Translations under genes and position numbers: made by a program
The notes under the pieces: model-generated
The model's database searches: none
Told to the model about the DNA's origin: nothing
What the model saw: only the letters and a program-made list of their open reading frames with translations
Shown here: positions 1-64,000 of the stretch, piece by piece
Numbering within the stretch: position 1 is the stretch's first letter
Layout: every line of letters starts with the position of its first letter
DNA from: Sutcliffiella horikoshii
Lineage (GTDB): Bacteria; Bacillota; Bacilli; Bacillales; Bacillaceae_I
DNA length: 64,000 nt
Assembly: GCF_002157855.1 (NCBI RefSeq)
Contig: NZ_CP020880.1
Span: 2,852,001-2,916,000 of the forward strand
Reading direction: 5' to 3'

Positions 1-864
1 TGCCGGGAAGAACAGGCGCCACCAATGTCCTGAAATAATCGTTGATAACCCATCATTGGCCATCACACCCCAACTGGCATACGGGGCACTAACACCAAGA
101 CCCAGAAAGCTTAAAAATGCTTCTGCGAAAATTGCAGCAGGTACCGTCAATGTCATTTGAACAATGATAGGACCCATCGTATTAGGGAGAAGATTTTTTC
201 TAATGATCCGGGAAGTCTTCGTTCCAAAAGTTTTAGACGCAAGCACAAACTCATAATTTTTTATTTGCAGTACCTGCCCCCGGACAATCCTAGCCATTCC
301 AACCCATCCTGTTACGGTTAGTGCGATAATGATGGTCAATAATCCCGGTCCCATTACAACCATTAATAGAATCACGACCAATAGATACGGAAGGCCGTAT
401 AAAACCTCCACCACACGCATCATTGCATTATCGGTTCTGCCACCTTTGTACCCGGCGATTCCGCCGTAAACAACACCAATGATAAAGTCAATCAATGCCG
501 CCATTAATCCGACGAATAAAGAAATCCTTGCACCATACCAGGTACGAGTGAAAACATCTCTCCCCAGTTCATCTGTACCAAAAAAATGGGTGGAGGACGG
601 TGGCTGATTTTGATTTGGTAAATTTGTCTGCATAACACTATAAGGGGAAAAAATCGGTCCAAAGATGGCCATGATGGTCAAGAATAAAAGAAAGATCAAT
701 CCTGCCATCGCAAGTTTGTTCTTAACCAATCGCCGCCAAGCATCCTGCCAATAAGATAGACTTGGACGGACTACAGCTTCAGCCTCTCCCTTGTTTTTAT
801 CAATGGGTTTGAACCACTCATCAGGAACGGTTTGGTGATTTTCTTGAAGTTTACGTTGTGCCAT
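1..864 (-). CDS. dppC: Dipeptide/oligopeptide ABC transporter permease DppC, 3' end outside window
   Basis: Inner-membrane permease of a peptide ABC importer, the partner of the DppB-type permease just upstream. The reading frame opens at an ATG at 864 and is still open at base 1, giving about 288 residues; only the C-terminus is missing. A cytoplasmic N-terminus rich in charged residues precedes the first membrane segment. The extracytoplasmic loop contains FFGTDELGRDVFTR, a hallmark of OppC/DppC proteins, and the EAA-type loop is seen near LPNTMGPIIVQ. It follows dppB with one base between stop and start, so the two are co-transcribed. Whether the substrate is dipeptides or larger peptides rests on the neighbouring dppA gene. 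Confidence 0.93.
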   Translation of the reverse strand, partial: MAQRKLQENHQTVPDEWFKPIDKNKGEAEAVVRPSLSYWQDAWRRLVKNKLAMAGLIFLLFLTIMAIFGPIFSPYSVMQTNLPNQNQPPSSTHFFGTDELGRDVFTRTWYGARISLFVGLMAALIDFIIGVVYGGIAGYKGGRTDNAMMRVVEVLYGLPYLLVVILLMVVMGPGLLTIIIALTVTGWVGMARIVRGQVLQIKNYEFVLASKTFGTKTSRIIRKNLLPNTMGPIIVQMTLTVPAAIFAEAFLSFLGLGVSAPYASWGVMANDGLSTIISGHWWRLFFPA

Positions 865-865
865 A

Positions 866-1810
866 TTAGTTCCCCTCCTTTTTATGAAGCTTAATACGAG
901 GGTCTAATATCCCGTAAGCTATATCTACAAGAAAAAGCATCAAAATCAAGAATGCACTATAAAACACTGTTGTGCCCATAATGACTGGATAGTCACGGGT
1001 ATTAATACTTTCCACGAAATATTTGCCCATGCCTGGAATGGCAAAAATTTTCTCGATAACAAATGTCCCCGTCAATATTCCGGCAGCAAGGGTACCCAGG
1101 ATGGTGACTACCGGCAATAATGCGTTACGAAGCGCATGTTTGAATACTATTTTCACCGGAGACAGGCCCTTGGCTTTTGCGGTACGTATGTAATCTTGAG
1201 TCAACACTTCCATCATGCTAGCTCTCGTCAATCTCGCAATGATTGCCATCGGACCTGTTGCAAGAGCTAATGTAGGCAAAATCATATGCTTCCAACTTGA
1301 CCAAGTGGCCGGCGGAAGCAAGCCCCAGTTGACAGCAACATGTTGTATCAACACGGTGGCAAGGACAAAGTTCGGTATGGAAATCCCGAACACAGCAAAA
1401 GTCATCGCCATATAATCAATAACGCCATTGCGTTTAAGTGCAGCAATTACTCCAAGGAAAATACCTGAAATGACGGCAATCATTAAGGTGATCATCCCAA
1501 GCTCGAACGAAATAGGGAAGCCTCTTCCCAACATATCATTCACTGTCTGGGACGGTTGTTTAATAGATGGACCGAAATCCAATGTCACTAACGTTTTTAA
1601 ATACATCACATACTGAACCGGTACCGGCTTGTCCAAATGATAGTGTGCCTCAAGATTACGTTGGACCACTTCGCTTGTAGACCGCTCTTCATTGAGCGGA
1701 GAACCCGGTATGGCATGCATCAAGAAGAAGGTCAATGTGATGATGACCCATAAAGTTATGAGCATTGCTAGTAATCGTTTTGCTATAAATGTTCCCATTC
1801 TCCCACTCAC
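866..1810 (-). CDS. dppB: Dipeptide/oligopeptide ABC transporter permease DppB
   Basis: First permease subunit of the peptide importer, 314 residues, normal length for OppB/DppB. An N-terminal membrane segment (about residues 10-30) is followed by a periplasmic-side region with PGSPLNEE and then five further membrane segments. The permease signature is visible as ARLTRASMMEVLTQDYIRTA followed by AKGLSPVKIVFKHALRNALLP, the EAA loop that contacts the ATPase. The start is a GTG at 1810 preceded by AGGAAAG; an ATG four codons further in is possible but has worse spacing. It lies 45 bases downstream of dppA and abuts dppC. Confidence 0.95.
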   Translation of the reverse strand: MSGRMGTFIAKRLLAMLITLWVIITLTFFLMHAIPGSPLNEERSTSEVVQRNLEAHYHLDKPVPVQYVMYLKTLVTLDFGPSIKQPSQTVNDMLGRGFPISFELGMITLMIAVISGIFLGVIAALKRNGVIDYMAMTFAVFGISIPNFVLATVLIQHVAVNWGLLPPATWSSWKHMILPTLALATGPMAIIARLTRASMMEVLTQDYIRTAKAKGLSPVKIVFKHALRNALLPVVTILGTLAAGILTGTFVIEKIFAIPGMGKYFVESINTRDYPVIMGTTVFYSAFLILMLFLVDIAYGILDPRIKLHKKEGN

Positions 1811-1855
1811 ACTTTCTTTCCTATTGGGTTTTTATGTACTTAAGGAGCAAACCTA

Positions 1856-2680
1856 TTAACAAAATGTCGTTCTCATTGCCAGTTCTGTCATGACAAGCAT
1901 GGCTTGATAGGCTTCCTTAATATCTTTTGCCTGAAATTTGACGATAGTCGTCCCCGGCTCTAACTCTGTTCCTGGCATCAAACTTGCCCACTCCGCTTGG
2001 CCGTAATTCGCAAATTCAATGCGAAGTGTTGGATGATCAGGCGGTATTAAAGGTTTAATACTATGTACATCATCAATTGCCTGTGACGTTCTTTCTTTAA
2101 TGAGTTCCTGTGCTTTCACTGGCGTCAGGGATTTTGCGGCAGAACGGGATGCGACTTCTTTTACTACTGCACAATGAACGCCAGGAATAAGACTCTCTGC
2201 TTCTAATGCTGTCTGATCATCTCCAGATACCATAATGACTGGTACGCCATAATATCCTGCTACATATGCATTGAATCCTAGCTCGCCTACTTGAACATCG
2301 TTTATGTACATATTTCTGACTCCAAAAATCATCGAATGGGTCATAACGCCTTTCATGGATGCTCTTGCATGGTATCCTACAAAAACAACCGCATCAAAGC
2401 TGTCATCTAATCCTTGCACCATGGAATACGGCTTTACATCACCTGTTATCAGCTTTGTTTCGGGATGAAGCTCTTCAATCAATATGTTATTCATTTTAGA
2501 ATGACTGTCATTGATGATGACCTCCTCAAACCCCTTATCAAAAGCCGTTTTCACTACAGCATTCGCTTCCTGTGTCATTATCTTTCGACTACGCTCATAG
2601 TTATGCAACCTGGAGTCTACGTGGGTATGATCTACAAGCCCACTAATTCCCTCCATATCAACTGAAATATATATCTTCAC
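1856..2680 (-). CDS. dppA: D-aminopeptidase DppA (peptidase family M55)
   Basis: Zinc-dependent D-aminopeptidase that removes N-terminal D-amino acids such as D-Ala from short peptides, probably recycling cell-wall peptides imported by the transporter encoded downstream. The 274-residue length is that of the B. subtilis enzyme. The family metal ligands are in place: D8 and E10 (SVDMEG), H60 (NDSH), H104 (GYHA) and E133 (GE), with H115 in THSM at the position proposed as catalytic. The start is GTG at 2680 after a GGAGGG ribosome site. It is the first gene of the operon dppA-dppB-dppC. The promoter and a CodY-like box lie directly upstream. Confidence 0.95.
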   Translation of the reverse strand: MKIYISVDMEGISGLVDHTHVDSRLHNYERSRKIMTQEANAVVKTAFDKGFEEVIINDSHSKMNNILIEELHPETKLITGDVKPYSMVQGLDDSFDAVVFVGYHARASMKGVMTHSMIFGVRNMYINDVQVGELGFNAYVAGYYGVPVIMVSGDDQTALEAESLIPGVHCAVVKEVASRSAAKSLTPVKAQELIKERTSQAIDDVHSIKPLIPPDHPTLRIEFANYGQAEWASLMPGTELEPGTTIVKFQAKDIKEAYQAMLVMTELAMRTTFC

Positions 2681-2713
2681 CCCTTACCCTCCTTTTGTTT
2701 TAATATTCTTAAT

Positions 2714-2742
2714 ATTATAACAGTATTATTTTTGCGCTACAA
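2714..2742 (-). promoter_or_regulatory. Sigma-A type promoter of the dpp operon
   Basis: On the minus strand TTGTAG (2742-2737) is followed after 17 bases by TATAAT (2719-2714), a near-consensus housekeeping promoter about 35 bases upstream of the dppA start. Read directly from sequence; transcription start not determined. Confidence 0.75.
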
Positions 2743-2766
2743 TGGAACTTGAAGAATATGGGTCTA

Positions 2767-2781
2767 ATTATTCAGAAAATT
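2767..2781. promoter_or_regulatory. CodY-like box upstream of dppA
   Basis: The 15-mer ATTATTCAGAAAATT (minus strand AATTTTCTGAATAAT) differs at two positions from the CodY consensus AATTTTCWGAAAATT. It sits about 25 bases upstream of the -35 hexamer. The dpp operon of B. subtilis is a known CodY target, so function is plausible; the assignment remains inference. Confidence 0.5.
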
Positions 2782-2788
2782 CCACACA

Positions 2789-2831
2789 AAAAAATCATGT
2801 TGCCCATTTAGTAAAGGACAACATGATTTTT
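2789..2831 (-). terminator. Rho-independent terminator after the PfpI-like gene
   Basis: A 13-base arm (AAAAATCATGTTG) and its complement flank a 16-base loop; the minus-strand transcript ends in a T run. It lies 8 bases beyond the stop codon of the gene at 2839-3357. Confidence 0.8.
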
Positions 2832-2838
2832 GGCGTTG

Positions 2839-3357
2839 TTATTTTAGAAGCTTTAATGATTCTCTTATAAATGCTGGAATGTCATCTGGTGTTCGGCTTG
2901 AAACCAATTGGTCATGACAGACAACTACTTCTTTGTCGTGATAGTGAGCACCTGCATTTTGAAGATCTACTTTTATGGAAGTAAATCCGGTAATATCTCT
3001 TCCTTTCAGTGCTTCTGCTGTGATAAGTAATTGTGGGCCATGGCAGATAGCAAAAACAGGTTTTTGGTCATCCATGAACGTTTTAGTAAATGAAACAAAT
3101 CGATCGTCTGCTCTTAGGATATCTGGGGAGAATCCTCCAGGTATTAATAATGCATCGAAGTCTCCTGGACTTACATCATCAATTCCGGCATCTATTGTAA
3201 TTTCTACTCCATCTGTTTTCCCTTTTATTGTTTCACCTTTTGATTTTTCGATTACGGTTAATTGATGCCCTGCTTCTTTAAAGGCTTTTGCGGGTTCGGT
3301 GTACTCGGAGTCTTCAAATTCATTTGTTAGTAGTACTGCAATTTTTTTACTCATCAT
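2839..3357 (-). CDS. DJ-1/PfpI family protein (general stress protein 18-like)
   Basis: Class I glutamine amidotransferase-like fold of the DJ-1/PfpI superfamily, 172 residues, cytoplasmic. The nucleophile elbow is VFAICHGPQ with C105 and H106. The fold's usual strand LLIPGG is at residues 70-75. Members include the Bacillus stress protein YfkM and protein deglycases/proteases; which activity applies cannot be read from sequence. Two ATG codons start the frame, with AGGAG seven bases before the first. It is a single gene bounded by a terminator and by a repeat element on its 5' side. Confidence 0.88.
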   Translation of the reverse strand: MMSKKIAVLLTNEFEDSEYTEPAKAFKEAGHQLTVIEKSKGETIKGKTDGVEITIDAGIDDVSPGDFDALLIPGGFSPDILRADDRFVSFTKTFMDDQKPVFAICHGPQLLITAEALKGRDITGFTSIKVDLQNAGAHYHDKEVVVCHDQLVSSRTPDDIPAFIRESLKLLK

Positions 3358-3396
3358 GCAACATCTCCTTTTTTTAGTATGGGCTCTATTTGAATA

Positions 3397-3530
3397 CCGC
3401 TGTTGATTTCCGCAAATGGCTTCGCTTTCCTAGGGGCACTGGTGGAGCCTCCTCGGCTGCTCCTGCGGGGTCTCCACCTAGTGCTATCTCCCTCAGGAGT
3501 CTTCGCCTTTTGCTCCAATCAACAGCTATA
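3397..3530. repeat. Dispersed GC-rich repeat with terminal inverted repeats (copy 1, solo)
   Basis: About 134 bp, clearly more GC-rich than its surroundings. The ends are GCTGTTGATT (3399-3408) and its exact complement AATCAACAGC (3518-3527). The interior contains GGCTTCGCTTTCC, GGAGCCTCCTCGG, GGGGTCTCCACC and CTCAGGAGTC. Nearly the same sequence recurs at 56814-56946, and diverged copies are at 10332, 21285 and, inverted, 62627. No reading frame of note. It lies in the 226-bp gap between the PfpI-like and IucD-like genes. Confidence 0.9.
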
Positions 3531-3583
3531 AGTCCCTTTTATATATGTTCTTGTACCCCTTAGAGGGTATGTTAAACGTGGTA

Positions 3584-4876
3584 TTACGTATTGGGCATGA
3601 ATTGTTGGAAGATGGTATCTTTTTGGATCGGATAGATTTCTCTTTTGGCCACATCGTTGATTATCGTCTGATTTCTCATCACGGCAAGGCTCAAATTGGT
3701 GGCTGCCGTTCCATGTGAATGTTCAAGGTTAGTGGAGATATACATCTGATGACTTCTTGGTTCCTTCCACACTAACCGGTACATTTCATCCACTTTAAAT
3801 TCTTTTTCGCTTTCCCACACCAGTTCTTCCTTCTTATCCCAAACCCACTGTGGTATATGTGGTTTATACCCTGTTGCCAATACCACATAATCTGCTTTGA
3901 CCTTGAAGTCCGCTTCTTTCTCCCACTGCTTGCATGACACTTCTAATACGCCATTACTCTCATTTATTTCCTTTACTTCTGTTAACGGCTGAATGGTGAT
4001 TTTTTCATCTCGCCCTTCAACAGATCTGTTATAAAGCAAATCATAGATTTTCACCAATGTTTCTTTGTCTACCCCATTCCGGACAGTATCCAGCCGATTT
4101 AATGCCTCTTTTCTTTTTTCATAAGAAAGTCCATGAAAATATTGAACATAATCAGGTGAAAAGACTTCCTGTCCAAGCTTTGCACTCTCAAGCTGAGAAA
4201 ATATAGAGGAACGGGTATACCATTTTAACGAATACTTATTATGCTTTTGTTCTTCCAGTAGTTCATAGAAAACCTCCGCTGCACTTTGTCCGGATCCGAC
4301 AACCACTATAGAATCGGAAGCTTTCATTTCTTTTTCTTTATGTAAATATTCACTTGTATGCACGACCTGTTCATTTTTCTCTATGCCATCCGGAATAAAT
4401 GGGATACTTCCTGTACCCACTACAATATGTTTGGCATGGTATGTAGAGACATCTCCTGTATCCGTCCTCTTTACCTTCACACTATACCCATTCCCTGTAT
4501 ATTCTACTGAAATCACCTCGGATTGAAAGTGACAATTCTCTAGGTTCTCTGATACCCATTTAGCATATAAATTGTATTCTCTTCTAGGAATGTCAAAGCG
4601 GCGATAAAAGAAAAATTGAAATAATCGATTCTGATTATGTACATAGTTTAAAAAGCTATATTTGTTTGTTGGATCAGCAAATGAAACCAAATCTGCAAGA
4701 AAAGGGACCTGCAAATCAGATTGCTCAATAAGCATGCCTGGATGCCAGTTGAACGCTTCTTCTTTATCGAAAAAGATAGATGAAATACTTGATACATTAT
4801 CAACTAATGCTGCTAACCCCAAATTAAATGGCCCTACTCCAATTCCAATAAGGTCAAAGGCTCTATTTTCGGACAT
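3584..4876 (-). CDS. L-lysine/L-ornithine N-monooxygenase (IucD/SidA family)
   Basis: FAD- and NADPH-dependent N-hydroxylase of the siderophore-type family, which adds a hydroxyl to the side-chain amine of lysine or ornithine to build hydroxamate siderophores. About 430 residues. The FAD-binding motif GIGVGPFNLGLAAL is near the N-terminus, followed by LQVPFLADLVS, and a second dinucleotide motif VVGSGQSAAEVF appears mid-protein; LATGYKPHIP near residue 340 is the usual family segment. The ATG at 4876 is seven bases from a GTGGGGGA ribosome site and is preferred over one two codons earlier. No siderophore synthetase, transporter or Fur box is nearby, so the pathway partner is unknown. Confidence 0.9.
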   Translation of the reverse strand: MSENRAFDLIGIGVGPFNLGLAALVDNVSSISSIFFDKEEAFNWHPGMLIEQSDLQVPFLADLVSFADPTNKYSFLNYVHNQNRLFQFFFYRRFDIPRREYNLYAKWVSENLENCHFQSEVISVEYTGNGYSVKVKRTDTGDVSTYHAKHIVVGTGSIPFIPDGIEKNEQVVHTSEYLHKEKEMKASDSIVVVGSGQSAAEVFYELLEEQKHNKYSLKWYTRSSIFSQLESAKLGQEVFSPDYVQYFHGLSYEKRKEALNRLDTVRNGVDKETLVKIYDLLYNRSVEGRDEKITIQPLTEVKEINESNGVLEVSCKQWEKEADFKVKADYVVLATGYKPHIPQWVWDKKEELVWESEKEFKVDEMYRLVWKEPRSHQMYISTNLEHSHGTAATNLSLAVMRNQTIINDVAKREIYPIQKDTIFQQFMPNT

Positions 4877-4966
4877 TTTCATTCCCCCACTTTTATCTAT
4901 ACTGTCTTATTTATACCCTGTTTCCACACATTTTCTCCCTTCATTTAAAATGTTACATAAAAAAAG

Positions 4967-4989
4967 GGACAGAGACTGAGTCTCTGTCC
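4967..4989 (-). terminator. Terminator after the sensor kinase gene
   Basis: The stretch GGACAGAGACT and its complement form a near-perfect hairpin; on the minus strand it is followed by a run of seven T. It is about 100 bases beyond the kinase stop at 5092; the bases between contain no convincing gene. Confidence 0.7.
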
Positions 4990-5091
4990 AAAAATCCCGT
5001 GTACGAAAGGAGAAGGAAGCTGCACACGATATATTCTATGCATGAATCTATGAACTGCTTGGTCATCTATCTCTTATCAAACGCACATTTT

Positions 5092-6360
5092 TTATTGTGT
5101 TGGAAGATCAATAGTGACAGTTGTACCGTTTCCTTCTTTGCTTTCAATACGAATATTTCCTTGATGCTCTTCAATAATTTTTTTTGTTATTGTCAATCCA
5201 AGTCCCATCCCTTTTTCCTTGGATGTAAAGAAGGGATTGCCAATACTATCCATATTAGAGGATGAAATTCCTATTCCTTCATCTTTTACTTGAATGCTCT
5301 TCTTACCATCAGTTTCCAGCAAACCTGTAATCATTATCGTTCCTCCATCAGGCATCGCCTCTATGGAGTTCTTGATGAGGTTGATAAAAACTTGCTTAAG
5401 GTTATTCTTATCGCCTCTAACCATCGTATCAGGGCCAATATTTTCAATGGAAAAAGAAATGTTATTAATAGTAGCTTCATTTTCCACTAATTTTATTACA
5501 TATTGTAGAACTTCCAGGATCGAAATAAGCGTAAGTTCCTTTGTTTGCGGTTTCGATAGAACAAGCAGCTCCGATACAATATCATTTATTCTATCAATTT
5601 CAGACAGCACCATTTCCACATGATTTTTGTTTGCTTTTCCTGATAATTGGATGAGTTGAATAAATCCTTTAATAGATGTTAACGGGTTTTTTATTTCATG
5701 GGCAATTCCTGCAGATAGTTCGCCTACTACCGATAGTTTTTCTTTTGTAACCAACAATTTTTCTGTATTTTTCAGAGAAGATATGTCCCTGCCTATAGTG
5801 ACAAGTGCTTTTCTTCGTCCATCGGCATGAAATAAAGGAACCTTAATTACATCAAACGTCTTCATTTCCCCGTCAGCAAGGGAGAATGACTCCTCAGCTC
5901 GTGAAATCTTTCCGTCCTTCCAAGTCTGCTCGTCTGTTTTCATACAGTATTCAAAAGCCTCCATGAAATTGGGAGAAAAGACTCCTAATTCTATATCAGT
6001 CTTCCCTTTATAATCCACATCTTGTAAGTCATAAAGAGACAGCCCATATTCATTAGTTTGCAGCCATCTACCTTGTCCATCTTTAAAGCATACAAAATCA
6101 GGCATGTTGTTAATTAAAGTTGAAAGTTCTTGTTCCTTTTGTTCAAGCTCCTTCAATGCAGCATGTTTTTTCAATATTAAATATAATAATAGCGTAGTGA
6201 TCAGTATAAAAAGCCAACCTTTTAACAGGTTGATATATTCCGCTATATCGTTATTGTTAGTTTGCTTTAAAACGTATATCCAATAATCTGTTAGCCCAAT
6301 CCATACGATTCCAAAAAACAGATAGATTAAAGGTAAATACTTCAGCCATTTCCTCTTCAT
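5092..6360 (-). CDS. Membrane-bound PAS sensor histidine kinase
   Basis: Two-component sensor kinase of 422 residues. Two membrane segments (about 8-30 and 44-64) bracket a very short external loop, then a PAS domain (about 78-195), a dimerisation/phosphoacceptor domain with H221 in AHEIKNPLTSIKGF, and an ATP-binding domain with NLIKNSIEA (N box), DEGIGIS (G1) and GMGLGLTITKK (G2). The domain order matches the KinB/KinE-like sporulation kinases of Bacillus, but the input signal and response regulator are unknown. No response regulator gene is adjacent, as is typical for orphan sporulation kinases. The start ATG has AGAGG six bases upstream. Confidence 0.9.
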   Translation of the reverse strand: MKRKWLKYLPLIYLFFGIVWIGLTDYWIYVLKQTNNNDIAEYINLLKGWLFILITTLLLYLILKKHAALKELEQKEQELSTLINNMPDFVCFKDGQGRWLQTNEYGLSLYDLQDVDYKGKTDIELGVFSPNFMEAFEYCMKTDEQTWKDGKISRAEESFSLADGEMKTFDVIKVPLFHADGRRKALVTIGRDISSLKNTEKLLVTKEKLSVVGELSAGIAHEIKNPLTSIKGFIQLIQLSGKANKNHVEMVLSEIDRINDIVSELLVLSKPQTKELTLISILEVLQYVIKLVENEATINNISFSIENIGPDTMVRGDKNNLKQVFINLIKNSIEAMPDGGTIMITGLLETDGKKSIQVKDEGIGISSSNMDSIGNPFFTSKEKGMGLGLTITKKIIEEHQGNIRIESKEGNGTTVTIDLPTQ

Positions 6361-6591
6361 AAAATACCTCTTATATCCTTAAAAATAATTGATTTCCATT
6401 AAAATTCATATGTATATGTGTTAAGTACTTTCATTATATCTTTTAACAGTAAATATAGATATAAAGTCCCACTTGGGAAAGTCGGATGAAAATTCTTTTA
6501 ATTACACCTGAAAATCATTATACACTTTCCTAGCCTGTAATTTCTAGTTACTTTCGCAGTATAGTTTCCTATTTTACATATAAAAGGAAAG

Positions 6592-6616
6592 GTTTAACCT
6601 GGTTCCATAAGGGTAT
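6592..6616 (+). promoter_or_regulatory. Sigma-B-type promoter
   Basis: GTTTAA (6592-6597), a 13-base spacer and GGGTAT (6611-6616) match the Bacillus sigma-B consensus (GTTTAA, 12-15 bases, GGGTAT) exactly. It is placed about 38 bases before the start of the small membrane protein gene. Confidence 0.7.
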
Positions 6617-6653
6617 ATATTGGTAAAACAAAGCTTTACAGGGAGGAATTAAC

Positions 6654-6806
6654 ATGGAAGATAGAGATGTAAGAGTGGATAAAAGGGAAACAAAAGAAGA
6701 TCGTGGTCAAGTTGCTTCTACATTTATTAAATACACTGCCTACCTTATTATCTTTTTCGGAATCATCTGGTTCATTATCAGTTATCTTCTACCAATGTTC
6801 CAATAA
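6654..6806 (+). CDS. Small membrane protein, probably general-stress induced
   Basis: Fifty-residue protein not recognised as a named family. A charged N-terminal half (MEDRDVRVDKRETKEDRG) is followed by one hydrophobic segment (about residues 28-48, YTAYLIIFFGIIWFIISYLL), ending MFQ. GGGAGG lies seven bases before the ATG. A sigma-B-like promoter precedes it and a strong hairpin follows four bases after the stop, so it is a self-contained transcription unit. Predicted single-pass membrane peptide with the basic/acidic part probably cytoplasmic. No function can be assigned. Confidence 0.75.
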   Translation: MEDRDVRVDKRETKEDRGQVASTFIKYTAYLIIFFGIIWFIISYLLPMFQ

Positions 6807-6810
6807 GGCA

Positions 6811-6844
6811 ACAGAGCCCGCGTCTATATAGACGCGGGCTCTGT
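6811..6844. terminator. Bidirectional terminator
   Basis: A perfect 15-bp stem (ACAGAGCCCGCGTCT and its complement) with a four-base ATAT loop, with T runs on both sides. It separates the convergent genes at 6654-6806 and 6859-7908 and can serve both. Confidence 0.92.
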
Positions 6845-6858
6845 TTATTTTATATTCA

Positions 6859-7908
6859 TTAAAGGATGGTTCCTGAAAACTGTGGCATTTGTACAGTAAT
6901 GGATTGAATTTTTTCTCCATCAATATCCACTGCCCACAATTTATAATTCGGTTTCCCCCTCAACCAACTCTGATCCTGGATAAACAATACCCTCTCCTTG
7001 TCGCGGAAAAATACCGGTTCTGTAATCAACGTACGAAAGCTTGTAAGAGGTTGTACTTCTTTCCCACTCGTGCTCATTGTGTACATTTCATAAATGAATT
7101 GCGACTTCTCACGAGGATTTTCGCTTGCAGCAGAAAACGCAATGAGATCACCAGTTGGAGAGAGTTTTCCACTATATATTATATTTGTATTAAAATCCGG
7201 GTTTACGTAGTCTTTCTCCATAGTCTTAGTGTCCATCACGATATAAGAAGAATGAAGGCCTTTTTCTTCCTCTTTGCTCCACTCCACATAGCCAAGTTTC
7301 CCCCCGTCTCCTGTTAGTGAGAGGCTCCGCTTTTTTAAACTTTCATCATGAGTCAGCCTTTCCTTTTTATCTCCTGTTATAGAAATAGAGTACAAATCAA
7401 TGTTAGTTGGACCTTCCTCCATTTCATTACCTTCCTGATAATCCTTTGCAGCTAAATAATAGATGGATTGATCGTCTTGCGAAAAAATAGCATCCGTTAT
7501 TAGTTCATTCTCTTTCGAAAGGCGGGTGAGTTCACTTCCATCGCTGTTCATTATGTAAAGTGATCTAGTTAATGTGTTCTCTCCCTTTTCTTGCGATAAA
7601 AACAGGATCTTATCCCCTTTGGATGAATAGCGAGGATGCACATGGCTTTCTTCCTGCCTTGGGTAAGTTAGTTGATTAACATTGCTGCCATCCACATTTG
7701 CTTTATAGAGCGCTCCATCCCCACTTTGGTAAAATGGAAAAACAATAGACTTGTCATCAGGTGACAAGGTAACGGTTTCCCCGAATCCATTATCAATAGG
7801 AAGCCACGAGCGAGTAAATCGTTCTGAGAAGAAATATAAAAGGACGGATATGATGATGACAAATCCTATTAGGGAGATGGTGAATAGTTTCAATGTTTGT
7901 TTTTTCAT
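6859..7908 (-). CDS. TolB-like beta-propeller protein, membrane anchored
   Basis: 349 residues with an N-terminal membrane anchor (about 10-28) and an extracytoplasmic WD40-like/PD40 propeller. The repeated blade signature is seen as VTLSPDDKSIVFP, HPRYSSKGDKILFLSQ, MNSDGSELTRLS, DAIFSQDDQSIYYLA and GKLSPTGDLIAFSA. In Gram-positive bacteria such TolB-like proteins usually bind other proteins or sugars outside the cell; there is no Tol system here, so TolB function should not be inferred. AGAGG precedes the ATG. It is a single gene convergent with the small stress gene. Confidence 0.8.
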   Translation of the reverse strand: MKKQTLKLFTISLIGFVIIISVLLYFFSERFTRSWLPIDNGFGETVTLSPDDKSIVFPFYQSGDGALYKANVDGSNVNQLTYPRQEESHVHPRYSSKGDKILFLSQEKGENTLTRSLYIMNSDGSELTRLSKENELITDAIFSQDDQSIYYLAAKDYQEGNEMEEGPTNIDLYSISITGDKKERLTHDESLKKRSLSLTGDGGKLGYVEWSKEEEKGLHSSYIVMDTKTMEKDYVNPDFNTNIIYSGKLSPTGDLIAFSAASENPREKSQFIYEMYTMSTSGKEVQPLTSFRTLITEPVFFRDKERVLFIQDQSWLRGKPNYKLWAVDIDGEKIQSITVQMPQFSGTIL

Positions 7909-8007
7909 CGGTATCGGCCTCTTTCTTATAGATGGAATCAGTATGATCGTAGTTTACCCTCAAATGGAAAATCCTACTTATTAAACTTTGAAATATTTTA
8001 AAGAAAA

Positions 8008-8075
8008 ACCGAGCGGACCGCCCGCAGGCAAGCGAAGCGCCTGGAACGGAAATCAACCGGATTATATGCTTTCTT
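8008..8075. repeat. Fragment of the dispersed repeat (right end only)
   Basis: About 68 bp, starting near GAGCGGACCGCCCGCAGGC and running through GGAACGGAAATCAACCGG to TATATGCTTTCTT, nearly identical to the end of the composite copy at 10534-10680. The left part of the element is absent, so this is a truncated remnant. It lies between the TolB-like and MurG-like genes. Confidence 0.85.
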
Positions 8076-8119
8076 TATATAGCAAAAAAGCAACCTAATA
8101 ATAGATTGCTCTTTTTGTA

Positions 8120-9190
8120 TTATTTTGCTGTGTTAATGATTTCTTTTAAGATAATTTCCAACGTGTTAGGTGCACTGTCTTTGGACATATTCTTTTGAAG
8201 TTGATCTTTCTCATTCTTGAGTGCCTCTAGTTGTGTTAACAGGGTTTCAGTGGTGAGATCTTCTTCGAATAAAACTTTCGCAAAACCTTTTTTCTCGAAT
8301 GATTGGGCATTCAAGATTTGGTCTCCCCTGCTAGCGTTCCTAGAAAGCGGGATTAATAGCATCGGTTTACGTAATGCCAGAAATTCAAAAATGGAATTCG
8401 CACCAGCTCTTGAGATGATGAACTCTGATGCTGCAAGAACATCTGGTAGTTCTTGATTAATATATTCAAATTGTTTATACCCTTTTACACCTTCAAGGGA
8501 ACGGTCCATGTTTCCTTTTCCGCATAAGTGGACAATTTGATATTGTTCTGTTAATTGAGTTAAGACTTGACGTAACGTTTCGTTGATTTTTTTGGCCCCA
8601 AGACTTCCACCCATTATGGTTAGTATCGGTTTTTTCTCATGAAATCCAAGCCATGCCCTACCTTCTTGCCCTTTCCCCTTGAATAACTCTTCTCTGATTG
8701 GTGAACCGGTAAATAATACTTTGTCAGATGGAAAGTGATTCAAAGTCTCGTCAAATGTAACAAATACTCTTGTCGCAAATTTGGTTGCAATTTTGTTGGC
8801 GAGCCCCGGTGTGATGTCTGATTCATGAATGATAACCGGTATTTTTAACATTTTAGCTGCCATCACTACAGGAACTGTTACAAATCCACCCTTGGAGAAT
8901 ACGACTTTAGGCTTTACTTTTCGTAAAATCATTAAAGCTTCCATTGCCCCTTTAATGATTCTTAGTGGATCGGAAAAGTTTTTCCAATCAAAATAGCGTC
9001 TAAGCTTACCACTTGAAATTCCGTGAAATGGAATATCCTCTTTGCCTATAATATCTTCTTCAATTCCTTTTCTTGAACCGATATATGTAATATCCCAACC
9101 TGCTGCTTTTAGTTTATTCATGATTGCAATATTGGGAGTAACGTGGCCTGCAGAACCACCGCCTGTGAAGACGATTTTCTTATTAGTCAT
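8120..9190 (-). CDS. murG: MurG-type N-acetylglucosaminyltransferase outside the division cluster
   Basis: Peripheral membrane glycosyltransferase that adds GlcNAc to lipid I to give lipid II. About 356 residues from the ATG at 9190, the best-placed start relative to AAAGGA; an upstream ATG four codons earlier abuts that site. The three glycine loops of MurG are visible: FTGGGSAGHVTPN, KGGFVTVP and MGGSLGAKKIN; HESDITPGLANK and the C-terminal SRAGANSIFEFLAL (UDP-GlcNAc region) are also typical. It is isolated from mraY/murD/ftsW, so it may be a second copy, as the B. cereus group carries, rather than the sole MurG. Catalytic residues look intact. Confidence 0.9.
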   Translation of the reverse strand: MTNKKIVFTGGGSAGHVTPNIAIMNKLKAAGWDITYIGSRKGIEEDIIGKEDIPFHGISSGKLRRYFDWKNFSDPLRIIKGAMEALMILRKVKPKVVFSKGGFVTVPVVMAAKMLKIPVIIHESDITPGLANKIATKFATRVFVTFDETLNHFPSDKVLFTGSPIREELFKGKGQEGRAWLGFHEKKPILTIMGGSLGAKKINETLRQVLTQLTEQYQIVHLCGKGNMDRSLEGVKGYKQFEYINQELPDVLAASEFIISRAGANSIFEFLALRKPMLLIPLSRNASRGDQILNAQSFEKKGFAKVLFEEDLTTETLLTQLEALKNEKDQLQKNMSKDSAPNTLEIILKEIINTAK

Positions 9191-9301
9191 TTGTATCAAC
9201 ATCCTTTATGTCATTCTCTCTCTTCTTATTATTATCGAAATAAGATATAAAGGCAAAAATTTTATATATCCAATGACGTTACCATAAATAATTTCCTACG
9301 T

Positions 9302-9346
9302 AAAACAGGCTATTGTACTATATTACTCCGTTCAATAGCCTGTTTT
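9302..9346 (-). terminator. Terminator after the YvrJ-like gene
   Basis: A 14-bp perfect stem (AAAACAGGCTATTG with its complement) around a 17-base loop, four bases beyond the stop of the gene at 9351-9515. Confidence 0.85.
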
Positions 9347-9350
9347 CTAT

Positions 9351-9515
9351 TTATTTTATGCTCCTTGAAGGCAGTGTTTCCCTAGATAATTGATATGGCA
9401 GCTGCTGCAACGTTTTTGTTACATGTTCTAGTTTTTGTTCTATTCTGTGTAACAAATAAAACGTGACTACAATCGGGAAACCAACTTCACTTATCCATGT
9501 CCACCACTGATCCAT
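9351..9515 (-). CDS. YvrJ family small protein
   Basis: 54-residue protein beginning MDQWWTWISEVGFPIVVTFY, too short for most gene callers. The pattern of a hydrophobic N-terminal half with GFPIVVTFYLLHRIE followed by a basic amphipathic tail is the YvrJ family (B. subtilis YvrJ). A purine-rich AGGGGGAG lies five bases before the ATG. It is third in a run with DUF2922 and DUF1659 genes, a combination that recurs in Bacillus genomes. A terminator before and one after suggest it is transcribed on its own. Function unknown; one membrane-associating segment predicted. Confidence 0.85.
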   Translation of the reverse strand: MDQWWTWISEVGFPIVVTFYLLHRIEQKLEHVTKTLQQLPYQLSRETLPSRSIK

Positions 9516-9734
9516 GACCTCTCCCCCTTCCTGTTCAAATAGGCTCTTTTCTCACCGAATGCTGCTATTTACTTGTAAAAAGTCGGCAATTGGACTTTTT
9601 ACTGTTTACATACTTTAGAAGTTGCAAGTAAGATTTTTAATACAACAGGGAATAGAGCACGACAGTTCATGATATGACGGTTGATTTAAGTATACGAAAC
9701 AGCAACAAAGTTTAAGAAAACTACTTTTAAATAA

Positions 9735-9765
9735 GAAGGGCCTACTGATTTAAAGTAGACCCTTC
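9735..9765 (-). terminator. Terminator after the DUF2922 gene
   Basis: A 12-bp stem (GAAGGGYCTACT, one G-U pair) with a short AT-rich loop, about 10 bases past the stop at 9775. The remaining 220 bases up to the YvrJ gene are AT rich with no recognised feature. Confidence 0.75.
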
Positions 9766-9774
9766 CAAATTACC

Positions 9775-9990
9775 TTAAGCTATTTCATATTCTGTAACAT
9801 TACGTTCCACAATTCTGGCACTGTCTTTTGTAATGAAACTTCCACCTTTAGATGTAAACACATTGGCAGCAATAATCGTATCCATCGCTTCTTCGATTTC
9901 CACCTGTGTTAGATCTGATCTAGGATCATCAACAGACACCTTCACTTTTGTACCCTCTTCATTTAAGAAAAATAATTCTAGTGTAAACAT
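9775..9990 (-). CDS. DUF2922 family protein
   Basis: 71-residue soluble protein. It shows the DUF2922 pattern: short beta strands MFTLELFFLNEEG and KVKVSVDDPRSDLT, then a helix EIEEAMDTIIAANVF and strands around KDSARIVERNVTEYEI. AAGGAGG is seven bases before the ATG. It follows the DUF1659 gene with 38 bases between, and almost certainly shares its transcript. The role is unknown; such proteins are found beside DUF1659 and YvrJ in many Bacillales. Confidence 0.88.
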   Translation of the reverse strand: MFTLELFFLNEEGTKVKVSVDDPRSDLTQVEIEEAMDTIIAANVFTSKGGSFITKDSARIVERNVTEYEIA

Positions 9991-10028
9991 GCATCTACCT
10001 CCTTTCTTTCATGAATTGATTACACTTC

Positions 10029-10244
10029 TTAACCTAGGTAGTGCAACTCACTACGTCTAACATTCGATACAGGTGTTGCCTGTAGACCTGAAATTGCTCC
10101 TGCTGCTTGTAATAGCGCTGTCGCTTCTGCATCTACTTTAATGTTGTTGTAGTTTTTGGAACGGAACAACAAATTCCCTTTTTCATCTTCTCCTAATTCA
10201 TACATTAGACGAAGTTGGACATTTTCTACTGCGTAATCTGCCAT
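10029..10244 (-). CDS. DUF1659 family protein
   Basis: 71 residues from the ATG at 10244, which has GGGGGTGA seven bases upstream; a longer frame exists but lacks a ribosome site. The family pattern is visible: an N-terminal strand ENVQLRLMYELGEDEKGN, then FRSKNYNNIKVDA, a helix ATALLQAAGAISGLQ and a C-terminal VSNVRRSELHYL. Pairs with the DUF2922 gene downstream. Both look like tiny, related structural or regulatory proteins; no function is known to me. Confidence 0.87.
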   Translation of the reverse strand: MADYAVENVQLRLMYELGEDEKGNLLFRSKNYNNIKVDAEATALLQAAGAISGLQATPVSNVRRSELHYLG

Positions 10245-10331
10245 GTTCTCACCCCCTTTCACCTTCTATATAAAAAGTTAGAAGAGAAAAGTAGTGAACA
10301 TATGAAAATAATATTTGTTTTTGGTTTAACA

Positions 10332-10680
10332 CCACTGTTCCTTTCCGCAAATGGCTTCGCTTTCCGTGGGACGGTGCTTGAGCCTCCTCGCTGCGCTACG
10401 GGGTCTCAAGCTACCGTTACTCCCCCGCTGGAGTCTACACCATTTGCTCCAATTCACAGCTGGAAATTACATAAAAGTAATTTTATTTGTTTTTCAGATT
10501 TCTTTTTTAGCCTTAAGTTGAATGAAGTCACCTTGTTGATTGGAGTGGAAGGCGCGCAGACGCCCGCGGGAGGAAGGGACAGGGGAGACCCCGGAGGCAA
10601 AGCCGAGGAGGCTCCCGGACCGCCCGCAGGCAAGCGAAGCGCCTGGAACGGAAATCAACCGGATTATATGCTTTCTTAAT
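10332..10680. repeat. Composite dispersed repeat: two inverted modules
   Basis: Left module 10332-10462 and right module 10534-10680 are related to each other as inverted copies, separated by about 70 bp that share little except the motif TGAATGAAGTCACC before the right module. The left contains CCGCAAATGGCTTCGCTTTCC and TTTGCTCCAATTCACAGC; the right begins GTTGATTGGAGTGGAAGGCG and ends GGAACGGAAATCAACCGG plus a TATATGCTTTCTTA tail. The same compound arrangement recurs at 21285-21650. GC content is well above its neighbours. It fills the gap between the DUF1659 and MgsR-like genes; reading frames across it are spurious. Confidence 0.88.
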
Positions 10681-10727
10681 CAAAAAACCATCCCATCTAC
10701 AAAGGTAGTTGGAATGGCTATTTTGGG

Positions 10728-11120
10728 TTATGAGACGGATTGCTTTAGTTCTAGTTTAGGCTTATGTCTGGAAAGCTTTTGCAACGCAGATTCATTATAC
10801 CCAACAATCAACTTTTTCCCGCTAGTGATAATTGGTCTTCTTAGTAGCTTAGGCTCCTCAATAATTAATTCTATTAGTTGGGAAAGAGATAATTCATTTA
10901 CATCAATTCCAAGATCCTTAAAAGTTTGGCTTCTAGTCGCTAATATCTCATCAATTCCTTCTGTTGTTAATGAAAGAATTTTTATCATCTCTTCTTTGTT
11001 CGGTGTTTCCCGAAAAATATGCTTCTCCTGAAATGGAATATTATTACCTTTCAACCACTTCTTCGTCTTTCTACATGACGTACAACTTGGGTAACTGTAA
11101 AAAATGATTTCATTCATCAT
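10728..11120 (-). CDS. mgsR: Spx/MgsR family RNA polymerase-binding regulator
   Basis: ArsC-like regulator, 130 residues, that binds the RNA polymerase alpha subunit. The redox CxxC switch is C13/C16 in YSYPSCTSCRKTKKWL. The other family blocks are IFRETP, TEGIDEILATRSQTFKDLGI and PKLLRRPIITSGKKLIVGYN. The YSYPSC start, FRETP and its place next to yqgY favour MgsR (YqgZ, the B. subtilis modulator of a sigma-B sub-regulon) over Spx itself. Two adjacent ATG codons follow GGGGAGG. In B. subtilis the comG operon is nearby; it is not in this window. Confidence 0.85.
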   Translation of the reverse strand: MMNEIIFYSYPSCTSCRKTKKWLKGNNIPFQEKHIFRETPNKEEMIKILSLTTEGIDEILATRSQTFKDLGIDVNELSLSQLIELIIEEPKLLRRPIITSGKKLIVGYNESALQKLSRHKPKLELKQSVS

Positions 11121-11170
11121 GCTTACCTCCCCGTTCTTTTTAATTTCTTCAGTATTTTATGTTAATCCTA

Positions 11171-11199
11171 TTGTATACCACTTGTATAACTTTTGTACA
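11171..11199. repeat. Three TTGTAYA direct repeats at 11-bp spacing
   Basis: TTGTATA at 11171 and 11182 and TTGTACA at 11193, spaced exactly 11 bp, in the 342-bp divergent gap between the mgsR-like gene and yqgY. This looks like a helically phased regulator site, but I cannot name the regulator. The rest of the gap is AT rich with a TATAAT at 11411-11416 before yqgY. Confidence 0.4.
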
Positions 11200-11462
11200 G
11201 TAAAAAGATAAGTGTTTTATGAACAAATTGCGACAAGATCTTTTCTTCATTAAAAAAGAAGGCTTTCTGTTTAACTTTGCACTATAATGGAAATAGGTAT
11301 GATAGAAAAATAGTTGCATAATCATTATGGTTCTGGTGAAAAATGTACTTATCTTGTAATCGTCACAAACTAGAAACAAACGCTTATTTACAAGTAAAGT
11401 ATTGGTACATTATAATAGGAAAGTGACAAGCATAAGGATTAGTGCGTAAGGAGGGGATACAT

Positions 11463-11708
11463 ATGGATCGTATGTACCGTGTAATGGGTTTCTGGACTGG
11501 GATTTTCGCGGTTATGTTTTATCTTGGCCACATGACTCAAACGTCTTTACTTTTCTTCGGACAAACGGTATTCTTCATTTTATTAAGTTATCTTAAGCTA
11601 TCTGAACGTATGTACATCTATATTTTCGGAGCATATTTAACAATTTTCTTTGTTGCCTTCTCGTATTGGACAACATTTATGATGGTGCCTGGATCTGGTG
11701 GTCATTAA
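11463..11708 (+). CDS. yqgY: DUF2626 membrane protein YqgY
   Basis: 81-residue integral membrane protein starting MDRMYRVMGFWTGIFAVMFY. Three hydrophobic segments (about 10-25, 28-46, 53-73) are separated by short loops, ending MMVPGSGGH. The ATG at 11463 follows AAGGAGGGG with correct spacing; a longer frame from an upstream GTG runs through the ribosome site and is discarded. The family is conserved in Bacillales, next to mgsR/yqgZ and yqgX. Function unknown. Confidence 0.88.
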   Translation: MDRMYRVMGFWTGIFAVMFYLGHMTQTSLLFFGQTVFFILLSYLKLSERMYIYIFGAYLTIFFVAFSYWTTFMMVPGSGGH

Positions 11709-11727
11709 ACATACGTAGCTAAACAAT

Positions 11728-11759
11728 AAAAAGCGATTGACTTTATGTCATCGCTTTTT
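11728..11759. terminator. Bidirectional terminator
   Basis: AAAAAGCGA and TCGCTTTTT form the stem with a 14-base loop between the convergent yqgY and methyltransferase genes; it overlaps the last bases of the latter. Confidence 0.75.
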
Positions 11760-12890
11760 ATTGTTCTTAAAATCAATTATTGTTCCCCAACTATCCGACC
11801 CCTTTTCATGAATGAGTACATGGAAAGAGTTGCTCCAGCTGCTGTCCATGATCAGGGTGCGGATCGCTCGGTTCTGTTTGCTTTTTTCAGAAAAAGGGTC
11901 TGGGTCTTGGTTTTCCTGTAGATATTCCAGTATACCTGCTGCGACGAGGAATTCCCCCTGCCTCATGGTTCCTACATGGCTAAACTCCCAATCATCAAAG
12001 CTCTCTTCTAACGCATCGAGATGAATATGTGCCGTTAAATCCATCTCTGTAGGATATTTTAAGGGATCCTTTACCAATTGATGCTGGTGATAACCACGCA
12101 GACTGCCCTCCAATAAGTCCTGACTGGCCAATTCAGAAAAACGATAGCCATAATCAACCGTTATAATGGTACCTGCAAGCATCCATTCTCCAAGGATGTT
12201 CGCATAATGCATCATTGCTAAAGGGACTTCCATTCGTTGACCTTCAGAAAAGATCAGTTTATTTTTAGAAATATAAGCCTGGATTTCTTCATTATCAAGA
12301 GGTAGACTTCTTTCAGACAGGTTTCCATCTTCATCTATTGTTACGAATACTTCCTTCAGAGTTCCATTTTTATATTCAATAACATGGACAGGCAAGGCAT
12401 CAAATAGCTCATTGGAAAACAGAACACCCTTTCTAAATCTGTCAGGGACATCCTCTAAGGAAGTAAAGTAGCTAACAGGCACAGAGTCAGAAATCGTCGT
12501 TTTCTGCAAATGAATGTGATAAGAGCTTGTCTCCACCATAACATAGCTTAAGTGCCTATAGAGCAGTGGATCAAGGAGTTTAAATTCCTCCAATAGATGC
12601 TTAGCAAACCTTCCATTCCCTCCGCCTACTTCAATAATCACAGGTGGAATATCTGTTTCATTAAAGTACTTGACCAACAGTTTAGCAAAAAGCTTTCCAT
12701 AGACAGTATGGACATTACTGCTTGTGATAAAATCCCCTTTTGTTCCTACCTTATTCTTTGGCTTCATATAGTAACCTTCAGAAGGATGATAGAGTACCGT
12801 CATCATATATTCAGCAAAATCCAATTTCCTACCAGGAGCTTTCTCTATCTTTTCTTGCAAAAATGCTGGTATCATAGGTTTAAAATCCAT
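11748..12890 (-). CDS. SAM-dependent methyltransferase, MidA/NDUFAF7-like
   Basis: 380-residue cytoplasmic methyltransferase of the DUF185/MidA family, whose eukaryotic members methylate an arginine of a complex I subunit. Motif I is VIIEVGGGNGRFAKHLL; LFSNELFDALPVHVIEY and IITVDYGY are the typical later family blocks. The bacterial substrate is unknown. Its start overlaps the last 11 bases of the yqgX gene and no good ribosome site is seen, so translation is probably coupled to yqgX. It is not part of the B. subtilis yqg block as I know it. Confidence 0.85.
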   Translation of the reverse strand: MDFKPMIPAFLQEKIEKAPGRKLDFAEYMMTVLYHPSEGYYMKPKNKVGTKGDFITSSNVHTVYGKLFAKLLVKYFNETDIPPVIIEVGGGNGRFAKHLLEEFKLLDPLLYRHLSYVMVETSSYHIHLQKTTISDSVPVSYFTSLEDVPDRFRKGVLFSNELFDALPVHVIEYKNGTLKEVFVTIDEDGNLSERSLPLDNEEIQAYISKNKLIFSEGQRMEVPLAMMHYANILGEWMLAGTIITVDYGYRFSELASQDLLEGSLRGYHQHQLVKDPLKYPTEMDLTAHIHLDALEESFDDWEFSHVGTMRQGEFLVAAGILEYLQENQDPDPFSEKSKQNRAIRTLIMDSSWSNSFHVLIHEKGSDSWGTIIDFKNNKKR

Positions 12891-13512
12891 TAAGGAATGG
12901 GTTACTATCCATTTCCCTCTCTATGGTAGTGGTCATTCCATGGCCTGATAAAACGGTTGTTTCTTCCGGCAAAATCAACAGCTTGTTGTGTATGCTTTGT
13001 ATAAGCTGTTCATGGTTGCCTCCTGGAAGGTCCGTTCTTCCGATGCTTCCAGCAAAAAGGGCATCACCTGAAAATACCACTTTGCTTGCTTCATGATAAA
13101 AGCTCACACTGCCTGGTGAATGGCCTGGAGTAAATAATATTTCTAGTTCAAAATTGGAAATGACTAATTTTTCTTCTGATAAGATTAGATGTTCTGCAGG
13201 ATTAGCCGTTATTGGCCCAAGCTGGAAAAACTGCGAGCCGTTTAGACTTGGATCCCCAAGCCAATTCTTTTCTTTCTTATGTACATAAACTGGAACATTC
13301 CAATGTTTACGAACGGCATCTACCGCTCCTATGTGATCAAAATGTGCATGTGTCAACAAGATAGCCAATGGCTTAAGCGCATTTTCTTCCAAGTAGGAAT
13401 TGAATGCTTCCCCTTCACTTCCCGGATCGAAAATGAGGCATTCTTTTCTTTCATTTATGAGGAGGTACGCATTTGTTTGCAGCGGACCAAGTGGTAGCTG
13501 TTTCCATTTCAT
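12880..13512 (-). CDS. yqgX: Metallo-beta-lactamase fold hydrolase YqgX
   Basis: About 210 residues from the ATG at 13512, the expected length of B. subtilis YqgX; a GTG four codons upstream collides with the ribosome site. The zinc-binding motif is THAHFDHIGAV, followed by TPGHSPGSVSF (third His), FSGDALFAGSIGRTD (bridging Asp) and VLSGHGMTTT (last His). The glyoxalase II-like pattern suggests a thioester hydrolase, for example on a bacillithiol conjugate. Substrate is not determinable from sequence. It is followed with an 11-bp overlap by the MidA-like gene. Confidence 0.9.
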   Translation of the reverse strand: MKWKQLPLGPLQTNAYLLINERKECLIFDPGSEGEAFNSYLEENALKPLAILLTHAHFDHIGAVDAVRKHWNVPVYVHKKEKNWLGDPSLNGSQFFQLGPITANPAEHLILSEEKLVISNFELEILFTPGHSPGSVSFYHEASKVVFSGDALFAGSIGRTDLPGGNHEQLIQSIHNKLLILPEETTVLSGHGMTTTIEREMDSNPFLNGF

Positions 13513-13595
13513 ATCTTTCCACACCTTTCCTTGAAGTATCTATCCATCTATTTTACACTAAGAAGTAGAACTTGAGAAACGAAAGGATATTGCCT

Positions 13596-14081
13596 ATGAA
13601 GTCGATGTTCGGTTTGGAAATACAATGTGCAGATGATAAACCGCAATACTTTCAGAACCTTCTCTTACAGCTTAAACAAATAGCCAGTATATTTGATTCA
13701 GATGACAGTTTGCTTATTACCGATTCTGCCATGGAGGCCAAGGTTGTAAAAAATATGTTGATGGACCGATGTATCTTAGAAGAAACATATACCCTTTCCT
13801 TAATTGAAAACCCGGTTGCCACCAGACTCTTCACGGATTATGGGTTTATTTCAGAAAAAAATAATCATTACTTGTATCAAGACATGATATCTATCTTTCG
13901 AATTGAAAGCGGTAAACAAGTTGATATTGATATGTTTCTTATCCAAATGGAAGAATCAATAATTGCTATTGAGGAACAATATAAAAAATCCTATATTATT
14001 GATAAAGAAAATAAAGAATTTATGATGAAAGTAGCTCGAGCTTATGACATAGAAGTGTCAATTTTTGACCTCGACAAATAG
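13596..14081 (+). CDS. Hypothetical protein
   Basis: 161-residue soluble protein starting MKSMFGLEIQCADDKPQYFQ, not recognised. The ATG at 13596 has GAAAGGA eight bases upstream; a TTG eight codons earlier lacks one. It is acidic and rich in Ile, Met and Glu, with no membrane segment or signal peptide. Predicted mixed alpha/beta with a helical region near EESIIAIEEQYKKSYI. It reads divergently from yqgX and is followed by the YqgW gene on the same strand after 113 bases. No function proposed. Confidence 0.7.
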   Translation: MKSMFGLEIQCADDKPQYFQNLLLQLKQIASIFDSDDSLLITDSAMEAKVVKNMLMDRCILEETYTLSLIENPVATRLFTDYGFISEKNNHYLYQDMISIFRIESGKQVDIDMFLIQMEESIIAIEEQYKKSYIIDKENKEFMMKVARAYDIEVSIFDLDK

Positions 14082-14194
14082 TAAGAAAACATTTAAAATG
14101 TAAATGGAGTGTAGTGTAATGTTCCATTACATACTTATTTTATGGAATTTCTTTTAAATAGAAATGGAAATGATCTCTGAAAGGGGCGTTAACC

Positions 14195-14368
14195 TTGCCA
14201 TTAGTTATTATTTTTGGACTTGTAACACTTTTATGCGTATTTGCACTTGTCCGTTCCCTTAAAGAAAAAAACTTCCTAGGAGTTCTTTTCGCATTCGGAA
14301 CTGTTGCAGTGTTTGGTTGGTTTACAGTAATGACTGTCATTGAACACGGTTATCCGGTAGCACACTAA
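14195..14368 (+). CDS. yqgW: DUF2759 small membrane protein YqgW
   Basis: 57-residue integral membrane protein read from a TTG at 14195 with AAGGGG eight bases upstream. Two hydrophobic segments (about 2-20 and 28-49) are joined by the charged turn SLKEKNF and the C-terminus is EHGYPVAH. Size, topology and position between yqgX and yqgV match B. subtilis YqgW. A hairpin follows directly. Function unknown. Confidence 0.85.
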   Translation: MPLVIIFGLVTLLCVFALVRSLKEKNFLGVLFAFGTVAVFGWFTVMTVIEHGYPVAH

Positions 14369-14387
14369 GTTGATAGTGCAGGCATGC

Positions 14388-14427
14388 AAAAGAGTATTCT
14401 TCCCGAATTGGGAGGGGTACTCTTTTT
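14388..14427 (+). terminator. Terminator after yqgW
   Basis: AAGAGTA plus a second CCC/GGG-rich part pair with GGTACTCTT, followed by a T run. Imperfect but well placed, 20 bases after the yqgW stop. Confidence 0.65.
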
Positions 14428-14493
14428 TGTTGGTTTTAAATTCAAGCAAATTTTGATTTAGTGAATATACTGATAGCAAAGTTAGATATTCTA

Positions 14494-14514
14494 TTAACCA
14501 CCGCTGTTGATTTT
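14494..14514. repeat. Short remnant of the dispersed repeat left end
   Basis: TTAACCACCGCTGTTGATTTT matches the left border seen at 21281-21300 and 3397-3410, but nothing of the interior follows. A possible decayed or abortive copy; chance similarity over about 20 bases cannot be excluded. Confidence 0.45.
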
Positions 14515-14581
14515 ACGGCTATATATTTGTTTGTTATAGGAAATACTATATATATTAATGATTCGTGGGAGGGTGATATGG

Positions 14582-14710
14582 TTGGCATTGAGGACATTGT
14601 GCGGAAGCTGCAGTGGGACAGGGAGAAGAAAAATCTTTATGCTGCCCCTCTATAAAAAATGTACAAAGTGTAAAGGGCACGGCCGCTTAACAAAGAGTTT
14701 CTATATTTAG
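14582..14710 (+). CDS. Very small protein with two CxxCxGxG zinc motifs
   Basis: 42 residues read from TTG at 14582. GGGAGGG at 14567-14573 is eight bases upstream. The sequence contains CGSCSGTG (residues 7-14) and CTKCKGHG (27-34): two CxxCxGxG units as in the DnaJ cysteine-rich zinc domain, 20 residues apart, enough to bind one zinc ion. The tail is RLTKSFYI. An overlapping frame starting with the ATG at 14578 gives only 25 unremarkable residues. Bacillus has comparable tiny DnaJ-like zinc proteins (YuiA type); exact family not established. Terminators lie on both sides, so it is a monocistronic unit. Confidence 0.72.
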   Translation: MALRTLCGSCSGTGRRKIFMLPLYKKCTKCKGHGRLTKSFYI

Positions 14711-14724
14711 TGAAAAAATATAAT

Positions 14725-14762
14725 AAATGCCAGGCACTCCGTTAACGAAGTGTCTGGCATTT
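14725..14762. terminator. Bidirectional terminator
   Basis: A 14-bp stem (AAATGCCAGGCACT with its complement, one G-U pair) and a TCATTTTTT tail, between the small zinc protein gene and the convergent yqgV gene. Confidence 0.85.
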
Positions 14763-14768
14763 CATTTT

Positions 14769-15083
14769 TTATATGGAGCGTTTAGATTCCACTGCGCGCA
14801 GTTTATCATCCATTTGTACGCTTTTGTCTCTGCGGTCATCTATTCTTATATTGGTTGCTACTCGATGAAGGCCTTTTTGAAACGGAGCCTCATGGATAAC
14901 CTGCACTACGTGCATTAACGTTGGGAGTTCTCCCTCGATAATCGTACTCATGGGAGTCAATTTATAGTCGATTTTTCCTTCTTTTTTAAATCCCTCCAAG
15001 ATATCTTGTATATCTGCGACATAGTCACTTACACTAGGCCCATTCGTTCCAATTGGAATAACAGTAACATCGACGATTGCCAT
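14769..15083 (-). CDS. yqgV: MTH1187 family thiamine-binding-like protein YqgV
   Basis: 104 residues with the ferredoxin-like fold of the MTH1187/YkoF family. It starts MAIVDVTVIPIGTNGPSVSD and has YKLTPMSTIIEG and HEAPFQKGLHRV, the usual conserved blocks. Members bind thiamine or related small ligands as tetramers; binding is not provable here. AGGAGG precedes the ATG. The gene follows yqgU after 18 bases and likely shares its transcript. Confidence 0.88.
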   Translation of the reverse strand: MAIVDVTVIPIGTNGPSVSDYVADIQDILEGFKKEGKIDYKLTPMSTIIEGELPTLMHVVQVIHEAPFQKGLHRVATNIRIDDRRDKSVQMDDKLRAVESKRSI

Positions 15084-15101
15084 TCTTTTTTGCCTCCTTT
15101 T

Positions 15102-16232
15102 TTAGGATAATTCTACTAAATTTACTATCTCCTTAGTTGAAGGAATTATTATTTGCTCTAACTGGTAACCATACAAACAATATACCCCATTTGGAGAGCA
15201 TTTCAATGGCGCGTTCTCTAAATCTTTTGCCAGTACCTTCTTTTCCCCGCTTTTGCTGTCAAATGATATTAACTGAAAGCCATCAGAATACCCATCTGCA
15301 TTCCCAGGTCTGGTTGACTCAAATGTATAAAACATCTTTGTGTTCTCTTCAAAATCATAATATGGAATAAAGTAATTCGAATATAACGTAAGTAATGGCG
15401 CTTCATAGGAATGCATTACTTCTAATTCCGGAAAGCTATAAAATGAATAGGAAGCTGTTCCAACATCATCCACGGACCCGGCGGTGATAAGCTGGTTATC
15501 GTACGTATGGAACATCACGACGCTTTCCATAAGCTCCCGTATTTCTTCCGTCCCTAAATCCTCTGCATATAACGGAGCTTCCAATGCGGGCATCTCATGA
15601 TTCCAATCAATATAACCTATCTCTTCATTTGGCAGCCATTGCACAAACGGATCTGCCACATCTTTTTTTATCATACTTTTATTATGGACATCAAGCAGAA
15701 AGGTTTCATAAGACCAGTCCTCTTTAAATGAGGACACAACCAGCTCTTGTGCGGAAAAAGGATTCCAAGAATAGACAAGATCTATAGAGTTATCAAATTT
15801 CCATTCGGCAAGTTCCTCTCCTTTGTCAGATAGAACTCTTAGTTTCCCTTCAGTTGAAGAAACTGCAGAGCGAACAAGAAACATGTCATATGTCTTATTA
15901 GCTTCGACTGACATGATCAATTCTTCAGATTTATAAAACACTTCTATTTCACCTGATATCAGATGAAAGGAATGGACGACAGAACCGGTTCCTTCGTTAG
16001 TTATATATAAAATGGTTTCATCATTAAACCATTCTGAAACAGTACTGAATTGATCAAATGGTAATGAGAGCTTTTTAAGTGGTTCTTTATGAAAGTTTGA
16101 TGGGTTGAAAGGTTTTTGTTTTTCCTGATTTGAGAGCGCAGGCGCGTTACTAACTTCCTTGGGGTGAGGAGGAGATTGACATCCTATCATAAAACAAATA
16201 ATGATACAGACTACCCAAAAAATCTTTTTCAT
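15102..16232 (-). CDS. yqgU: Putative lipoprotein YqgU, beta-propeller-like
   Basis: 376 residues beginning with a type II signal peptide: MKK, a hydrophobic core, and the lipobox MIGC at residues 15-18, so it should be lipid-anchored outside the membrane. The mature part has recurring beta-strand patterns (ETILYITNEGTGSVVHSFHL, MFLVRSAVSSTEGKLRVLSD, YSWNPFSAQELVVSSF) like a WD40-like propeller. Position between yqgV and yqgT matches B. subtilis yqgU. Function unknown. Confidence 0.8.
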   Translation of the reverse strand: MKKIFWVVCIIICFMIGCQSPPHPKEVSNAPALSNQEKQKPFNPSNFHKEPLKKLSLPFDQFSTVSEWFNDETILYITNEGTGSVVHSFHLISGEIEVFYKSEELIMSVEANKTYDMFLVRSAVSSTEGKLRVLSDKGEELAEWKFDNSIDLVYSWNPFSAQELVVSSFKEDWSYETFLLDVHNKSMIKKDVADPFVQWLPNEEIGYIDWNHEMPALEAPLYAEDLGTEEIRELMESVVMFHTYDNQLITAGSVDDVGTASYSFYSFPELEVMHSYEAPLLTLYSNYFIPYYDFEENTKMFYTFESTRPGNADGYSDGFQLISFDSKSGEKKVLAKDLENAPLKCSPNGVYCLYGYQLEQIIIPSTKEIVNLVELS

Positions 16233-16340
16233 TGCACCCCTCCTTTTTTCCTATCTTAATAACGATTATGAGGCAGGAAAGGTTTCAATACAAGCTAAAA
16301 AATATTATATTCTTACAGGAATAATTTCCACTATTAAAAA

Positions 16341-16366
16341 AACGGCAAGTCAGGAGCTTTGCCGTT
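16341..16366 (-). terminator. Terminator overlapping the end of yqgT
   Basis: AACGGCAA pairs with TTGCCGTT; the minus-strand transcript ends in seven T. The stem includes the yqgT stop codon. Confidence 0.8.
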
Positions 16367-17564
16367 AAATGTATAGGGAAGCCAGAAAAATACCGAGGGT
16401 TTTTTGGTAGATCGTGTCGTATTGGGATAAGGGAAGCGGGTTAATTCCCCTGCCAAGTTCCAACGTGAATCCAGGCTTTTTATATTCCTGAATGAACCAA
16501 TCTTTGAATCCGGCGTGACTGTCAACATAACGAACGCTTTTATAGGTACTGACCCTTTCAAATTCCTCTGCGATCGCTTCACTCTCCACAGGTTCCAATC
16601 CTTCATAACCCCAGTAGAACTCTTCTCCTTGGGTATGAACCGCAATCACTTTATCAAAATGTTCTTTATCGACAAGGCTAGCCATCGCCAATGCCTCAGG
16701 CTCAGTCAACGGCAAGTCCCCAGGATAATCCCGTGGAGAAGGAACTTTCTCTTCTTTTCTTGTCTTCTCTATTTTCCAATTGGCAGGAAAATGCTTATTT
16801 AAATCAATACCCCTGATGTTTGCTTTCCACCCTAAATAATCAAGACGATCCTGATTGATGTTTTCCACCAGTTCCTTAAAAAGACTTTCAGATGGGGGGC
16901 CATTCAGGACAAGATCCACTCCATCAGGATTCACCATCGGAACGATGGATAGCTCTGCTTGTTCATACAAAGGTATACAAGGAATCCCTCTTAATGGTGT
17001 ATAGTTCGTTAAACATCTAAGGTAGTCGTTGATTAGGTTCATAATGACCGCGCTGGTGATCCATTCGTTTGCATGGAAACTGCCATTCCAATGAATTTTC
17101 TTCTTTCCTTTACCTAAACGAATGTGGTGCAGTGGCTTTCCCATCACAGATTGTCCTATTGAAGTGCATTGAATGAACGGGTAAACTCCTATTAGTCTCT
17201 CTATGTCCTTAATTAATGTTTGGTAATTGTAAGGCTTTCTTGGATTAACTATATTTTGCGTAATCCTAAGTGGAACTGTTAGAACGTCACCTGGTTTTAG
17301 ACGTCCAGGATCTTTTCCTTGGTTCAATAACATCATACAATCAGTGGAGATATTTATCTTCTGAGCGATTGTATGAATGGTCTCTAATGCTTGAACCTCA
17401 TAATCATTATGTGTAAAGCCTGGGAGAACTATTTCTTCGCCTGCATTGAGGAGTTCTGAGCTCGAGGCAACCTCAGGGTTGGAATCACAAATTAAGTTCA
17501 AAGGCAGCCCAAATAACTGACTATAGTACCATAAAGAATCTCCTCTTCTTGCATAGACCTTCAT
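16365..17564 (-). CDS. yqgT: Gamma-D-glutamyl-L-diamino acid endopeptidase YqgT (M14, with LysM)
   Basis: 399-residue zinc carboxypeptidase-type enzyme predicted to cleave the gamma-D-Glu to diaminopimelate bond of peptidoglycan stem peptides. Two LysM-like modules occupy residues 1-50 and 54-100 (VYARRGDSLWYYSQLFGLPL and HTIAQKINISTD). The M14 domain has the zinc pair H164 and E167 in GSFHANEWIT, the later His in VHTQGEEFYWG, and the catalytic E369 in GFTLELGRG. There is no signal peptide, as in the sporulation enzyme ENP1. A single gene between yqgU and yqgS. Confidence 0.92.
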   Translation of the reverse strand: MKVYARRGDSLWYYSQLFGLPLNLICDSNPEVASSSELLNAGEEIVLPGFTHNDYEVQALETIHTIAQKINISTDCMMLLNQGKDPGRLKPGDVLTVPLRITQNIVNPRKPYNYQTLIKDIERLIGVYPFIQCTSIGQSVMGKPLHHIRLGKGKKKIHWNGSFHANEWITSAVIMNLINDYLRCLTNYTPLRGIPCIPLYEQAELSIVPMVNPDGVDLVLNGPPSESLFKELVENINQDRLDYLGWKANIRGIDLNKHFPANWKIEKTRKEEKVPSPRDYPGDLPLTEPEALAMASLVDKEHFDKVIAVHTQGEEFYWGYEGLEPVESEAIAEEFERVSTYKSVRYVDSHAGFKDWFIQEYKKPGFTLELGRGINPLPLSQYDTIYQKTLGIFLASLYI

Positions 17565-17646
17565 TCTAAATCACCGCCCACCATAAGCATTTATACTAAC
17601 CATATGGTGAAGAGGGTAAATTTAGAACGTTGTCTCAAAATGAAAA

Positions 17647-17680
17647 AAACACCGAAAGCAGTTACCTGCCTTCGGTGTTT
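17647..17680 (-). terminator. Terminator after yqgS
   Basis: AAACACCGAA/TTCGGTGTTT stem with an extended GCAG/CTGC part; the minus-strand transcript ends in T. It lies just past the yqgS stop. Confidence 0.85.
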
Positions 17681-17684
17681 GTAT

Positions 17685-19580
17685 TTATTCTTCTATTTTG
17701 CTTTCATCAACTTGAATGGAGGTCCCATCATAGAAACGAAGCAGATCTCCATACACAATTTCATCAGAGTATTGAAGTTCTTTTTTCGCTTTTTCCATAT
17801 AAGGCTCACAAGCTGATTGGTCTGTCTCTTGTTCTGTTTCCTTATCGTAGCATGCATTTTTCGTATAAACTACTTTGTCAGTGACGAAGCTTCCGTCACG
17901 GAATACAACAAAATCATTTCTGTCTTCGGAGAAAAGGTCTGCTCCGAATTGAATATCATTTTTCGTTTCCATTCCAAGTAAGTGTTTGATAGTAGGCTTA
18001 AGGTCAATCTGTCCACCAACTGTATCAAATTCTTTCGGGTTTTTATCCGTCACACCTGGGATGTGAACAAACATTGGAACACGTTGCAATTGAGCATTTT
18101 CAAAAGGCGTAATCTCTTTGCCTAAATATTGGCTCATTGCTTCGTTATGATTTTCGGAGATACCATAGTGATCTCCATAAAGGATGATGATGGAATCTTC
18201 ATAAAGCCCTGATTTCTTTAACTCATCAAACAAGACCTTAATTGACTCATCGCTATATCTAACCGTAGGGAAATAACGGTTCAACGTACGACTGTTTGAA
18301 TCAAATTCATCAACAAATTTGTCCTCTTCATCCAATACGAATGGGAAGTGATTAGTTAACGTAATAAATTTAGCATAGAAAGGTTGTTCTAAATCCTGCA
18401 TATATGGGATGGATTGTTGGAAAAACTCAATATCCTTTAAGCCCCAACCTACAGAATTTTCTTCGTTAACATCATAACTTTCAATATCAAAGAATTGGTC
18501 ATATCCAAGTGATTTATACATCACATCGCGATTCCAGAAACTTTTGTTGTTTGCATGGAACGTTACAGGAGTATAACCTTCTTCTTTAACTGCATTAGGT
18601 GTAGCTGTATGGAAATCATTTGTTCCATGAGTAAAGAACACAGCACCGCGTCCTACAGGATACAAGGAATTATCTAATAAGAACTCAGAGTCTGATGTTT
18701 TCCCTTGACCTGTTTGGTGATAAAAGTTATTAAAGTAATAACTTTGATCTTTTAATTCATTTAAGAACGGAGTAATCGGTTCGCCGTTAATTTCTTTATC
18801 GATAACAAAGCTCTGCATGGATTCTAATTTTACTACAATGACGTTCTTACCTTTTGCAGCACCATATAAATCGTCATTAGGTGCTTTATAGCTAGCATTG
18901 ATGTAGTTCTGAATCTCTGCAAGTTCACTACCATCAGCCATTGCACGTTGAGCACGTGTTTTGGATTGGATTACTGCATCATAAACATGGTAGTTGTATG
19001 TTCCTAAGTTTTTCACTAGAATTTCACGGTCAAATGTACGAGTCAATAATTGAGGTCTTTCTGTTTCTGCCAAACCTAAGTTGAAAAGAAAAATACCCAC
19101 AATGGACAAGAAGTACATTTTGCGAACTTTTGGTCTCCATGTGCTCATGCTTACAAATGATGGCGTCCATTTTGCAATTGCAATAAGAATTACTACATCA
19201 ATGAACATTAATAAGTCAACTGGTGTCATTAGTTCCGTAATACTACCACCAAGATCACTCATATTACCTGATTGAAAAAGTAGCGGAATGGTGATGAAAT
19301 CATTGAAGAAACGGTAGTAGACGGCATTTGCATAAAGGACAAACGATACGATAAAACTTGTAATGATCAGGTATCGTTTCATTCCCTTCTCTTTAAAGAA
19401 GAGGGCAAAACCGGCAATAAGCAATATAAAGCTTAACGGATTAATAAATAGAATAAATTCTTGTTTAAGGGATTCAATTGTAATGTTAAAACTTGTTTTA
19501 TAAACGATATATGTTTTTACCCAGAGCAGAACGACTGCAATCAGGATAAAAGGCACTTTTGATTTAAAGGCTTGCTTCAT
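17685..19580 (-). CDS. yqgS: Lipoteichoic acid synthase family protein YqgS
   Basis: 631 residues: five N-terminal membrane segments within residues 10-170, then an extracellular sulfatase-fold domain. Catalytic residues of LtaS are present: E253 in [10 protein letters not shown] (metal), T295 in [10 protein letters not shown] (nucleophile), plus SVGWGLKD and [15 protein letters not shown] with the remaining metal ligands. The family moves glycerophosphate from phosphatidylglycerol to grow the teichoic acid chain. Position beside yqgT and glcK identifies the YqgS paralogue, which in B. subtilis is linked to sporulation; the main LtaS would be elsewhere. The signal peptidase-like region around residues 205-220 is also typical. 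Confidence 0.92.
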
Positions 19581-19962
19581 CTTTTTTTACCTCCTTATAG
19601 CAAAGACAGGGAAGCTCTTTATTTTAGTATTGTTAAAAAAACTTTTTAGATGTATCCATGACCAACTTTTCATTACTCTAAAAATTTGGCTACGACATAT
19701 CTTAAAACTTTTTTTACAAAAAATCAATGGATAATTAATACTGTATTTATATTAAAGAGCTAGAATAATAGTCTTGGCGTTGTTTCCCGTTATATATAAT
19801 AGACGCAGTACAAGCCAAAAAGTTTCAAAAAATATAGATGTTTATTTATTCGAAATAGTCAAACAAAAAAGAGACTTCTGCTAAGAAGCCTCCGTTACGC
19901 GCTATTCTTGCTTCTTTCTATCTTTTTACCCAAGAGAAAGAAAGAATAAACTATACACTTTT
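19581..19962. other. 382-bp intergenic region between yqgS and glcK
   Basis: Contains the yqgS promoter region (AT rich) and, at 19871-19892, a hairpin GAGACTTCT/AGAAGCCTC with a T run on the minus strand that fits a glcK terminator. No coding frame or known RNA element was recognised in the rest. Confidence 0.6.
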
Positions 19963-20922
19963 TTACAATTTTGTTTTTGCTAAATACGCAGCTCCGATTA
20001 CCCCTGCATCATTTCCTAACGTTGCCTCAGCTATTTTCACACCGACTTTCGTTCTTGGGAACAAGTATTTTACAAAATGATGACGAACAGGATTTAATAA
20101 TTTGTCACCTGCTTTTGAGACTCCTCCACCAATGACGATTTTCTCAGGGTTCATGGCATTTGCAAGGTTTGCAAGAGCCAGTCCTAAATAAAATGAGACT
20201 TTATTGACTACATATTGGGAAATTTCTTCTTGCGCCTCAGCTTGTTCAAAAATTAATTTTGCAGTCAACCCTTCTTGTTTTGTTAACTCTTCTAACTTGC
20301 TGCCCGGATTTTCTTCCATTGCTTCTTTAGCAAGACGAACGATTCCCGTAGCAGATGCAATCGTTTCCAGACAGCCTGTTTTTCCACAGTTGCATGGTGC
20401 TCCACCTTCTGGAATTACGGTGATGTGGCCTATTTCTCCACCAGCTCCGTTTATACCATGGACAATTTCTCCATTAGTGATGATACCTCCCCCTACACCT
20501 GTTCCGAGGGTAACACAGATAAGATCTTTAGATCCTTCGCCGGCACCTTTCCACATTTCCCCGATTGCAGCAAGATTCGCATCATTGTCCACAACTACAG
20601 GCAATCCCGTTTCTACTTCCAGCAGATCTTTTAGAGGGTAATTCTCCCATCCCAAGTTAACTGCTTCATATATTAAACCTGTTGCCATATTGACCGGACC
20701 CGGTGCTCCCATTCCAAGTGCTTTAAGTTTAGACTTTGATTCGCCTAGTTCTTCTAGTTTGCTGTCTATAGCTTTTGCAATATCAGTTGTGATATATTTC
20801 CCTTTTTCACTTATATTTGTGACGATTTCCCACTTGTGTGCAATTTCACCGTATTGTGTAATGAACGCCATTTTTATTGTTGTGCCTCCAAGGTCGACAC
20901 CAACCAACCATTTGTTTTCCAT
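19963..20922 (-). CDS. glcK: Glucokinase GlcK (ROK family)
   Basis: ATP-dependent glucose kinase, 319 residues from the ATG at 20922 with AAAGGTG seven bases upstream. It has the phosphate-1 motif [13 protein letters not shown], catalytic [13 protein letters not shown] (Asp base), GTGVGGGII, the ROK zinc motif [10 protein letters not shown] and the signature around GGAGGEIGH. It phosphorylates free cytosolic glucose to glucose-6-phosphate. Neighbour yqgQ lies 16 bases upstream, as in B. subtilis, so the two share a transcript. Confidence 0.95.
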
Positions 20923-20938
20923 TTGTTTCACCTTTTCT

Positions 20939-21130
20939 TTATCTTAATTTAGATATTTCATGTCGCAGTAAAATCATTGCGGACTGGAAAACGCTTGCAT
21001 CCAGCACCCCTGACCGATAGAGTTCTCTTATTTCATCTTCCATTAACTCTAGGTCTGCTAATTTGTCGCCTGTGTAGATAAAGGCACCATAGCTTTTTAA
21101 AAGTTGTCTTATGTCAAACATTGTTTTCAT
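20939..21130 (-). CDS. yqgQ: DUF910 protein YqgQ
   Basis: 63-residue, all-helical cytosolic protein: [39 protein letters not shown], and [13 protein letters not shown]. This is the YqgQ family, always next to glcK in Bacillus and suspected to bind single-stranded nucleic acid on structural grounds. AAAGGTGA precedes the ATG. Role not established. Confidence 0.92.
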
Positions 21131-21284
21131 GACTTCACCTTTTCTTCTTTACTAGTTGAAAGGGTTTACGCTCCATTTTTAGTATAAAGGATTCACTTCG
21201 GACGTCAAGCAAGAAAACATAAGAAAAACCGGGATTACGCTCCCGGTCCTTTATTTCAGAAAAAACTTTACTTGGATTGTTAAC

Positions 21285-21650
21285 CACCGCTGTTCCTTTC
21301 CGCAAATGGCTTCGCTTTCCGCGGGACGGTGCTTGAGCCTCCTCACAACGCTTCAGGGGTCTCAACCTACCGTTACTCCCCCGCTGGAGTCTCCGCCATT
21401 TGCTCCAATGCACAGCTGGAAATTACGTAAACGATACGTTAATGCATAATCAGTTAAAACAGTTAGATATCTTTTACAAACCCTTCGCTGAATGATGTCA
21501 CTTTGTTGATTGAAGTGGAAGGCGCGCAGACGCCCGCGGGAGGAAGGGACAGGTGAGACCCCGGAGGCTCAGCCGAGGAGGCTCACGGACCGCGCGCAGG
21601 CAAGCGAAGCGCCTGGAACGAAAATCAACAGGATTATATGATTTCTTATT
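21285..21650. repeat. Composite dispersed repeat: two inverted modules (second copy)
   Basis: Left module 21285-21419 (CCACCGCTGTTCCTTTCC to GCTCCAATGCACAGCTGG) and right module 21504-21650 (GTTGATTGAAGTGGAAGGCG to AAATCAACAGG, then TATATGATTTCTTA). The pair reproduces the arrangement at 10332-10680, including GCTGGAAATTAC after the left module and TGAATGATGTCAC before the right. The spacer differs. No gene is credible within; the two modules could fold into one long hairpin. Confidence 0.88.
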
Positions 21651-21708
21651 CTTTACAAAAAGAAAAACGGATGGTGTGGTGGCCATCCGTTTCGTTTATC
21701 TATTCTTT

Positions 21709-23172
21709 TTATCTGTCCGGGTCTTCCGGGTGGAGAATTGTCGGTCTTCTGTTTTTCAAAGGAATTGGAGAACGTATTAACACATCTCTGAACCCTCTGT
21801 AATTGAATGGGATAAACGGCCACAAGTACGGAACATTGTAGGACTTCATCATCATCAGGAAGAGAATGAGTATCACGAGCCCTGCCATAAATCCAATGAC
21901 TCCAAACATGTACGTCAATAGGAGCAGTACAATCCTAAATAACCTATTTGCCAAACTGAGTTCATAACTTGGGGTCGAGAACGTACCAATTGCTGCAATG
22001 GCAAGGTAAAGGATTATCTCTGGTACAAAGAGCCCCACTTTTACCGCCACATCCCCAATGAGAATTGCTGCCACAAGTCCAAGAGCGGTACCTAAAGATG
22101 TTGGCGTATGAATGGCTGCCATTCGGAGCATATCCATCCCTATTTCAATGATGAGGATCTGGGCAATCAACGGGACTTCTCCCGTTTCCGTTGGACCGAT
22201 ATATGCTAATTGTTCAGGCAGTAACTGTGTATTCGTTGCCAGCAGAAACCATAGTGGCAAAATAAATATGGACGCCCACACTGCCATAAATCGGACAAGC
22301 CTTAAGTAGGCTCCAACCACCGGTTTGTTTCTGTACTCCTCAGCATGTTGCAGATGATGCCAAAATGTAGCGGGAGTTATAATGACACTTGGGGAACCAT
22401 CCACTATGACAAGTACATGTCCTTCATATAAATGAGCTGCAGCTGTATCTGGCCTTTCTGTGTACCTGACTGTAGGATAGGGATTCCAGTGACGTCCTCC
22501 AACAAATTCCTCCAGTGTTTTTTCTGCCATTGGCAGGCCATCTGTATCAATATTTTGTAATGATTCTTTAATTTCCTCCACCAGATCAGGATCTGCAAGT
22601 TCGTCCAAGTAACAAAGACTTATATCTGTCTTTGATCTTCTTCCAACCTGCAAATATTCCATTCTGAGTGAACTGTCTCTTACTCTTCTGCGGATTAAAG
22701 CACAGTTGAAAATCAATGTCTCTACGAATCCATCTCTCGAACCGCGAACTACTCTTTCCATGTCAGGCTCTTCGGGGCCTCTGACAGGATAGGTTCTTGA
22801 GTCAATAATAATCGCTTCCTCAAGTCCTTCTACAATCATAACAGTTGGACCTGCAAGGACCTGATCTACAACGGTTTCCAAATCATCTGTTTTATCAATT
22901 TCTACGTATGGTATGTACGTCTTTAAAAGTTTATCCAGAGGTTTTTCATCTAAATCTTCCGGCAAAAGGTCGGACAAAAATTTCATTAAAAATAGCATGA
23001 TATCATCTTTACCGAAACCATCCACCAGGAACATCCCTATTTTTCTACCTGCATAATGGAGATCCAGAAAGATTAAATCAAAACTTTTATCCACTGCCAT
23101 TCTTTCTTTTAAATATCCAACATCCTCATCGAAGTTTCCCGACATTTTTCTCGTTGGTTTATGCCAAGTCAA
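21709..23172 (-). CDS. GerA-family spore germination protein (SpoVAF/GerAA-like)
   Basis: 487-residue spore inner-membrane protein. A soluble N-terminal part (about 1-290) with FDLIFLDLHYAGRKIGMFLV and VDGSPSVIITPATFWHHLQ is followed by about five membrane segments and a proline-rich end (RSPIPLKNRRP). This architecture is the A subunit of GerA-type germinant receptors and SpoVAF; the stand-alone gene without B and C subunits and the N-terminal pattern favour a SpoVAF-like role. A TTG start follows AGGAGG at eight bases. It lies between a repeat element and gluP, an insertion relative to the B. subtilis yqg order. Confidence 0.88.
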   Translation of the reverse strand: MTWHKPTRKMSGNFDEDVGYLKERMAVDKSFDLIFLDLHYAGRKIGMFLVDGFGKDDIMLFLMKFLSDLLPEDLDEKPLDKLLKTYIPYVEIDKTDDLETVVDQVLAGPTVMIVEGLEEAIIIDSRTYPVRGPEEPDMERVVRGSRDGFVETLIFNCALIRRRVRDSSLRMEYLQVGRRSKTDISLCYLDELADPDLVEEIKESLQNIDTDGLPMAEKTLEEFVGGRHWNPYPTVRYTERPDTAAAHLYEGHVLVIVDGSPSVIITPATFWHHLQHAEEYRNKPVVGAYLRLVRFMAVWASIFILPLWFLLATNTQLLPEQLAYIGPTETGEVPLIAQILIIEIGMDMLRMAAIHTPTSLGTALGLVAAILIGDVAVKVGLFVPEIILYLAIAAIGTFSTPSYELSLANRLFRIVLLLLTYMFGVIGFMAGLVILILFLMMMKSYNVPYLWPFIPFNYRGFRDVLIRSPIPLKNRRPTILHPEDPDR

Positions 23173-23270
23173 AATGAGTTCCTCCTAATTCTTGATGTAT
23201 TAGGTATGAAATATTTATCATCTTTTCATTTTCTGCTATAACTAGCAAAAAAATACAAGAACGCACAAAA

Positions 23271-23320
23271 AAAACAGCAGGAATTACCATCCCCTAGGAA
23301 TGGTAATCCTTGCTGTTTTT
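23271..23320 (-). terminator. Terminator after gluP
   Basis: AAAACAGCAGGAATTACCAT pairs with a complementary 20-base arm around a short loop; strong 20-bp stem with T run, just past the gluP stop at 23329. Confidence 0.9.
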
Positions 23321-23328
23321 AAGAAAGT

Positions 23329-24840
23329 TCATTCTAACCCATCGATTTCAGTGCGTAAGTTATTATAGGCTTCTACGGAAGAATCAAGTTCAATGGCTCT
23401 GTCTATAGAACTTGATGCCTTTTCAATTTCATTTAACTCTAGATAGACTAGTGCTAAGTTATAGTGTGCTTCATGGAAACTTGGTTGCAGAGTAGTAAGT
23501 CTTTCTAACCTATTTTTCGCATCCTCTATGTTGCCTTCTTGGATATCAATATAGGAAAGATAGAAAAGTACCTCTGGAAATTCTTCTTCCCTGTCTTCGA
23601 AATCAATCAAGAGATTATATGCTTCTTCATATTGCTCCTGTTGAACTAACGTTTCAGCTTGTTTTATTTGGGCAGTTGGATTCTCTGCATTATAGCCTTC
23701 TTGAAGCAGGAAGAATGTTAAAACAGCCGCTACCCCAAACCCAAGGATTCGTTGGATATATTTTTTATGCCTCGGTAGATGCACAACGGCTGATGCCAAG
23801 AAGCCACCAATCAACCCACCAATATGACCAGCATTATCAATACCTGGAATAGTGAATCCGATAGCTAAATTTATTCCTATTAATACTAAAATATTCGCAC
23901 CCATTGTCCGGAAAAACATTTTCGGATGAATGATTCCAACAAACAGGAGCGCCCCAAAGCAACCGAATATCGCCCCAGATGCACCAGCAGATAACGATGA
24001 TGTAAATACGAAGCTAGCTAATGACCCAGTAAATCCTGCAAACAAATAAATAGCTAGAAAACGGATGTTACCATAAATTCTCTCTACAGCAGAGCCTAAA
24101 TAAAATATGGCCATTGTGTTGAGCAATAAATGAAGAAATCCTATATGGAGGACAATAGGTGTAAAGAAACGCCACCACTCCCCTTCCAGGATGGCTGGGT
24201 TATATTTCGCGCCGTACTTTACTAATGTCTCAGAATTCTGGCTTCCTCCATTTGTCTCCAGCAAATAAAACATCACTAAATGTAAAAAGATAAAAAAGTA
24301 GGTGAAAAGGGGTTTTCCATGTTGAAATAAGGACCTTTCCTTTTTATCTCTTTGGGAAGAAGCATTTAGGACGCTCTGTTTGAGTTGGTATAGACCTAGA
24401 TCGTCCCGTTCATTCTCTTCTTTTATGGAGACCTCATCCCCAGTTGCTTGTGCAATCTTGTTTAATGTATGTTGTGTATTTCCTTCATGCAACACGATAG
24501 AATGAAGCTCTGTTTTTTCATTTTCAAAAGGTTCTTCCACCCTGAATTCCCAGTCATCCACAGGTGGGTATGATGAAACATAAATATTGTATGCATGTAA
24601 ACGACGTTTTCTCAACTGTTGCTTGAAATTAACGACGTGACTGGATGCATTTTCAATATCACGCTGAAGCCATGTGCTCCAATCCAGATCATGTCGATAG
24701 ATTCTGATAATTGGTGCTTTTTTATGGGTAAGGTTTTCTAACCAGAGTTCGTTTTGGTCTGGAGAGATATGTAAAATCCGATATTCTTTACTTACAACGA
24801 AATGCTGAATAAGTTGCCAAAATAAGCGATCTTGCTTCAA
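23329..24840 (-). CDS. gluP: Rhomboid intramembrane serine protease GluP (YqgP) with TPR tail
   Basis: 503 residues in three parts: a soluble N-terminal domain (1-175), a rhomboid domain of about seven membrane segments (178-375) and a tetratricopeptide C-terminal part (390-500; EEAYNLLIDFEDREEE, AHYNLALVYLELNEIEKASS). The catalytic dyad is S288 in GASGAIFG and H339 in AGHIGGLIGG, the same numbering as B. subtilis YqgP. That enzyme cleaves membrane proteins, including a magnesium transporter, and binds divalent metal. TTG start after AGGAGGT. Single gene. Confidence 0.95.
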   Translation of the reverse strand: MKQDRLFWQLIQHFVVSKEYRILHISPDQNELWLENLTHKKAPIIRIYRHDLDWSTWLQRDIENASSHVVNFKQQLRKRRLHAYNIYVSSYPPVDDWEFRVEEPFENEKTELHSIVLHEGNTQHTLNKIAQATGDEVSIKEENERDDLGLYQLKQSVLNASSQRDKKERSLFQHGKPLFTYFFIFLHLVMFYLLETNGGSQNSETLVKYGAKYNPAILEGEWWRFFTPIVLHIGFLHLLLNTMAIFYLGSAVERIYGNIRFLAIYLFAGFTGSLASFVFTSSLSAGASGAIFGCFGALLFVGIIHPKMFFRTMGANILVLIGINLAIGFTIPGIDNAGHIGGLIGGFLASAVVHLPRHKKYIQRILGFGVAAVLTFFLLQEGYNAENPTAQIKQAETLVQQEQYEEAYNLLIDFEDREEEFPEVLFYLSYIDIQEGNIEDAKNRLERLTTLQPSFHEAHYNLALVYLELNEIEKASSSIDRAIELDSSVEAYNNLRTEIDGLE

Positions 24841-24898
24841 ACGCCCACCTCCTCGTTCCTATATTTTATATGGTCCAAGGAGAAAAGTAAAAAAATAA

Positions 24899-26626
24899 CT
24901 ATATTGATTCTTTGTCAAACTGAAATCTCGCCGTGATGATGGAAAGGGATTTGGATAGGGCATTTAGTTTCTTTCCTATTTCGTTCGTATATTCCATCTG
25001 TCCTACTTGATTTTCACTGGCTGATAGCATTTCTTCTGAACTTGCGGAAGTTTCTTGGGAGACTGAGAGCAAACTGTCAGTAGCAGATTCCAAATTAGGT
25101 AAAAACTCTTGCCATCCTTTTAGATCTCCATTAATGACATTAAGGTTCTCGCTCACTTCTTCCATTTCTGCCATCAACTCATCAAAAGTCACTTTAGATA
25201 GGTTTGCAGTGTGCAAGTTATCTTTAATCTTTTCATGCATGTTTTCAAATTCATTTACAGCATTTGTAGTGACGTCTTCCATACGCCCGATGGAACTTGT
25301 AATCTCCTCTGCGGCAGAAGTTGATTGTTCGGCAAGATTCCTTACTTCGTTAGCTACAACAGCAAATCCTTTTCCAGCATCACCTGCCCGAGCAGCTTCA
25401 ATAGTTGCATTTAGTGCCAATAGCTTTGTTTGTTCGGCAATTCCTTTTATTAGCACTACTAACCCTGTAATCGAAACGGAATAATCTTTCACATTTTTCA
25501 CTGTATTGGAAAGCTCTTCAAAATCGTTTTCGAATTTAATAATAGTTGTTATAAGCGTATTCATGTGTGCTTTTCCTATCTCCGCAGAGTCATCCATTCT
25601 GTTGGAACTAGAAAATACCCGAGACATATTGTTTTGCATTTCTCCAATAATGTCTTTCATTTCTTTGATACTTTGAACACTGGTCTCAGAACTAGAAGCA
25701 GTTTGCATAGCCCCTTCTTTTACCATATGAATAGAACTTATTAATTGATGAGTGGAAACCAAGGAATCTTCTGCTGAAAGTCCTAGTTGGGTACCTGTCT
25801 CTTCTAATTCTTTTGTTGTTTGCTTTATCTCTTTTACTACTTGAGTCATGTTGTGAATCATTGAATTGTAGCTTTTGTTTAAAGACACAAGTTCAGGAAT
25901 GGATGTTTTCATATTCTTTGTAGGCAGAAGATTTCCTTCTCTTCCTTCTCTCATCGCTTCTCTAAGGACAGATAAAGGCTTTGTTAAGGTGCGAACGAAA
26001 AGAATGGTGATGCAGGTGAAAAGAATAATACTAACTGAGATTACCATTAGTGTGAAGATACCCATTTCATGAACAGGACTTAAATAAGATTTAGTCGGAA
26101 GAATTAAAGCATATATTCCATCCAGCTCTTTCATTTCTTGGTAGGTGATTGTATATTCCACCCCGTCAATACGTTCTTTTAAAATCCCTTCTTTGCTGTT
26201 GACCATCCATTCCACCATGTTATCAGTCATTGACGGAAGATTACCTTCACTTACCTTGAATGGCTGAATTTCGTTATTCGTTATGTAAAAGAACTCCGGA
26301 GAGATGCCATCCTCTTTCAATGTATCCCTTTGTGAGCGAATATTCACCTCTAACTGTTGCATAAAATATGCGTCATCACTTATGTATGTAAACTTTAAAG
26401 GCTCCGCAATATATCCCATAAGCTCTACTTCTCTAACAAGACGATTTTCCATACTTTCAATGGTCATTTCTTTAGATTTAGTATAGGAAACGATTCCCAC
26501 TGCTGTGATGGACGTTAACATCAATGTTATAAAAAGAATAAATAGTCTAGTACCTAGATTTATTTTTCCTAAGTAATGTTGTACTTGCACCTTGATTCTG
26601 TTTTTATCAATTACTAGTTGTTTCAT
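24899..26626 (-). CDS. Methyl-accepting chemotaxis protein
   Basis: 575-residue chemoreceptor. First membrane segment about 25-50, extracytoplasmic sensor about 51-188, second membrane segment about 190-213, HAMP (about 214-266, with [14 protein letters not shown]) and a long signalling coiled coil. The signalling tip reads [20 protein letters not shown], where the usual QTN is QTK, a mild deviation. AGGGGGA precedes the ATG. No other chemotaxis gene is nearby; the ligand is unknown. An insertion between gluP and yqgO compared with B. subtilis. Confidence 0.93.
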
Positions 26627-26751
26627 CCAGCTGATCCCCCTGTAACTCCTATTCGTCTAACAGAATGAATTATAGAGGAAAAATATTAATCTAATGTTAA
26701 TTTTATGTAATTTTATCACCAAAAGAAAAACCGCCAGCATCCACTGGCAGT

Positions 26752-26931
26752 TTATCCACGAAATACAGTTTGTAAAAAACGGTCGCGTACAAAAGGAATA
26801 TCCATTCCAAACGCTACAACAAATCTCCGAATGCTAGCGATTCCCAAAATGTAATTTAGGATTTTATAACGACTTTGATAAATGGCATATGTACCGACGC
26901 CAATCAGAAAAATTCTTATTAAGAATCCCAT
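26752..26931 (-). CDS. yqgO: Small membrane protein YqgO
   Basis: 59 residues from the third of three consecutive ATG codons, the one at proper distance from AGGAGGG. One hydrophobic segment, GFLIRIFLIGVGTYAIY, is followed by a basic amphipathic tail ending RDRFLQTVFRG. Its size and position between gluP and the formyltetrahydrofolate cyclo-ligase gene match B. subtilis yqgO. Function unknown. A hairpin with GCCAG/CTGGC at about 26731-26750 follows as terminator. Confidence 0.75.
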   Translation of the reverse strand: MGFLIRIFLIGVGTYAIYQSRYKILNYILGIASIRRFVVAFGMDIPFVRDRFLQTVFRG

Positions 26932-26969
26932 CATCATCCCTCCTATCTATATCTTGCTTAAAAATAAAA

Positions 26970-26995
26970 AAAACATGCCAACAAAAAGGCATGTT

Positions 26996-26997
<2 letters not shown>
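26970..26997 (-). terminator. Terminator after ldh
   Basis: AAAACATGCC/GGCATGTTTT stem with T run on the minus strand, overlapping the last two bases of the ldh stop codon. Confidence 0.85.
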
Positions 26998-27979
<982 letters not shown>

Positions 27980-27981
27980 TC

Positions 27982-28017
27982 ATTATATCAAAAAAGATTG
28001 TGAAATACTGAGCAAAT
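27982..28017 (-). promoter_or_regulatory. ldh promoter with possible Rex half-site
   Basis: On the minus strand TATAAT (27987-27982) is preceded by ATTTCACAA, the right half of the Rex consensus TTGTGAAATNNTTTCACAA. The left half (TTTGCTCAG) is poor. Rex control of ldh is well known in Firmicutes, but this site is only half convincing. Confidence 0.35.
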
Positions 28018-28030
28018 TATAACTATTTTG

Positions 28031-28825
28031 TTACATTAGAAGCAAGATTGTGATGACACTTGCGATGAATATAGATGCGATGTTGACCACATCATTATTC
28101 ACCCACTCATTCCCTTTTACTAATTGTGTTGGTACTTTACAGTGTTCTTTCTTTTCCACGTGTTTTCCGCATACTTTACAACGGTAAGCAGATTGAACCG
28201 TTGCCCCAAGAAACGTGTCAATAAAGCAGCCAACCACTCCCATTGCAGCAAGGAAGAGGGCTATCGTGATATGTATTTCACTCCATAAAAAGGAGGCAGC
28301 AACACTAATTAACGTAGCGCCAGCTAATGCTGCTAGGGTTCCTAATACAGAAATAGCCCCGGAAGTCCCTGCTTCCACTGTTTCCATTTTTATGATGGAG
28401 AACGGCCGTTTCTTACTTAGTGACCCTATTTCCGATGCCCAAGTATCGGAGTTCGCGACAGCAATGGCAACGACAAAGCCGTATATCCAATAGTCTGCAG
28501 GAAATATGTACGCCGACATTCCCACTAGTGCAGGCACACCACCATTAGCAAAGACTTGCACGATATCCCGTTGCGAACCTTTTTCATGCATATCTGTCAT
28601 GTTTTTTTTCTGCTTACGGTTGTATTTACTCCATAAACTAGATGTCACAAAGAACAGTCCAATCAATAAGAGACCATATCCTTTAAAACCTAAAGCAATA
28701 AATATTCCAACAAAGAAGGTACCAAAGGCTCCAGAAGCAGCCAAAGCCTTTAATTTGTATCCTCCCCAAGCCAACACAATAATCCCGATTATTAATAGAA
28801 TGTCATTTTCTAATAGTGCAGTCAT
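28031..28825 (-). CDS. DUF92 family membrane protein
   Basis: About 264 residues from the ATG at 28825 with GAGG six bases upstream. Roughly seven membrane segments with the DUF92/TIGR00297 pattern: AASGAFGTFFVGIFIALGFKG, NSDTWASEIG, and GVVGCFIDTFLGATVQSAYRC. The Cys pair in YRCKVCGKHVEKKEHC hints at a small zinc knuckle in a loop. Plant relatives are phytyl-phosphate kinases (VTE6); the bacterial activity is unknown. The gene overlaps the end of the yqgN gene by 23 bases, so they are translationally linked. Confidence 0.85.
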   Translation of the reverse strand: MTALLENDILLIIGIIVLAWGGYKLKALAASGAFGTFFVGIFIALGFKGYGLLLIGLFFVTSSLWSKYNRKQKKNMTDMHEKGSQRDIVQVFANGGVPALVGMSAYIFPADYWIYGFVVAIAVANSDTWASEIGSLSKKRPFSIIKMETVEAGTSGAISVLGTLAALAGATLISVAASFLWSEIHITIALFLAAMGVVGCFIDTFLGATVQSAYRCKVCGKHVEKKEHCKVPTQLVKGNEWVNNDVVNIASIFIASVITILLLM

Positions 28826-29378
28826 ACACGACCTCATTTGTCACAATTTTATGTACGGGTATATCATAATAATCGGTCGGGACTTTTTTAACGAGCTGTT
28901 GTGAAAATGCCAATGATACTTTGGAGCCCGTGTATCCCACCAGGTAACGGTCGTAATATCCACCGCCGAAGCCAATTCTATATCCTTCCTCATCAAAAAT
29001 AAGACCAGGAACCAGCACTAGTTCCAGCTTGTCTTTGGGGCATAATTCCACTTCTTTGACGATAGGTTCTTTTAAACCGAAGTAGACGGACTCTAGCTGG
29101 TTGAGGTTTTCTAGGAAATAAAACTCCATGCTTTTCGTGCTTGGATAACATTTCGGCACCGCCACTCTCTTCTCTTCTTCCCATGCGCGCATGATGATGG
29201 CTTCTGTATCCACTTCTGGAAAACGAGAAATCGTCACACCAATCGCTTGTGCATGTTGCCATTCTTTTGAAGCAAATAGCTTATCGTGAATGTCTTTGCT
29301 TTTTGCAGCATGGCTTGAACGGTCCATGCCCCCAAGTTTTTTTTTCATCTCATCCCTTAACACACTTTTCTCTTTCAT
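28803..29378 (-). CDS. yqgN: 5-formyltetrahydrofolate cyclo-ligase YqgN
   Basis: ATP-dependent conversion of 5-formyl-THF to 5,10-methenyl-THF in one-carbon metabolism. 191 residues from the ATG at 29378, which has AGGAGG seven bases before it; a longer frame reaches to 29540 without a ribosome site. Family blocks: FASKEWQHAQAIGVTIS, VAVPKCYP, LVLVPGLIFDEEGYRIGFGG and GYYDRYL (nucleotide binding). Located beside rpmG as in B. subtilis. Confidence 0.93.
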   Translation of the reverse strand: MKEKSVLRDEMKKKLGGMDRSSHAAKSKDIHDKLFASKEWQHAQAIGVTISRFPEVDTEAIIMRAWEEEKRVAVPKCYPSTKSMEFYFLENLNQLESVYFGLKEPIVKEVELCPKDKLELVLVPGLIFDEEGYRIGFGGGYYDRYLVGYTGSKVSLAFSQQLVKKVPTDYYDIPVHKIVTNEVVYDCTIRK

Positions 29379-29607
29379 TATCTTGCCTCCTAAAACACGC
29401 TTACTACTACCATACCAAAATACACCCAACAGGCTCAAGCACACGCCCCGCGGTAAGCAAACCCCCAAAACGAAAGGAAGCAAGGAGCCATAAATACCCC
29501 TTTGAACTTTATTTTTCCCATCACGAAAAAAAACTGGCATTATAAAAAAAATAATGATATTATAGTAAGGTCTGAATTGAATGCACTATATGTTTGGAGG
29601 GATAACG

Positions 29608-29757
29608 ATGCGCGTAAACGTAACTTTAGCTTGTACTGAAACTGGTGATCGTAACTATATCACTACTAAAAATAAACGTAACAACCCAGATCGTCTTGAG
29701 CTTAAAAAATACAGCCCAAGATTGAAAAAAGTAACTGTACACCGTGAAACGAAATAA
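29608..29757 (+). CDS. rpmG: Ribosomal protein bL33, zinc-free type
   Basis: 49-residue large-subunit protein, [20 protein letters not shown] to RETK. GGAGG is seven bases before the ATG. Of the four cysteine positions that bind zinc in C+ bL33 proteins, only C9 is kept; the others read T12, S36 and L39, so this is the zinc-independent C- form. The only plus-strand gene for several kilobases. A terminator follows at once. Confidence 0.96.
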
Positions 29758-29790
29758 GCAGCAGGATTTTCCTGTCTGCTTATTTTTTTT
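29757..29790 (+). terminator. Terminator after rpmG
   Basis: AGCAGCAGG/CCTGTCTGCT stem followed by a run of nine T, directly after the rpmG stop. Confidence 0.85.
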
Positions 29791-29796
29791 TGCCCA

Positions 29797-30858
29797 TTAT
29801 CCAGCTTCCACAGGGCTAATATTCTTTTTATTTTTGACCTTCACAGATGTACCTGCTTTATATCCCTCGCTAATTTGATACCTTGGTGCAATGGTTACAT
29901 TTCTTATAGATGACGGAGAGGTGTGCTCAATGGTGACATCATCCCAGACAATGCTCCTGCTTAACTCACAGTCTTTTGTTATTTTGGAACTCTTGCCGAT
30001 GATGGTGTACTTGCCAATAACCACATGATCTCCCAAATAAGAATCATTACCGATATATGCCGGCCGGTTGATGGTCACATTGTCTTCCATTTTAACATTA
30101 GAGCCAACCCATAAATTAGGCAATACCTCTTCAGCAGCTATATGGACACGTACTTTTTTATCCAGCATGTCGTATTGGGCCTGCCGGTAATCTTCATGGC
30201 TGCCAATATCTTTCCAATATCCATTTGCGTGGTAGCCAAATAGGCTCATGCCGTTTTTGATTAGCCTTGGAAAAATGTCCTTGCTAAAATCATACGCTTT
30301 TCCTTTTTCCATCATACATAATACAAACGGATCTACCACATAAATTCCAGTGTTTACAACCTTACTGAACTCCTCTTCTTTCTGTGGTTTTTCCACGAAT
30401 CTCCTGATATGGCCCTGTTCATCCGTTTCTACAATTCCGAACTTATTCGGCTTTTTGACTTCCTTTGTAAAAATAGTGAACAAGGAGTGCTTTTGCATAT
30501 GATAGCGCACTCCCGCCATCAAATCGAAGTCAGTCAATGCATCCCCGCTTATAACGAGAAACGGTTCATCAAGCAGGTGTTCCGCATTTTTCACGCTTCC
30601 GGCAGTCCCAAGCGGAAGTGATTCCTGCAAATAAGTTATTTGCACGCCCCATTGGGAACCATCTCCAAAATAGCTTCTAATTTTATCGCTTAAATATTGA
30701 AGGGTGATGATGATTTCTGTAATTCCATGTTCTTTCAAAAGTTCAATACTATATTCCATGACAGGTTTATTTAGCAGTGGCACTAATGGTTTTGGGAGTT
30801 TTTGTGTTAATGGCAACAGCCGGGTACCTTTCCCCCCAGCCAATATGACTGCTTTCAT
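29797..30858 (-). CDS. Sugar nucleotidyltransferase (NDP-sugar pyrophosphorylase)
   Basis: 353 residues. N-terminal nucleotidyltransferase domain (1-235) with the signature [37 protein letters not shown] and the metal Asp in [12 protein letters not shown]-terminal left-handed beta-helix (about 245-345) of hexapeptide repeats ([41 protein letters not shown]). This fits GDP-mannose or glucose-1-phosphate nucleotidyltransferases of the GlmU/ManC-like type; the sugar is uncertain. It follows the glycosyltransferase gene by 14 bases, so the two probably make and use the same donor. Confidence 0.88.
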
Positions 30859-30872
30859 AAGCTTTATCCCTC

Positions 30873-32615
30873 CTACTGGACGGAAGAAGTAGTAACTGTT
30901 GTCTCATAAACCGCCTCTGTCTGCTCTCTTACATCTTCCCAGTTATATTTTTGCTTCACTTCATTTAACGCCTTTTCACCTAGGCTAGCAGATAAGGATG
31001 GGTTCTCTATTATAGCTGATACCTTTTCACTTAGATCAACGGCATTCCCTGGCTCAAACAACAGCCCGGATTCTCCGTCTCTAATAATAGAAGAAAGTCC
31101 TCCAGTTCTGGCCGCTAATACTGGTTTACCAGCTGCCATACCTTCAATGGCGACTATTCCGAACGGTTCATAAATACTTGGAACAAGAAGCATGTCGCAT
31201 CGTTTTAATAACGTTGCTTTTTCACGTTCATTTAAATATCCGACAAATAATATAGTTTTCTCCAGCCCTGCCTGACTGACTAATGCTTGATAGTCAGACA
31301 AATAAGGGCCTTTACCAGCTAGGATAAACAGACATTCCGGATGGTTTTCATGTATTTTCTTTGCAGCTTCTATTAAAGTGGTGATCCCTTTCTCAGGTAC
31401 CATTCTACCTAAAAATAATGCAAGATTGGTGTATGATTTCCGATTCAAAAAGTCCGATACGCTTTCACTTTCCTCATTTGAAAGCTGAACCCCATTTGGG
31501 ATGACACGAACTTCTTTTTTACCGTGAATCTTCCTTTCCACTTCTTTTTTCATAAAAGTGCTACAAACTATCAACGCATCAGAATTATGAATCAAGGATT
31601 CTTCCCATCTAGCAGTTTGAAGCTGAATAGGGTATTCCAGATTGCTCCTGCCCTGTTCAAGCGCATGAATGGTTGATACTAATGGAAGTGTCATAAACCC
31701 TTTCAACGCCCTTGCGGCAAACCCAACAAGCCAATCATGGGCGTGGATGGTGGTAAACATCTTGTCACTTTTAAGATTCCTCACTTGATCTACCAAGTTC
31801 ATATTCGTTTGGGCGACAAAAAGGTGAAAGTCATCATATGTGCATTCCACTTCTTTTGCCCTGTAGATGGTTATCCCTTCCACCGTTTCAGTTTCAGGTG
31901 CTCCAAGGCAATGAGGAGTCACAAGCGACACGAGATGCCCTGCTTGTGCCAATTGTTTAGAAAGTTGCCAAACGTGTTGTCCGAGCCCTCCTAAAACAGC
32001 AGGAGGGCACTCCCAAGACAACATGATAATATGATAGTTATTTTTTATTTCTTCATGTAACAAAAGATTATGTGATGAATCAACAGAATAGAATACATCA
32101 GAAGTAACAGTTTCCTGAAATGTTCCAGATCTAAACTGACGTGTATTTTGGAGTGCAGAAGAGGGTTTTTCATAAAAAGTATAGCCTGCAGCCAACTGTT
32201 GCCATTTCCCTTTGGCAATCATGTTTATGGGTGTCCATATCTGGTATGCCGTTTCAGCAGGTGCAATTATCCTACCCTCTACTTTCAGCGTGTTGCTTGA
32301 AAAAAAAGGGAAAAATCTGTCTGCATTCCCTACACCAATCTCCGCTTGAATGAAATTGTATTGGCTGATTTCTGGAAGTGATATGCTGCCACGATATATT
32401 TCTGTTATTATATCCAAAAAGAAGGCGTCATTTCTACTGACCTGTGAGGTTCCTTTCCATCCTATCAGTCTGATGTTCAGCCCATCCTCTCCTATTGACT
32501 GATAGACCTTAACGAAATCTTTCCTCCATTGATGTACGAACCATTCCGCTTTCATGTTTCCGTCTTCGCAAACCATCAACCTAATAAATTCCTTTTCTGG
32601 CTCTATGATGCTCAT
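30873..32615 (-). CDS. GT4 glycosyltransferase with N-terminal DUF4912-type domain
   Basis: About 580 residues. The N-terminal part (1-180) resembles DUF4912, a small sugar- or protein-binding domain ([27 protein letters not shown]). The rest is a two-domain retaining glycosyltransferase of starch-synthase/GT4 type: [71 protein letters not shown]. The ATG at 32615 fits GAGG at seven bases. The acceptor is unknown; B. subtilis yqgM encodes a glycosyltransferase at a similar place. Forms an operon with the nucleotidyltransferase gene. Confidence 0.85.
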
Positions 32616-32849
32616 GGTCAAACCTCTTCCCCCACGAATCTATCTTTTCTTTCATCTTATCATGTGAATTTTCTTTTCCACAACAGCCGGTTTTTGTCGT
32701 CTTTTGTGATAAAGCGTAAATTTTTATGTCCGTTGACAAAAAACGTTCACAAAACCGTCATATGTTTCTGAGGAATTTGTCGAAAGACTATTTTTCCATC
32801 TCTACTCCTATGATATAAAAAAGAGAGAAACTTTTATCGAGGTGAAAAA

Positions 32850-33230
32850 ATGTTAATCGCAAGTATAAGTTTGATCATTATTGCAGTCGCAGTGATTGTA
32901 GTTTCCTTCTTTGTGGATGACAAGTTTGCTGACTTAGAAAAGGAAATGGAACAATTATCCTTTGATGTTGTTCAGGACAAATATAAGTTGGAAAGAAAAA
33001 TGAAAGTATTAGAAGAAGAACTATTGGGTGGAACTACTCCTATACATAAGGTTAAGTTGAAAAAACAAGCAAGCCACCAAAATGTAAGTGAAGAAGATGT
33101 CGCTATTTCTCTTTATCAAAAAGGATACACACCTTCTCAAATCTCTCAATTCACTTCCACTTCTATGGACAAAGTGGAACAGATCCTTCAATCTGCCAAC
33201 CTAAAAGGGAATGTAGCCAATGAGAACTAA
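32850..33230 (+). CDS. Membrane-anchored coiled-coil protein, function unknown
   Basis: 126 residues: one membrane segment (about 3-24), then a coiled coil (FADLEKEMEQLSFDVVQDKY to LEEEL), and a C-terminal helix-turn-helix-like region (VAISLYQKGYTPSQISQFTS, MDKVEQILQ) resembling DUF6115/swrB-like tails. AGGTGA precedes the ATG. It is followed by, and overlaps for 11 bases, an MltG-like gene, so both are made together. Exact family not certain; a cytoplasmic role after the anchor is inferred. Confidence 0.75.
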   Translation: MLIASISLIIIAVAVIVVSFFVDDKFADLEKEMEQLSFDVVQDKYKLERKMKVLEEELLGGTTPIHKVKLKKQASHQNVSEEDVAISLYQKGYTPSQISQFTSTSMDKVEQILQSANLKGNVANEN

Positions 33231-33732
33231 TCTGAGAGCATTCGCAATTGGCATCCTTTTCGCTACAGGAGTAATGGGAGTTGCCTATTCTGTTGTAAGC
33301 GCCGGAGCAACTTCATTAAATGAAGAAAGTGTTCAGGCATATGCATCAGAAAATGACCTTCATCTGTTATCAAAGGAAGAGTATGACGAGTTATTGCCTG
33401 ACGTAGAACCGGTAGAAGAAAAGAAAACAGAACAAAAAGAAGAAGAAGAAGTGAAAGAAGAGAGTAAGAACAACGAAGAAGAGGCAAAAGAAGACACGGA
33501 AGTTGCAGAAGAACAAGAAGAAACGAATGAACCTTTTGAAATCGTAATACCAGATGGAATGGCAACCTACGAGATCACCGCGTTATTAGCACGCGAAGGT
33601 ATCATCGAGGATGACAAGAAGTTTGACGCATACCTAGAAGACAAAAACATTGCAACCAAGGTGCGTTCTGGAACGTTCACCATGAAAAAAGGCATGAGTT
33701 ATGAAGAAGCAGCAGACGTATTGATAAAATAA
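33220..33732 (+). CDS. Membrane protein with acidic linker and MltG-like N-terminal domain
   Basis: 170 residues: N-terminal membrane segment (about 7-28), then a very acidic Glu/Lys-rich linker (about residues 62-104), and a C-terminal domain (about 107-170; IVIPDGMATYEITALLAREG, RSGTFTMKKGMSYEEAADVL) that matches the small LysM-like subdomain of endolytic transglycosylases (MltG/YceG). The catalytic transglycosylase domain is absent, so this is not an active MltG. It probably binds cell-wall material outside the membrane. Start codon overlaps the upstream coiled-coil gene. Confidence 0.78.
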   Translation: MRTNLRAFAIGILFATGVMGVAYSVVSAGATSLNEESVQAYASENDLHLLSKEEYDELLPDVEPVEEKKTEQKEEEEVKEESKNNEEEAKEDTEVAEEQEETNEPFEIVIPDGMATYEITALLAREGIIEDDKKFDAYLEDKNIATKVRSGTFTMKKGMSYEEAADVLIK

Positions 33733-33742
33733 ATTTTGTTGT

Positions 33743-33775
33743 AAAAGCACCGGTCCACTTTGGACGGTGCTTTTT
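33743..33775 (+). terminator. Terminator after the MltG-like gene
   Basis: AAAAGCACCG/CGGTGCTTTT stem plus T run, 11 bases past the stop. Confidence 0.88.
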
Positions 33776-33851
33776 GTGTTGCTTTCAACAGCTAGAGGAG
33801 CGCCTCATGAACCGAGCAAACTACTCCCTGGAATAGCGCCTAAAATCAAAT

Positions 33852-33979
33852 CGGGCGATAATCTGAGTTTACGGGCGATTTTTGAGATTTACGGGCGAAA
33901 ATAAAATTATACGGGCGATTTTACAAAAATACGGGCGAAAACTGAACCTTTTCGGGCGATAATTTAAAAAAACGGGCGA
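33852..33979. repeat. Seven CGGGCGA repeats at 20-bp spacing
   Basis: CGGGCGA begins at 33852, 33872, 33892, 33912, 33932, 33953 and 33973, so spacing is 20, 20, 20, 20, 21, 20. Each unit is (T/A)ACGGGCGAWW followed by AT-rich bases that vary in sequence. Located in the 350-bp gap between convergent genes, after the terminator of one and before that of cadA. The repeat unit is too short for CRISPR and there is no gene here. Function unknown. Confidence 0.85.
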
Positions 33980-34024
33980 TTCCCACTAAATGTAAACTAA
34001 AATAGCAAAATTCTTCTAGAAAAA

Positions 34025-34078
34025 AGCAGCAGCCCTCCCCGCCAGACGTTTCGAAGTCGGAGGGGAAAGCTGCTGCTA
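34025..34078 (-). terminator. Terminator after cadA
   Basis: AGCAGCAG plus CCTCCCC pair with GGGAGG-type and CTGCTGCT arms to make a long GC-rich hairpin; T-rich on the minus strand. Ends four bases before the cadA stop. Confidence 0.85.
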
Positions 34079-34082
34079 TTTA

Positions 34083-36209
34083 CTATTTCTTCATCTCGTC
34101 TTTCACCTTCAAAAGCCTCAAACTATTTAACGTCACAAGCAGTGTTGCCCCCATATCAGCGAAGATCGCAATCCATAAGGTGAGCCAGCCCGGAATCACG
34201 AGCAATAGCGCCAAAACTTTCAGCCCCAATGAGAATCCAATATTCTGCTTAATGATAGTTAGTGCTTTTCGGCTCAGTCTGATGGTGAATGGAAGCTTTC
34301 GCAAGTCATCTCCCATCAATGCTACATCAGCTGTTTCAAGTGCGGTATCTGTTCCCGCTCCTCCCATCGCAACTCCTACCGAGGAAGCTGCAAGGGCAGG
34401 TGCATCATTAATACCGTCCCCCACCATCATCATGCTACCGTGTTTTTCACGTAGTTCTTTAATATAACGAAGCTTATCTTCCGGCAGCAGACTGGATTTA
34501 ACATGGTCTATCTCTACTTCGTGTCCAATTGCTTCTGCTGTTCTATCGTTATCTCCTGTCAGCATATATAAGTTAGAAATGCCTATCTCCCTCAAATTCT
34601 TCACACTGGAAGCACTAGAATCTCTTATCTCATCACGGATTCCAAGGACACCAAAAATCTTTTCAGAAGTCCCGACTACAATTACTGTTTTTCCTGCATT
34701 CTGTAATTGATGGATGCTTTCGGCCAGCCCCTCTATTTCCGGATGCTTTTGACCCAAGAACCAATTCGGACTTCCTGCTTGATAAAGAATACCATTAATG
34801 GACCCCTTTATCCCTTTACCCGCAATAGATTCAAAATGCTCCATGGTATAACCCGTATCAGCTACCCCAACCTCTTCCGCTTTCTGAAGAATGGCTGAAG
34901 CTAACGGATGAGTGGAACCACCTTCAAGTGTCGCAATGATTTTTAGCAGCTCTTCTTCTGTTAAGTAAAAGGCATGAACATCTGTTACTTCTGGCGCTCC
35001 TCGAGTTAAGGTCCCAGTCTTATCAAAGGCTATCGCTTTGATTCGACCCACCTCCTCAAGGAAAACCCCACCCTTGATCAGAACTCCATTTCGAGCAGCA
35101 TTTCCTATTGCTGTTACAATGGCTATCGGAGTGGAAATAACAAGTGCACATGGGCACCCTACCACGAGAACCGCTAGGCCTTGATAGATCCAAGTGTTCC
35201 AGTCCAATCCCATAAATAATGGAGGGACTGTGGCTACTAGAAAAGCTATTATAATAATTAGCGGAGTATAATATTTTGCGAACTTATCCACAAACGCTTG
35301 GGAAGGTGCCCTTTCCGCTTGAGCCTCTTCAACTAGATGAATGATTTTGGAAATGGTTGTATCCTCTACCCGTTTGGTGACTTCCACTTCCAACAGTCCA
35401 TCTTCATTAAAGGTCCCTGCAAAAACCTCATCATTCACGCATTTGGATACAGGAATACTCTCCCCTGTAATCGCAGCTTCACTGATGGATGCTCCACCTT
35501 TCACAATGTTGCCATCCATTGCAATTTTTTGTCCAGGCTTTACGAGCATCCGGTCGCCGATTTTAACATCTTTGACAGATATCAGTTTTTCAGTTCCTTC
35601 TATTAAAATAGTCGCCTGTTTTGGAGAAACATTCATTAGCGACCTAATTGAAGCTCGGGCCTTTTCCATCGAATAAGATTCCAGAGCTTCGCTGATTGCA
35701 AAAAGAATGACGACAGTGGCACCCTCGCCCCACTCACCGATAATCGCAGCACCGATGATGGCAATTGTCATGAGGGTCTTCATATCAAATTGAAGCCTAA
35801 TTAGATTATTGATTCCAGTGAAGAACAGTCTATACCCGCCTATTACAATGGAAGCAGCGAAAAGAATAATAGTAGATATATGCTCTTCACCTTGCTGAAA
35901 GAAAGCAATCCAGCCTGCAACGAGAAAAACGAACGAGAGAAGTACGGTTGCATGTTTTTTGTAAAAAGGAATCGACGGCTCTTCCGGTAGTTCCTCTTGT
36001 TCGGAAGAGACCTTTAATTTGTCAAATGCCCCTGCCTTTTCAATATCACCTACGCTTACAGCTCCACTTACTGAAATCTTAGATGCACCAAAGTTAACTC
36101 GTGCATCCGTTACGCCCTCTATCTTTTTTACATTATTCTCAAATTTTTGTGCGCAGTTTGCACAAGTTAATCCTTGGATACGGTAAGTTTGTTCCTCTTT
36201 ATTTTTCAC
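34083..36209 (-). CDS. cadA: Cadmium/zinc/cobalt-exporting P1B-type ATPase CadA
   Basis: 708-residue metal-exporting ATPase. One N-terminal HMA domain ([12 protein letters not shown]), six or more membrane segments, the ion-binding CPC in [11 protein letters not shown], phosphorylation motif [13 protein letters not shown] motif ([10 protein letters not shown]) and [16 protein letters not shown] plus the HMA pattern fits Cd/Zn/Pb specificity rather than copper. The GTG start at 36209 lies inside the end of the cadC gene (11-bp overlap), after AGAGGTGA. Exports metal from the cytosol; expression governed by the adjacent CadC. Confidence 0.95.
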
Positions 36210-36594
36210 GTGTCTTCACCTCTTTTTGATGGGTAAAGGCGATATCGATCAATTGTCTGACATGATCATCATCTAATGAGTAATAAACAAGCTTTCCTTC
36301 CTTTCTGAACTTTGCCAACCCGAGATCCCTTAACAATCTAAGGTGATGAGAAGCCGTTGCGACAGTGGAATCAGTAATTGTTGCAACGTCATGCACGCAG
36401 AGCTCCTTGGCTAAATTTAACGCCTGGGCTATTTTCAACCTCGTGGGATCAGACAACGCTCGGTAAATCTTTGCCACATCATTTGTCATCGTTTCATCTA
36501 TTTGTTTCTTCACGTTTTTCACTTTTGTTTCATTTGCACATTCTTCCTGACACTGTTGTTCGGTCAAAACCTCTGAACTAGATTTGGTGGACAT
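36199..36594 (-). CDS. cadC: ArsR/SmtB family metal sensor CadC
   Basis: 131-residue winged-helix repressor; the ATG at 36594 has AAAGGGGA seven bases before it. The N-terminal arm has a Cys pair ([10 protein letters not shown]) and the helix preceding the DNA-reading helix has [10 protein letters not shown]. In staphylococcal CadC this is ELCVCD; here the second cysteine is replaced by His, which might alter metal preference. The recognition region is [15 protein letters not shown] with [12 protein letters not shown] wing. Overlaps cadA. A palindromic operator is directly upstream. Confidence 0.9.
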
Positions 36595-36611
36595 AATAGA
36601 CTCCCCTTTAT

Positions 36612-36635
36612 ATTCAAACATTCATTTGAATATTA
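36612..36635. promoter_or_regulatory. CadC operator, palindromic
   Basis: ATATTCAAA, a six-base centre CATTCA and TTTGAATAT form a perfect 9-bp inverted repeat 17 bases upstream of the cadC start codon, the typical ArsR/CadC operator sequence. It overlaps the expected promoter. Confidence 0.8.
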
Positions 36636-36679
36636 GTATATGCCACCCTAGCTAAAATAGTCAATACATTCAACACAGT

Positions 36680-37546
36680 TTAAATAAGATAAAACAAAAA
36701 TCCTGAAATGGTTGACATACTTATGACAGAAATGACAAACGCCGCCACAAGTTTTTTCTTAAAAATGCTATTTAATAATGCGACTTCAGGCAGACTCGCT
36801 CCTGCTGAACTAATGAGCAATGCCATTACAGGCCCCAAAGCCATTCCTTTAGCAATCATCATTTGAGATATGGGAATCATGGTAGAAAGTCTGATGTACA
36901 AAGGAATCCCAATAATTGCAGCGACCGGTACGAGCCACCAGTTGTCTCCTCCTAAATATTGTGTAATGAAAGATGTTGGTACTGCGCCATGTATAATAGC
37001 CCCAATGGCTGCACCGATTAACAAGAATGGATAAACAGTCTTTATTAACGTCAGTGTTTCTGCCACAGATTGTTTAAGATTAAGTCCTTTATTCTCAGGT
37101 TGATAGTTCTTCAACAAGACATTCTTTAATTGCTTTTCAAACCCCAGTTTTTCCAAAGACAGGCCTATTAAAATAGAAAGAACTGTTGTGGTTAGGGTGT
37201 ATATTAAAGCTACCTTCCAGCCAAGCATAGCTGTCATAATAGTTAGGATGGTCGGATCCAATACAGGTGATGCAAAAAGGAATACCATCACAATCCCAAA
37301 TGGCACCTTCTTTCTCAGTAAAGTGACTACCATGGGGATGGTCGAGCAAGAACAGAATGGGGTTATAAAAGCGAATAATACTGCGAACAACGCACTTAGA
37401 AGCGTATTTCCCTTGTTCAGCCACTTCTCCATTTTATGAAACGGAACAACAGACTGAATGATAGAAACCAGAAAGGTAATAAGAACGAACAAGACGGTTA
37501 ACTCGATAGCAATGTACAAAAAGCTTGAAATTATTTCTCTCCACAT
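36680..37546 (-). CDS. Permease of the UPF0718/YraQ family
   Basis: 288 residues, from the ATG at 37546 (AGGAGT seven bases upstream). Eight or so membrane segments in two halves. The repeat signature is FITPFCSCSTIPMVVTLLRK in the first half and SSAGASLPEVALLNS in the second, as in the UPF0718/ArsP-like permeases. Related proteins export organoarsenicals or other small compounds; the substrate here is unknown. The cysteines in FCSCST could bind metal or arsenic. A MarR-type gene lies upstream with a terminator between; a shared operator-like site is in front of both. Confidence 0.85.
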   Translation of the reverse strand: MWREIISSFLYIAIELTVLFVLITFLVSIIQSVVPFHKMEKWLNKGNTLLSALFAVLFAFITPFCSCSTIPMVVTLLRKKVPFGIVMVFLFASPVLDPTILTIMTAMLGWKVALIYTLTTTVLSILIGLSLEKLGFEKQLKNVLLKNYQPENKGLNLKQSVAETLTLIKTVYPFLLIGAAIGAIIHGAVPTSFITQYLGGDNWWLVPVAAIIGIPLYIRLSTMIPISQMMIAKGMALGPVMALLISSAGASLPEVALLNSIFKKKLVAAFVISVISMSTISGFLFYLI

Positions 37547-37567
37547 AAAGACCACTCCTATTTTTTA

Positions 37568-37591
37568 TTTGCATTTTGCAACTATTTATTC
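37568..37591. promoter_or_regulatory. Putative MarR operator in front of the permease gene
   Basis: TTTGCATTTTGCAACTATTT with following ATTC is nearly identical to the sequence at 38099-38122 upstream of the marR-like gene itself (one base differs over 24). It has TTGCA/TGCAA symmetry. Position, 22 bases before the permease start, suits repressor action. Confidence 0.6.
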
Positions 37592-37599
37592 TATAAAAA

Positions 37600-37619
37600 A
37601 GCAAGCATAGAAACTTGCT
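37600..37619 (-). terminator. Terminator after the MarR-type gene
   Basis: AGCAAG/CTTGCT stem with T run on the minus strand, overlapping the stop codon. Separates the regulator from the permease gene. Confidence 0.65.
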
Positions 37620-38065
37620 CAATATAACGGTTTACAGCACATATCACTTTTACTCATCGCTGCATTCAATACCTTTAAGGACTTTACAAGCTCTTCTCCT
37701 TCTTTTTCACTTATATTAGAAAAAACGTTAGTTAAGTAATGAAGCATCTGTTGGTTGATTTCTTGTTCTACTTTTATTCCGTTTGCAGTGAGGTATAAGT
37801 GATAAACTCTTTTGTCTTCAGTCGATTGCGTTTTTTCCACCAGTTCCATTTTCACCAATGTTTGAATCTGCCTGCTGAAAGTCGTAATATCCATACCGAT
37901 TGTCTCTGCTACTTGCTGCATGGATGGTCCTTCTGTTCTCGCCAGTTCGTAAAGAATGTGACTTTGCACCAGAGAAATATCATGATCTTTTACCGAGCAG
38001 CAGTTTTTATTCAACATCCCGAACCGTCGCATCGTAACCTGGAGAATCGTCCTAACATCTTCCAT
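37619..38065 (-). CDS. MarR family regulator with cysteine pairs
   Basis: 148 residues, from the ATG at 38065 after AGAGGTGAAAATA. Winged-helix regulator: GPSMQQVAETIGMDITTFSR is the recognition helix region and TQSTEDKRVYHLYLTANG the wing. Unusual are cysteine pairs at both ends, NKNCCSVKDHD and KSDMCCKPLY, which may sense arsenic, metal or thiol stress. Two matching operator-like sites (upstream of itself and of the permease) suggest it regulates both. The target signal is not known. Confidence 0.85.
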   Translation of the reverse strand: MEDVRTILQVTMRRFGMLNKNCCSVKDHDISLVQSHILYELARTEGPSMQQVAETIGMDITTFSRQIQTLVKMELVEKTQSTEDKRVYHLYLTANGIKVEQEINQQMLHYLTNVFSNISEKEGEELVKSLKVLNAAMSKSDMCCKPLY

Positions 38066-38098
38066 TATTTTCACCTCTTACTTTATTATAATCAATTA

Positions 38099-38122
38099 TT
38101 TGCAATTTGCAACTATTTATTC
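38099..38122. promoter_or_regulatory. Putative MarR operator in front of its own gene
   Basis: TTTGCAATTTGCAACTATTT followed by ATTC; the centre TTGCAA-TTTGCAA is symmetrical and near-identical to 37568-37591. It is about 35 bases upstream of the regulator's start. Confidence 0.6.
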
Positions 38123-38135
38123 ATAAAAAATATTT

Positions 38136-38176
38136 CTTATATCAGCGCTAATCACTGGAGTTAGCGCTGATATAAG
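38136..38176 (-). terminator. Terminator after the oxidoreductase gene
   Basis: CTTATATCAGCGCTAA and its exact complement give a perfect 16-bp stem with a nine-base loop, T-rich on the minus strand, three bases beyond the stop at 38180. Confidence 0.9.
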
Positions 38177-38179
38177 GAT

Positions 38180-39223
38180 TTATTGTTCTTCCGGCAACAA
38201 AAGTATTTTCCCTAACTTACCTTTCTCCTTAAAGTAAGTCTGGGCTTCTCTCGCTTTGTCTAACGGAAATGTTTTATCTATGACAGGCTTTATTTTGCCT
38301 TCCGCTATTGCCTGAAGCATATCTTTAAATTCTTCTCTCGTCCCCAAGACCGACCCATACATGGTGATATGCTTAAGATACAATGTTCTAAAATCTAGGT
38401 TTGTCTTCTGCCCACCAGCAGAGCCTGATATACAGAACTTCCCTCCGTTTTTAAGCACATGAAGGGATGTAGAAAATAAAGCATCTCCTACTACATCTAA
38501 TACAGAATCTATCGGCCCTTGATTTACTCTTAATATTTCTTCAGAAAGATTATCGGATTTGTAGGATAAAACATGAGTTGCCCCTAATTCCTTTATTCTT
38601 TCCTCGCCATTTAGGTCCCCTACGATGGCAATGACCTTTGCACCGAAAACTTTTGAGGCAATTTGTACATTTAAGGACCCAACTCCACCATTAGCTCCTG
38701 TTACCATCACCGTTTCGCCAGGCTGAATTTGAATCTGATTTACCATATGCCATGCAGTTAATCCACTTACTGAAAAAACCGCACTTTCTGAATAACTCGG
38801 AAGCGGCATGTCATAACAAAGGTCAGCAGGCCATACCACATATTCCGCATAACCACCATCGTATTCCGAACCGATAAAGGACATGTCTGCTGAAATATGT
38901 TCTGTACCTTCTTCTCCACTGGACGTAAAGGGAAATAAAACAACATCTTTTCCCATCATAGATTCTTCGACCTGATTTCCGACTTTTACTATGGTTCCTG
39001 TTATGTCAGAACCAGGTATACGTGGAAATTGTACTCCTTCTGGTCTCCAGCCGGACTTAGAATCTTTGCCGTAAGCCCCTTCTCTCATCCAGATTTCTGT
39101 ATTATTAATCGCACAGGCTTTCACCTTTACTAGTACTTCATTTTCTTTTGGATCAGGTATTGATATGTCTACTGTTTCCAACATTTCAACATCCCCATAT
39201 CCTGTTACTTGTACTGCTTTCAT
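38180..39223 (-). CDS. Medium-chain quinone oxidoreductase/alcohol dehydrogenase family protein
   Basis: 347 residues from the ATG at 39223, AGGTGA seven bases upstream. Medium-chain dehydrogenase/reductase fold: GroES-like N-terminal domain with IPGSDITGTIVKVG and a Rossmann domain with VMVTGANGGVGSLNVQ and LGATHVLSYKSD. The structural-zinc cysteine cluster is missing, and the catalytic zinc ligands are not evident, so it resembles the quinone oxidoreductase branch. Substrate unknown. A single gene with strong terminator. Confidence 0.85.
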   Translation of the reverse strand: MKAVQVTGYGDVEMLETVDISIPDPKENEVLVKVKACAINNTEIWMREGAYGKDSKSGWRPEGVQFPRIPGSDITGTIVKVGNQVEESMMGKDVVLFPFTSSGEEGTEHISADMSFIGSEYDGGYAEYVVWPADLCYDMPLPSYSESAVFSVSGLTAWHMVNQIQIQPGETVMVTGANGGVGSLNVQIASKVFGAKVIAIVGDLNGEERIKELGATHVLSYKSDNLSEEILRVNQGPIDSVLDVVGDALFSTSLHVLKNGGKFCISGSAGGQKTNLDFRTLYLKHITMYGSVLGTREEFKDMLQAIAEGKIKPVIDKTFPLDKAREAQTYFKEKGKLGKILLLPEEQ

Positions 39224-39379
39224 AAAAGAATCACCTAATTTCAATTTGTATGTTGTTAGTTTTCACCTTTAGACTCAAATTTAGTTAGCTATTTTTAGTT
39301 AAGTGTGAATAGCTTATTAATCATTTTTGTTACACCTATGTTAAACTAATTTTATATCACGGAACGGAGAGAATTTATA

Positions 39380-41056
39380 ATGAAAAAAATTAATGAAACC
39401 AACATTTCTATTTTTGCCCTTGGCGGATTAGGGGAAATAGGCAAAAATACATATGTCATTAAATATCAGGATGAAATAATTATCATAGATGCTGGTATTA
39501 AATTCCCCACAGATGAACTTTTTGGAATTGATTATGTTATACCGGATTACTCCTATCTTATCCAAAACAAAGAAAAAATTAAAGGAATATTCATCACCCA
39601 CGGTCATGAAGATCATATTGGAGGCATCCCCTACTTACTGAAAGAAATAGATGCCCCTATCTATGCAGGAAGACTTGCTCTAGAACTAATCAAAGAACGA
39701 TTAAAAGAACATGGACTGTTAAAAAAAGCTAGGTTAGTTGAAATTGAGGAAGACAAACTTGTTTCCTTTGAATATTTAGCGGTAGACTTTTTCAGGACCA
39801 CTCACAGCATTCCAGATTCATATGGGATTTGTGTAAAAACACCTTACGGCAATATTGTTCATACTGGGGATTTCAAATTCGACTTGACTCCTATTGGTCC
39901 TTTAACGAACATGTCAAAGATAGCAGATATAGGAAAAGAGGGCGTCCTATGCCTTCTATCAGATAGTACGAACAGTGAAATACCAGGCTTTTCTTTATCA
40001 GAAAATGAGATAAGCAGGACGATTCACGAGTTATTCAGTCAAGTTGACGGAAGAATTATTTTTGCAACATTTGCATCAAATATGTATCGCTTTAAACAAG
40101 CAATTGAAGCGGCTGTTTTACATAACAGAAAAATTGTTGTACTTGGAAGAAGTCTACTGAGGGCAGTAAGGATTGGTACGGAGCTTGGCTATTTAAAGAT
40201 TCCAAAGGAGTCACTCATAGAAGCTTCCGCTGTTAACGATTATCCAGATGATCAGATACTTGTAATTTGTACTGGAAGTCAAGGCGAGCCCTTTGCCGCA
40301 CTTTCCAGGATTGCTTATAATAAACATCCACAACTATCTGTCCGTAAAAAGGATACCGTTATCTTTTCATCTTCCCCTATTCCAGGAAATACACTAAGTA
40401 TCAATCGAATCATTGATCAGCTTAGTAGGGCTGGGGCAAGCGTGCTGCATCACAAACTTAAAAAGATTCACACATCCGGTCACGGTGCACAAGAAGAATT
40501 AAAGCTGATGATCAGTTTATTAAAACCTAACTTCTTTGTACCGATTCACGGGGAATATAAAATGCTGAAAAAGCATGTGAGCTTGGCAGAGGAATGCGGC
40601 GTACCGCTTGAGAAATCCTTCATCATGGATAACGGTACAATCTTAGAACTAAATGAGAATGAAGCGAGTATTACAGGTACTGTTCCCGCTAATGCTATTT
40701 ATGTGGACGGAGACGGTATTGGAGACATCGGGACCATTGTTTTAAGGGATAGAAAAATATTTTCTGAATCAGGTATTTTACTGGTAGTAGTGGCAATTGA
40801 TTTCCGGGAGAAGAAAATCATATCTGGTCCTCAAGTCATTTCGAGAGGCTTTGTTTTTATAAGGGAATCCGAACAGTTAATGGGTAAATTACGAGATATT
40901 GCCCATACAGCAACGACACAATCACTTGAATCTGGTAATAGAAGATGGAGCGACGTCAGGTCCGATATTCTTGATCAGGTGGAACCTTATATCTATAAGA
41001 TAACAAAGCGCCGTCCAATGATTCTTCCAATTTTAATGGACGTGTCAAAAAGATAA
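39380..41056 (+). CDS. Ribonuclease J1 paralogue
   Basis: 558-residue metallo-beta-lactamase/beta-CASP ribonuclease with 5'-exonuclease and endonuclease activities in mRNA decay. The zinc motif H74-G-H76-E-D78-H79 is intact in ITHGHEDHIGG, and FFRTTHSIPDSYG, HTGDFKFD, LLSDSTNSE and HTSGHGAQEE are the other family blocks. It is much closer to RNase J1 than to J2. B. subtilis carries rnjA elsewhere, so this copy in a metal-resistance neighbourhood may be an additional RNase J. GGAACGGAGAG lies before the ATG; it is the only plus-strand gene in this part. Confidence 0.9.
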   Translation: MKKINETNISIFALGGLGEIGKNTYVIKYQDEIIIIDAGIKFPTDELFGIDYVIPDYSYLIQNKEKIKGIFITHGHEDHIGGIPYLLKEIDAPIYAGRLALELIKERLKEHGLLKKARLVEIEEDKLVSFEYLAVDFFRTTHSIPDSYGICVKTPYGNIVHTGDFKFDLTPIGPLTNMSKIADIGKEGVLCLLSDSTNSEIPGFSLSENEISRTIHELFSQVDGRIIFATFASNMYRFKQAIEAAVLHNRKIVVLGRSLLRAVRIGTELGYLKIPKESLIEASAVNDYPDDQILVICTGSQGEPFAALSRIAYNKHPQLSVRKKDTVIFSSSPIPGNTLSINRIIDQLSRAGASVLHHKLKKIHTSGHGAQEELKLMISLLKPNFFVPIHGEYKMLKKHVSLAEECGVPLEKSFIMDNGTILELNENEASITGTVPANAIYVDGDGIGDIGTIVLRDRKIFSESGILLVVVAIDFREKKIISGPQVISRGFVFIRESEQLMGKLRDIAHTATTQSLESGNRRWSDVRSDILDQVEPYIYKITKRRPMILPILMDVSKR

Positions 41057-41098
41057 AAGAAAGTATCCTCCATTCTTAAAAGGAGGATACTTTCTTTT
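41055..41098. terminator. Terminator after the RNase J gene
   Basis: AAAAGAAAGTATCCTCC and its exact complement give a 17-bp stem with a ten-base loop and T run, starting at the stop codon. Confidence 0.92.
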
Positions 41099-41179
41099 GT
41101 ATTAAATTCAATTCTTTTTTGGTATCTAATGTGCGTAAACCCATGCTGAAAAAGATTAAAACCTTTTAAAAGTACAAAA

Positions 41180-41203
41180 GAGCAAGCGTCTTCACGCTTA
41201 CTC
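41180..41203 (-). terminator. Terminator of the arsenic operon
   Basis: GAGCAAGCGT/ACGCTTACTC stem (one mismatch) with a short loop; the minus-strand transcript continues into TTTTG. It lies 12 bases past the HesB-like stop and closes the ars operon. Confidence 0.75.
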
Positions 41204-41214
41204 TTCTCCTAAGT

Positions 41215-41502
41215 TTAACAACAATCGCTGTCCTTCAACCCTAACAGAACAAGCCCTTTTCCTTGCGGAGTTTCTTGAACATCCAGGACTAGATCGGTTG
41301 TCATGCTTTCGATTTTCGGATCGATTGCTACCTTTATAGTATTTAATGTTTCCACTTTATCATCTGCTTTTGCCTCATCCAGAGACAATCCTAATTGTGG
41401 GCTTCCTCAGCCCCAGCCTGCAAAGTAGACACGAATGTTGCTTGCCCCGTTTTCGCGCAGGATATCACTCAATACGTCTCTTGCTTCATTTGAAACCTTC
41501 AC
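41215..41502 (-). CDS. HesB/IscA-like protein with in-frame TGA: candidate selenoprotein or pseudogene
   Basis: Ninety-five codons from GTG at 41502 (AGGTGA six bases upstream) to TAA at 41215, interrupted only by TGA at 41409-41407, codon 32. Before it: YFAGWG; after it: GSPQLGLSLDEA, so the TGA sits exactly where A-type iron-sulfur carriers (HesB/IscA) have their first conserved Cys. The C-terminus is LKDSDCC, a Cys pair typical of this group. No other defect is present, which favours recoding as selenocysteine over decay. A hairpin 18 bases beyond the TGA has SECIS-like geometry. It is the last gene of arsRBCDA plus phosphatase. Without selA/B/C/D elsewhere in the genome it would be a truncated pseudogene. 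Confidence 0.62.
41370..41388 (-). promoter_or_regulatory. SECIS-like hairpin after the in-frame TGA
   Basis: On the transcript, TTGTCTC pairs with GAGGCAA (one G-U) around the loop TGGAT. The loop is 25 bases from the TGA; bacterial SECIS elements usually place a G-containing apical loop 16 to 37 bases downstream. The match is structural and read by eye; short hairpins are common, so this alone is weak. Confidence 0.4.
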
Positions 41503-41551
41503 GGCCAGTCACCTGCCTTCTTATTAGTTTTTCTAAATGCTCGTTTCATTC

Positions 41552-41980
41552 TTAGTTTTTTTCGTACATGTTTTGCAGCACTTCTTTTAATTCGGGCTTC
41601 ACATTAATTGCAGGACGGATGGAAGTTGCTAGTCTTTCTGCTTCTTCCACCGTACTAGCTTTCCCCAAGTGAAGAAGGGTACCCATGGCAACCGTTCCGG
41701 TTCTGTTACGCCCTCCAGAGCAATGGAAATACACTTTCTTTCCTTCTTGTTGAGCTTGTACTACGTATTCAATAGCTGCTTTCACCGATTCATCCTGTTT
41801 GGCTGCATCATCCACGATTGGCATATGAATTCTAGGAAGGTTGTCTTCCACGTTATCCGTTTCAGCCCGCAAGTCTATAATAACATCCAAGCCTTCATTT
41901 GTATGTGCATCTTTTACTTGATCGGCACCGCCAATAAAGACATTTTCCATTAGTGATTGATATTTTTTTTCGTTAGTCAT
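41552..41980 (-). CDS. Cysteine-based protein phosphatase (dual-specificity/PTP-like)
   Basis: About 142 residues from the ATG at 41980 with AGGAG nine bases upstream. The PTP loop HCSGGRNRTG shows the catalytic C-x5-R followed by T, and MPIVDDAAKQDE is the general-acid Asp loop region. It resembles small DSP-like phosphatases and the DUF442/beta-lactamase-hydrolase-like group. No membrane segment. It directly follows arsA (13 bases between) in the arsenic operon. A role in arsenic handling (for example on an arsenate- or phosphate-type substrate) is inference only. Confidence 0.82.
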   Translation of the reverse strand: MTNEKKYQSLMENVFIGGADQVKDAHTNEGLDVIIDLRAETDNVEDNLPRIHMPIVDDAAKQDESVKAAIEYVVQAQQEGKKVYFHCSGGRNRTGTVAMGTLLHLGKASTVEEAERLATSIRPAINVKPELKEVLQNMYEKN

Positions 41981-41993
41981 TTTCATTCACTCC

Positions 41994-43736
41994 TTACAAC
42001 AGATTCTCTTTTTCCCACGGCAGAATGGCGCATTTTTCTTTCGTGGACTTTACTCTTTGTATCCACGGTAGTTCATGTTTCCCCCTGCCTGATAAAACTC
42101 GGTCTGTTGTTTCTGTATTAGCAAAGCTTTGGTTGATGATCCACCAACGCGGAGTTATGGAAGCACGCTCAAGGTCAGCATGTAATCTTTCCGCCTCCAG
42201 TACAGGGGTTGCTTCCGGCAAGGTAACGATAAGTACTGCTGTTTCATCGGCATTACGAAGACGTGGAAGCAGATTTTGTACTTCTTTTGACACCTCACCC
42301 GTTGAACGCAATAATTCCTTTTGATAGGACTGGGCTGCGTCAAGCAATAGCAGAGTATGGCCTGTAGGCGCAGTATCGATGATGACCACTTCCTCATCGG
42401 CCTGACCAACTATCTTGGCAAACTTCTGGAATACTGCTATCTCTTCGGTACAAGGTGAGTTTAGATCTTCCTCAAGGTATGCAAGCTGCTCCTCGCTCAG
42501 CCCCTCTCCCGATTGTTCCAAAACATGCTTTTTATATGATTCTACTTCCGCCTTAGGGTCCACCTTACTGATTGTTAAATGGTTTCTTCTTGTTTTATCT
42601 TTTAAAGCATACTCCAAATGCGCAGCAGGATCCGTTGTCGTGAGATGGACTTTCACATCTTTTTCTGCCAGCTTCATTGCCAGTTTGGCTGCTAGTGTTG
42701 TTTTACCAACGCCACCCTTCCCCATTGTAAAAATTACACGAAGATTATGGTTTATAACATCACTTACCAATTGATTAAAATCAGCAAGTTCCGTAATTAT
42801 GTCAGGGTTTACATGATTCGTTTGCTCAACTTGTAACCTTTCTCCGTTAAACCAAGCCTTTAACGGGCTGATACCCGTTAAGGAATACGAAATATAAGGA
42901 AGATACGTCATGGGAATATCGTTAAATGTTCTAACGGCAACTTCCATTGCTTTCTGTTGCTTATCGTAAAAAGCCATGGATACCTCGTCGTTAATGATCG
43001 GCTTCTCCATTAGCCCATTGACAATAAGTTGCTGATTATGAAGGCCAATTTCACGCAACTCCTTAGAGGCACGCGCAGCTTCCAGGATTGGCGATTCATC
43101 TGGACGTGTTACCAAAAGTAACTGAGTTTGGGAAGGATCAGACAATGCATTCACTGTCTGTTCATACAATTCCTTTTTTGCCCCTAGTCCTGAAAGAGGT
43201 CCTAAACAGGATGCTCCATGTGTGCTCTCCTCTAGGAAATTGTTCCAAGCTGAAGGTAAGGATAGCAGCCTTAATGTATGCCCGGTTGGAGCTGTATCAA
43301 ACACAATCACATCATATTGCCCAGTGATCTCTTTTTGTGTTAGTAAAGTGGAGAATTGGTCAAAGGCTGCAATCTCAACCGTACATGCTCCTGATAATTG
43401 TTCTTCCATGGTAGCCAAAACCGCATCAGGAAGTTTTCCTTTATAAGGACCAATCACACTTTCTCTATAATCTCTCGCCGCTTCCTCTGGATCAAGATTA
43501 CAGGCGAAAAGTCCTTTTACACCTGGTACTTCTGAAATATCGTTTGTCAATTCTGTTTCAAACACATCTTGTAGATTGGAGGCTGGATCTGTGCTGACTA
43601 TTAACACCTTCTTGCCTTCTTCGGCAAGAGCAATGGAAGTGGCACAAGCTGTGGAAGTTTTACCAACGCCACCTTTACCTGTAAAAAATAGATATGGTGT
43701 TTGAATATTTGTTTTTGGTTGGAATGATGGGAGCAT
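41994..43736 (-). CDS. arsA: Arsenical pump-driving ATPase ArsA
   Basis: 580-residue soluble ATPase that energises ArsB for arsenite/antimonite export. Two homologous halves, each with a deviant Walker A (FTGKGGVGKTSTACA; MGKGGVGKTTLAAK) and the signature DTAPTGHTL(R/L)LL. Metalloid-binding cysteines lie in SGACTVEIAAF, ASCLGPLSGLG and NSPCTEEIAVF, so all three canonical sites are present. It follows arsD by 12 bases, as usual for arsRDABC-type operons with chaperone. Confidence 0.95.
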   Translation of the reverse strand: MLPSFQPKTNIQTPYLFFTGKGGVGKTSTACATSIALAEEGKKVLIVSTDPASNLQDVFETELTNDISEVPGVKGLFACNLDPEEAARDYRESVIGPYKGKLPDAVLATMEEQLSGACTVEIAAFDQFSTLLTQKEITGQYDVIVFDTAPTGHTLRLLSLPSAWNNFLEESTHGASCLGPLSGLGAKKELYEQTVNALSDPSQTQLLLVTRPDESPILEAARASKELREIGLHNQQLIVNGLMEKPIINDEVSMAFYDKQQKAMEVAVRTFNDIPMTYLPYISYSLTGISPLKAWFNGERLQVEQTNHVNPDIITELADFNQLVSDVINHNLRVIFTMGKGGVGKTTLAAKLAMKLAEKDVKVHLTTTDPAAHLEYALKDKTRRNHLTISKVDPKAEVESYKKHVLEQSGEGLSEEQLAYLEEDLNSPCTEEIAVFQKFAKIVGQADEEVVIIDTAPTGHTLLLLDAAQSYQKELLRSTGEVSKEVQNLLPRLRNADETAVLIVTLPEATPVLEAERLHADLERASITPRWWIINQSFANTETTDRVLSGRGKHELPWIQRVKSTKEKCAILPWEKENLL

Positions 43737-43748
43737 AATGCCGCCCTC

Positions 43749-44117
43749 CTAGTTGATTGAGTTTAGTGTAATGTTGAGTTTCTTTTTGGGTTTTTCATGA
43801 GCCAATTCTTGTACATTTACACCTGTCCATTCAGCAAATTCCTCATTTGTTGGGTAATCTTCCATCTTAACCACTTCGCCATCTACTATAATAACTGGAA
43901 GGCATTCCGGCCCTTTTTCCATTAGCAGTTCATTCACCTTTTGATTCGTTACAAACGGTTCTGGATCTGAGCCTAAATTGTAGCGGGAAATGTCCATTCC
44001 TTTTTGTTGTAAGGAAAATACAGCACTTGCCACTCTTGTTAGTTCCGGATCCACACTTGGCCCACATACGCCAGTTGCACAACACATTGCCGGGTCAAAA
44101 ATTTCAATTTTAGCCAT
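43749..44117 (-). CDS. arsD: Arsenite metallochaperone ArsD
   Basis: 122 residues. The metalloid-binding cysteines are C12, C13 and C18 in PAMCCATGVCGPSVDPEL. The thioredoxin-like fold follows, with LPVIIVDGEVVKMEDYPTNE. ArsD delivers As(III) or Sb(III) to ArsA and raises pump affinity. It lies between arsC and arsA, so the operon order is R-B-C-D-A. C-terminal vicinal Cys pairs of the R773 protein are absent. Confidence 0.94.
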   Translation of the reverse strand: MAKIEIFDPAMCCATGVCGPSVDPELTRVASAVFSLQQKGMDISRYNLGSDPEPFVTNQKVNELLMEKGPECLPVIIVDGEVVKMEDYPTNEEFAEWTGVNVQELAHEKPKKKLNITLNSIN

Positions 44118-44176
44118 TTCTTATTTCCCCTTTCTGATATAGAAAAAATAGCCGAGATTTCACTCGGCCATTTTTA

Positions 44177-44596
44177 TTATTTTCCAGTTTCAGCAAATGT
44201 TTTGATGCGGTCGCCGATTTCGTCGCGTACTCGTTGGAAGAACTTCCACTTCTCTTCTTCTGTTCCTTCCGCTTTGGCAGGATCATCAAAGCCCCAGTGT
44301 ACTCTCTCTTTGTTTGGGGGTGTTGCTGGGCATACATCTGCTGCATGACCGCAAAGTGTTACGACTAGGTCTGCTTTTTTCAAGATTTCAGGATCAATCA
44401 TGTCAGAAGTTTGGTTGGTGATATCCACGTCCACTTCGTTCATAGCTTTTACTGCGTTTGGGTTTACGCCGTGTGCTTCAATACCTGCTGAGTATACGTC
44501 CCACTCGTCGCTTAAATATTTTTTCCCCCAGCCTTCTGCCATTTGGCTGCGGCAAGAGTTACCTGTGCATAGGAAGTAGATTGTTTTTTTAGTCAT
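44177..44596 (-). CDS. arsC: Arsenate reductase ArsC (thioredoxin-dependent)
   Basis: 139 residues; low-molecular-weight PTPase fold. The nucleophile is C10 in [15 protein letters not shown] with R16, and the relay pair is the cysteines in [15 protein letters not shown]. The C-terminal [14 protein letters not shown] is typical. It reduces arsenate to arsenite for ArsB. Very similar to B. subtilis ArsC. Separated from arsB by 27 bases and arsD by 59. Confidence 0.96.
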
Positions 44597-44623
44597 GATG
44601 AAAAACTCCTTTTATATTGTATT

Positions 44624-45925
44624 TTAACCAATTATTAAAAGCCAGAAATAGAGGCCTAATAGCGTGATGAATAGAGTTGGGATAGTTAGGATGATACCTA
44701 CTTTGAAGTAGTATCCCCAACTTATCTTTACTCCTTTAAGGCTTAAAACGTGTAGCCATAGTAGTGTTGCCAAGGAACCGATTGGTGTGATTTTTGGACC
44801 AAGGTCAGATCCGATAACATTGGCATAGATTAACGCTTCCCGGATGGTTCCGGTGGTAGCTGTGTCTTTGATTGCAAGTGCATCAATCATGACAGTCGGC
44901 ATGTTATTCATAAAAGATGAAAGGATGGCTGCAATGAATCCCATAGACATCGTTGCAACGAAAAGTCCTTCATCAGCTGCCATTTGGATGACATCTGTAA
45001 GCAGGTTTGTTAATCCTACATTTCTTAGTCCATATACGACTACATACATTCCAATTGAAAAGAATACGATGGCCCAAGGAGCGCCTTTTAATATCTGTTT
45101 CGTATGAATGACCGGGCTGTTTCTGCTTATTAATAGAAAGATGATAGCAACAGTGGCTGCAATGAACGAAACAGGAATACCGGCAAATTCACTTGCGAAG
45201 TATCCTATTAGAAGGGCCGCAAGTACAATCCATGATAAGTTGAAAAGTTTCACATCTTTAATCGCTTCTCTAGGTGCCTTCAATACGGACATATCATAAT
45301 TTTCTGGAATGCTCTTTCTAAAGAATAAGTAAAGTACAACAATACTAGCACCAAGTGCAAAGAAATTTGGAACAATCATTCTAGATGCATATTCCACAAA
45401 TCCTATTTCAAAGAAATCAGCTGATACGATATTTACCAAGTTACTTACCACTAATGGTAGTGAGGTAGTATCTGCAATAAATCCACTTGCCATAATAAAC
45501 GGCAATATCATTTTTTCTTTAAACTGTAAATTTCTCACCATTGCCAGAACAATCGGTGTTAAAATAAGTGCCGCTCCGTCATTAGCAAAGAATGCAGCTA
45601 CCACCGCTCCTAGCAAGGTGATATAGATGAACATCCTCACACCGCTTCCTTTAGCAAATCGGGCCATGTGCAAGGCCGACCATTCAAAGAAGCCTACTTC
45701 ATCTAGTATGAGGGAAATGATGATGAGGGCCACAAACGTTAACGTCGCATTCCAAACGATGCCTGTTACATCTATTACGTCTGTAAAGGTAACAACTCCA
45801 AAGAGTAATGCCAGTAGAGCTCCCCCACAAGCTGACCAACCAATGGACAGTCCTTTAGGCTGCCAGATAACAAATATTAATGTTAGTAAAAAAATCACAG
45901 ATGCCAAAATAATATCCAGCAACAA
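44624..45925 (-). CDS. arsB: Arsenite efflux transporter ArsB
   Basis: 433-residue inner-membrane carrier with about 12 membrane segments, exporting arsenite/antimonite with ArsA or by proton motive force. Family patterns: [53 protein letters not shown]. The single conserved Cys of ArsB is in a membrane position ([13 protein letters not shown]). A TTG start follows AAGGGGGG in the gap after arsR. Confidence 0.94.
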
Positions 45926-45934
45926 AATCCCCCC

Positions 45935-46276
45935 TTAACAACAAGTAATTCTAAGTCCTTTTTGCTCTAACTCTTTCATCTTTTCTTCTAGTGAAGGAAC
46001 ATGCACAAGAATCGATGTGATTAATTGGTAGTGTGGATGTTCTGTATTGATGGAATACATGATCCATTGACCTTTTCTAGATTCTTTCACTAGACCAACT
46101 TCTTTTAACTTCTTTACATGCTGACTGATAGAAGGCTGGCTCATCTGGAATATCTCAACAAACTCACACACACAGCAATCGTGATCTTGTAGAAGAGCCA
46201 GCATGGAAAGCCTCGTTTTATCGCTTAAAATTTTCAACGTGGCTGCCGCTTCCTCCATTTTCAATACCTGTTGCAT
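45935..46276 (-). CDS. arsR: Arsenic-responsive repressor ArsR
   Basis: 113-residue ArsR/SmtB winged-helix repressor. The arsenite-binding motif is DHDCCVCEFVEIF at the recognition-adjacent helix; SQPSISQHVKKLKEVGLV is the DNA-reading region and a C-terminal ITCC adds another Cys pair. The ATG is six bases from AGGTG. First gene of the operon arsR-B-C-D-A-phosphatase-HesB; binds upstream repeats until As(III) is present. Confidence 0.94.
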   Translation of the reverse strand: MQQVLKMEEAAATLKILSDKTRLSMLALLQDHDCCVCEFVEIFQMSQPSISQHVKKLKEVGLVKESRKGQWIMYSINTEHPHYQLITSILVHVPSLEEKMKELEQKGLRITCC

Positions 46277-46317
46277 AGCTACACCTGCCTTTGGAAAAGA
46301 TAAGTAATATAATCAAA

Positions 46318-46359
46318 CACTTATATAACAATATGCTTATATAATAAAACACTTATATG
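46318..46359. promoter_or_regulatory. ArsR operator/promoter with three direct repeats
   Basis: CACTTATAT at 46318, TGCTTATAT at 46334 and CACTTATAT at 46350 are three copies of YRCTTATAT at exactly 16-bp spacing (minus strand: ATATAAGYR). They precede arsR by about 45 bases and likely form the ArsR operator. A second half-site geometry is possible since SmtB-type operators are usually inverted. Confidence 0.6.
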
Positions 46360-46484
46360 TTTGTTTCAACCTTTCTTTTGTAAAGAAATCGTAAAGATTA
46401 ATTGCAGAATTATCTGTTAATTGATATAATTAAATTAAGAAAGCGCTTCCAATAACATATGAGTGGGAAAGGTGATGCTGTGTT

Positions 46485-46637
46485 ATGATGGACTATCAGT
46501 ACAGACGACGAGCTTTTCAGAACCTACATGTGGAACAAGAAGAAGCAAAAATTGACCTAAAGCAAAAAGTTAAGAAATCCAAATCGATGGTGGCCTCGAT
46601 AGCCGCGTTTTTTTCTTTTTTTCACCACACTTCTTAA
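46485..46637 (+). CDS. Small basic protein, unknown
   Basis: 50 residues starting MMDYQYRRRAFQNLHVEQEE, a charged helix-forming region with many Lys/Glu, and a hydrophobic C-terminal stretch (MVASIAAFFSFF). AAAGGTGATG lies about seven bases before the second of two possible starts. A small hairpin follows immediately. Reads divergently from arsR. No family recognised; could be a non-coding stretch, but start, length and terminator agree. Confidence 0.45.
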   Translation: MMDYQYRRRAFQNLHVEQEEAKIDLKQKVKKSKSMVASIAAFFSFFHHTS

Positions 46638-46658
46638 GGAGCTATTATGCTCCTTTTT
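46636..46658 (+). terminator. Terminator after the small basic protein gene
   Basis: AAGGAGC/GCTCCTT stem with a six-base loop and T run, overlapping the end of the gene. Confidence 0.7.
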
Positions 46659-46682
46659 AATATGGCTTTTTTACGCAGAAAA

Positions 46683-46708
46683 AACGGGACAAAATGAAAT
46701 GTCCCGTT
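46683..46708 (-). terminator. Terminator after the SulP gene
   Basis: AACGGGAC/GTCCCGTT stem with T run on the minus strand, 14 bases past the stop at 46722. Confidence 0.88.
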
Positions 46709-46721
46709 AGTAAAATATTTA

Positions 46722-48176
46722 TTAATGACCTGAAGTAGCAGATAAACCTACCCGGTCTATTAGTGTTTTACTCTCATCATTAAGGCCTATAATTTTTACG
46801 TTCTTACCGAGTCTTTGGTATTTCATTACGGTTTTAGAGATTGCAGTAACCGCAGATTGATCCCAAATATGAGTGTTACTAAAATCAATGACAATTTCTT
46901 TTGGATCATTGTTGTAATCGAATAAATCGACAAAGTGACTCATCGTCCCAAAGAACATTTGTCCAGTAATTTGATAATGCATAACGTCTTCTTTTAAGGT
47001 CATTGTTGCTTTGATCTTAGCCATCTTCCAACCGAAGATTAGTGCGCTAAGCACAACCCCAGCTGCTACACCTTTTGCAAGGTCATGTGTGTAGACAACA
47101 ATCGCAACCGTTACAACCATAACTACTGCATCAGCTCGAGGTATTTTATGAAGTTCCCGGATGGACTGCCAATCAAATGTACCTATGGAAACCATGATCA
47201 TTACCCCAACAAGAGCAGCCATTGGGATTTGAACAACAACATCTCCAAGTACCATGATCAGGAATAAAAGGAATGTCCCTGCTACTAGTGCTGAAAGCCT
47301 TCCCCGTCCACCTGATTTAACGTTAATAACTGATTGTCCAATCATCGCACACCCAGCCATACCACCGAAGAAGCCAGTTATGACGTTTGCAATACCTTGA
47401 CCCTTCATTTCACGGTTCTTGTTACTCTTTGTATCTGTCATTTCATCAACAATTGTTGCTGTCAGTAGGGACTCTAGGTTACCTACGATTGCCAATGTAA
47501 ATGCATAAGGCAAGATAATCATGAATGTTTCCCAAGAAAATTCCACCATAGGGATGCTGAAGATCGGTAATGCTCTTGTTATCTCGCCCTGATCACCAAC
47601 TGTTGCAAGACCGAATCCTCCACCAAATACAACAACTGCTGTAATCACGACAATTGCAAATAATGCGGATGGAATTGCCTTTGTAAAACGAGGTAAAATA
47701 TAAATGATAGCTAGTGTTGCTGCTACAAATGCATACATTACCCAAGTTACTCCAACAAATTGCTCTAACTGAGCCATAAAGATCAAAATCGCTAAAGCAT
47801 TAACAAATCCGATAATTACCGCTTGAGGTAAAAAGGAAATATATTTGCCCAACTTAAAGACACCCATTAATATTTGAATGATTCCGGTAAGGATGGTGGC
47901 AGCGAATAGATACTGCAATCCGTGATCTGCAACCAATGTAATCATCAGTAAAGCCATCGCTCCAGTTGCAGCAGAAATCATCCCTGGTCGTCCACCTGTG
48001 AAGGCGATAACCACGGCAATACAGAAGGACGCATATAATCCTACCATCGGGTCTACACCCGCAATGATAGAGAATGCGATAGCTTCTGGAATGAGGGCTA
48101 ATGCTACGGTCATACCGGCAAGTACGTCACCACGCACGTTACCAAACCATTCTTGTTTTAAGTTTGCTACGTTCAT
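46722..48176 (-). CDS. SulP family inorganic anion transporter with STAS domain
   Basis: 484 residues: about 12-14 membrane segments (residues 20-385) and a C-terminal STAS domain (about 400-484, [21 protein letters not shown]). The SulP signature is [26 protein letters not shown]. Members carry sulfate, bicarbonate or other anions with sodium or protons; the substrate cannot be chosen from sequence. The start ATG has AAAGAGGTG. Single gene between the ars operon and pst-phoU. Confidence 0.9.
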
Positions 48177-48425
48177 AGCACACCTCTTTCTTTGTTATTT
48201 AGTTTTGTGACTTTCTACTCTCAAGAAAGTCGGGTCCGTTTGCAACAGAAAGAATCATACCATATATTTTCTAAGTTGAAAATCTCAATGAAAACGGGAA
48301 CATAAGAGTTTACCTCTTACTTTCTCGATTTTTCTTTATATAGCTCTTGTTTTTGTACGCCTGTGAAAAAATAGACAATTAGACAATAAAGAAAGCTCTG
48401 TTCATTAAGAACAAAGCTCGTTTCT
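48177..48425 (-). other. Leader region of the SulP gene and phoU terminator
   Basis: Near the SulP start a hairpin GACTTTC/GAAAGTC (48206-48231) could be part of a transcript leader; no known riboswitch class was recognised. At 48388-48427 a stem AAAGCTCTGTTC/GAACAAAGCT with T run terminates phoU. Nothing else stands out in the 249 bp. Confidence 0.45.
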
Positions 48426-49085
48426 TTAGTCATTCAATTCGTAGTGACTACCTTTTACAAGATAGAAGATATTTTCGGAAATGTTAGTTGTGTGATCTGC
48501 CATACGCTCAATATAACGGCAGATAAAGCTTAATTGAGTAATTTCAGGGATCATATCCGGATGGTCTTTTGTCAATTGTAATAACTCACGGATGTTTTGA
48601 CCATATAGCTCGTCCACTTGATCATCCATGTCAGCTACTTTTTTGGCAAGGACTACATCTTCATCATAGTAGGCCTTTAAAGCAAGAGATAGCATTTCTG
48701 TTGCGATGCTATGCATTTTTTCTATCTTTTCAATCTGAATTAATGGTTGAGAATTTTTTCCGATTCTTATCGTCGACTTTGCAATATTCACAGCAAAGTC
48801 TGCGATACGTTCAACATCGGTGGAGATTTTGATTGCCACAAAGATTCTTCGTAAATCAATTGCCACCGGCTGCTGCTTGGCAATAAGCAGAATGGCAAAG
48901 TCATTGATTTCTTCATCCAAACGGTCTGCCTTGTTGTCCTCTTCAATAATCTGAAGGGCTAAATCTACATTTTGATTTGTTAAGGCGTCAATGGATTTTC
49001 CCATTGCGATTTCAGCTAAACTTCCGAGTTCCAATAATTTGTCTCTTAACGTTTCTAAATCCACATGAAATTGACGTATTACCAC
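48426..49085 (-). CDS. phoU: Phosphate uptake regulator PhoU
   Basis: 219 residues, two three-helix bundles with the family acidic metal-binding repeats: DKADRLDEEINDFAI and ADMDDQVDELYGQNI. PhoU links Pst transport to phosphate signalling and prevents excess uptake. The GTG start follows GAGAGGAAG. Last gene of pstSCAB-phoU, 23 bases after pstB. B. subtilis lacks phoU at this position, so the operon is more complete here. Confidence 0.93.
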   Translation of the reverse strand: MVIRQFHVDLETLRDKLLELGSLAEIAMGKSIDALTNQNVDLALQIIEEDNKADRLDEEINDFAILLIAKQQPVAIDLRRIFVAIKISTDVERIADFAVNIAKSTIRIGKNSQPLIQIEKIEKMHSIATEMLSLALKAYYDEDVVLAKKVADMDDQVDELYGQNIRELLQLTKDHPDMIPEITQLSFICRYIERMADHTTNISENIFYLVKGSHYELND

Positions 49086-49108
49086 CTGACTCTTCCTCTC
49101 TACCTTTA

Positions 49109-49933
49109 TTATCCGAAACGACCTGTAATATAGTCTTCTGTACGCTTATCTGACGGATTGGAGAATAATTTATCTGTTTCAGAATATTCTACCACTTCCC
49201 CATTTAAGAAGAAAGCTGTTCTGTCGGATATACGTGCAGCCTGTTGCATGTTGTGCGTAACAATGACGATACTGTAGTCTTTCTTTAATTCTTGAACGAG
49301 TTCTTCCACTTTAAGTGTAGAGATAGGATCAAGAGCAGATGTAGGTTCATCCATTAGAATAACGTCCGGCTCGATAGCCAAGCAACGCGCAATACATAAA
49401 CGCTGTTGTTGTCCACCAGAAAGACCATAGGCATTTTCTTTCAAACGGTCTTTTACTTCATCCCAAATAGCCGCTCCTCGTAAACTCTTTTCAACGATTT
49501 CATCAAGTATTTTTTTGTTTCGTATTCCATGAATTCTTGGTCCATATGCAATATTGTCATAAATAGATTTAGGGAATGGATTAGGTTTTTGAAAAACCAT
49601 ACCTACATTGGTTCTTAGTTCTTCTACTTTATACGATTTCCCTAAAATATTTTTTTCACGATATAGGATATCACCAGAAACTTTCACGCTTGGTACTAAT
49701 TCCACCATACGATTTAATGTTTTAATATAAGTGGATTTACCGCAACCGGATGGTCCGATGATTGCTGTCACTTCATTTTCGTAAATCGGCAAGTTAATGT
49801 TCTTCAATGCCAAGTTTTCACCGTACCAAAGGTTTAAATCTTTTGTATCATAGACAACTTTTTTGTCTTTTGGAGTGTTGGTTGTAAAAGAAGTATTGTT
49901 CTTCGTTTCACGTTCAGGCACTGCAATTTGCAT
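49109..49933 (-). CDS. pstB: Phosphate ABC transporter ATP-binding protein PstB
   Basis: 274 residues, somewhat long at the N-terminus (about 30 extra). Walker [11 protein letters not shown] loop [19 protein letters not shown], signature [16 protein letters not shown], Walker [14 protein letters not shown] loop [12 protein letters not shown]. Energises PstA/PstC. Follows pstA by 18 bases. Confidence 0.96.
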
Positions 49934-49951
49934 AGATGATTCCTCCTAGGA

Positions 49952-50836
49952 TTAAAATCTTCTCTGAAACTTATTTCGAATAATGACCGCAATGGAATTC
50001 ATGACTAATAAAATGAAAAGTAATACCACGATAGTAGCTGCTGCAAGGTTCGCATATTCTGCTACAAGAGCCGCGTCAATTGTCCAATAGTAAATTTGCA
50101 TTGGAAGCACCGTGAACTTATCAAAAATCCCTTCTGGTAGCGGAATCAATAGTGCAGGAATACCCAATACAACTAGTGGAGCAGTTTCCCCGATTGCACG
50201 GGACAACGCTAGAATAACTCCTGTTAAAATACCCGGTAATGAAGCCGGCAAAACGATATTCTTGATTGTTTGCCATTTTGTTGCACCCATTCCATAGGAT
50301 GCTTCTCTTAAATAACCAGGAACAGAACGAATCGCTTCTTGACTTGCCACTACAACGATAGGAAGAACTAAAAGTGCCATTGTAAGACCACCGGCTAGTA
50401 CGATGTTCCCAAGTCCTGCCGCTCTTACAAAGATAGTTAATCCCAAGATACCAAATACAATCGAAGGTACACCTGCTAAGTTTGATATATTTGTCTGTAA
50501 AAAGCGTTGTAGGCGTCCTTTTTTTGCATACTCTTCTAAATAGATAGCTGTACCAACACCAAGAAACAAAGTAATTGGTGCAACAACTAGCATCAGCCAT
50601 AAAGTACCCATGATGGCACCCATGATTCCAGCTCGATCTGCCATAGTAGACAGTTTATTCGTTATAAATTGAAGATCAATCCAACCCATACTTTGTGAAA
50701 TAACACGGTAAAACAAAATTACGAGTACAACAAGACCAATCAGTGTTGCCGCTAAAAATAAAGATTTAGCAATATTGTTCACCGTTAATCTTGAATTCAT
50801 CTTCTTTTGTACTTGTGCTGCATCAACATACTTCAT
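49952..50836 (-). CDS. pstA: Phosphate ABC transporter permease PstA
   Basis: 294 residues with six membrane segments. The permease loop EASYGMGATKWQTIKNIVLP is followed by ILTGVILALSRAIGETAPLV, the PstA signature. TISNL-type loop NISNLAGVPSIVFG precedes. One base separates its start from the pstC stop, so they are co-translated. Confidence 0.96.
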   Translation of the reverse strand: MKYVDAAQVQKKMNSRLTVNNIAKSLFLAATLIGLVVLVILFYRVISQSMGWIDLQFITNKLSTMADRAGIMGAIMGTLWLMLVVAPITLFLGVGTAIYLEEYAKKGRLQRFLQTNISNLAGVPSIVFGILGLTIFVRAAGLGNIVLAGGLTMALLVLPIVVVASQEAIRSVPGYLREASYGMGATKWQTIKNIVLPASLPGILTGVILALSRAIGETAPLVVLGIPALLIPLPEGIFDKFTVLPMQIYYWTIDAALVAEYANLAAATIVVLLFILLVMNSIAVIIRNKFQRRF

Positions 50837-50837
50837 C

Positions 50838-51779
50838 TTAATATTCCTCCCTATACTTGCGAGAGATATACTGGGCGATTAAGTTCATTATTAGTGTAAA
50901 CACGAACAAGGTCATCGCAACAGCATACAAGCTATAATATAAAGTTGAACCAGCTGGTGCATCTCCACCGGTTACTTCCACAATGTATGCAGTCATCGTT
51001 TGCATAGATTGTGTAATGTCAAACGTAAAATTCTTGGTACTTCCGCTCGCAATCGTTACAATCATCGTTTCACCGATTGCACGGGAAATAGCCAGAACAA
51101 ATGATGCGACAATTCCAGACATAGCAGCAGGAACCACCACTTTCCAAGCTACCTCAAGTTTCGTTGATCCAAGTGCTAACGCTCCCTCTCTCATTGCATT
51201 AGGAACAGAGCTCATTGCATCTTCTGATAAGGAGGCAACCATCGGAATGATCATAATTCCCATTACTATTCCTGGACTGAGGATATTAGTTGGTTCTAAA
51301 CCAGGAATGATTGCTCGTAAAATAGGGGTTACAAATGTGAATGCAAAGAAACCGTAAACGATTGTTGGAATACCTGCTAGCACCTCAAGAATAGGTTTTA
51401 AGATTCTTCTTACTCTATCAGAGGCATATTCGCTTAGGTAGACTGCACTCATTAAACCAATAGGGATAGCTACAGCCATGGCAATGACAGAAGAAATAAT
51501 TGTACCTGTCAATAGCGGGAGAACACCAAATTGAGCATTTTCTCCCAAAGGCTTAAGTTTAGTCCCTGTAAAGAAATCAAGAAATGGAACTGCTTTAAAA
51601 AATTCAACTGTTTCAAAAAGTAATGTAAGAATAATACCTAATGTTGTAAAAATGGAAATCGTAGCAATAACCATTAAAAACTTTGGTATAAATGCTTCTA
51701 TTAACCGGTTAGTATTTAGAGTTGTCTTTTTCTCATTGATTAACTCTCTTACATTGACACCGTCTTTATGCTTAGCCAA
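50838..51779 (-). CDS. pstC: Phosphate ABC transporter permease PstC
   Basis: 313 residues with six membrane segments. The signature ALALGSTKLEVAWKVVVPAA and LAISRAIGETMIVT identify PstC. The N-terminus is cytoplasmic and charged (MAKHKDGVNVRELINEKK). Follows pstS after 104 bases that contain a hairpin. Confidence 0.96.
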   Translation of the reverse strand: MAKHKDGVNVRELINEKKTTLNTNRLIEAFIPKFLMVIATISIFTTLGIILTLLFETVEFFKAVPFLDFFTGTKLKPLGENAQFGVLPLLTGTIISSVIAMAVAIPIGLMSAVYLSEYASDRVRRILKPILEVLAGIPTIVYGFFAFTFVTPILRAIIPGLEPTNILSPGIVMGIMIIPMVASLSEDAMSSVPNAMREGALALGSTKLEVAWKVVVPAAMSGIVASFVLAISRAIGETMIVTIASGSTKNFTFDITQSMQTMTAYIVEVTGGDAPAGSTLYYSLYAVAMTLFVFTLIMNLIAQYISRKYREEY

Positions 51780-51800
51780 TTTGAAATACCCCTTTCATCT

Positions 51801-51835
51801 TAAAACAAGGTTCATCCAAAGCTTGTTTTAAAAAA
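51801..51835 (-). terminator. Intercistronic hairpin between pstS and pstC
   Basis: TAAAACAAG/CTTGTTTTA stem around a 12-base loop, with only partial T run. Such hairpins in pst operons stabilise or attenuate the transcript so that pstS is made in excess; here this is inference. Confidence 0.5.
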
Positions 51836-51883
51836 CATAGAGGAAGATGAGCAGCCTCTATAGCTCCCCATCTCCCTGGAAAC

Positions 51884-52870
51884 TTACTTTAAACCTTCAA
51901 GTTCTTCCACATAAGTGTTGATTTGTTCATCAGTTAGCGGAGCAAATCCAGTATCCGCTGCAACAGCTTGTGCATTTTTCATTGTGTAAATTGCGTAATC
52001 CAATACTTGAGGTTTTTCTTTAGCCATATTTGTATTCAGGTAAGTGAATACTGGACGTGTAAAGCCTGCATAATCTCCATCTTCAGCAATAGTGTCAAGG
52101 GATGGTGCAACTGGTCCATTACCAAAGTCAACATTTACAGCTGTTAATTTATCTTGGTTGCTTTCATAGTAACCATAACCGAAGAATCCGATTGCGTTTT
52201 TATCTTTAGAAACAAGATCTACAAGAGTAGAGTATTCTTGTTGTAAGTTAGTACCTTCAGCTAAATCTTTTTCTTCAAGGATAACTTCCCAGAAGAATTC
52301 ATATGTTCCGTGGTTTTCGTTAGGGCCGTAAGTTTTAATTGGCTCATCCGGGAATTCAGGACGTACATCAGACCAGTTTTTCTTTCCGCCTTCTGCTAAG
52401 AAGATGTCAATGATTTCTTGTTCTGTAAGTTCTGTAGCCCAGTCATTTTCTTTATTAATTACGATTGTTAATCCGTCAAGTGCTACTTTAAGTTCTTTTA
52501 CATCAATTCCAAGCTCTTCAGCTTGTGCTTTTTCTTCATCTTTGATAGCGCGAGAAGCGTCGTTGAAATCCGTTCCATCTTCTACTAGGAATTTCTTAAA
52601 TCCTGCAGATGTACCAGCACGACTCACTTCAACAGATACACCCTCTTGAGCTTCTGTCATGTATTTTTCAGCCATTACAGACATGAAAGGAAATACTGTA
52701 CCAGATCCATCAATTACTACGCTACCTTCAAGTTCTTCTCCGCCTTCAGCAGATGCTCCTTCTGAAGTTCCTTCGTTACCACCGTTGTTGTTTGCATTCC
52801 CACATGCTGCAGCGAATACTGCAAGTGATGCAACGATAGCTAGTAATAAAAAACGTTTGAAGCTTTTCAT
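51884..52870 (-). CDS. pstS: Phosphate-binding lipoprotein PstS
   Basis: 328 residues, extracytoplasmic binding protein of the high-affinity phosphate importer. Type II signal peptide with lipobox FAAAC at residues 19-23, then a Gly/Asn-rich linker. Phosphate-binding loops: DGSGTVFPFMS, SRAGTSAGFKKF (RxGTS pattern) and NENHGTYEFFWE. First gene of the operon with a PhoP box in front. Confidence 0.95.
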   Translation of the reverse strand: MKSFKRFLLLAIVASLAVFAAACGNANNNGGNEGTSEGASAEGGEELEGSVVIDGSGTVFPFMSVMAEKYMTEAQEGVSVEVSRAGTSAGFKKFLVEDGTDFNDASRAIKDEEKAQAEELGIDVKELKVALDGLTIVINKENDWATELTEQEIIDIFLAEGGKKNWSDVRPEFPDEPIKTYGPNENHGTYEFFWEVILEEKDLAEGTNLQQEYSTLVDLVSKDKNAIGFFGYGYYESNQDKLTAVNVDFGNGPVAPSLDTIAEDGDYAGFTRPVFTYLNTNMAKEKPQVLDYAIYTMKNAQAVAADTGFAPLTDEQINTYVEELEGLK

Positions 52871-52949
52871 TTCTTAATTCCCCCTAAGGTTTTTGTTTTG
52901 TTGATGTTTCTGTTTATCTTGCCCTACGAGTAATAGAATATAACTTGTG

Positions 52950-52988
52950 TGTTAACTGGGTATGAATCAAGTGTAAAGGTTTTGTAAA
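52950..52988 (-). promoter_or_regulatory. PhoP box upstream of pstS
   Basis: On the minus strand TTTACA, TTTACA, TTCATA and TTAACA begin at 52988, 52977, 52966 and 52955: four copies at exactly 11-bp spacing, the arrangement of Bacillus PhoP boxes (TTWACA with five-base spacers). They end about 80 bases before the pstS start; TATATTCT follows as a possible -10. Strong support for phosphate-starvation control. Confidence 0.88.
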
Positions 52989-53079
52989 TGTCGTTTTTTC
53001 TGTAGTTTTATCGGGAATAATGGGGGAATTTAGTATAAGATTGCTATTGCAAAATATAAAAAGTGGCATAAAGACACAA

Positions 53080-53106
53080 AAAAGCACTCCGCATTGGAGT
53101 GCTTTT
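53080..53106 (-). terminator. Terminator after pbpA
   Basis: AAAAGCACTCC/GGAGTGCTTTT stem with a five-base loop, four bases past the stop at 53110. Confidence 0.9.
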
Positions 53107-53109
53107 CTA

Positions 53110-55278
53110 CTATTGTTCTGTATCTTCGTTGTTACTCTCTTCTTCAGCTTCATCTGTTTGTTCTTCTTCTGGTTTTTCTTTAGCTCGTTCTTTCTTTAAG
53201 GTGAAGTAAGCATCCATAACCGCATCTCCAATACGGGTGCTTATTCCTCCCGTTACATTAAAGTCTGTAGATGCATAAGGCACCATGATAGCAAATGCAA
53301 TTTCTGGATCATCATAAGGAGCATAACCTACTAAATTAAAGTTAAGCGTTTCATAGGAGCGCCTTTCTCCATTAGGAAGGTACTCAATATACCTTGACTC
53401 TGCTGTCCCTGATTTTCCTGCAGGTTTATATTGCTTCATTTTTGAACTACTCGCAGTTCCTCTTGCTCCATGATAAACCCTAATAAAGCCGTCTTGAACT
53501 CGTTTAATATGATTATCTGACATATCTACTCTGTTCAACACTTGGGGTTGGAAGGGCTCCACTAATCGTCCCAAACCTTCTCCATCATTATTAGGTTCTC
53601 TTATTTCTCTGACCAATTGTGGCTTCATTCTATAGCCACCGTTGGCAATAGTAGAAACATATTGGGCCAATTGCAAAGTAGTATAAGTATCATACTGTCC
53701 AATTGATAAATCCAGAAGTAAACCTGGGATACTGGTATCTGTGCCTTCAACTCCTGAAGATTCCCTAGGAAGGTCTATGCCAGTTTCCACCCCTAATCCA
53801 AATTGGGCTAAATATGATCTGAATGTATCATAGGCTGCTGGAGGGATAAATAATGGCTGCCTTGGCTGGTAATTAGCACCAGCAATAGCCATTGCAATCC
53901 TAAACATATACACGTTAGAGGACCTTTCAAGAGCTGTTAAATCATTAATGCTCCCCATATTTGTGTAAGAAGCTTTTTTAAGTGCTTCATTTCCACGCCC
54001 GATATATACTGGCGCGTCATATAGATAAGAACCTGGTTGGATAACGCCATGCTGGAAACCAGCAAGCACCGAGGCTCCTTTCACAGTTGAACCCGGCTCA
54101 TATGCTTCTTGGATGGCACCTAACGCATTATCGTAAACCTTCAATTGACCATCTTCTTCATCACGAATTAATTGTTTTCCAGCAAGCGACAGGACTTCTC
54201 CTGTTTTTGGGTTCATAACAACCACAAAAGCTCTGTCTAGAAATCTTGCCTTAGCACTTGGAGTCGCTCTTGTTTGAAGCATTTCTTCAATTAATACTTC
54301 TTCCACTTTTTGCTGAAATTCCATATCAATCGACAAGATTAAATCCTTTCCACGTTGCCCGTCATAAACTTTTTCCTGATGCAGCAAGTTACCACCAGTG
54401 TCCGTGACATTACGAACTCTTGCTTTTTGTCCTTGCAAAACATTTTCATATTGTGATTCAAGTTGCGACGTCCCAATTCGATCATTTCGACTATAACCAC
54501 GCGCTAGAAATTCATCTACTTTCTCACTCGGTATACCAGACTCTGAGGTTGAAACTTTTCCAAAAACAGAATCAAGAGTAGATCCATACGCATAAGATCG
54601 GATAAAATCTGTTGTAATATCAACACCTGGCAAATCTGCAAGCATTTCACTAACCATTGCAAATTCCTTAGCAGTTACATCTTGATTCTTTACAATCTGA
54701 GGAGTAAGAGCATAGCCTTTGTTAAACTCACGAAAGATAGCCAATACTTCTTTTTCCTCTTCAGTGATTTCCGCTAATTGTTCTTTCGTAATTCTCTTCA
54801 ACTGCAAATCGTACAATTCACTTTCTTCTATTTCACCATCAGCTACCTTTTTACGATCTTTATCTGTAATCAATTCGGCAGCTTCTTCAGGACGAGTCAA
54901 AATCCAATAGTCTTTCTCATCACGCTCCTGAATTTTATTGGTATCCATCGTAATAATTTCGGCTAGTTTTTTTGCAACCTCTAACTGCTCTTTCGGAGTA
55001 GTCGATTGCATACGCGTATATGTAATCGCGTTTAAAGGAGTGTTGTCAACCACCACTTTTTGATTGCGATCATAAATCTTCCCTCTTGGGACTAAAGTAT
55101 TCACCGTTACATTTTCCGTTCGATCTACCTCTTTGCGGAAATCTTCCCCAAACACGATTTGGACAAATCCTAGTCTTAAAATAAGAGCTGAGAACAGTAA
55201 AAAAACCGCAAAAAATAAAAGGTTTAAGCGTGAGGGGACATAATTCTTCTTTTTCTTTTTTTGCTTTTGATTGGTCAT
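53110..55278 (-). CDS. pbpA: Class B penicillin-binding protein 2A (PbpA)
   Basis: 722-residue transpeptidase of the elongation complex. One N-terminal membrane anchor (about 17-38) after a Lys-rich start, a pedestal domain (about 50-310), and the transpeptidase with SxxK in YEPGSTVKGASVL, SSN in LERSSNVYMF and KSGTAES. The acidic C-terminus (EKPEEEQTDEAEEESNNEDT) lacks PASTA repeats, unlike PBP2B. It occupies the place of B. subtilis pbpA between pst and yqgE. Confidence 0.94.
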   Translation of the reverse strand: MTNQKQKKKKKNYVPSRLNLLFFAVFLLFSALILRLGFVQIVFGEDFRKEVDRTENVTVNTLVPRGKIYDRNQKVVVDNTPLNAITYTRMQSTTPKEQLEVAKKLAEIITMDTNKIQERDEKDYWILTRPEEAAELITDKDRKKVADGEIEESELYDLQLKRITKEQLAEITEEEKEVLAIFREFNKGYALTPQIVKNQDVTAKEFAMVSEMLADLPGVDITTDFIRSYAYGSTLDSVFGKVSTSESGIPSEKVDEFLARGYSRNDRIGTSQLESQYENVLQGQKARVRNVTDTGGNLLHQEKVYDGQRGKDLILSIDMEFQQKVEEVLIEEMLQTRATPSAKARFLDRAFVVVMNPKTGEVLSLAGKQLIRDEEDGQLKVYDNALGAIQEAYEPGSTVKGASVLAGFQHGVIQPGSYLYDAPVYIGRGNEALKKASYTNMGSINDLTALERSSNVYMFRIAMAIAGANYQPRQPLFIPPAAYDTFRSYLAQFGLGVETGIDLPRESSGVEGTDTSIPGLLLDLSIGQYDTYTTLQLAQYVSTIANGGYRMKPQLVREIREPNNDGEGLGRLVEPFQPQVLNRVDMSDNHIKRVQDGFIRVYHGARGTASSSKMKQYKPAGKSGTAESRYIEYLPNGERRSYETLNFNLVGYAPYDDPEIAFAIMVPYASTDFNVTGGISTRIGDAVMDAYFTLKKERAKEKPEEEQTDEAEEESNNEDTEQ

Positions 55279-55344
55279 ACTTTACACCTTTTCATTAATT
55301 ATTTCGAGAGGCTCATATAAGCAACATGTTTTATAAAAAGTAAG

Positions 55345-55374
55345 AGACACCTACGTTAGTCTGTATAGGTGTCT
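55345..55374 (-). terminator. Terminator after yqgE
   Basis: AGACACCTA/TAGGTGTCT stem with a 12-base loop, T-rich on the minus strand. Confidence 0.75.
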
Positions 55375-55429
55375 GTGTCTTTATCTATTGTATAGGAAAT
55401 CTCAATAAATTTCTATTATTAAATCCCTT

Positions 55430-56716
55430 TTAAGGAGTTGATTCTCCTTCGCCATCTCGTAAAGTTGTCACAATTGGATGCGGTTCTTCCTTTGGAGTAG
55501 GTACGGCTTCCAATTCTACCTTTCTGATGAATGGATAAATCAAGGCATGTCCTGCACCAATTACGCACATAAGAATCGGGATGCTCTTTTGCGTATCAAA
55601 AAAGATAACGGCAATCAGAAACAGGATAATAGAAGAGATACGACCTAAATTCAAGAATATTTCCCTTACAACGATATATTCGATACGCATTTCTGCTGCT
55701 TTCCAGCCTCTTCCGATTACATCATATGTTAAAGATACATACGGAACAAGTAACAATGGATAGGCGATTGCAATGGTGACTGCATACATAAGCAGCTTCA
55801 CATAAGTGAGTTCAAAGATGAGAAAGAATATCGCCCCATACAATATAAGTCCTCCAAGTAGGATCGCTTTCTTCCTGAACTCTTTTTTTATAAGCCTTGT
55901 CGCTAGATAGTAACAAACAAATGCCACTGCTGAATTTAGCAAGCCAAATGTTCCAAGGGCCAATTCACTGTTGGTTGTGATAAATACCAATACGGAAATG
56001 GCAAAAAGGAACGTACCTTCACGTAACCCTTGGAAAAAGTGTGCATTCGTTATGTATCCCCAGTTTGCATTGTTTTTTCGTTCCTGCAAAATGCGTCGGA
56101 GCTCAAAGTTACCTTCCGCCCCTCGCCTTTGTAAAAATAAACTTAAAATCACCGCAGCAAAAAACAAAATTAGGGAAATAGTGAAAATTACGGTATATCC
56201 TGTGAACTTTTCTAATGTAGAAATAATGTATCCTGCGGCTATTGGTCCTATCATCCCACCTACTGAAGTCAAAATCCCTAAAAATCCGTTGAAGAAGTCT
56301 CTCGTTTCCGGCTCTGTAATTTCAAAGGTCAATACATTGAAAGCAAGCCAGTAAAAGCCATAACCAATTCCAAGTAGCGCTCCAAGTAGCAATAAGTAGG
56401 TAGAAGCCTTATCACCAATAAACAAAACAAACAAATAAAAAAGTGCTAAGAATACGACTCCTAAACGTAGCACAATGACTCTGTCAATTTTTTTTGCCCA
56501 TCTTCCTGCCAGTATGAATGTTAGTGGCTGAAAGACGACTATTGCTAAATTGTAGAAGCCCAGGTCGCTGAATTCTCCTGATTGCTTCCATAGGTATACA
56601 TTTACGAATGTATTGGATAGGGCGATACTGAGAGAGTAAAGTCCACCGATGATTAAGAGTAGCATCAGGTCTTTGTTAACTTCGACATCGCCGATTAGTT
56701 TTTTTAGTGCTGCCAT
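55430..56716 (-). CDS. yqgE: Major facilitator superfamily transporter YqgE
   Basis: 428 residues, about 12 membrane segments; MFS loop after the second segment reads ILAGRWAKKIDRVIVLRLG. Position between pbpA and sodA matches B. subtilis YqgE, a putative efflux protein with no assigned substrate. The C-terminus is hydrophilic (VPTPKEEPHPIVTTLRDGEG). Confidence 0.85.
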   Translation of the reverse strand: MAALKKLIGDVEVNKDLMLLLIIGGLYSLSIALSNTFVNVYLWKQSGEFSDLGFYNLAIVVFQPLTFILAGRWAKKIDRVIVLRLGVVFLALFYLFVLFIGDKASTYLLLLGALLGIGYGFYWLAFNVLTFEITEPETRDFFNGFLGILTSVGGMIGPIAAGYIISTLEKFTGYTVIFTISLILFFAAVILSLFLQRRGAEGNFELRRILQERKNNANWGYITNAHFFQGLREGTFLFAISVLVFITTNSELALGTFGLLNSAVAFVCYYLATRLIKKEFRKKAILLGGLILYGAIFFLIFELTYVKLLMYAVTIAIAYPLLLVPYVSLTYDVIGRGWKAAEMRIEYIVVREIFLNLGRISSIILFLIAVIFFDTQKSIPILMCVIGAGHALIYPFIRKVELEAVPTPKEEPHPIVTTLRDGEGESTP

Positions 56717-56813
56717 TATTACCCCGCTCCTTTATCTACGTTTATTGTGGCTTAAAGGAGTGGGAGTTATGTACTTTGATTTTTTTGGACATCTGGGTAG
56801 GTTCTGGTATACG

Positions 56814-56946
56814 CCGCTGTTGATTTCCACAAATGGCTTCGCTTTCCTAGGGGCGCTGCTGGAGCCTCCTCGGCTACGCCTGTGGGGTCTCCACCTAGCG
56901 CTATCTCCCTCAGGAGTCTTCGCCTTTTGCTCCAATCAACAGCTAT
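56814..56946. repeat. Dispersed GC-rich repeat (solo copy)
   Basis: CCGCTGTTGATTTCC to CCAATCAACAGCTATAG; about 92 percent like the copy at 3397-3530 by eye, with the same terminal inverted repeats GCTGTTGATT/AATCAACAGC. Located between yqgE and sodA. No coding potential believed. Confidence 0.9.
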
Positions 56947-56962
56947 AGAACAAATAAAAAAT

Positions 56963-56997
56963 AAAAACCCCCATCCACTTAGGGATGAGAGTTTTTG
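56963..56997 (-). terminator. Terminator after sodA
   Basis: AAAAAC...CATCC pairs with GGATG...GTTTTT around a short loop; imperfect stem, ten bases past the sodA stop. Confidence 0.7.
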
Positions 56998-57006
56998 GTT
57001 TGGTAA

Positions 57007-57615
57007 TTATTTTGCTTCGTTGTAAAGTTTTCCTACTACATCCCAGTTGATTACGTTGAAGAATGCGTTGATGTAGTCAGGACGGCGGTTTTGGTAGTTT
57101 AGGTAGTAAGCGTGCTCCCAAACGTCAAGTCCTAGAACTGGAGTCTTGCCTTCCATTAATGGAGAGTCTTGGTTTGGTGTGCTTGTGATTTCAAGTTCAC
57201 CGTTGTTTACTACTAACCATGCCCAACCAGATCCGAAACGAGTAGCTGCAGCTTTAGCGAATTCGTCTTTGAAGTTTTCAAAGCTACCGAATTTGCTAGT
57301 TAAAGCGTCTGCCAATTCTCCGTTTGGAGACGTAGCGCCACCTGGAGTCAAGATGTTCCAGAAAAGGCTGTGGTTCGCGTGTCCACCACCGTGGTTGCGT
57401 ACAGCTGTTTTAATGTTTTCAGGAACTGCGTCCATGTTGGAGATTAACTCCTCTACACTTTTACCTTGAAGTTCTGCTTGTCCTTCAAGTGCAGCGTTAA
57501 TACCTGTTACGTAAGTATTGTGATGCTTCGTGTGGTGAATGTTCATTGTTTCTTTGTCGATGTGAGGCTCCAATGCGTCGTATGCATAAGGTAATTGTGG
57601 TAGTTCGTATGCCAT
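57007..57615 (-). CDS. sodA: Manganese superoxide dismutase SodA
   Basis: 202-residue cytosolic enzyme dismuting superoxide. Metal ligands H27 (MNIHHTKHH), the His in [10 protein letters not shown], and Asp/His in [11 protein letters not shown]. Gly-77-type GGHANH and the Gln in NQDSPLMEG fit the Mn form. AGGAGGAGATA precedes the ATG. Single gene. Confidence 0.96.
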
Positions 57616-57756
57616 AATTATCTCCTCCTAATTGTTATGTATGAATATTATTGAATCAAAAAAGCATGACCCTTTTGATCCGTTAGTTTCAGATTACCAA
57701 AACTTGCACAATCTTTCAATTAATCTGCTCGCCTACATTAAATTATTTATTTTGGA

Positions 57757-58779
<1,023 letters not shown>

Positions 58780-58794
58780 CTAGTATAACCTTGT

Positions 58795-59274
58795 TTAGAT
58801 GAAAATAAAGAATACAATAATCATAATCCCCTGGATAATTCCTTTAACCAATGCACTGCTGAATAGGCCGACCACAGATCCAAACCCTGCTTTCATGGAA
58901 GCTTTTAACCCATTTCTATTAAATAAAAGTTCCCCGATAACCGCTCCCAAGAATGGCCCTAAAATAATACCTGCTACTGGTATAACAAACGGACCTATCA
59001 ATAATCCGATCGTACTCCCCCAAATAGATGCGTTACTTCCTCCAAACTTTTTCACACCTAACAGGTTCGCAAAGTAGTCCGCGACAAATAGTAAAATGAC
59101 AAATAAAACAGTGATGGTCCAGAATAGAAAAGTCAACTCTTCAAAAGAGAAAAATACTCCATAAAGGAGAAAACCTCCAACTAAAAAGAGTACACTTGGA
59201 ATGATTGGATAGACCAGCCCAACAAAAGCAATGATAAATAATGCAATGATTATAGTCCAATACAGGATTTCCAT
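58795..59274 (-). CDS. yqgC: DUF456 membrane protein YqgC
   Basis: 159 residues from the ATG at 59274 with AGGAGG seven bases before; a frame seven codons longer runs through the ribosome site. Five or so hydrophobic segments with the glycine-rich family pattern [28 protein letters not shown] and [11 protein letters not shown]. Corresponds to B. subtilis YqgC near sodA. Function unknown; the glycine-zipper pattern suggests a pore or oligomeric membrane protein. Confidence 0.85.
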
Positions 59275-59301
59275 CCTTAAACCTCCTTCAAACATTTTAA
59301 A

Positions 59302-59329
59302 AAAACCAGACCCGTAAGAGTCTGGTTTT
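59302..59329 (-). terminator. Terminator after the Na/Pi cotransporter
   Basis: AAAACCAGAC/GTCTGGTTTT stem with an eight-base loop, about 20 bases past the stop at 59349. Confidence 0.9.
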
Positions 59330-59348
59330 AATTATACGTTATAACCTA

Positions 59349-60989
59349 TTATAAAGTTTCGTGATCTTCTCCTAGAACTGCTTCCGCAATATTTACAGCA
59401 TGGTCCCCGATACGCTCTAGGTTACTGATAATATCAACAAACACAATTCCAGCTTGACCGGAACATAATCCCTCATTCATACGCAAGATATGTTTCTTAC
59501 GAAGAGAACGTTCCATTTTATCGATTTTGTCTTCTTTTAATCTTACTTCATTCGCTAAATCTTTATTATTCGTTCTTAAAGCTTCAATAGCTTCTTTGAC
59601 AGTTGATTGAGTCAGCGTGAACATTTCTTCAAGGTCTGTATCAGCTGCCTCAGTTAACTCCACTTTATTGGCGATTTGATAATCCACTAATTCCACAATG
59701 TTTTCGAAGTGGTCACCGATTCTCTCAATATCACGGACTGTATCCATAAGAACAGAATGTTCTTCTGACTCATTATCAGATAGTGAAGCAGAAGAAAGTT
59801 TAACAAGGTAATCAGTGATTTTTCTATCAAGGTTATTGATCGCATCCTCGATGGAGTACGCTTGTTCTGAATATTTAGATGTACCCGTTTTTAAATAATT
59901 GTGTGTAGAGTCTAGACCCACTATAGAAAACTCACCCATTCTTAACACTTCTTCTTTAGCTTGACCTAAAGCAAGTGATGGGGATTGTTCAATGAAAATA
60001 GGATCCAGGTGCTTCGCTTTATATTCGACAATCGCATCATCGCCAGGAATTATTTTTGTAACGATTAATGCAAGTAAGCCGATAAACGGAAATTGAATGA
60101 TTACATTGGCTATGTTAAAGGAACCATGCGCGAATGCAATTGTCATTTCAGGATTTAAATCTAACGTACTTTGTAAGAACAAAATGAATTTCTCAAAAGG
60201 TATTAACAACAGTATAACAATCGCTGTTCCTAGTAGGTTAAATACCACATGGGATAATGCAGCACGTCTTGCGGCAACAGATGCCCCAATTGCAGCCAAT
60301 ACAGCTGTGATAGTTGTTCCGATATTGTCCCCGAAAAGAACCGGCAAGGCAGCATCTAAGCTTATTGCTCCTTGACCATATAATTCCTGTAGTATTCCAA
60401 TAGTTGCGCTGGAACTTTGTACAATTACTGTGAACACTGTACCAACAACAACACCAAGAATTGGATTATCACTCATAGTTACAGTTAAATCAGTAAATGT
60501 TTGAAGTTCACGTAATGGTTTTAACCCATCACCCATCGTTTTAAGTCCGTAGAACAAAGCTCCGAATCCGAATACAATTTGACCAAAGTATTGAATTTTT
60601 TGTTTTTTGAAGAAGAAAAGCAATACAGCACCAGCAGCAATAATAGGTAATGCATACTCGTCTATCTTAATACCGATAATAAACGCTGTTACTGTTGTAC
60701 CAATGTTTGCACCCATAATTACACCAATCGCTTGGCGCAACGTCATGAAACCAGCACTAACAAGACCTACCGTTAGGGCAGTGGTTCCTGAACTCGTTTG
60801 AAGTAAGATCGTTACAAGAATACCCGCCAATACACCCATAAACGGATTGGTTGTAAAACGATCCAAGATATCTCTCAGCTTATCGCCAGCTGATTTTTGC
60901 AGTCCGTCACCCATGTATTTAATTCCGAAAAGGAAAATACCCAGACCACCAACAAATTCAAATATTAACCTCTGAACATCCAAGTCCAA
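59349..60989 (-). CDS. Na+/phosphate cotransporter with C-terminal PhoU domain
   Basis: About 546 residues from a TTG at 60989, nine bases from AAGGGG; alternative TTG starts exist further up. Two inverted membrane repeats (about 1-310) with the NptA/PiT-B signature QTSSGTTALTVGLVSAG and QSSSATIGILQELYG, then a PhoU-like helical domain (about 330-540, VLMDTVRDIERIGDHFEN, IISNLERIGDHAVNIAE). Imports or exports phosphate with sodium; the PhoU part may gate it. Pho-box-like repeats lie upstream. Located away from pst but within reach. Confidence 0.9.
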   Translation of the reverse strand: MDLDVQRLIFEFVGGLGIFLFGIKYMGDGLQKSAGDKLRDILDRFTTNPFMGVLAGILVTILLQTSSGTTALTVGLVSAGFMTLRQAIGVIMGANIGTTVTAFIIGIKIDEYALPIIAAGAVLLFFFKKQKIQYFGQIVFGFGALFYGLKTMGDGLKPLRELQTFTDLTVTMSDNPILGVVVGTVFTVIVQSSSATIGILQELYGQGAISLDAALPVLFGDNIGTTITAVLAAIGASVAARRAALSHVVFNLLGTAIVILLLIPFEKFILFLQSTLDLNPEMTIAFAHGSFNIANVIIQFPFIGLLALIVTKIIPGDDAIVEYKAKHLDPIFIEQSPSLALGQAKEEVLRMGEFSIVGLDSTHNYLKTGTSKYSEQAYSIEDAINNLDRKITDYLVKLSSASLSDNESEEHSVLMDTVRDIERIGDHFENIVELVDYQIANKVELTEAADTDLEEMFTLTQSTVKEAIEALRTNNKDLANEVRLKEDKIDKMERSLRKKHILRMNEGLCSGQAGIVFVDIISNLERIGDHAVNIAEAVLGEDHETL

Positions 60990-61075
60990 TACATTCAACC
61001 CCTTAATCAAAAACAATTTAATATCGACAAAAATCTACAAAACCAAATACAATTATTAACCTAATATGATTCTAA

Positions 61076-61135
61076 TGTAAATAGAATTTATGATAAATTT
61101 ACATTATCTTTACAAACCGTAACTTGAAATTTACA
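61076..61135. promoter_or_regulatory. Pho-box-like repeats in the divergent gap
   Basis: TTTACA at 61098 and 61109 (11 bp apart) and again at 61130, all on the plus strand; TGTAAA at 61076 faces the other way. They lie between the Na/Pi transporter (minus) and yqgB (plus). The plus orientation favours yqgB; control of the transporter is also possible. Fewer and less regular than at pstS. Confidence 0.5.
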
Positions 61136-61226
61136 TTAGTAATTGTTAAGGAATTAATTATTGTTCACATACCCAATTTAAGGTAACATAAAATTGGCAT
61201 ATTACATTAAAAAGGACTGATAGGAA

Positions 61227-62012
61227 TTGAATATCTTCTCTCAATTTGTAAAGAGCTTGTATTCCCCGAAAGCAATGGCCTCCTTTCGCTTTCAAGGAAT
61301 AGGCAAAACCATCCTGTACGTATTTTTTCTCGTCCTTATCACTTCTATTCCCATGTTTATCACTTTTGGAACTAGTGCAGTGAAATTAGTAAATAGTACA
61401 GAAGAATTTTTGCAAAACGAAACACCAGACTTTTATATACAGGACGGAGAATTTATTGCTGATGTAGAGGAACCATTTATAGCTGACGAACAAGGCTTTA
61501 CCATTATATTGGATCCTGAAAGTGAATTATCCTTAGATGAGATAAGCTCCTACGGTGAAGTTGTCGCCATCCAATCTAAGGAGATTATTTTTAAAGGGGC
61601 TGGACAGACAGACTTTGTCCCTCTGAGTGATTTCCAAGGAACAGAAGTAACTAAAGAAAACTTGCTTCAGTTCATGGATTCTGTAGGAAGTGCATTCCCT
61701 ATTATCATTACTGTTTTATTGTTAGTAGGCTATCTGTTTTTTGCTGCTACTAAATTCGTTCAGATCTCTATTTTAGGTTTGTTTGGATTACTCCTTAAAA
61801 ATGTGTTGAATAGAAATAAATTGCACTATCGCCATACATGGGTTTTGGCTGCTTATGCAGTCACGCTTCCAACGTTTATTTTCACCCTCATGCAGGCAAG
61901 TGGTTTGGTTCTTCCTTTTTCATCATTAATAAGCTTTGCAGTGTCTCTTTTTGTTCTCTATCTCATTATTAAAGAAGTTAAAGTTAAGAAACCGACTCCT
62001 CCAATTAATTAG
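61227..62012 (+). CDS. yqgB: DUF1189 membrane protein YqgB
   Basis: 261 residues, TTG start with AAAGGA about ten bases upstream. N-terminal amphipathic part (FSQFVKSLYSPKAMASFRFQ), membrane segment about 28-50, an extracytoplasmic domain (about 51-155, acidic, EDELSLDEISSYGEV-like), then four segments (about 160-252). The DUF1189 pattern and position near yqgC and yqfZ identify it as YqgB-like. Function unknown. A terminator follows. Confidence 0.85.
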   Translation: MNIFSQFVKSLYSPKAMASFRFQGIGKTILYVFFLVLITSIPMFITFGTSAVKLVNSTEEFLQNETPDFYIQDGEFIADVEEPFIADEQGFTIILDPESELSLDEISSYGEVVAIQSKEIIFKGAGQTDFVPLSDFQGTEVTKENLLQFMDSVGSAFPIIITVLLLVGYLFFAATKFVQISILGLFGLLLKNVLNRNKLHYRHTWVLAAYAVTLPTFIFTLMQASGLVLPFSSLISFAVSLFVLYLIIKEVKVKKPTPPIN

Positions 62013-62019
62013 TAAATGG

Positions 62020-62054
62020 CACCGACAGATTGCACATAATTTGTCGGTGTTTTT
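62020..62054 (+). terminator. Terminator after yqgB
   Basis: ACCGACA/TGTCGGT stem with a 14-base loop and T run. Confidence 0.85.
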
Positions 62055-62116
62055 TGGTTATTTTTTTCGCGGACAAGCATATAGTTAAGTAAGCTTGACT
62101 GAGGAGGAAAATATAA

Positions 62117-62467
62117 ATGATCCGATTATTCATTGCAGCTCTCATTCTCGTCACCATATACAGCATCTACTACGATTTATCATCCGGTACCATTCCTGAG
62201 CCCGCTACTCCTGTTATTGCACCTGTTTCAACAACAAACCCTGATACGGAAACAGAAAGTTCCGCCATGTCCTCACCTACTAACAACCTTTACATAGAAG
62301 TAGAAATAAAGGCCGGCGATACAGTATTGACCGTCGCAGAGAAAATCGCAAACAAACCCATTCCAGTTTCCATCACACAACTTATAGAAGACTTCCAAAA
62401 CCTAAACGAAGGCATCACCCCAGAAAAAATTCAAATCGGCAAAACCTACAAGTTTCCTGTCTACTAG
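62117..62467 (+). CDS. yqfZ: LysM-containing protein YqfZ
   Basis: 116 residues: signal or anchor sequence MIRLFIAALILVTIYSIYY, a Pro/Thr-rich linker and a C-terminal LysM-like domain (about 65-116, VEIKAGDTVLTVAEKIANK ... IQIGKTYKFPVY) that binds cell-wall glycan. AGGAGGAAA precedes the ATG. It lies upstream of ispG, as yqfZ does in B. subtilis. Function unknown. Confidence 0.85.
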   Translation: MIRLFIAALILVTIYSIYYDLSSGTIPEPATPVIAPVSTTNPDTETESSAMSSPTNNLYIEVEIKAGDTVLTVAEKIANKPIPVSITQLIEDFQNLNEGITPEKIQIGKTYKFPVY

Positions 62468-62515
62468 CAGCCAGGAAACTTTTACTTTAAATATATTGAG
62501 CAATAGACACCCCAG

Positions 62516-62745
62516 TTGATTGTAGTGGAAGGCGCGCAGACCCCCGCGGGAGGAAGGGTCAAGTGAGACGCTGAATCAAAGAAGCCACTGAAAAACTGAA
62601 ATCACGTGTACTTAATGATTTTTAGCTGTTGATTGGAGCAAAAGGCGCAGATAGCGGTAGCTTGAGACCCCGCAGCGAATGCGAGAAGGCTCAAGCACCG
62701 CCCCCTAGGAAAGCGAAGCGCCTGGAACGGAAATCAACAGTTAGT
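62516..62745. repeat. Dispersed repeat modules, one truncated and one inverted
   Basis: 62516-62567 is the left half of the right-hand module (GTTGATTGTAGTGGAAGGCG and CCCGCGGGAGGAAGG), cut off. 62627-62745 reads GCTGTTGATTGGAGCAAAAG to GGAACGGAAATCAACAG, the reverse orientation of the solo copies but with the right end of the other module, i.e. a hybrid. Together they show that the two modules recombine. They occupy the 450-bp gap between yqfZ and ispG; the rest holds the ispG promoter. Confidence 0.82.
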
Positions 62746-62914
62746 CCCACTCTACTGAGAATCAGGAAACTTTTTCACTTGTCAGATGTGGTTGCGATTG
62801 TTAAAATATGTTGGGAGTTAGTGGATAATACTAGCTTTTTCTCTCATTACAAGCTACTCTTATGAAAGAAAGATGTTTTGATCTGTAGATCATTCCTAAA
62901 GGAGCGATTCACTC

Positions 62915-64000
62915 GTGAATGAAATAATACATCGTACAAAAACCCGCCCAGTTAAAGTCGGAGACATAACAATCGGCGGCAGTAACGAACTATTTATCCA
63001 AAGTATGACAACCACCAAAACTCATGACGTAGAGGCAACGGTTGCAGAAATAAAGCGATTGGAAGAAGCAGGCTGTCAAGTAGTCCGTGTTGCATGCCCG
63101 GATGAGCGTGCAGCAAACGCCATCGCAGACATAAAAAAACAAATCAACATTCCGCTAGTTGTGGACATCCATTTTGATTACAAACTGGCACTTAAAGCCA
63201 TTGAAGGCGGAGCAGACAAAATCCGTATCAACCCCGGTAACATTGGTCGCCGAGAAAAGGTGGAAGCGGTTGTAAAAGCATGTAAAGAAAAAGGGATTCC
63301 CATTCGTATCGGTGTTAATGCAGGTTCCTTGGAAAAGCGTATCATCGAAAAATACGGTTACCCTACAGCAGACGGAATGGTGGAAAGTGCACTTCACCAC
63401 ATCAAAATATTAGAAGACCTTGATTTCCACGATATCATTGTTTCCATGAAGGCTTCAGATGTGAACCTTGCCATTGAAGCATACGAAAAAGCAGCAAAAG
63501 CTTTTGACTACCCGCTTCATTTGGGTATCACAGAGTCTGGTACACTTTTTGCAGGAACAGTGAAAAGTGCTGCCGGGTTGGGAGCGATTTTAAGCAAGGG
63601 AATCGGTAACACATTACGTATTTCCTTAAGTGCAGATCCTGTGGAGGAAGTAAAGGTTGCTCGTGAATTATTGAAGTCATTTGGCTTATCTTCTAACGCA
63701 GCTACACTTATTTCATGTCCTACATGTGGACGTATTGAAATTGACCTGATTAGTATCGCAAATGAAGTAGAGGAATACATTTCTACCATAAAGGCGCCAA
63801 TTAAAGTAGCCGTACTCGGTTGTGCGGTAAACGGACCTGGTGAAGCACGTGAGGCAGATATCGGGATTGCAGGTGCACGTAACGAAGGGTTACTTTTCCG
63901 CAAAGGAGAAATTGTCCGTAAAGTACCTGAAGCTACCATGGTGGAAGAACTGAAAAAAGAAATCGATAAAATTGCAGAAGAATATTTTGCAAAGCAAGAG
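62915..64000 (+). CDS. ispG: 4-hydroxy-3-methylbut-2-enyl-diphosphate synthase IspG, 3' end outside window
   Basis: Fe-S enzyme of the non-mevalonate isoprenoid pathway converting MEcPP to HMBPP with flavodoxin. The GTG at 62915 lies ten bases after AAAGGAG; the frame stays open to the window end (362 codons; the full protein is about 375). TIM-barrel blocks [44 protein letters not shown] and LGITESGTL; cluster cysteines in [13 protein letters not shown] and [13 protein letters not shown]. Adjacent to yqfZ as in B. subtilis. Confidence 0.95.

Follow-up and report, generated by a model that had tools for sequence, protein, structure and literature searches.

The window, by which is meant the whole 64,000-nucleotide stretch of Sutcliffiella horikoshii DNA that was analysed, contains a set of same-strand ars genes named by profile. 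They lie on the minus strand and begin with arsR, an ArsR/SmtB-type repressor and the first operon gene (45935..46276; NF033788, 93.3 bits), followed by arsB, an arsenite efflux pump (44624..45925; TIGR00935, 761.8 bits), arsC, a thioredoxin-type arsenate reductase (44177..44596; TIGR02691, 236.7 bits), arsD, an arsenite metallochaperone in which the CCATGVC motif is present (43749..44117; NF033727, 137.9 bits), and arsA, an arsenical pump-driving ATPase (41994..43736; TIGR04291, 809.5 bits). Next on this strand is a gene for a dual-specificity phosphatase (DSP) family protein (41552..41986; PF00782, 48.7 bits), the family of the DSP gene that stands beside hesB in the ars1 operon of Bacillus CDB3 (PMC4562236, in part), and 49 nt separate its stop from the start of a hesB-like gene (41215..41502, minus strand). 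A preliminary description of this DNA had attached the HesB-like gene to arsRBCDA, and the attachment is borne out, with the phosphatase gene lying between arsA and hesB. A terminator-like hairpin located by a consensus scan (41176..41207, minus strand; 14 pairs, a loop of 4 and a T-rich tail) starts 7 nt past the hesB stop. Because hesB shares the strand of the arsR-B-C-D-A-phosphatase genes upstream and is followed by the terminator, it is, by layout, the probable last gene of a seven-gene ars operon that ends there. A promoter scan of the region gave 13 promoter-like sites against 14.1 ± 3.8 in shuffles, which is no excess, and the promoter was not located. The window also holds a second metal block (34083-37555, minus strand) made up of frames for a CadA-like P-type ATPase (34083-36209), an ArsR-like protein and a permease, all named by eye; relatives of this permease frame also adjoin many ars-hesB loci.

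The hesB-like gene encodes 95 amino acids when its in-frame TGA is read as selenocysteine (Sec), runs from a GTG start to a TAA stop (41217-41215, minus strand), and has a ribosome site, AGGTGA (41509..41514, minus strand, read from sequence), 6 nt before the start. The minus-strand translation is VKVSNEARDVLSDILRENGASNIRVYFAGWG*GSPQLGL...DSDCC*, with a single internal TGA at codon 32 (41407..41409); with this codon read as Sec (U) and the GTG shown as M, the product is MKVSNEARDVLSDILRENGASNIRVYFAGWGUGSPQLGLSLDEAKADDKVETLNTIKVAIDPKIESMTTDLVLDVQETPQGKGLVLLGLKDSDCC, which carries GWGUGSP around the Sec and ends in DCC. The plus-strand reading of 41215-41502 is interrupted by stops. The frame of 95 codons with a good start, stop, ribosome site and one TGA that had been described earlier holds in all of these elements; its strand, which had been left unstated, is the minus strand, and the sequences given as flanking the TGA, YFAGWG and GSPQLGL, match the minus-strand translation. 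The placing of the TGA at the first conserved Cys of the A-type Fe-S carriers likewise agrees with a profile alignment, in which the codon-32 column is Cys in AQ_1857 (1nwb), HI1723 (2apn) and IscA (1s98), and with the many homologues that have Cys there.

The codon-32 TGA is shared by 11 of 16 same-genus genomes, the remaining 5 being without such a gene, and the TGA form is found in 107 of the 142 distinct proteins of the family. Within the genus, dN/dS is 0.15 for codons 2-31 and 0.09 for codons 33-95. Recurrence of the same site in 11 of 16 genomes, together with the low dN/dS after the TGA, indicates by sequence comparison that the position of the TGA is not due to chance. Exchange of Cys and Sec at this position, which the preliminary description had proposed to look for, is seen among the homologues, and TGA homologues are present in other organisms. 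The best tree of the 142 distinct proteins contains four Sec/Cys changes, two of which are forced by well-supported branches, the tree having been made by a quick method on 93 columns and being poorly resolved, with a long-branch warning. A pair of Cys proteins (L118, L121) from genomes lacking selA is placed among the ars-linked Sec proteins in this poorly resolved tree.

The genome has the full bacterial machinery for Sec insertion, and selA, selB, selD and a tRNA-Sec (selC), for which a search had been suggested, are all found. The tRNA-Sec scores 57.5 bits against an Rfam cut-off of 47 and is called SeC, anticodon tca, by ARAGORN, and selA (562.5 bits), selB (361 bits) and selD (410.1 bits) each lie above the curated cut-off. 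The search for relatives gave 102 matches at E 1e-9 or better, of which 80 were fetched with flanks and constitute the first set; the remaining 22 entered the selA table only, with the place of the TGA unchecked. selA accompanies the TGA-type hesB in every one of 52 genomes (own genome counted; 5 of the 52, G104, G143, G159, G172 and G197, rest solely on a place-unchecked match) and is present in 4 of 35 genomes with only non-TGA forms of hesB and in 43 of 112 genomes without hesB. The association has a Fisher p of 1.5e-19 when kinship is ignored. One match with a TAA, in G098, was set aside from the table, which covers 199 genomes. selB is present in 99 of the 199 genomes, as is selA. Two other frames of the own genome bear on selenium use. 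A Rdx/SelW-type frame (MSNFKVSIEFCMQU...; Rdx, 81.9 bits) with one in-frame TGA lies between selD and selA (L018:2614-2853) and is a probable second selenoprotein, and selD itself (L018 1501-2427 minus; G000:C1:2065086-2066012) contains one in-frame TGA, so SelD is probably a selenoprotein as well. The TGA in selD and the SelW-type frame with its CMQU suggest that the Sec trait is used elsewhere in this genome.

A bacterial SECIS hairpin is predicted at 41370..41388 (minus strand; 19 nt), with a 7-bp stem in which 41388-41382 pair with 41376-41370 and a loop, UGGAU, that lies 26-30 nt after the TGA. The published bSECIS model requires a loop of 3-9 nt, a stem of 4-16 bp, a G in the first two loop positions, a spacing of 16-37 nt and an MFE of -7.5 kcal/mol or lower (PMC13188914, in part). 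The hairpin has a loop of 5 nt with G at loop position 2, a stem of 7 bp and a spacing of 25 nt, and its MFE is within the limit at -7.5 kcal/mol for 19 nt, which is borderline, and -8.2 kcal/mol for 25 nt. The hairpin with a G-bearing loop 25 bases past the TGA to which the preliminary description had pointed is thus real and conforms to the bacterial SECIS model against which a check had been advised; it is further marked by covariation. All 49 Sec members in the first set have the same hairpin at the same distance from the TGA, with small departures in some. Over 43 distinct rows, the share of stem cells that pair is 95.3%, compared with 85.3% for shuffles and 26.9-53.8% for slid controls; the covariation score is 0.305 against 0.131 ± 0.016 in shuffles, is equalled by none of 500 shuffles and exceeds all six slid controls. 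Changes on both sides occur in 28 cells, a number reached by 0 of 500 shuffles. Of the five measures taken in this count, the two weaker ones are the three of seven pairs that show two-sided changes, matched by 49 of 500 shuffles, and the seven further pair types in the stem, matched by 21 of 500.

A second, overlapping set shows 6-7 of the 7 pairs in 57 of 58 distinct sequence windows. Among non-Sec homologues, at least 5 of 7 pairs form in 2 of 41 and at most 4 in 39 of 41 (41 of 43 records, placed by motif search and including duplicates), and the loop letters are identical in 3 of the 41 controls. All 49 Sec members use CTG for the Leu codon at +9, vs 2 of 30 Cys members, and the third position of codon +11 is G in 49 of 49 vs 5 of 30, the record L120, whose position was misread, being left out of the 30. 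The isolated hairpin has an energy z of -3.1 to -3.7. The energy of the 48-nt region, a candidate line of evidence, is no better than that of synonymous recoding in the genus (z between -0.5 and 0.2), and the 49-nt fold gives a z of 0.03. Across the family the mean z of the 48-nt energy vs synonymous recoding is -1.31 for 49 Sec members and -0.21 for 31 non-Sec members (Mann-Whitney p 0.0004), the latter including the misread L120. The regional energy was dropped as SECIS evidence because same-genus copies lie near z 0, and the support for a SECIS comes from covariation, from invariance and from the hairpin taken in isolation. Searched against the own genome, the SECIS model R1 finds solely hesB (E 6.2e-17; next best E 0.4) and so does not detect other selenoprotein genes.

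A recent nonsense mutation or a sequencing error, which would make hesB a dead gene and which had been offered as the alternative to a selenoprotein, is excluded, as is a pseudogene, by conservation of the TGA in independent genomes, by selection downstream of it and by the SECIS. Losses of this kind do occur, TAA replacing TGA in one relative, but an identical TGA in every one of the 11 same-genus copies and in 107 family proteins, the purifying selection that follows it, the full Sec machinery and the covarying SECIS leave this alternative virtually no probability. We regard it as almost certain, from these comparisons of sequence, that the hesB product is a genuine selenoprotein. The relative with TAA at the Sec TGA site is L148 (Bacillus sp. 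V3-13, 7094-7096); its SECIS-like hairpin is intact, and the TAA is either a recent loss or a sequencing error.

The best NCBIfam match of the window protein is TIGR01911, HesB_rel_seleno (E 4.5e-15), with a score of 56 bits (U entered as C) vs a curated cut-off of 66.35, and all 42 members of alignment A2 match both TIGR01911 and NF038090, IscA_HesB_Se (best A2 member E 5.1e-17 with TIGR01911); NF041239 (CC/Se motif) matched 1 of 42. The protein resembles the HesB-like selenoprotein family in having Sec in G-x-G-U and differs from it in having UGSP for UGGP and a short, exact Cys-Cys-COOH tail. The family motif UxGP (table of PMC13188914, in part) is replaced by UGSP in the window protein and 10 other same-genus proteins, and UGGP is found in many relatives, ars-linked ones (L065, L092, L179) included. 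An AlphaFold2 model of the product has a mean pLDDT of 89.6, and its best PDB matches include IscA chains and SufA (1x0g, 1r94, 1s98 and 2d2a_A, with TM 0.72-0.80 for the better chains), which gives the protein a predicted IscA-like fold; tail residues 93-95 have pLDDT below 50. The likeness to IscA/SufA/ErpA consists of the fold and the position of the first Cys, but the window protein scores below every curated cut-off of that group (ErpA, 25 vs 117 bits; IscA, 13 vs 151). A-type carriers have the three-Cys pattern C-x(63-65)-C-x-C, in which the second and third ligands form a C-x-C about 64-66 residues on from the first. In the window protein Sec stands at the first ligand and a terminal Cys-Cys, with no residue between the two, takes the place of the C-x-C pair, so that Sec32, Cys94 and Cys95 are its sole Cys/Sec residues.

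The Cys-Cys-COOH end is present in 68 of 68 ars-linked Sec records (20/20 and 48/48 from two overlapping sets) and in 24 of 29 unlinked Sec loci of the first set. The two Jeotgalibacillus ars-operon copies (L189, which has the same protein as L089, and L205) are without the CC tail as well as the codon-32 ligand, a double loss that is, by sequence comparison, a coupled one. The coupling is not strict, since L122, a Cys form not located near ars genes, lacks a terminal Cys yet retains the one at codon 32. The ArsD of the window operon shows a CC...C set. The role of ArsD in arsenite handling is established.

A locus was counted as ars-linked when a gene for one or more of ArsA, ArsB, ArsC, ArsD and the phosphatase lay within about 7 kb on the same strand. 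The operon order is identical in all 11 same-genus loci, the phosphatase gene being followed by hesB. In the first set (80 loci of the 102 matches), 43 of 80 are ars-linked, comprising 20 Sec, 22 Cys and 1 Glu form, and 29 of the 37 unlinked loci are Sec. A scan of named genomes, taking the best 80 of 113, gave 61 ars-linked loci, 48 of them Sec, in Sutcliffiella, Cytobacillus, Mesobacillus (M. selenatarsenatis included), Neobacillus, Peribacillus, Rossellomorea, Robertmurraya, Aquibacillus and other genera. The TAA record L148 counts there as ars-linked but not Sec and is left out of later counts and of the tree. Both sets are from Bacillales and overlap, L189 and L089 for instance sharing a protein, and their records are related, so that the counts are not of independent events; they do place the gene on the same strand near ars genes across genera. 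Within the genus, hesB and arsD are both present in 11 of 16 genomes and both absent from 5, and 2 of these 5 keep selA, one of the two being G011, which is 80% complete. Within the genus, hesB tracks arsD and not selA.

Relatives outside the class, where 36 of 40 carry the TGA, have none of ArsA, ArsB, ArsC, ArsD or the phosphatase in their flanks (0 of 40, within about 5-6 kb on each side, less at contig ends), a further point of difference between them and the window member. This sample comprises 40 of 41 matches fetched, from 39 genomes, and includes three records with unclear hesB frames (L241, L251, L256) in which ars genes were still sought; an ArsR-like match was seen in the flanks of L245 and CadA-like matches in those of L239 and L249. 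On the sequences compared, an older stand-alone family seems to have become tied to ars genes in Bacillales, since ArsA-D and the phosphatase are absent near all 40 relatives. The same count and the 29 Sec forms among 37 unlinked loci indicate that the HesB-like family also has some function apart from ars genes. Among 14 of these 37 loci whose neighbours were compared, no single context is common to all, and partial contexts are shared by L099/L130 (two genes), L067/L071 (downstream genes) and L067/L077 (one gene). Three stand-alone Sec copies (L074, L079, L105) lie 56-86 nt behind a similar same-strand upstream gene of 313-318 aa, 36-64% identical among them, which by eye resembles a membrane dipeptidase and is a possible second genomic context. 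On plasmid pBO1 of Cytobacillus oceanisediminis 2691 (L220) the order is arsR-B-C-D-A-trxB-phosphatase and then the Sec gene, which, being on a plasmid, is fully readable only in hosts with Sec machinery. Bacillus-like ars operons also occur in L160, L164, L172 and L191, records titled Bacteroidetes, Pseudomonas, Sphingomonas and Paenibacillus, and are probably due to contamination, mislabelling or recent transfer.

Both halves of this arrangement have precedents. HesB-like selenoproteins have been catalogued since 2005-2006 (PMC1242214, PMC1794560, both in part), which agrees with the earlier statement that they are known from other bacteria, and a 2016 survey listed 90 of them in 86 organisms (PMC5029168, in part). 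Mutagenesis and 75Se labelling served to identify the HesB-like selenoprotein of Methanococcus maripaludis, whose function was described as not clear (PMC11097638, in part). The ars1 operon of Bacillus sp. CDB3, arsRYCDATorf7orf8, includes a HesB-like Orf7 (PMC4562236, in part; PMC5481582), encoded beside the dual-specificity phosphatase gene (PMC4562236, in part), and a HesB-like gene in an ars operon has also been named in Exiguobacterium (PMC8779447, in part). Orf7 and the window protein are alike as HesB-like products of ars operons with arsD, arsA and a dual-specificity phosphatase gene; they are set apart by description, Orf7 being described simply as HesB-like and assumed here to be a Cys form, whereas codon 32 of the window gene is read as Sec. 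The term seleno is absent from the available part of PMC4562236, and the word stem arsen from the available part of the main text of PMC1794560. The novelty that the preliminary description had seen in a Sec-containing A-type protein in an ars operon accordingly narrows to the combination, as HesB-like ars genes and HesB-like selenoproteins were each known; searches of open-access articles turned up no description of the Sec form of HesB within an ars operon. What appears new against that literature is the frequency of Sec-type HesB, complete with conserved SECIS and Cys-Cys-COOH end, in ars operons of Bacillaceae. In the SAO system, a metal-binding role of Sec as ligand has been proposed for SaoB, SaoC and other proteins, and SaoC is named with Cys-Cys-COOH and the motif CU (PMC13188914, in part). 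SaoC, compared here alongside selenoprotein ArsC/ArsM forms, resembles the window protein in the Cys-Cys-COOH end and in Sec as a proposed metal ligand; the matches that the window protein gives with E of 1 or less do not include the SaoC model (NF040734), and SAO genes are absent from the identified genes of the window operon.

The layout suggests that a promoter at arsR would transcribe arsR-B-C-D-A-phosphatase-hesB as one unit to the terminator, and comparative sequence shows SelB and Sec-tRNA to read the codon-32 TGA as Sec under the direction of the downstream hairpin. The product is a 95-residue protein of predicted IscA/HesB-type fold with three soft ligands, Sec32, Cys94 and Cys95. The operon position and this ligand set, which is like the CC...C set of ArsD, are the grounds for proposing an arsenite site, in which the selenol and two thiols may bind As(III) in a three-coordinate manner resembling the Cys-Cys...Cys set of ArsD, and the protein may either sequester As(III) or hand it to ArsD/ArsA for efflux. 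On this account, the protein would descend from an old stand-alone HesB-like selenoprotein recruited into Bacillales ars operons. We consider the chain as a whole, with Sec32 and the CC tail as a three-coordinate As(III) site and a role as trap or chaperone, to have slightly better than an even chance. The more specific reading, of a selenium-based As(III) metallochaperone or trap recruited in Bacillales whose Sec32 and Cys-Cys would form a high-affinity arsenite site feeding ArsD/ArsA, is put forward tentatively, with odds somewhat short of even.

Three other functions were weighed against this arsenite site. The protein might be an A-type Fe-S factor, using Sec to ligate the cluster, that carries or repairs clusters harmed by arsenite or by redox stress from the metalloid, its place in the operon serving to protect Fe-S enzymes; the IscA/SufA fold of the model, the alignment of codon 32 with the first cluster Cys and the match of 29 of 42 family members to Pfam Fe-S_biosyn all speak for such a role. 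The window protein itself, however, fails to reach Fe-S_biosyn, the second and third A-type ligands are replaced by the terminal Cys-Cys, and a second match in the genome (G000:C1:3560028-3560276; 26% identical, in a 121-aa frame) is probably an ordinary A-type carrier, which together make the role unlikely. Quite unlikely is a redox role, with Sec and Cys-Cys acting as a selenol-disulfide reductant that would, for example, recycle ArsC or reduce an arsenic thiol adduct, with thioredoxin reductase as donor. It would suit the thioredoxin-coupled type of the window ArsC and the position of trxB between arsA and the phosphatase gene on pBO1, and most uncharacterized selenoproteins are thought to be redox-active (PMC13188914, in part); but the window protein has no UxxC/CxxU motif, its predicted fold is IscA-like and not thioredoxin-like, and its operon is without trxB. 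The protein could also be a sensor or buffer of selenium-arsenic interplay, scavenging As-Se adducts or reporting selenium status, with arsenic binding incidental. The Sec forms outside ars operons in the first set fit such a sensor, yet Cys forms occupy the same operon position in genomes without selA (G123/L063, G127/L081), where selenium would be dispensable for the role of the gene, and we hold this explanation to be very improbable.

If the proposed As(III) site is correct, some arsenic operons would be selenium-dependent, with resistance partly tied to the supply of selenium, and the handling of metal(loid)s would offer a general lead on what HesB-like selenoproteins do. The tie to ars genes is wide, lineage-specific and found in culturable bacteria, and it gives a selenoprotein family of unclear function a testable role. 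These ars-hesB bacteria are mostly aerobes. The family also falls into an annotation gap, as several of the Cys forms carry the name adhesin or iron-sulfur protein and the Sec gene of pBO1 is unlisted; the pBO1 gene table, known to be incomplete, has nothing at this gene and lists the seven ars-operon genes that precede it. The name adhesin, apparently mistaken, is given to Cys-type relatives on Priestia plasmids, NZ_CP086209.1 among them.
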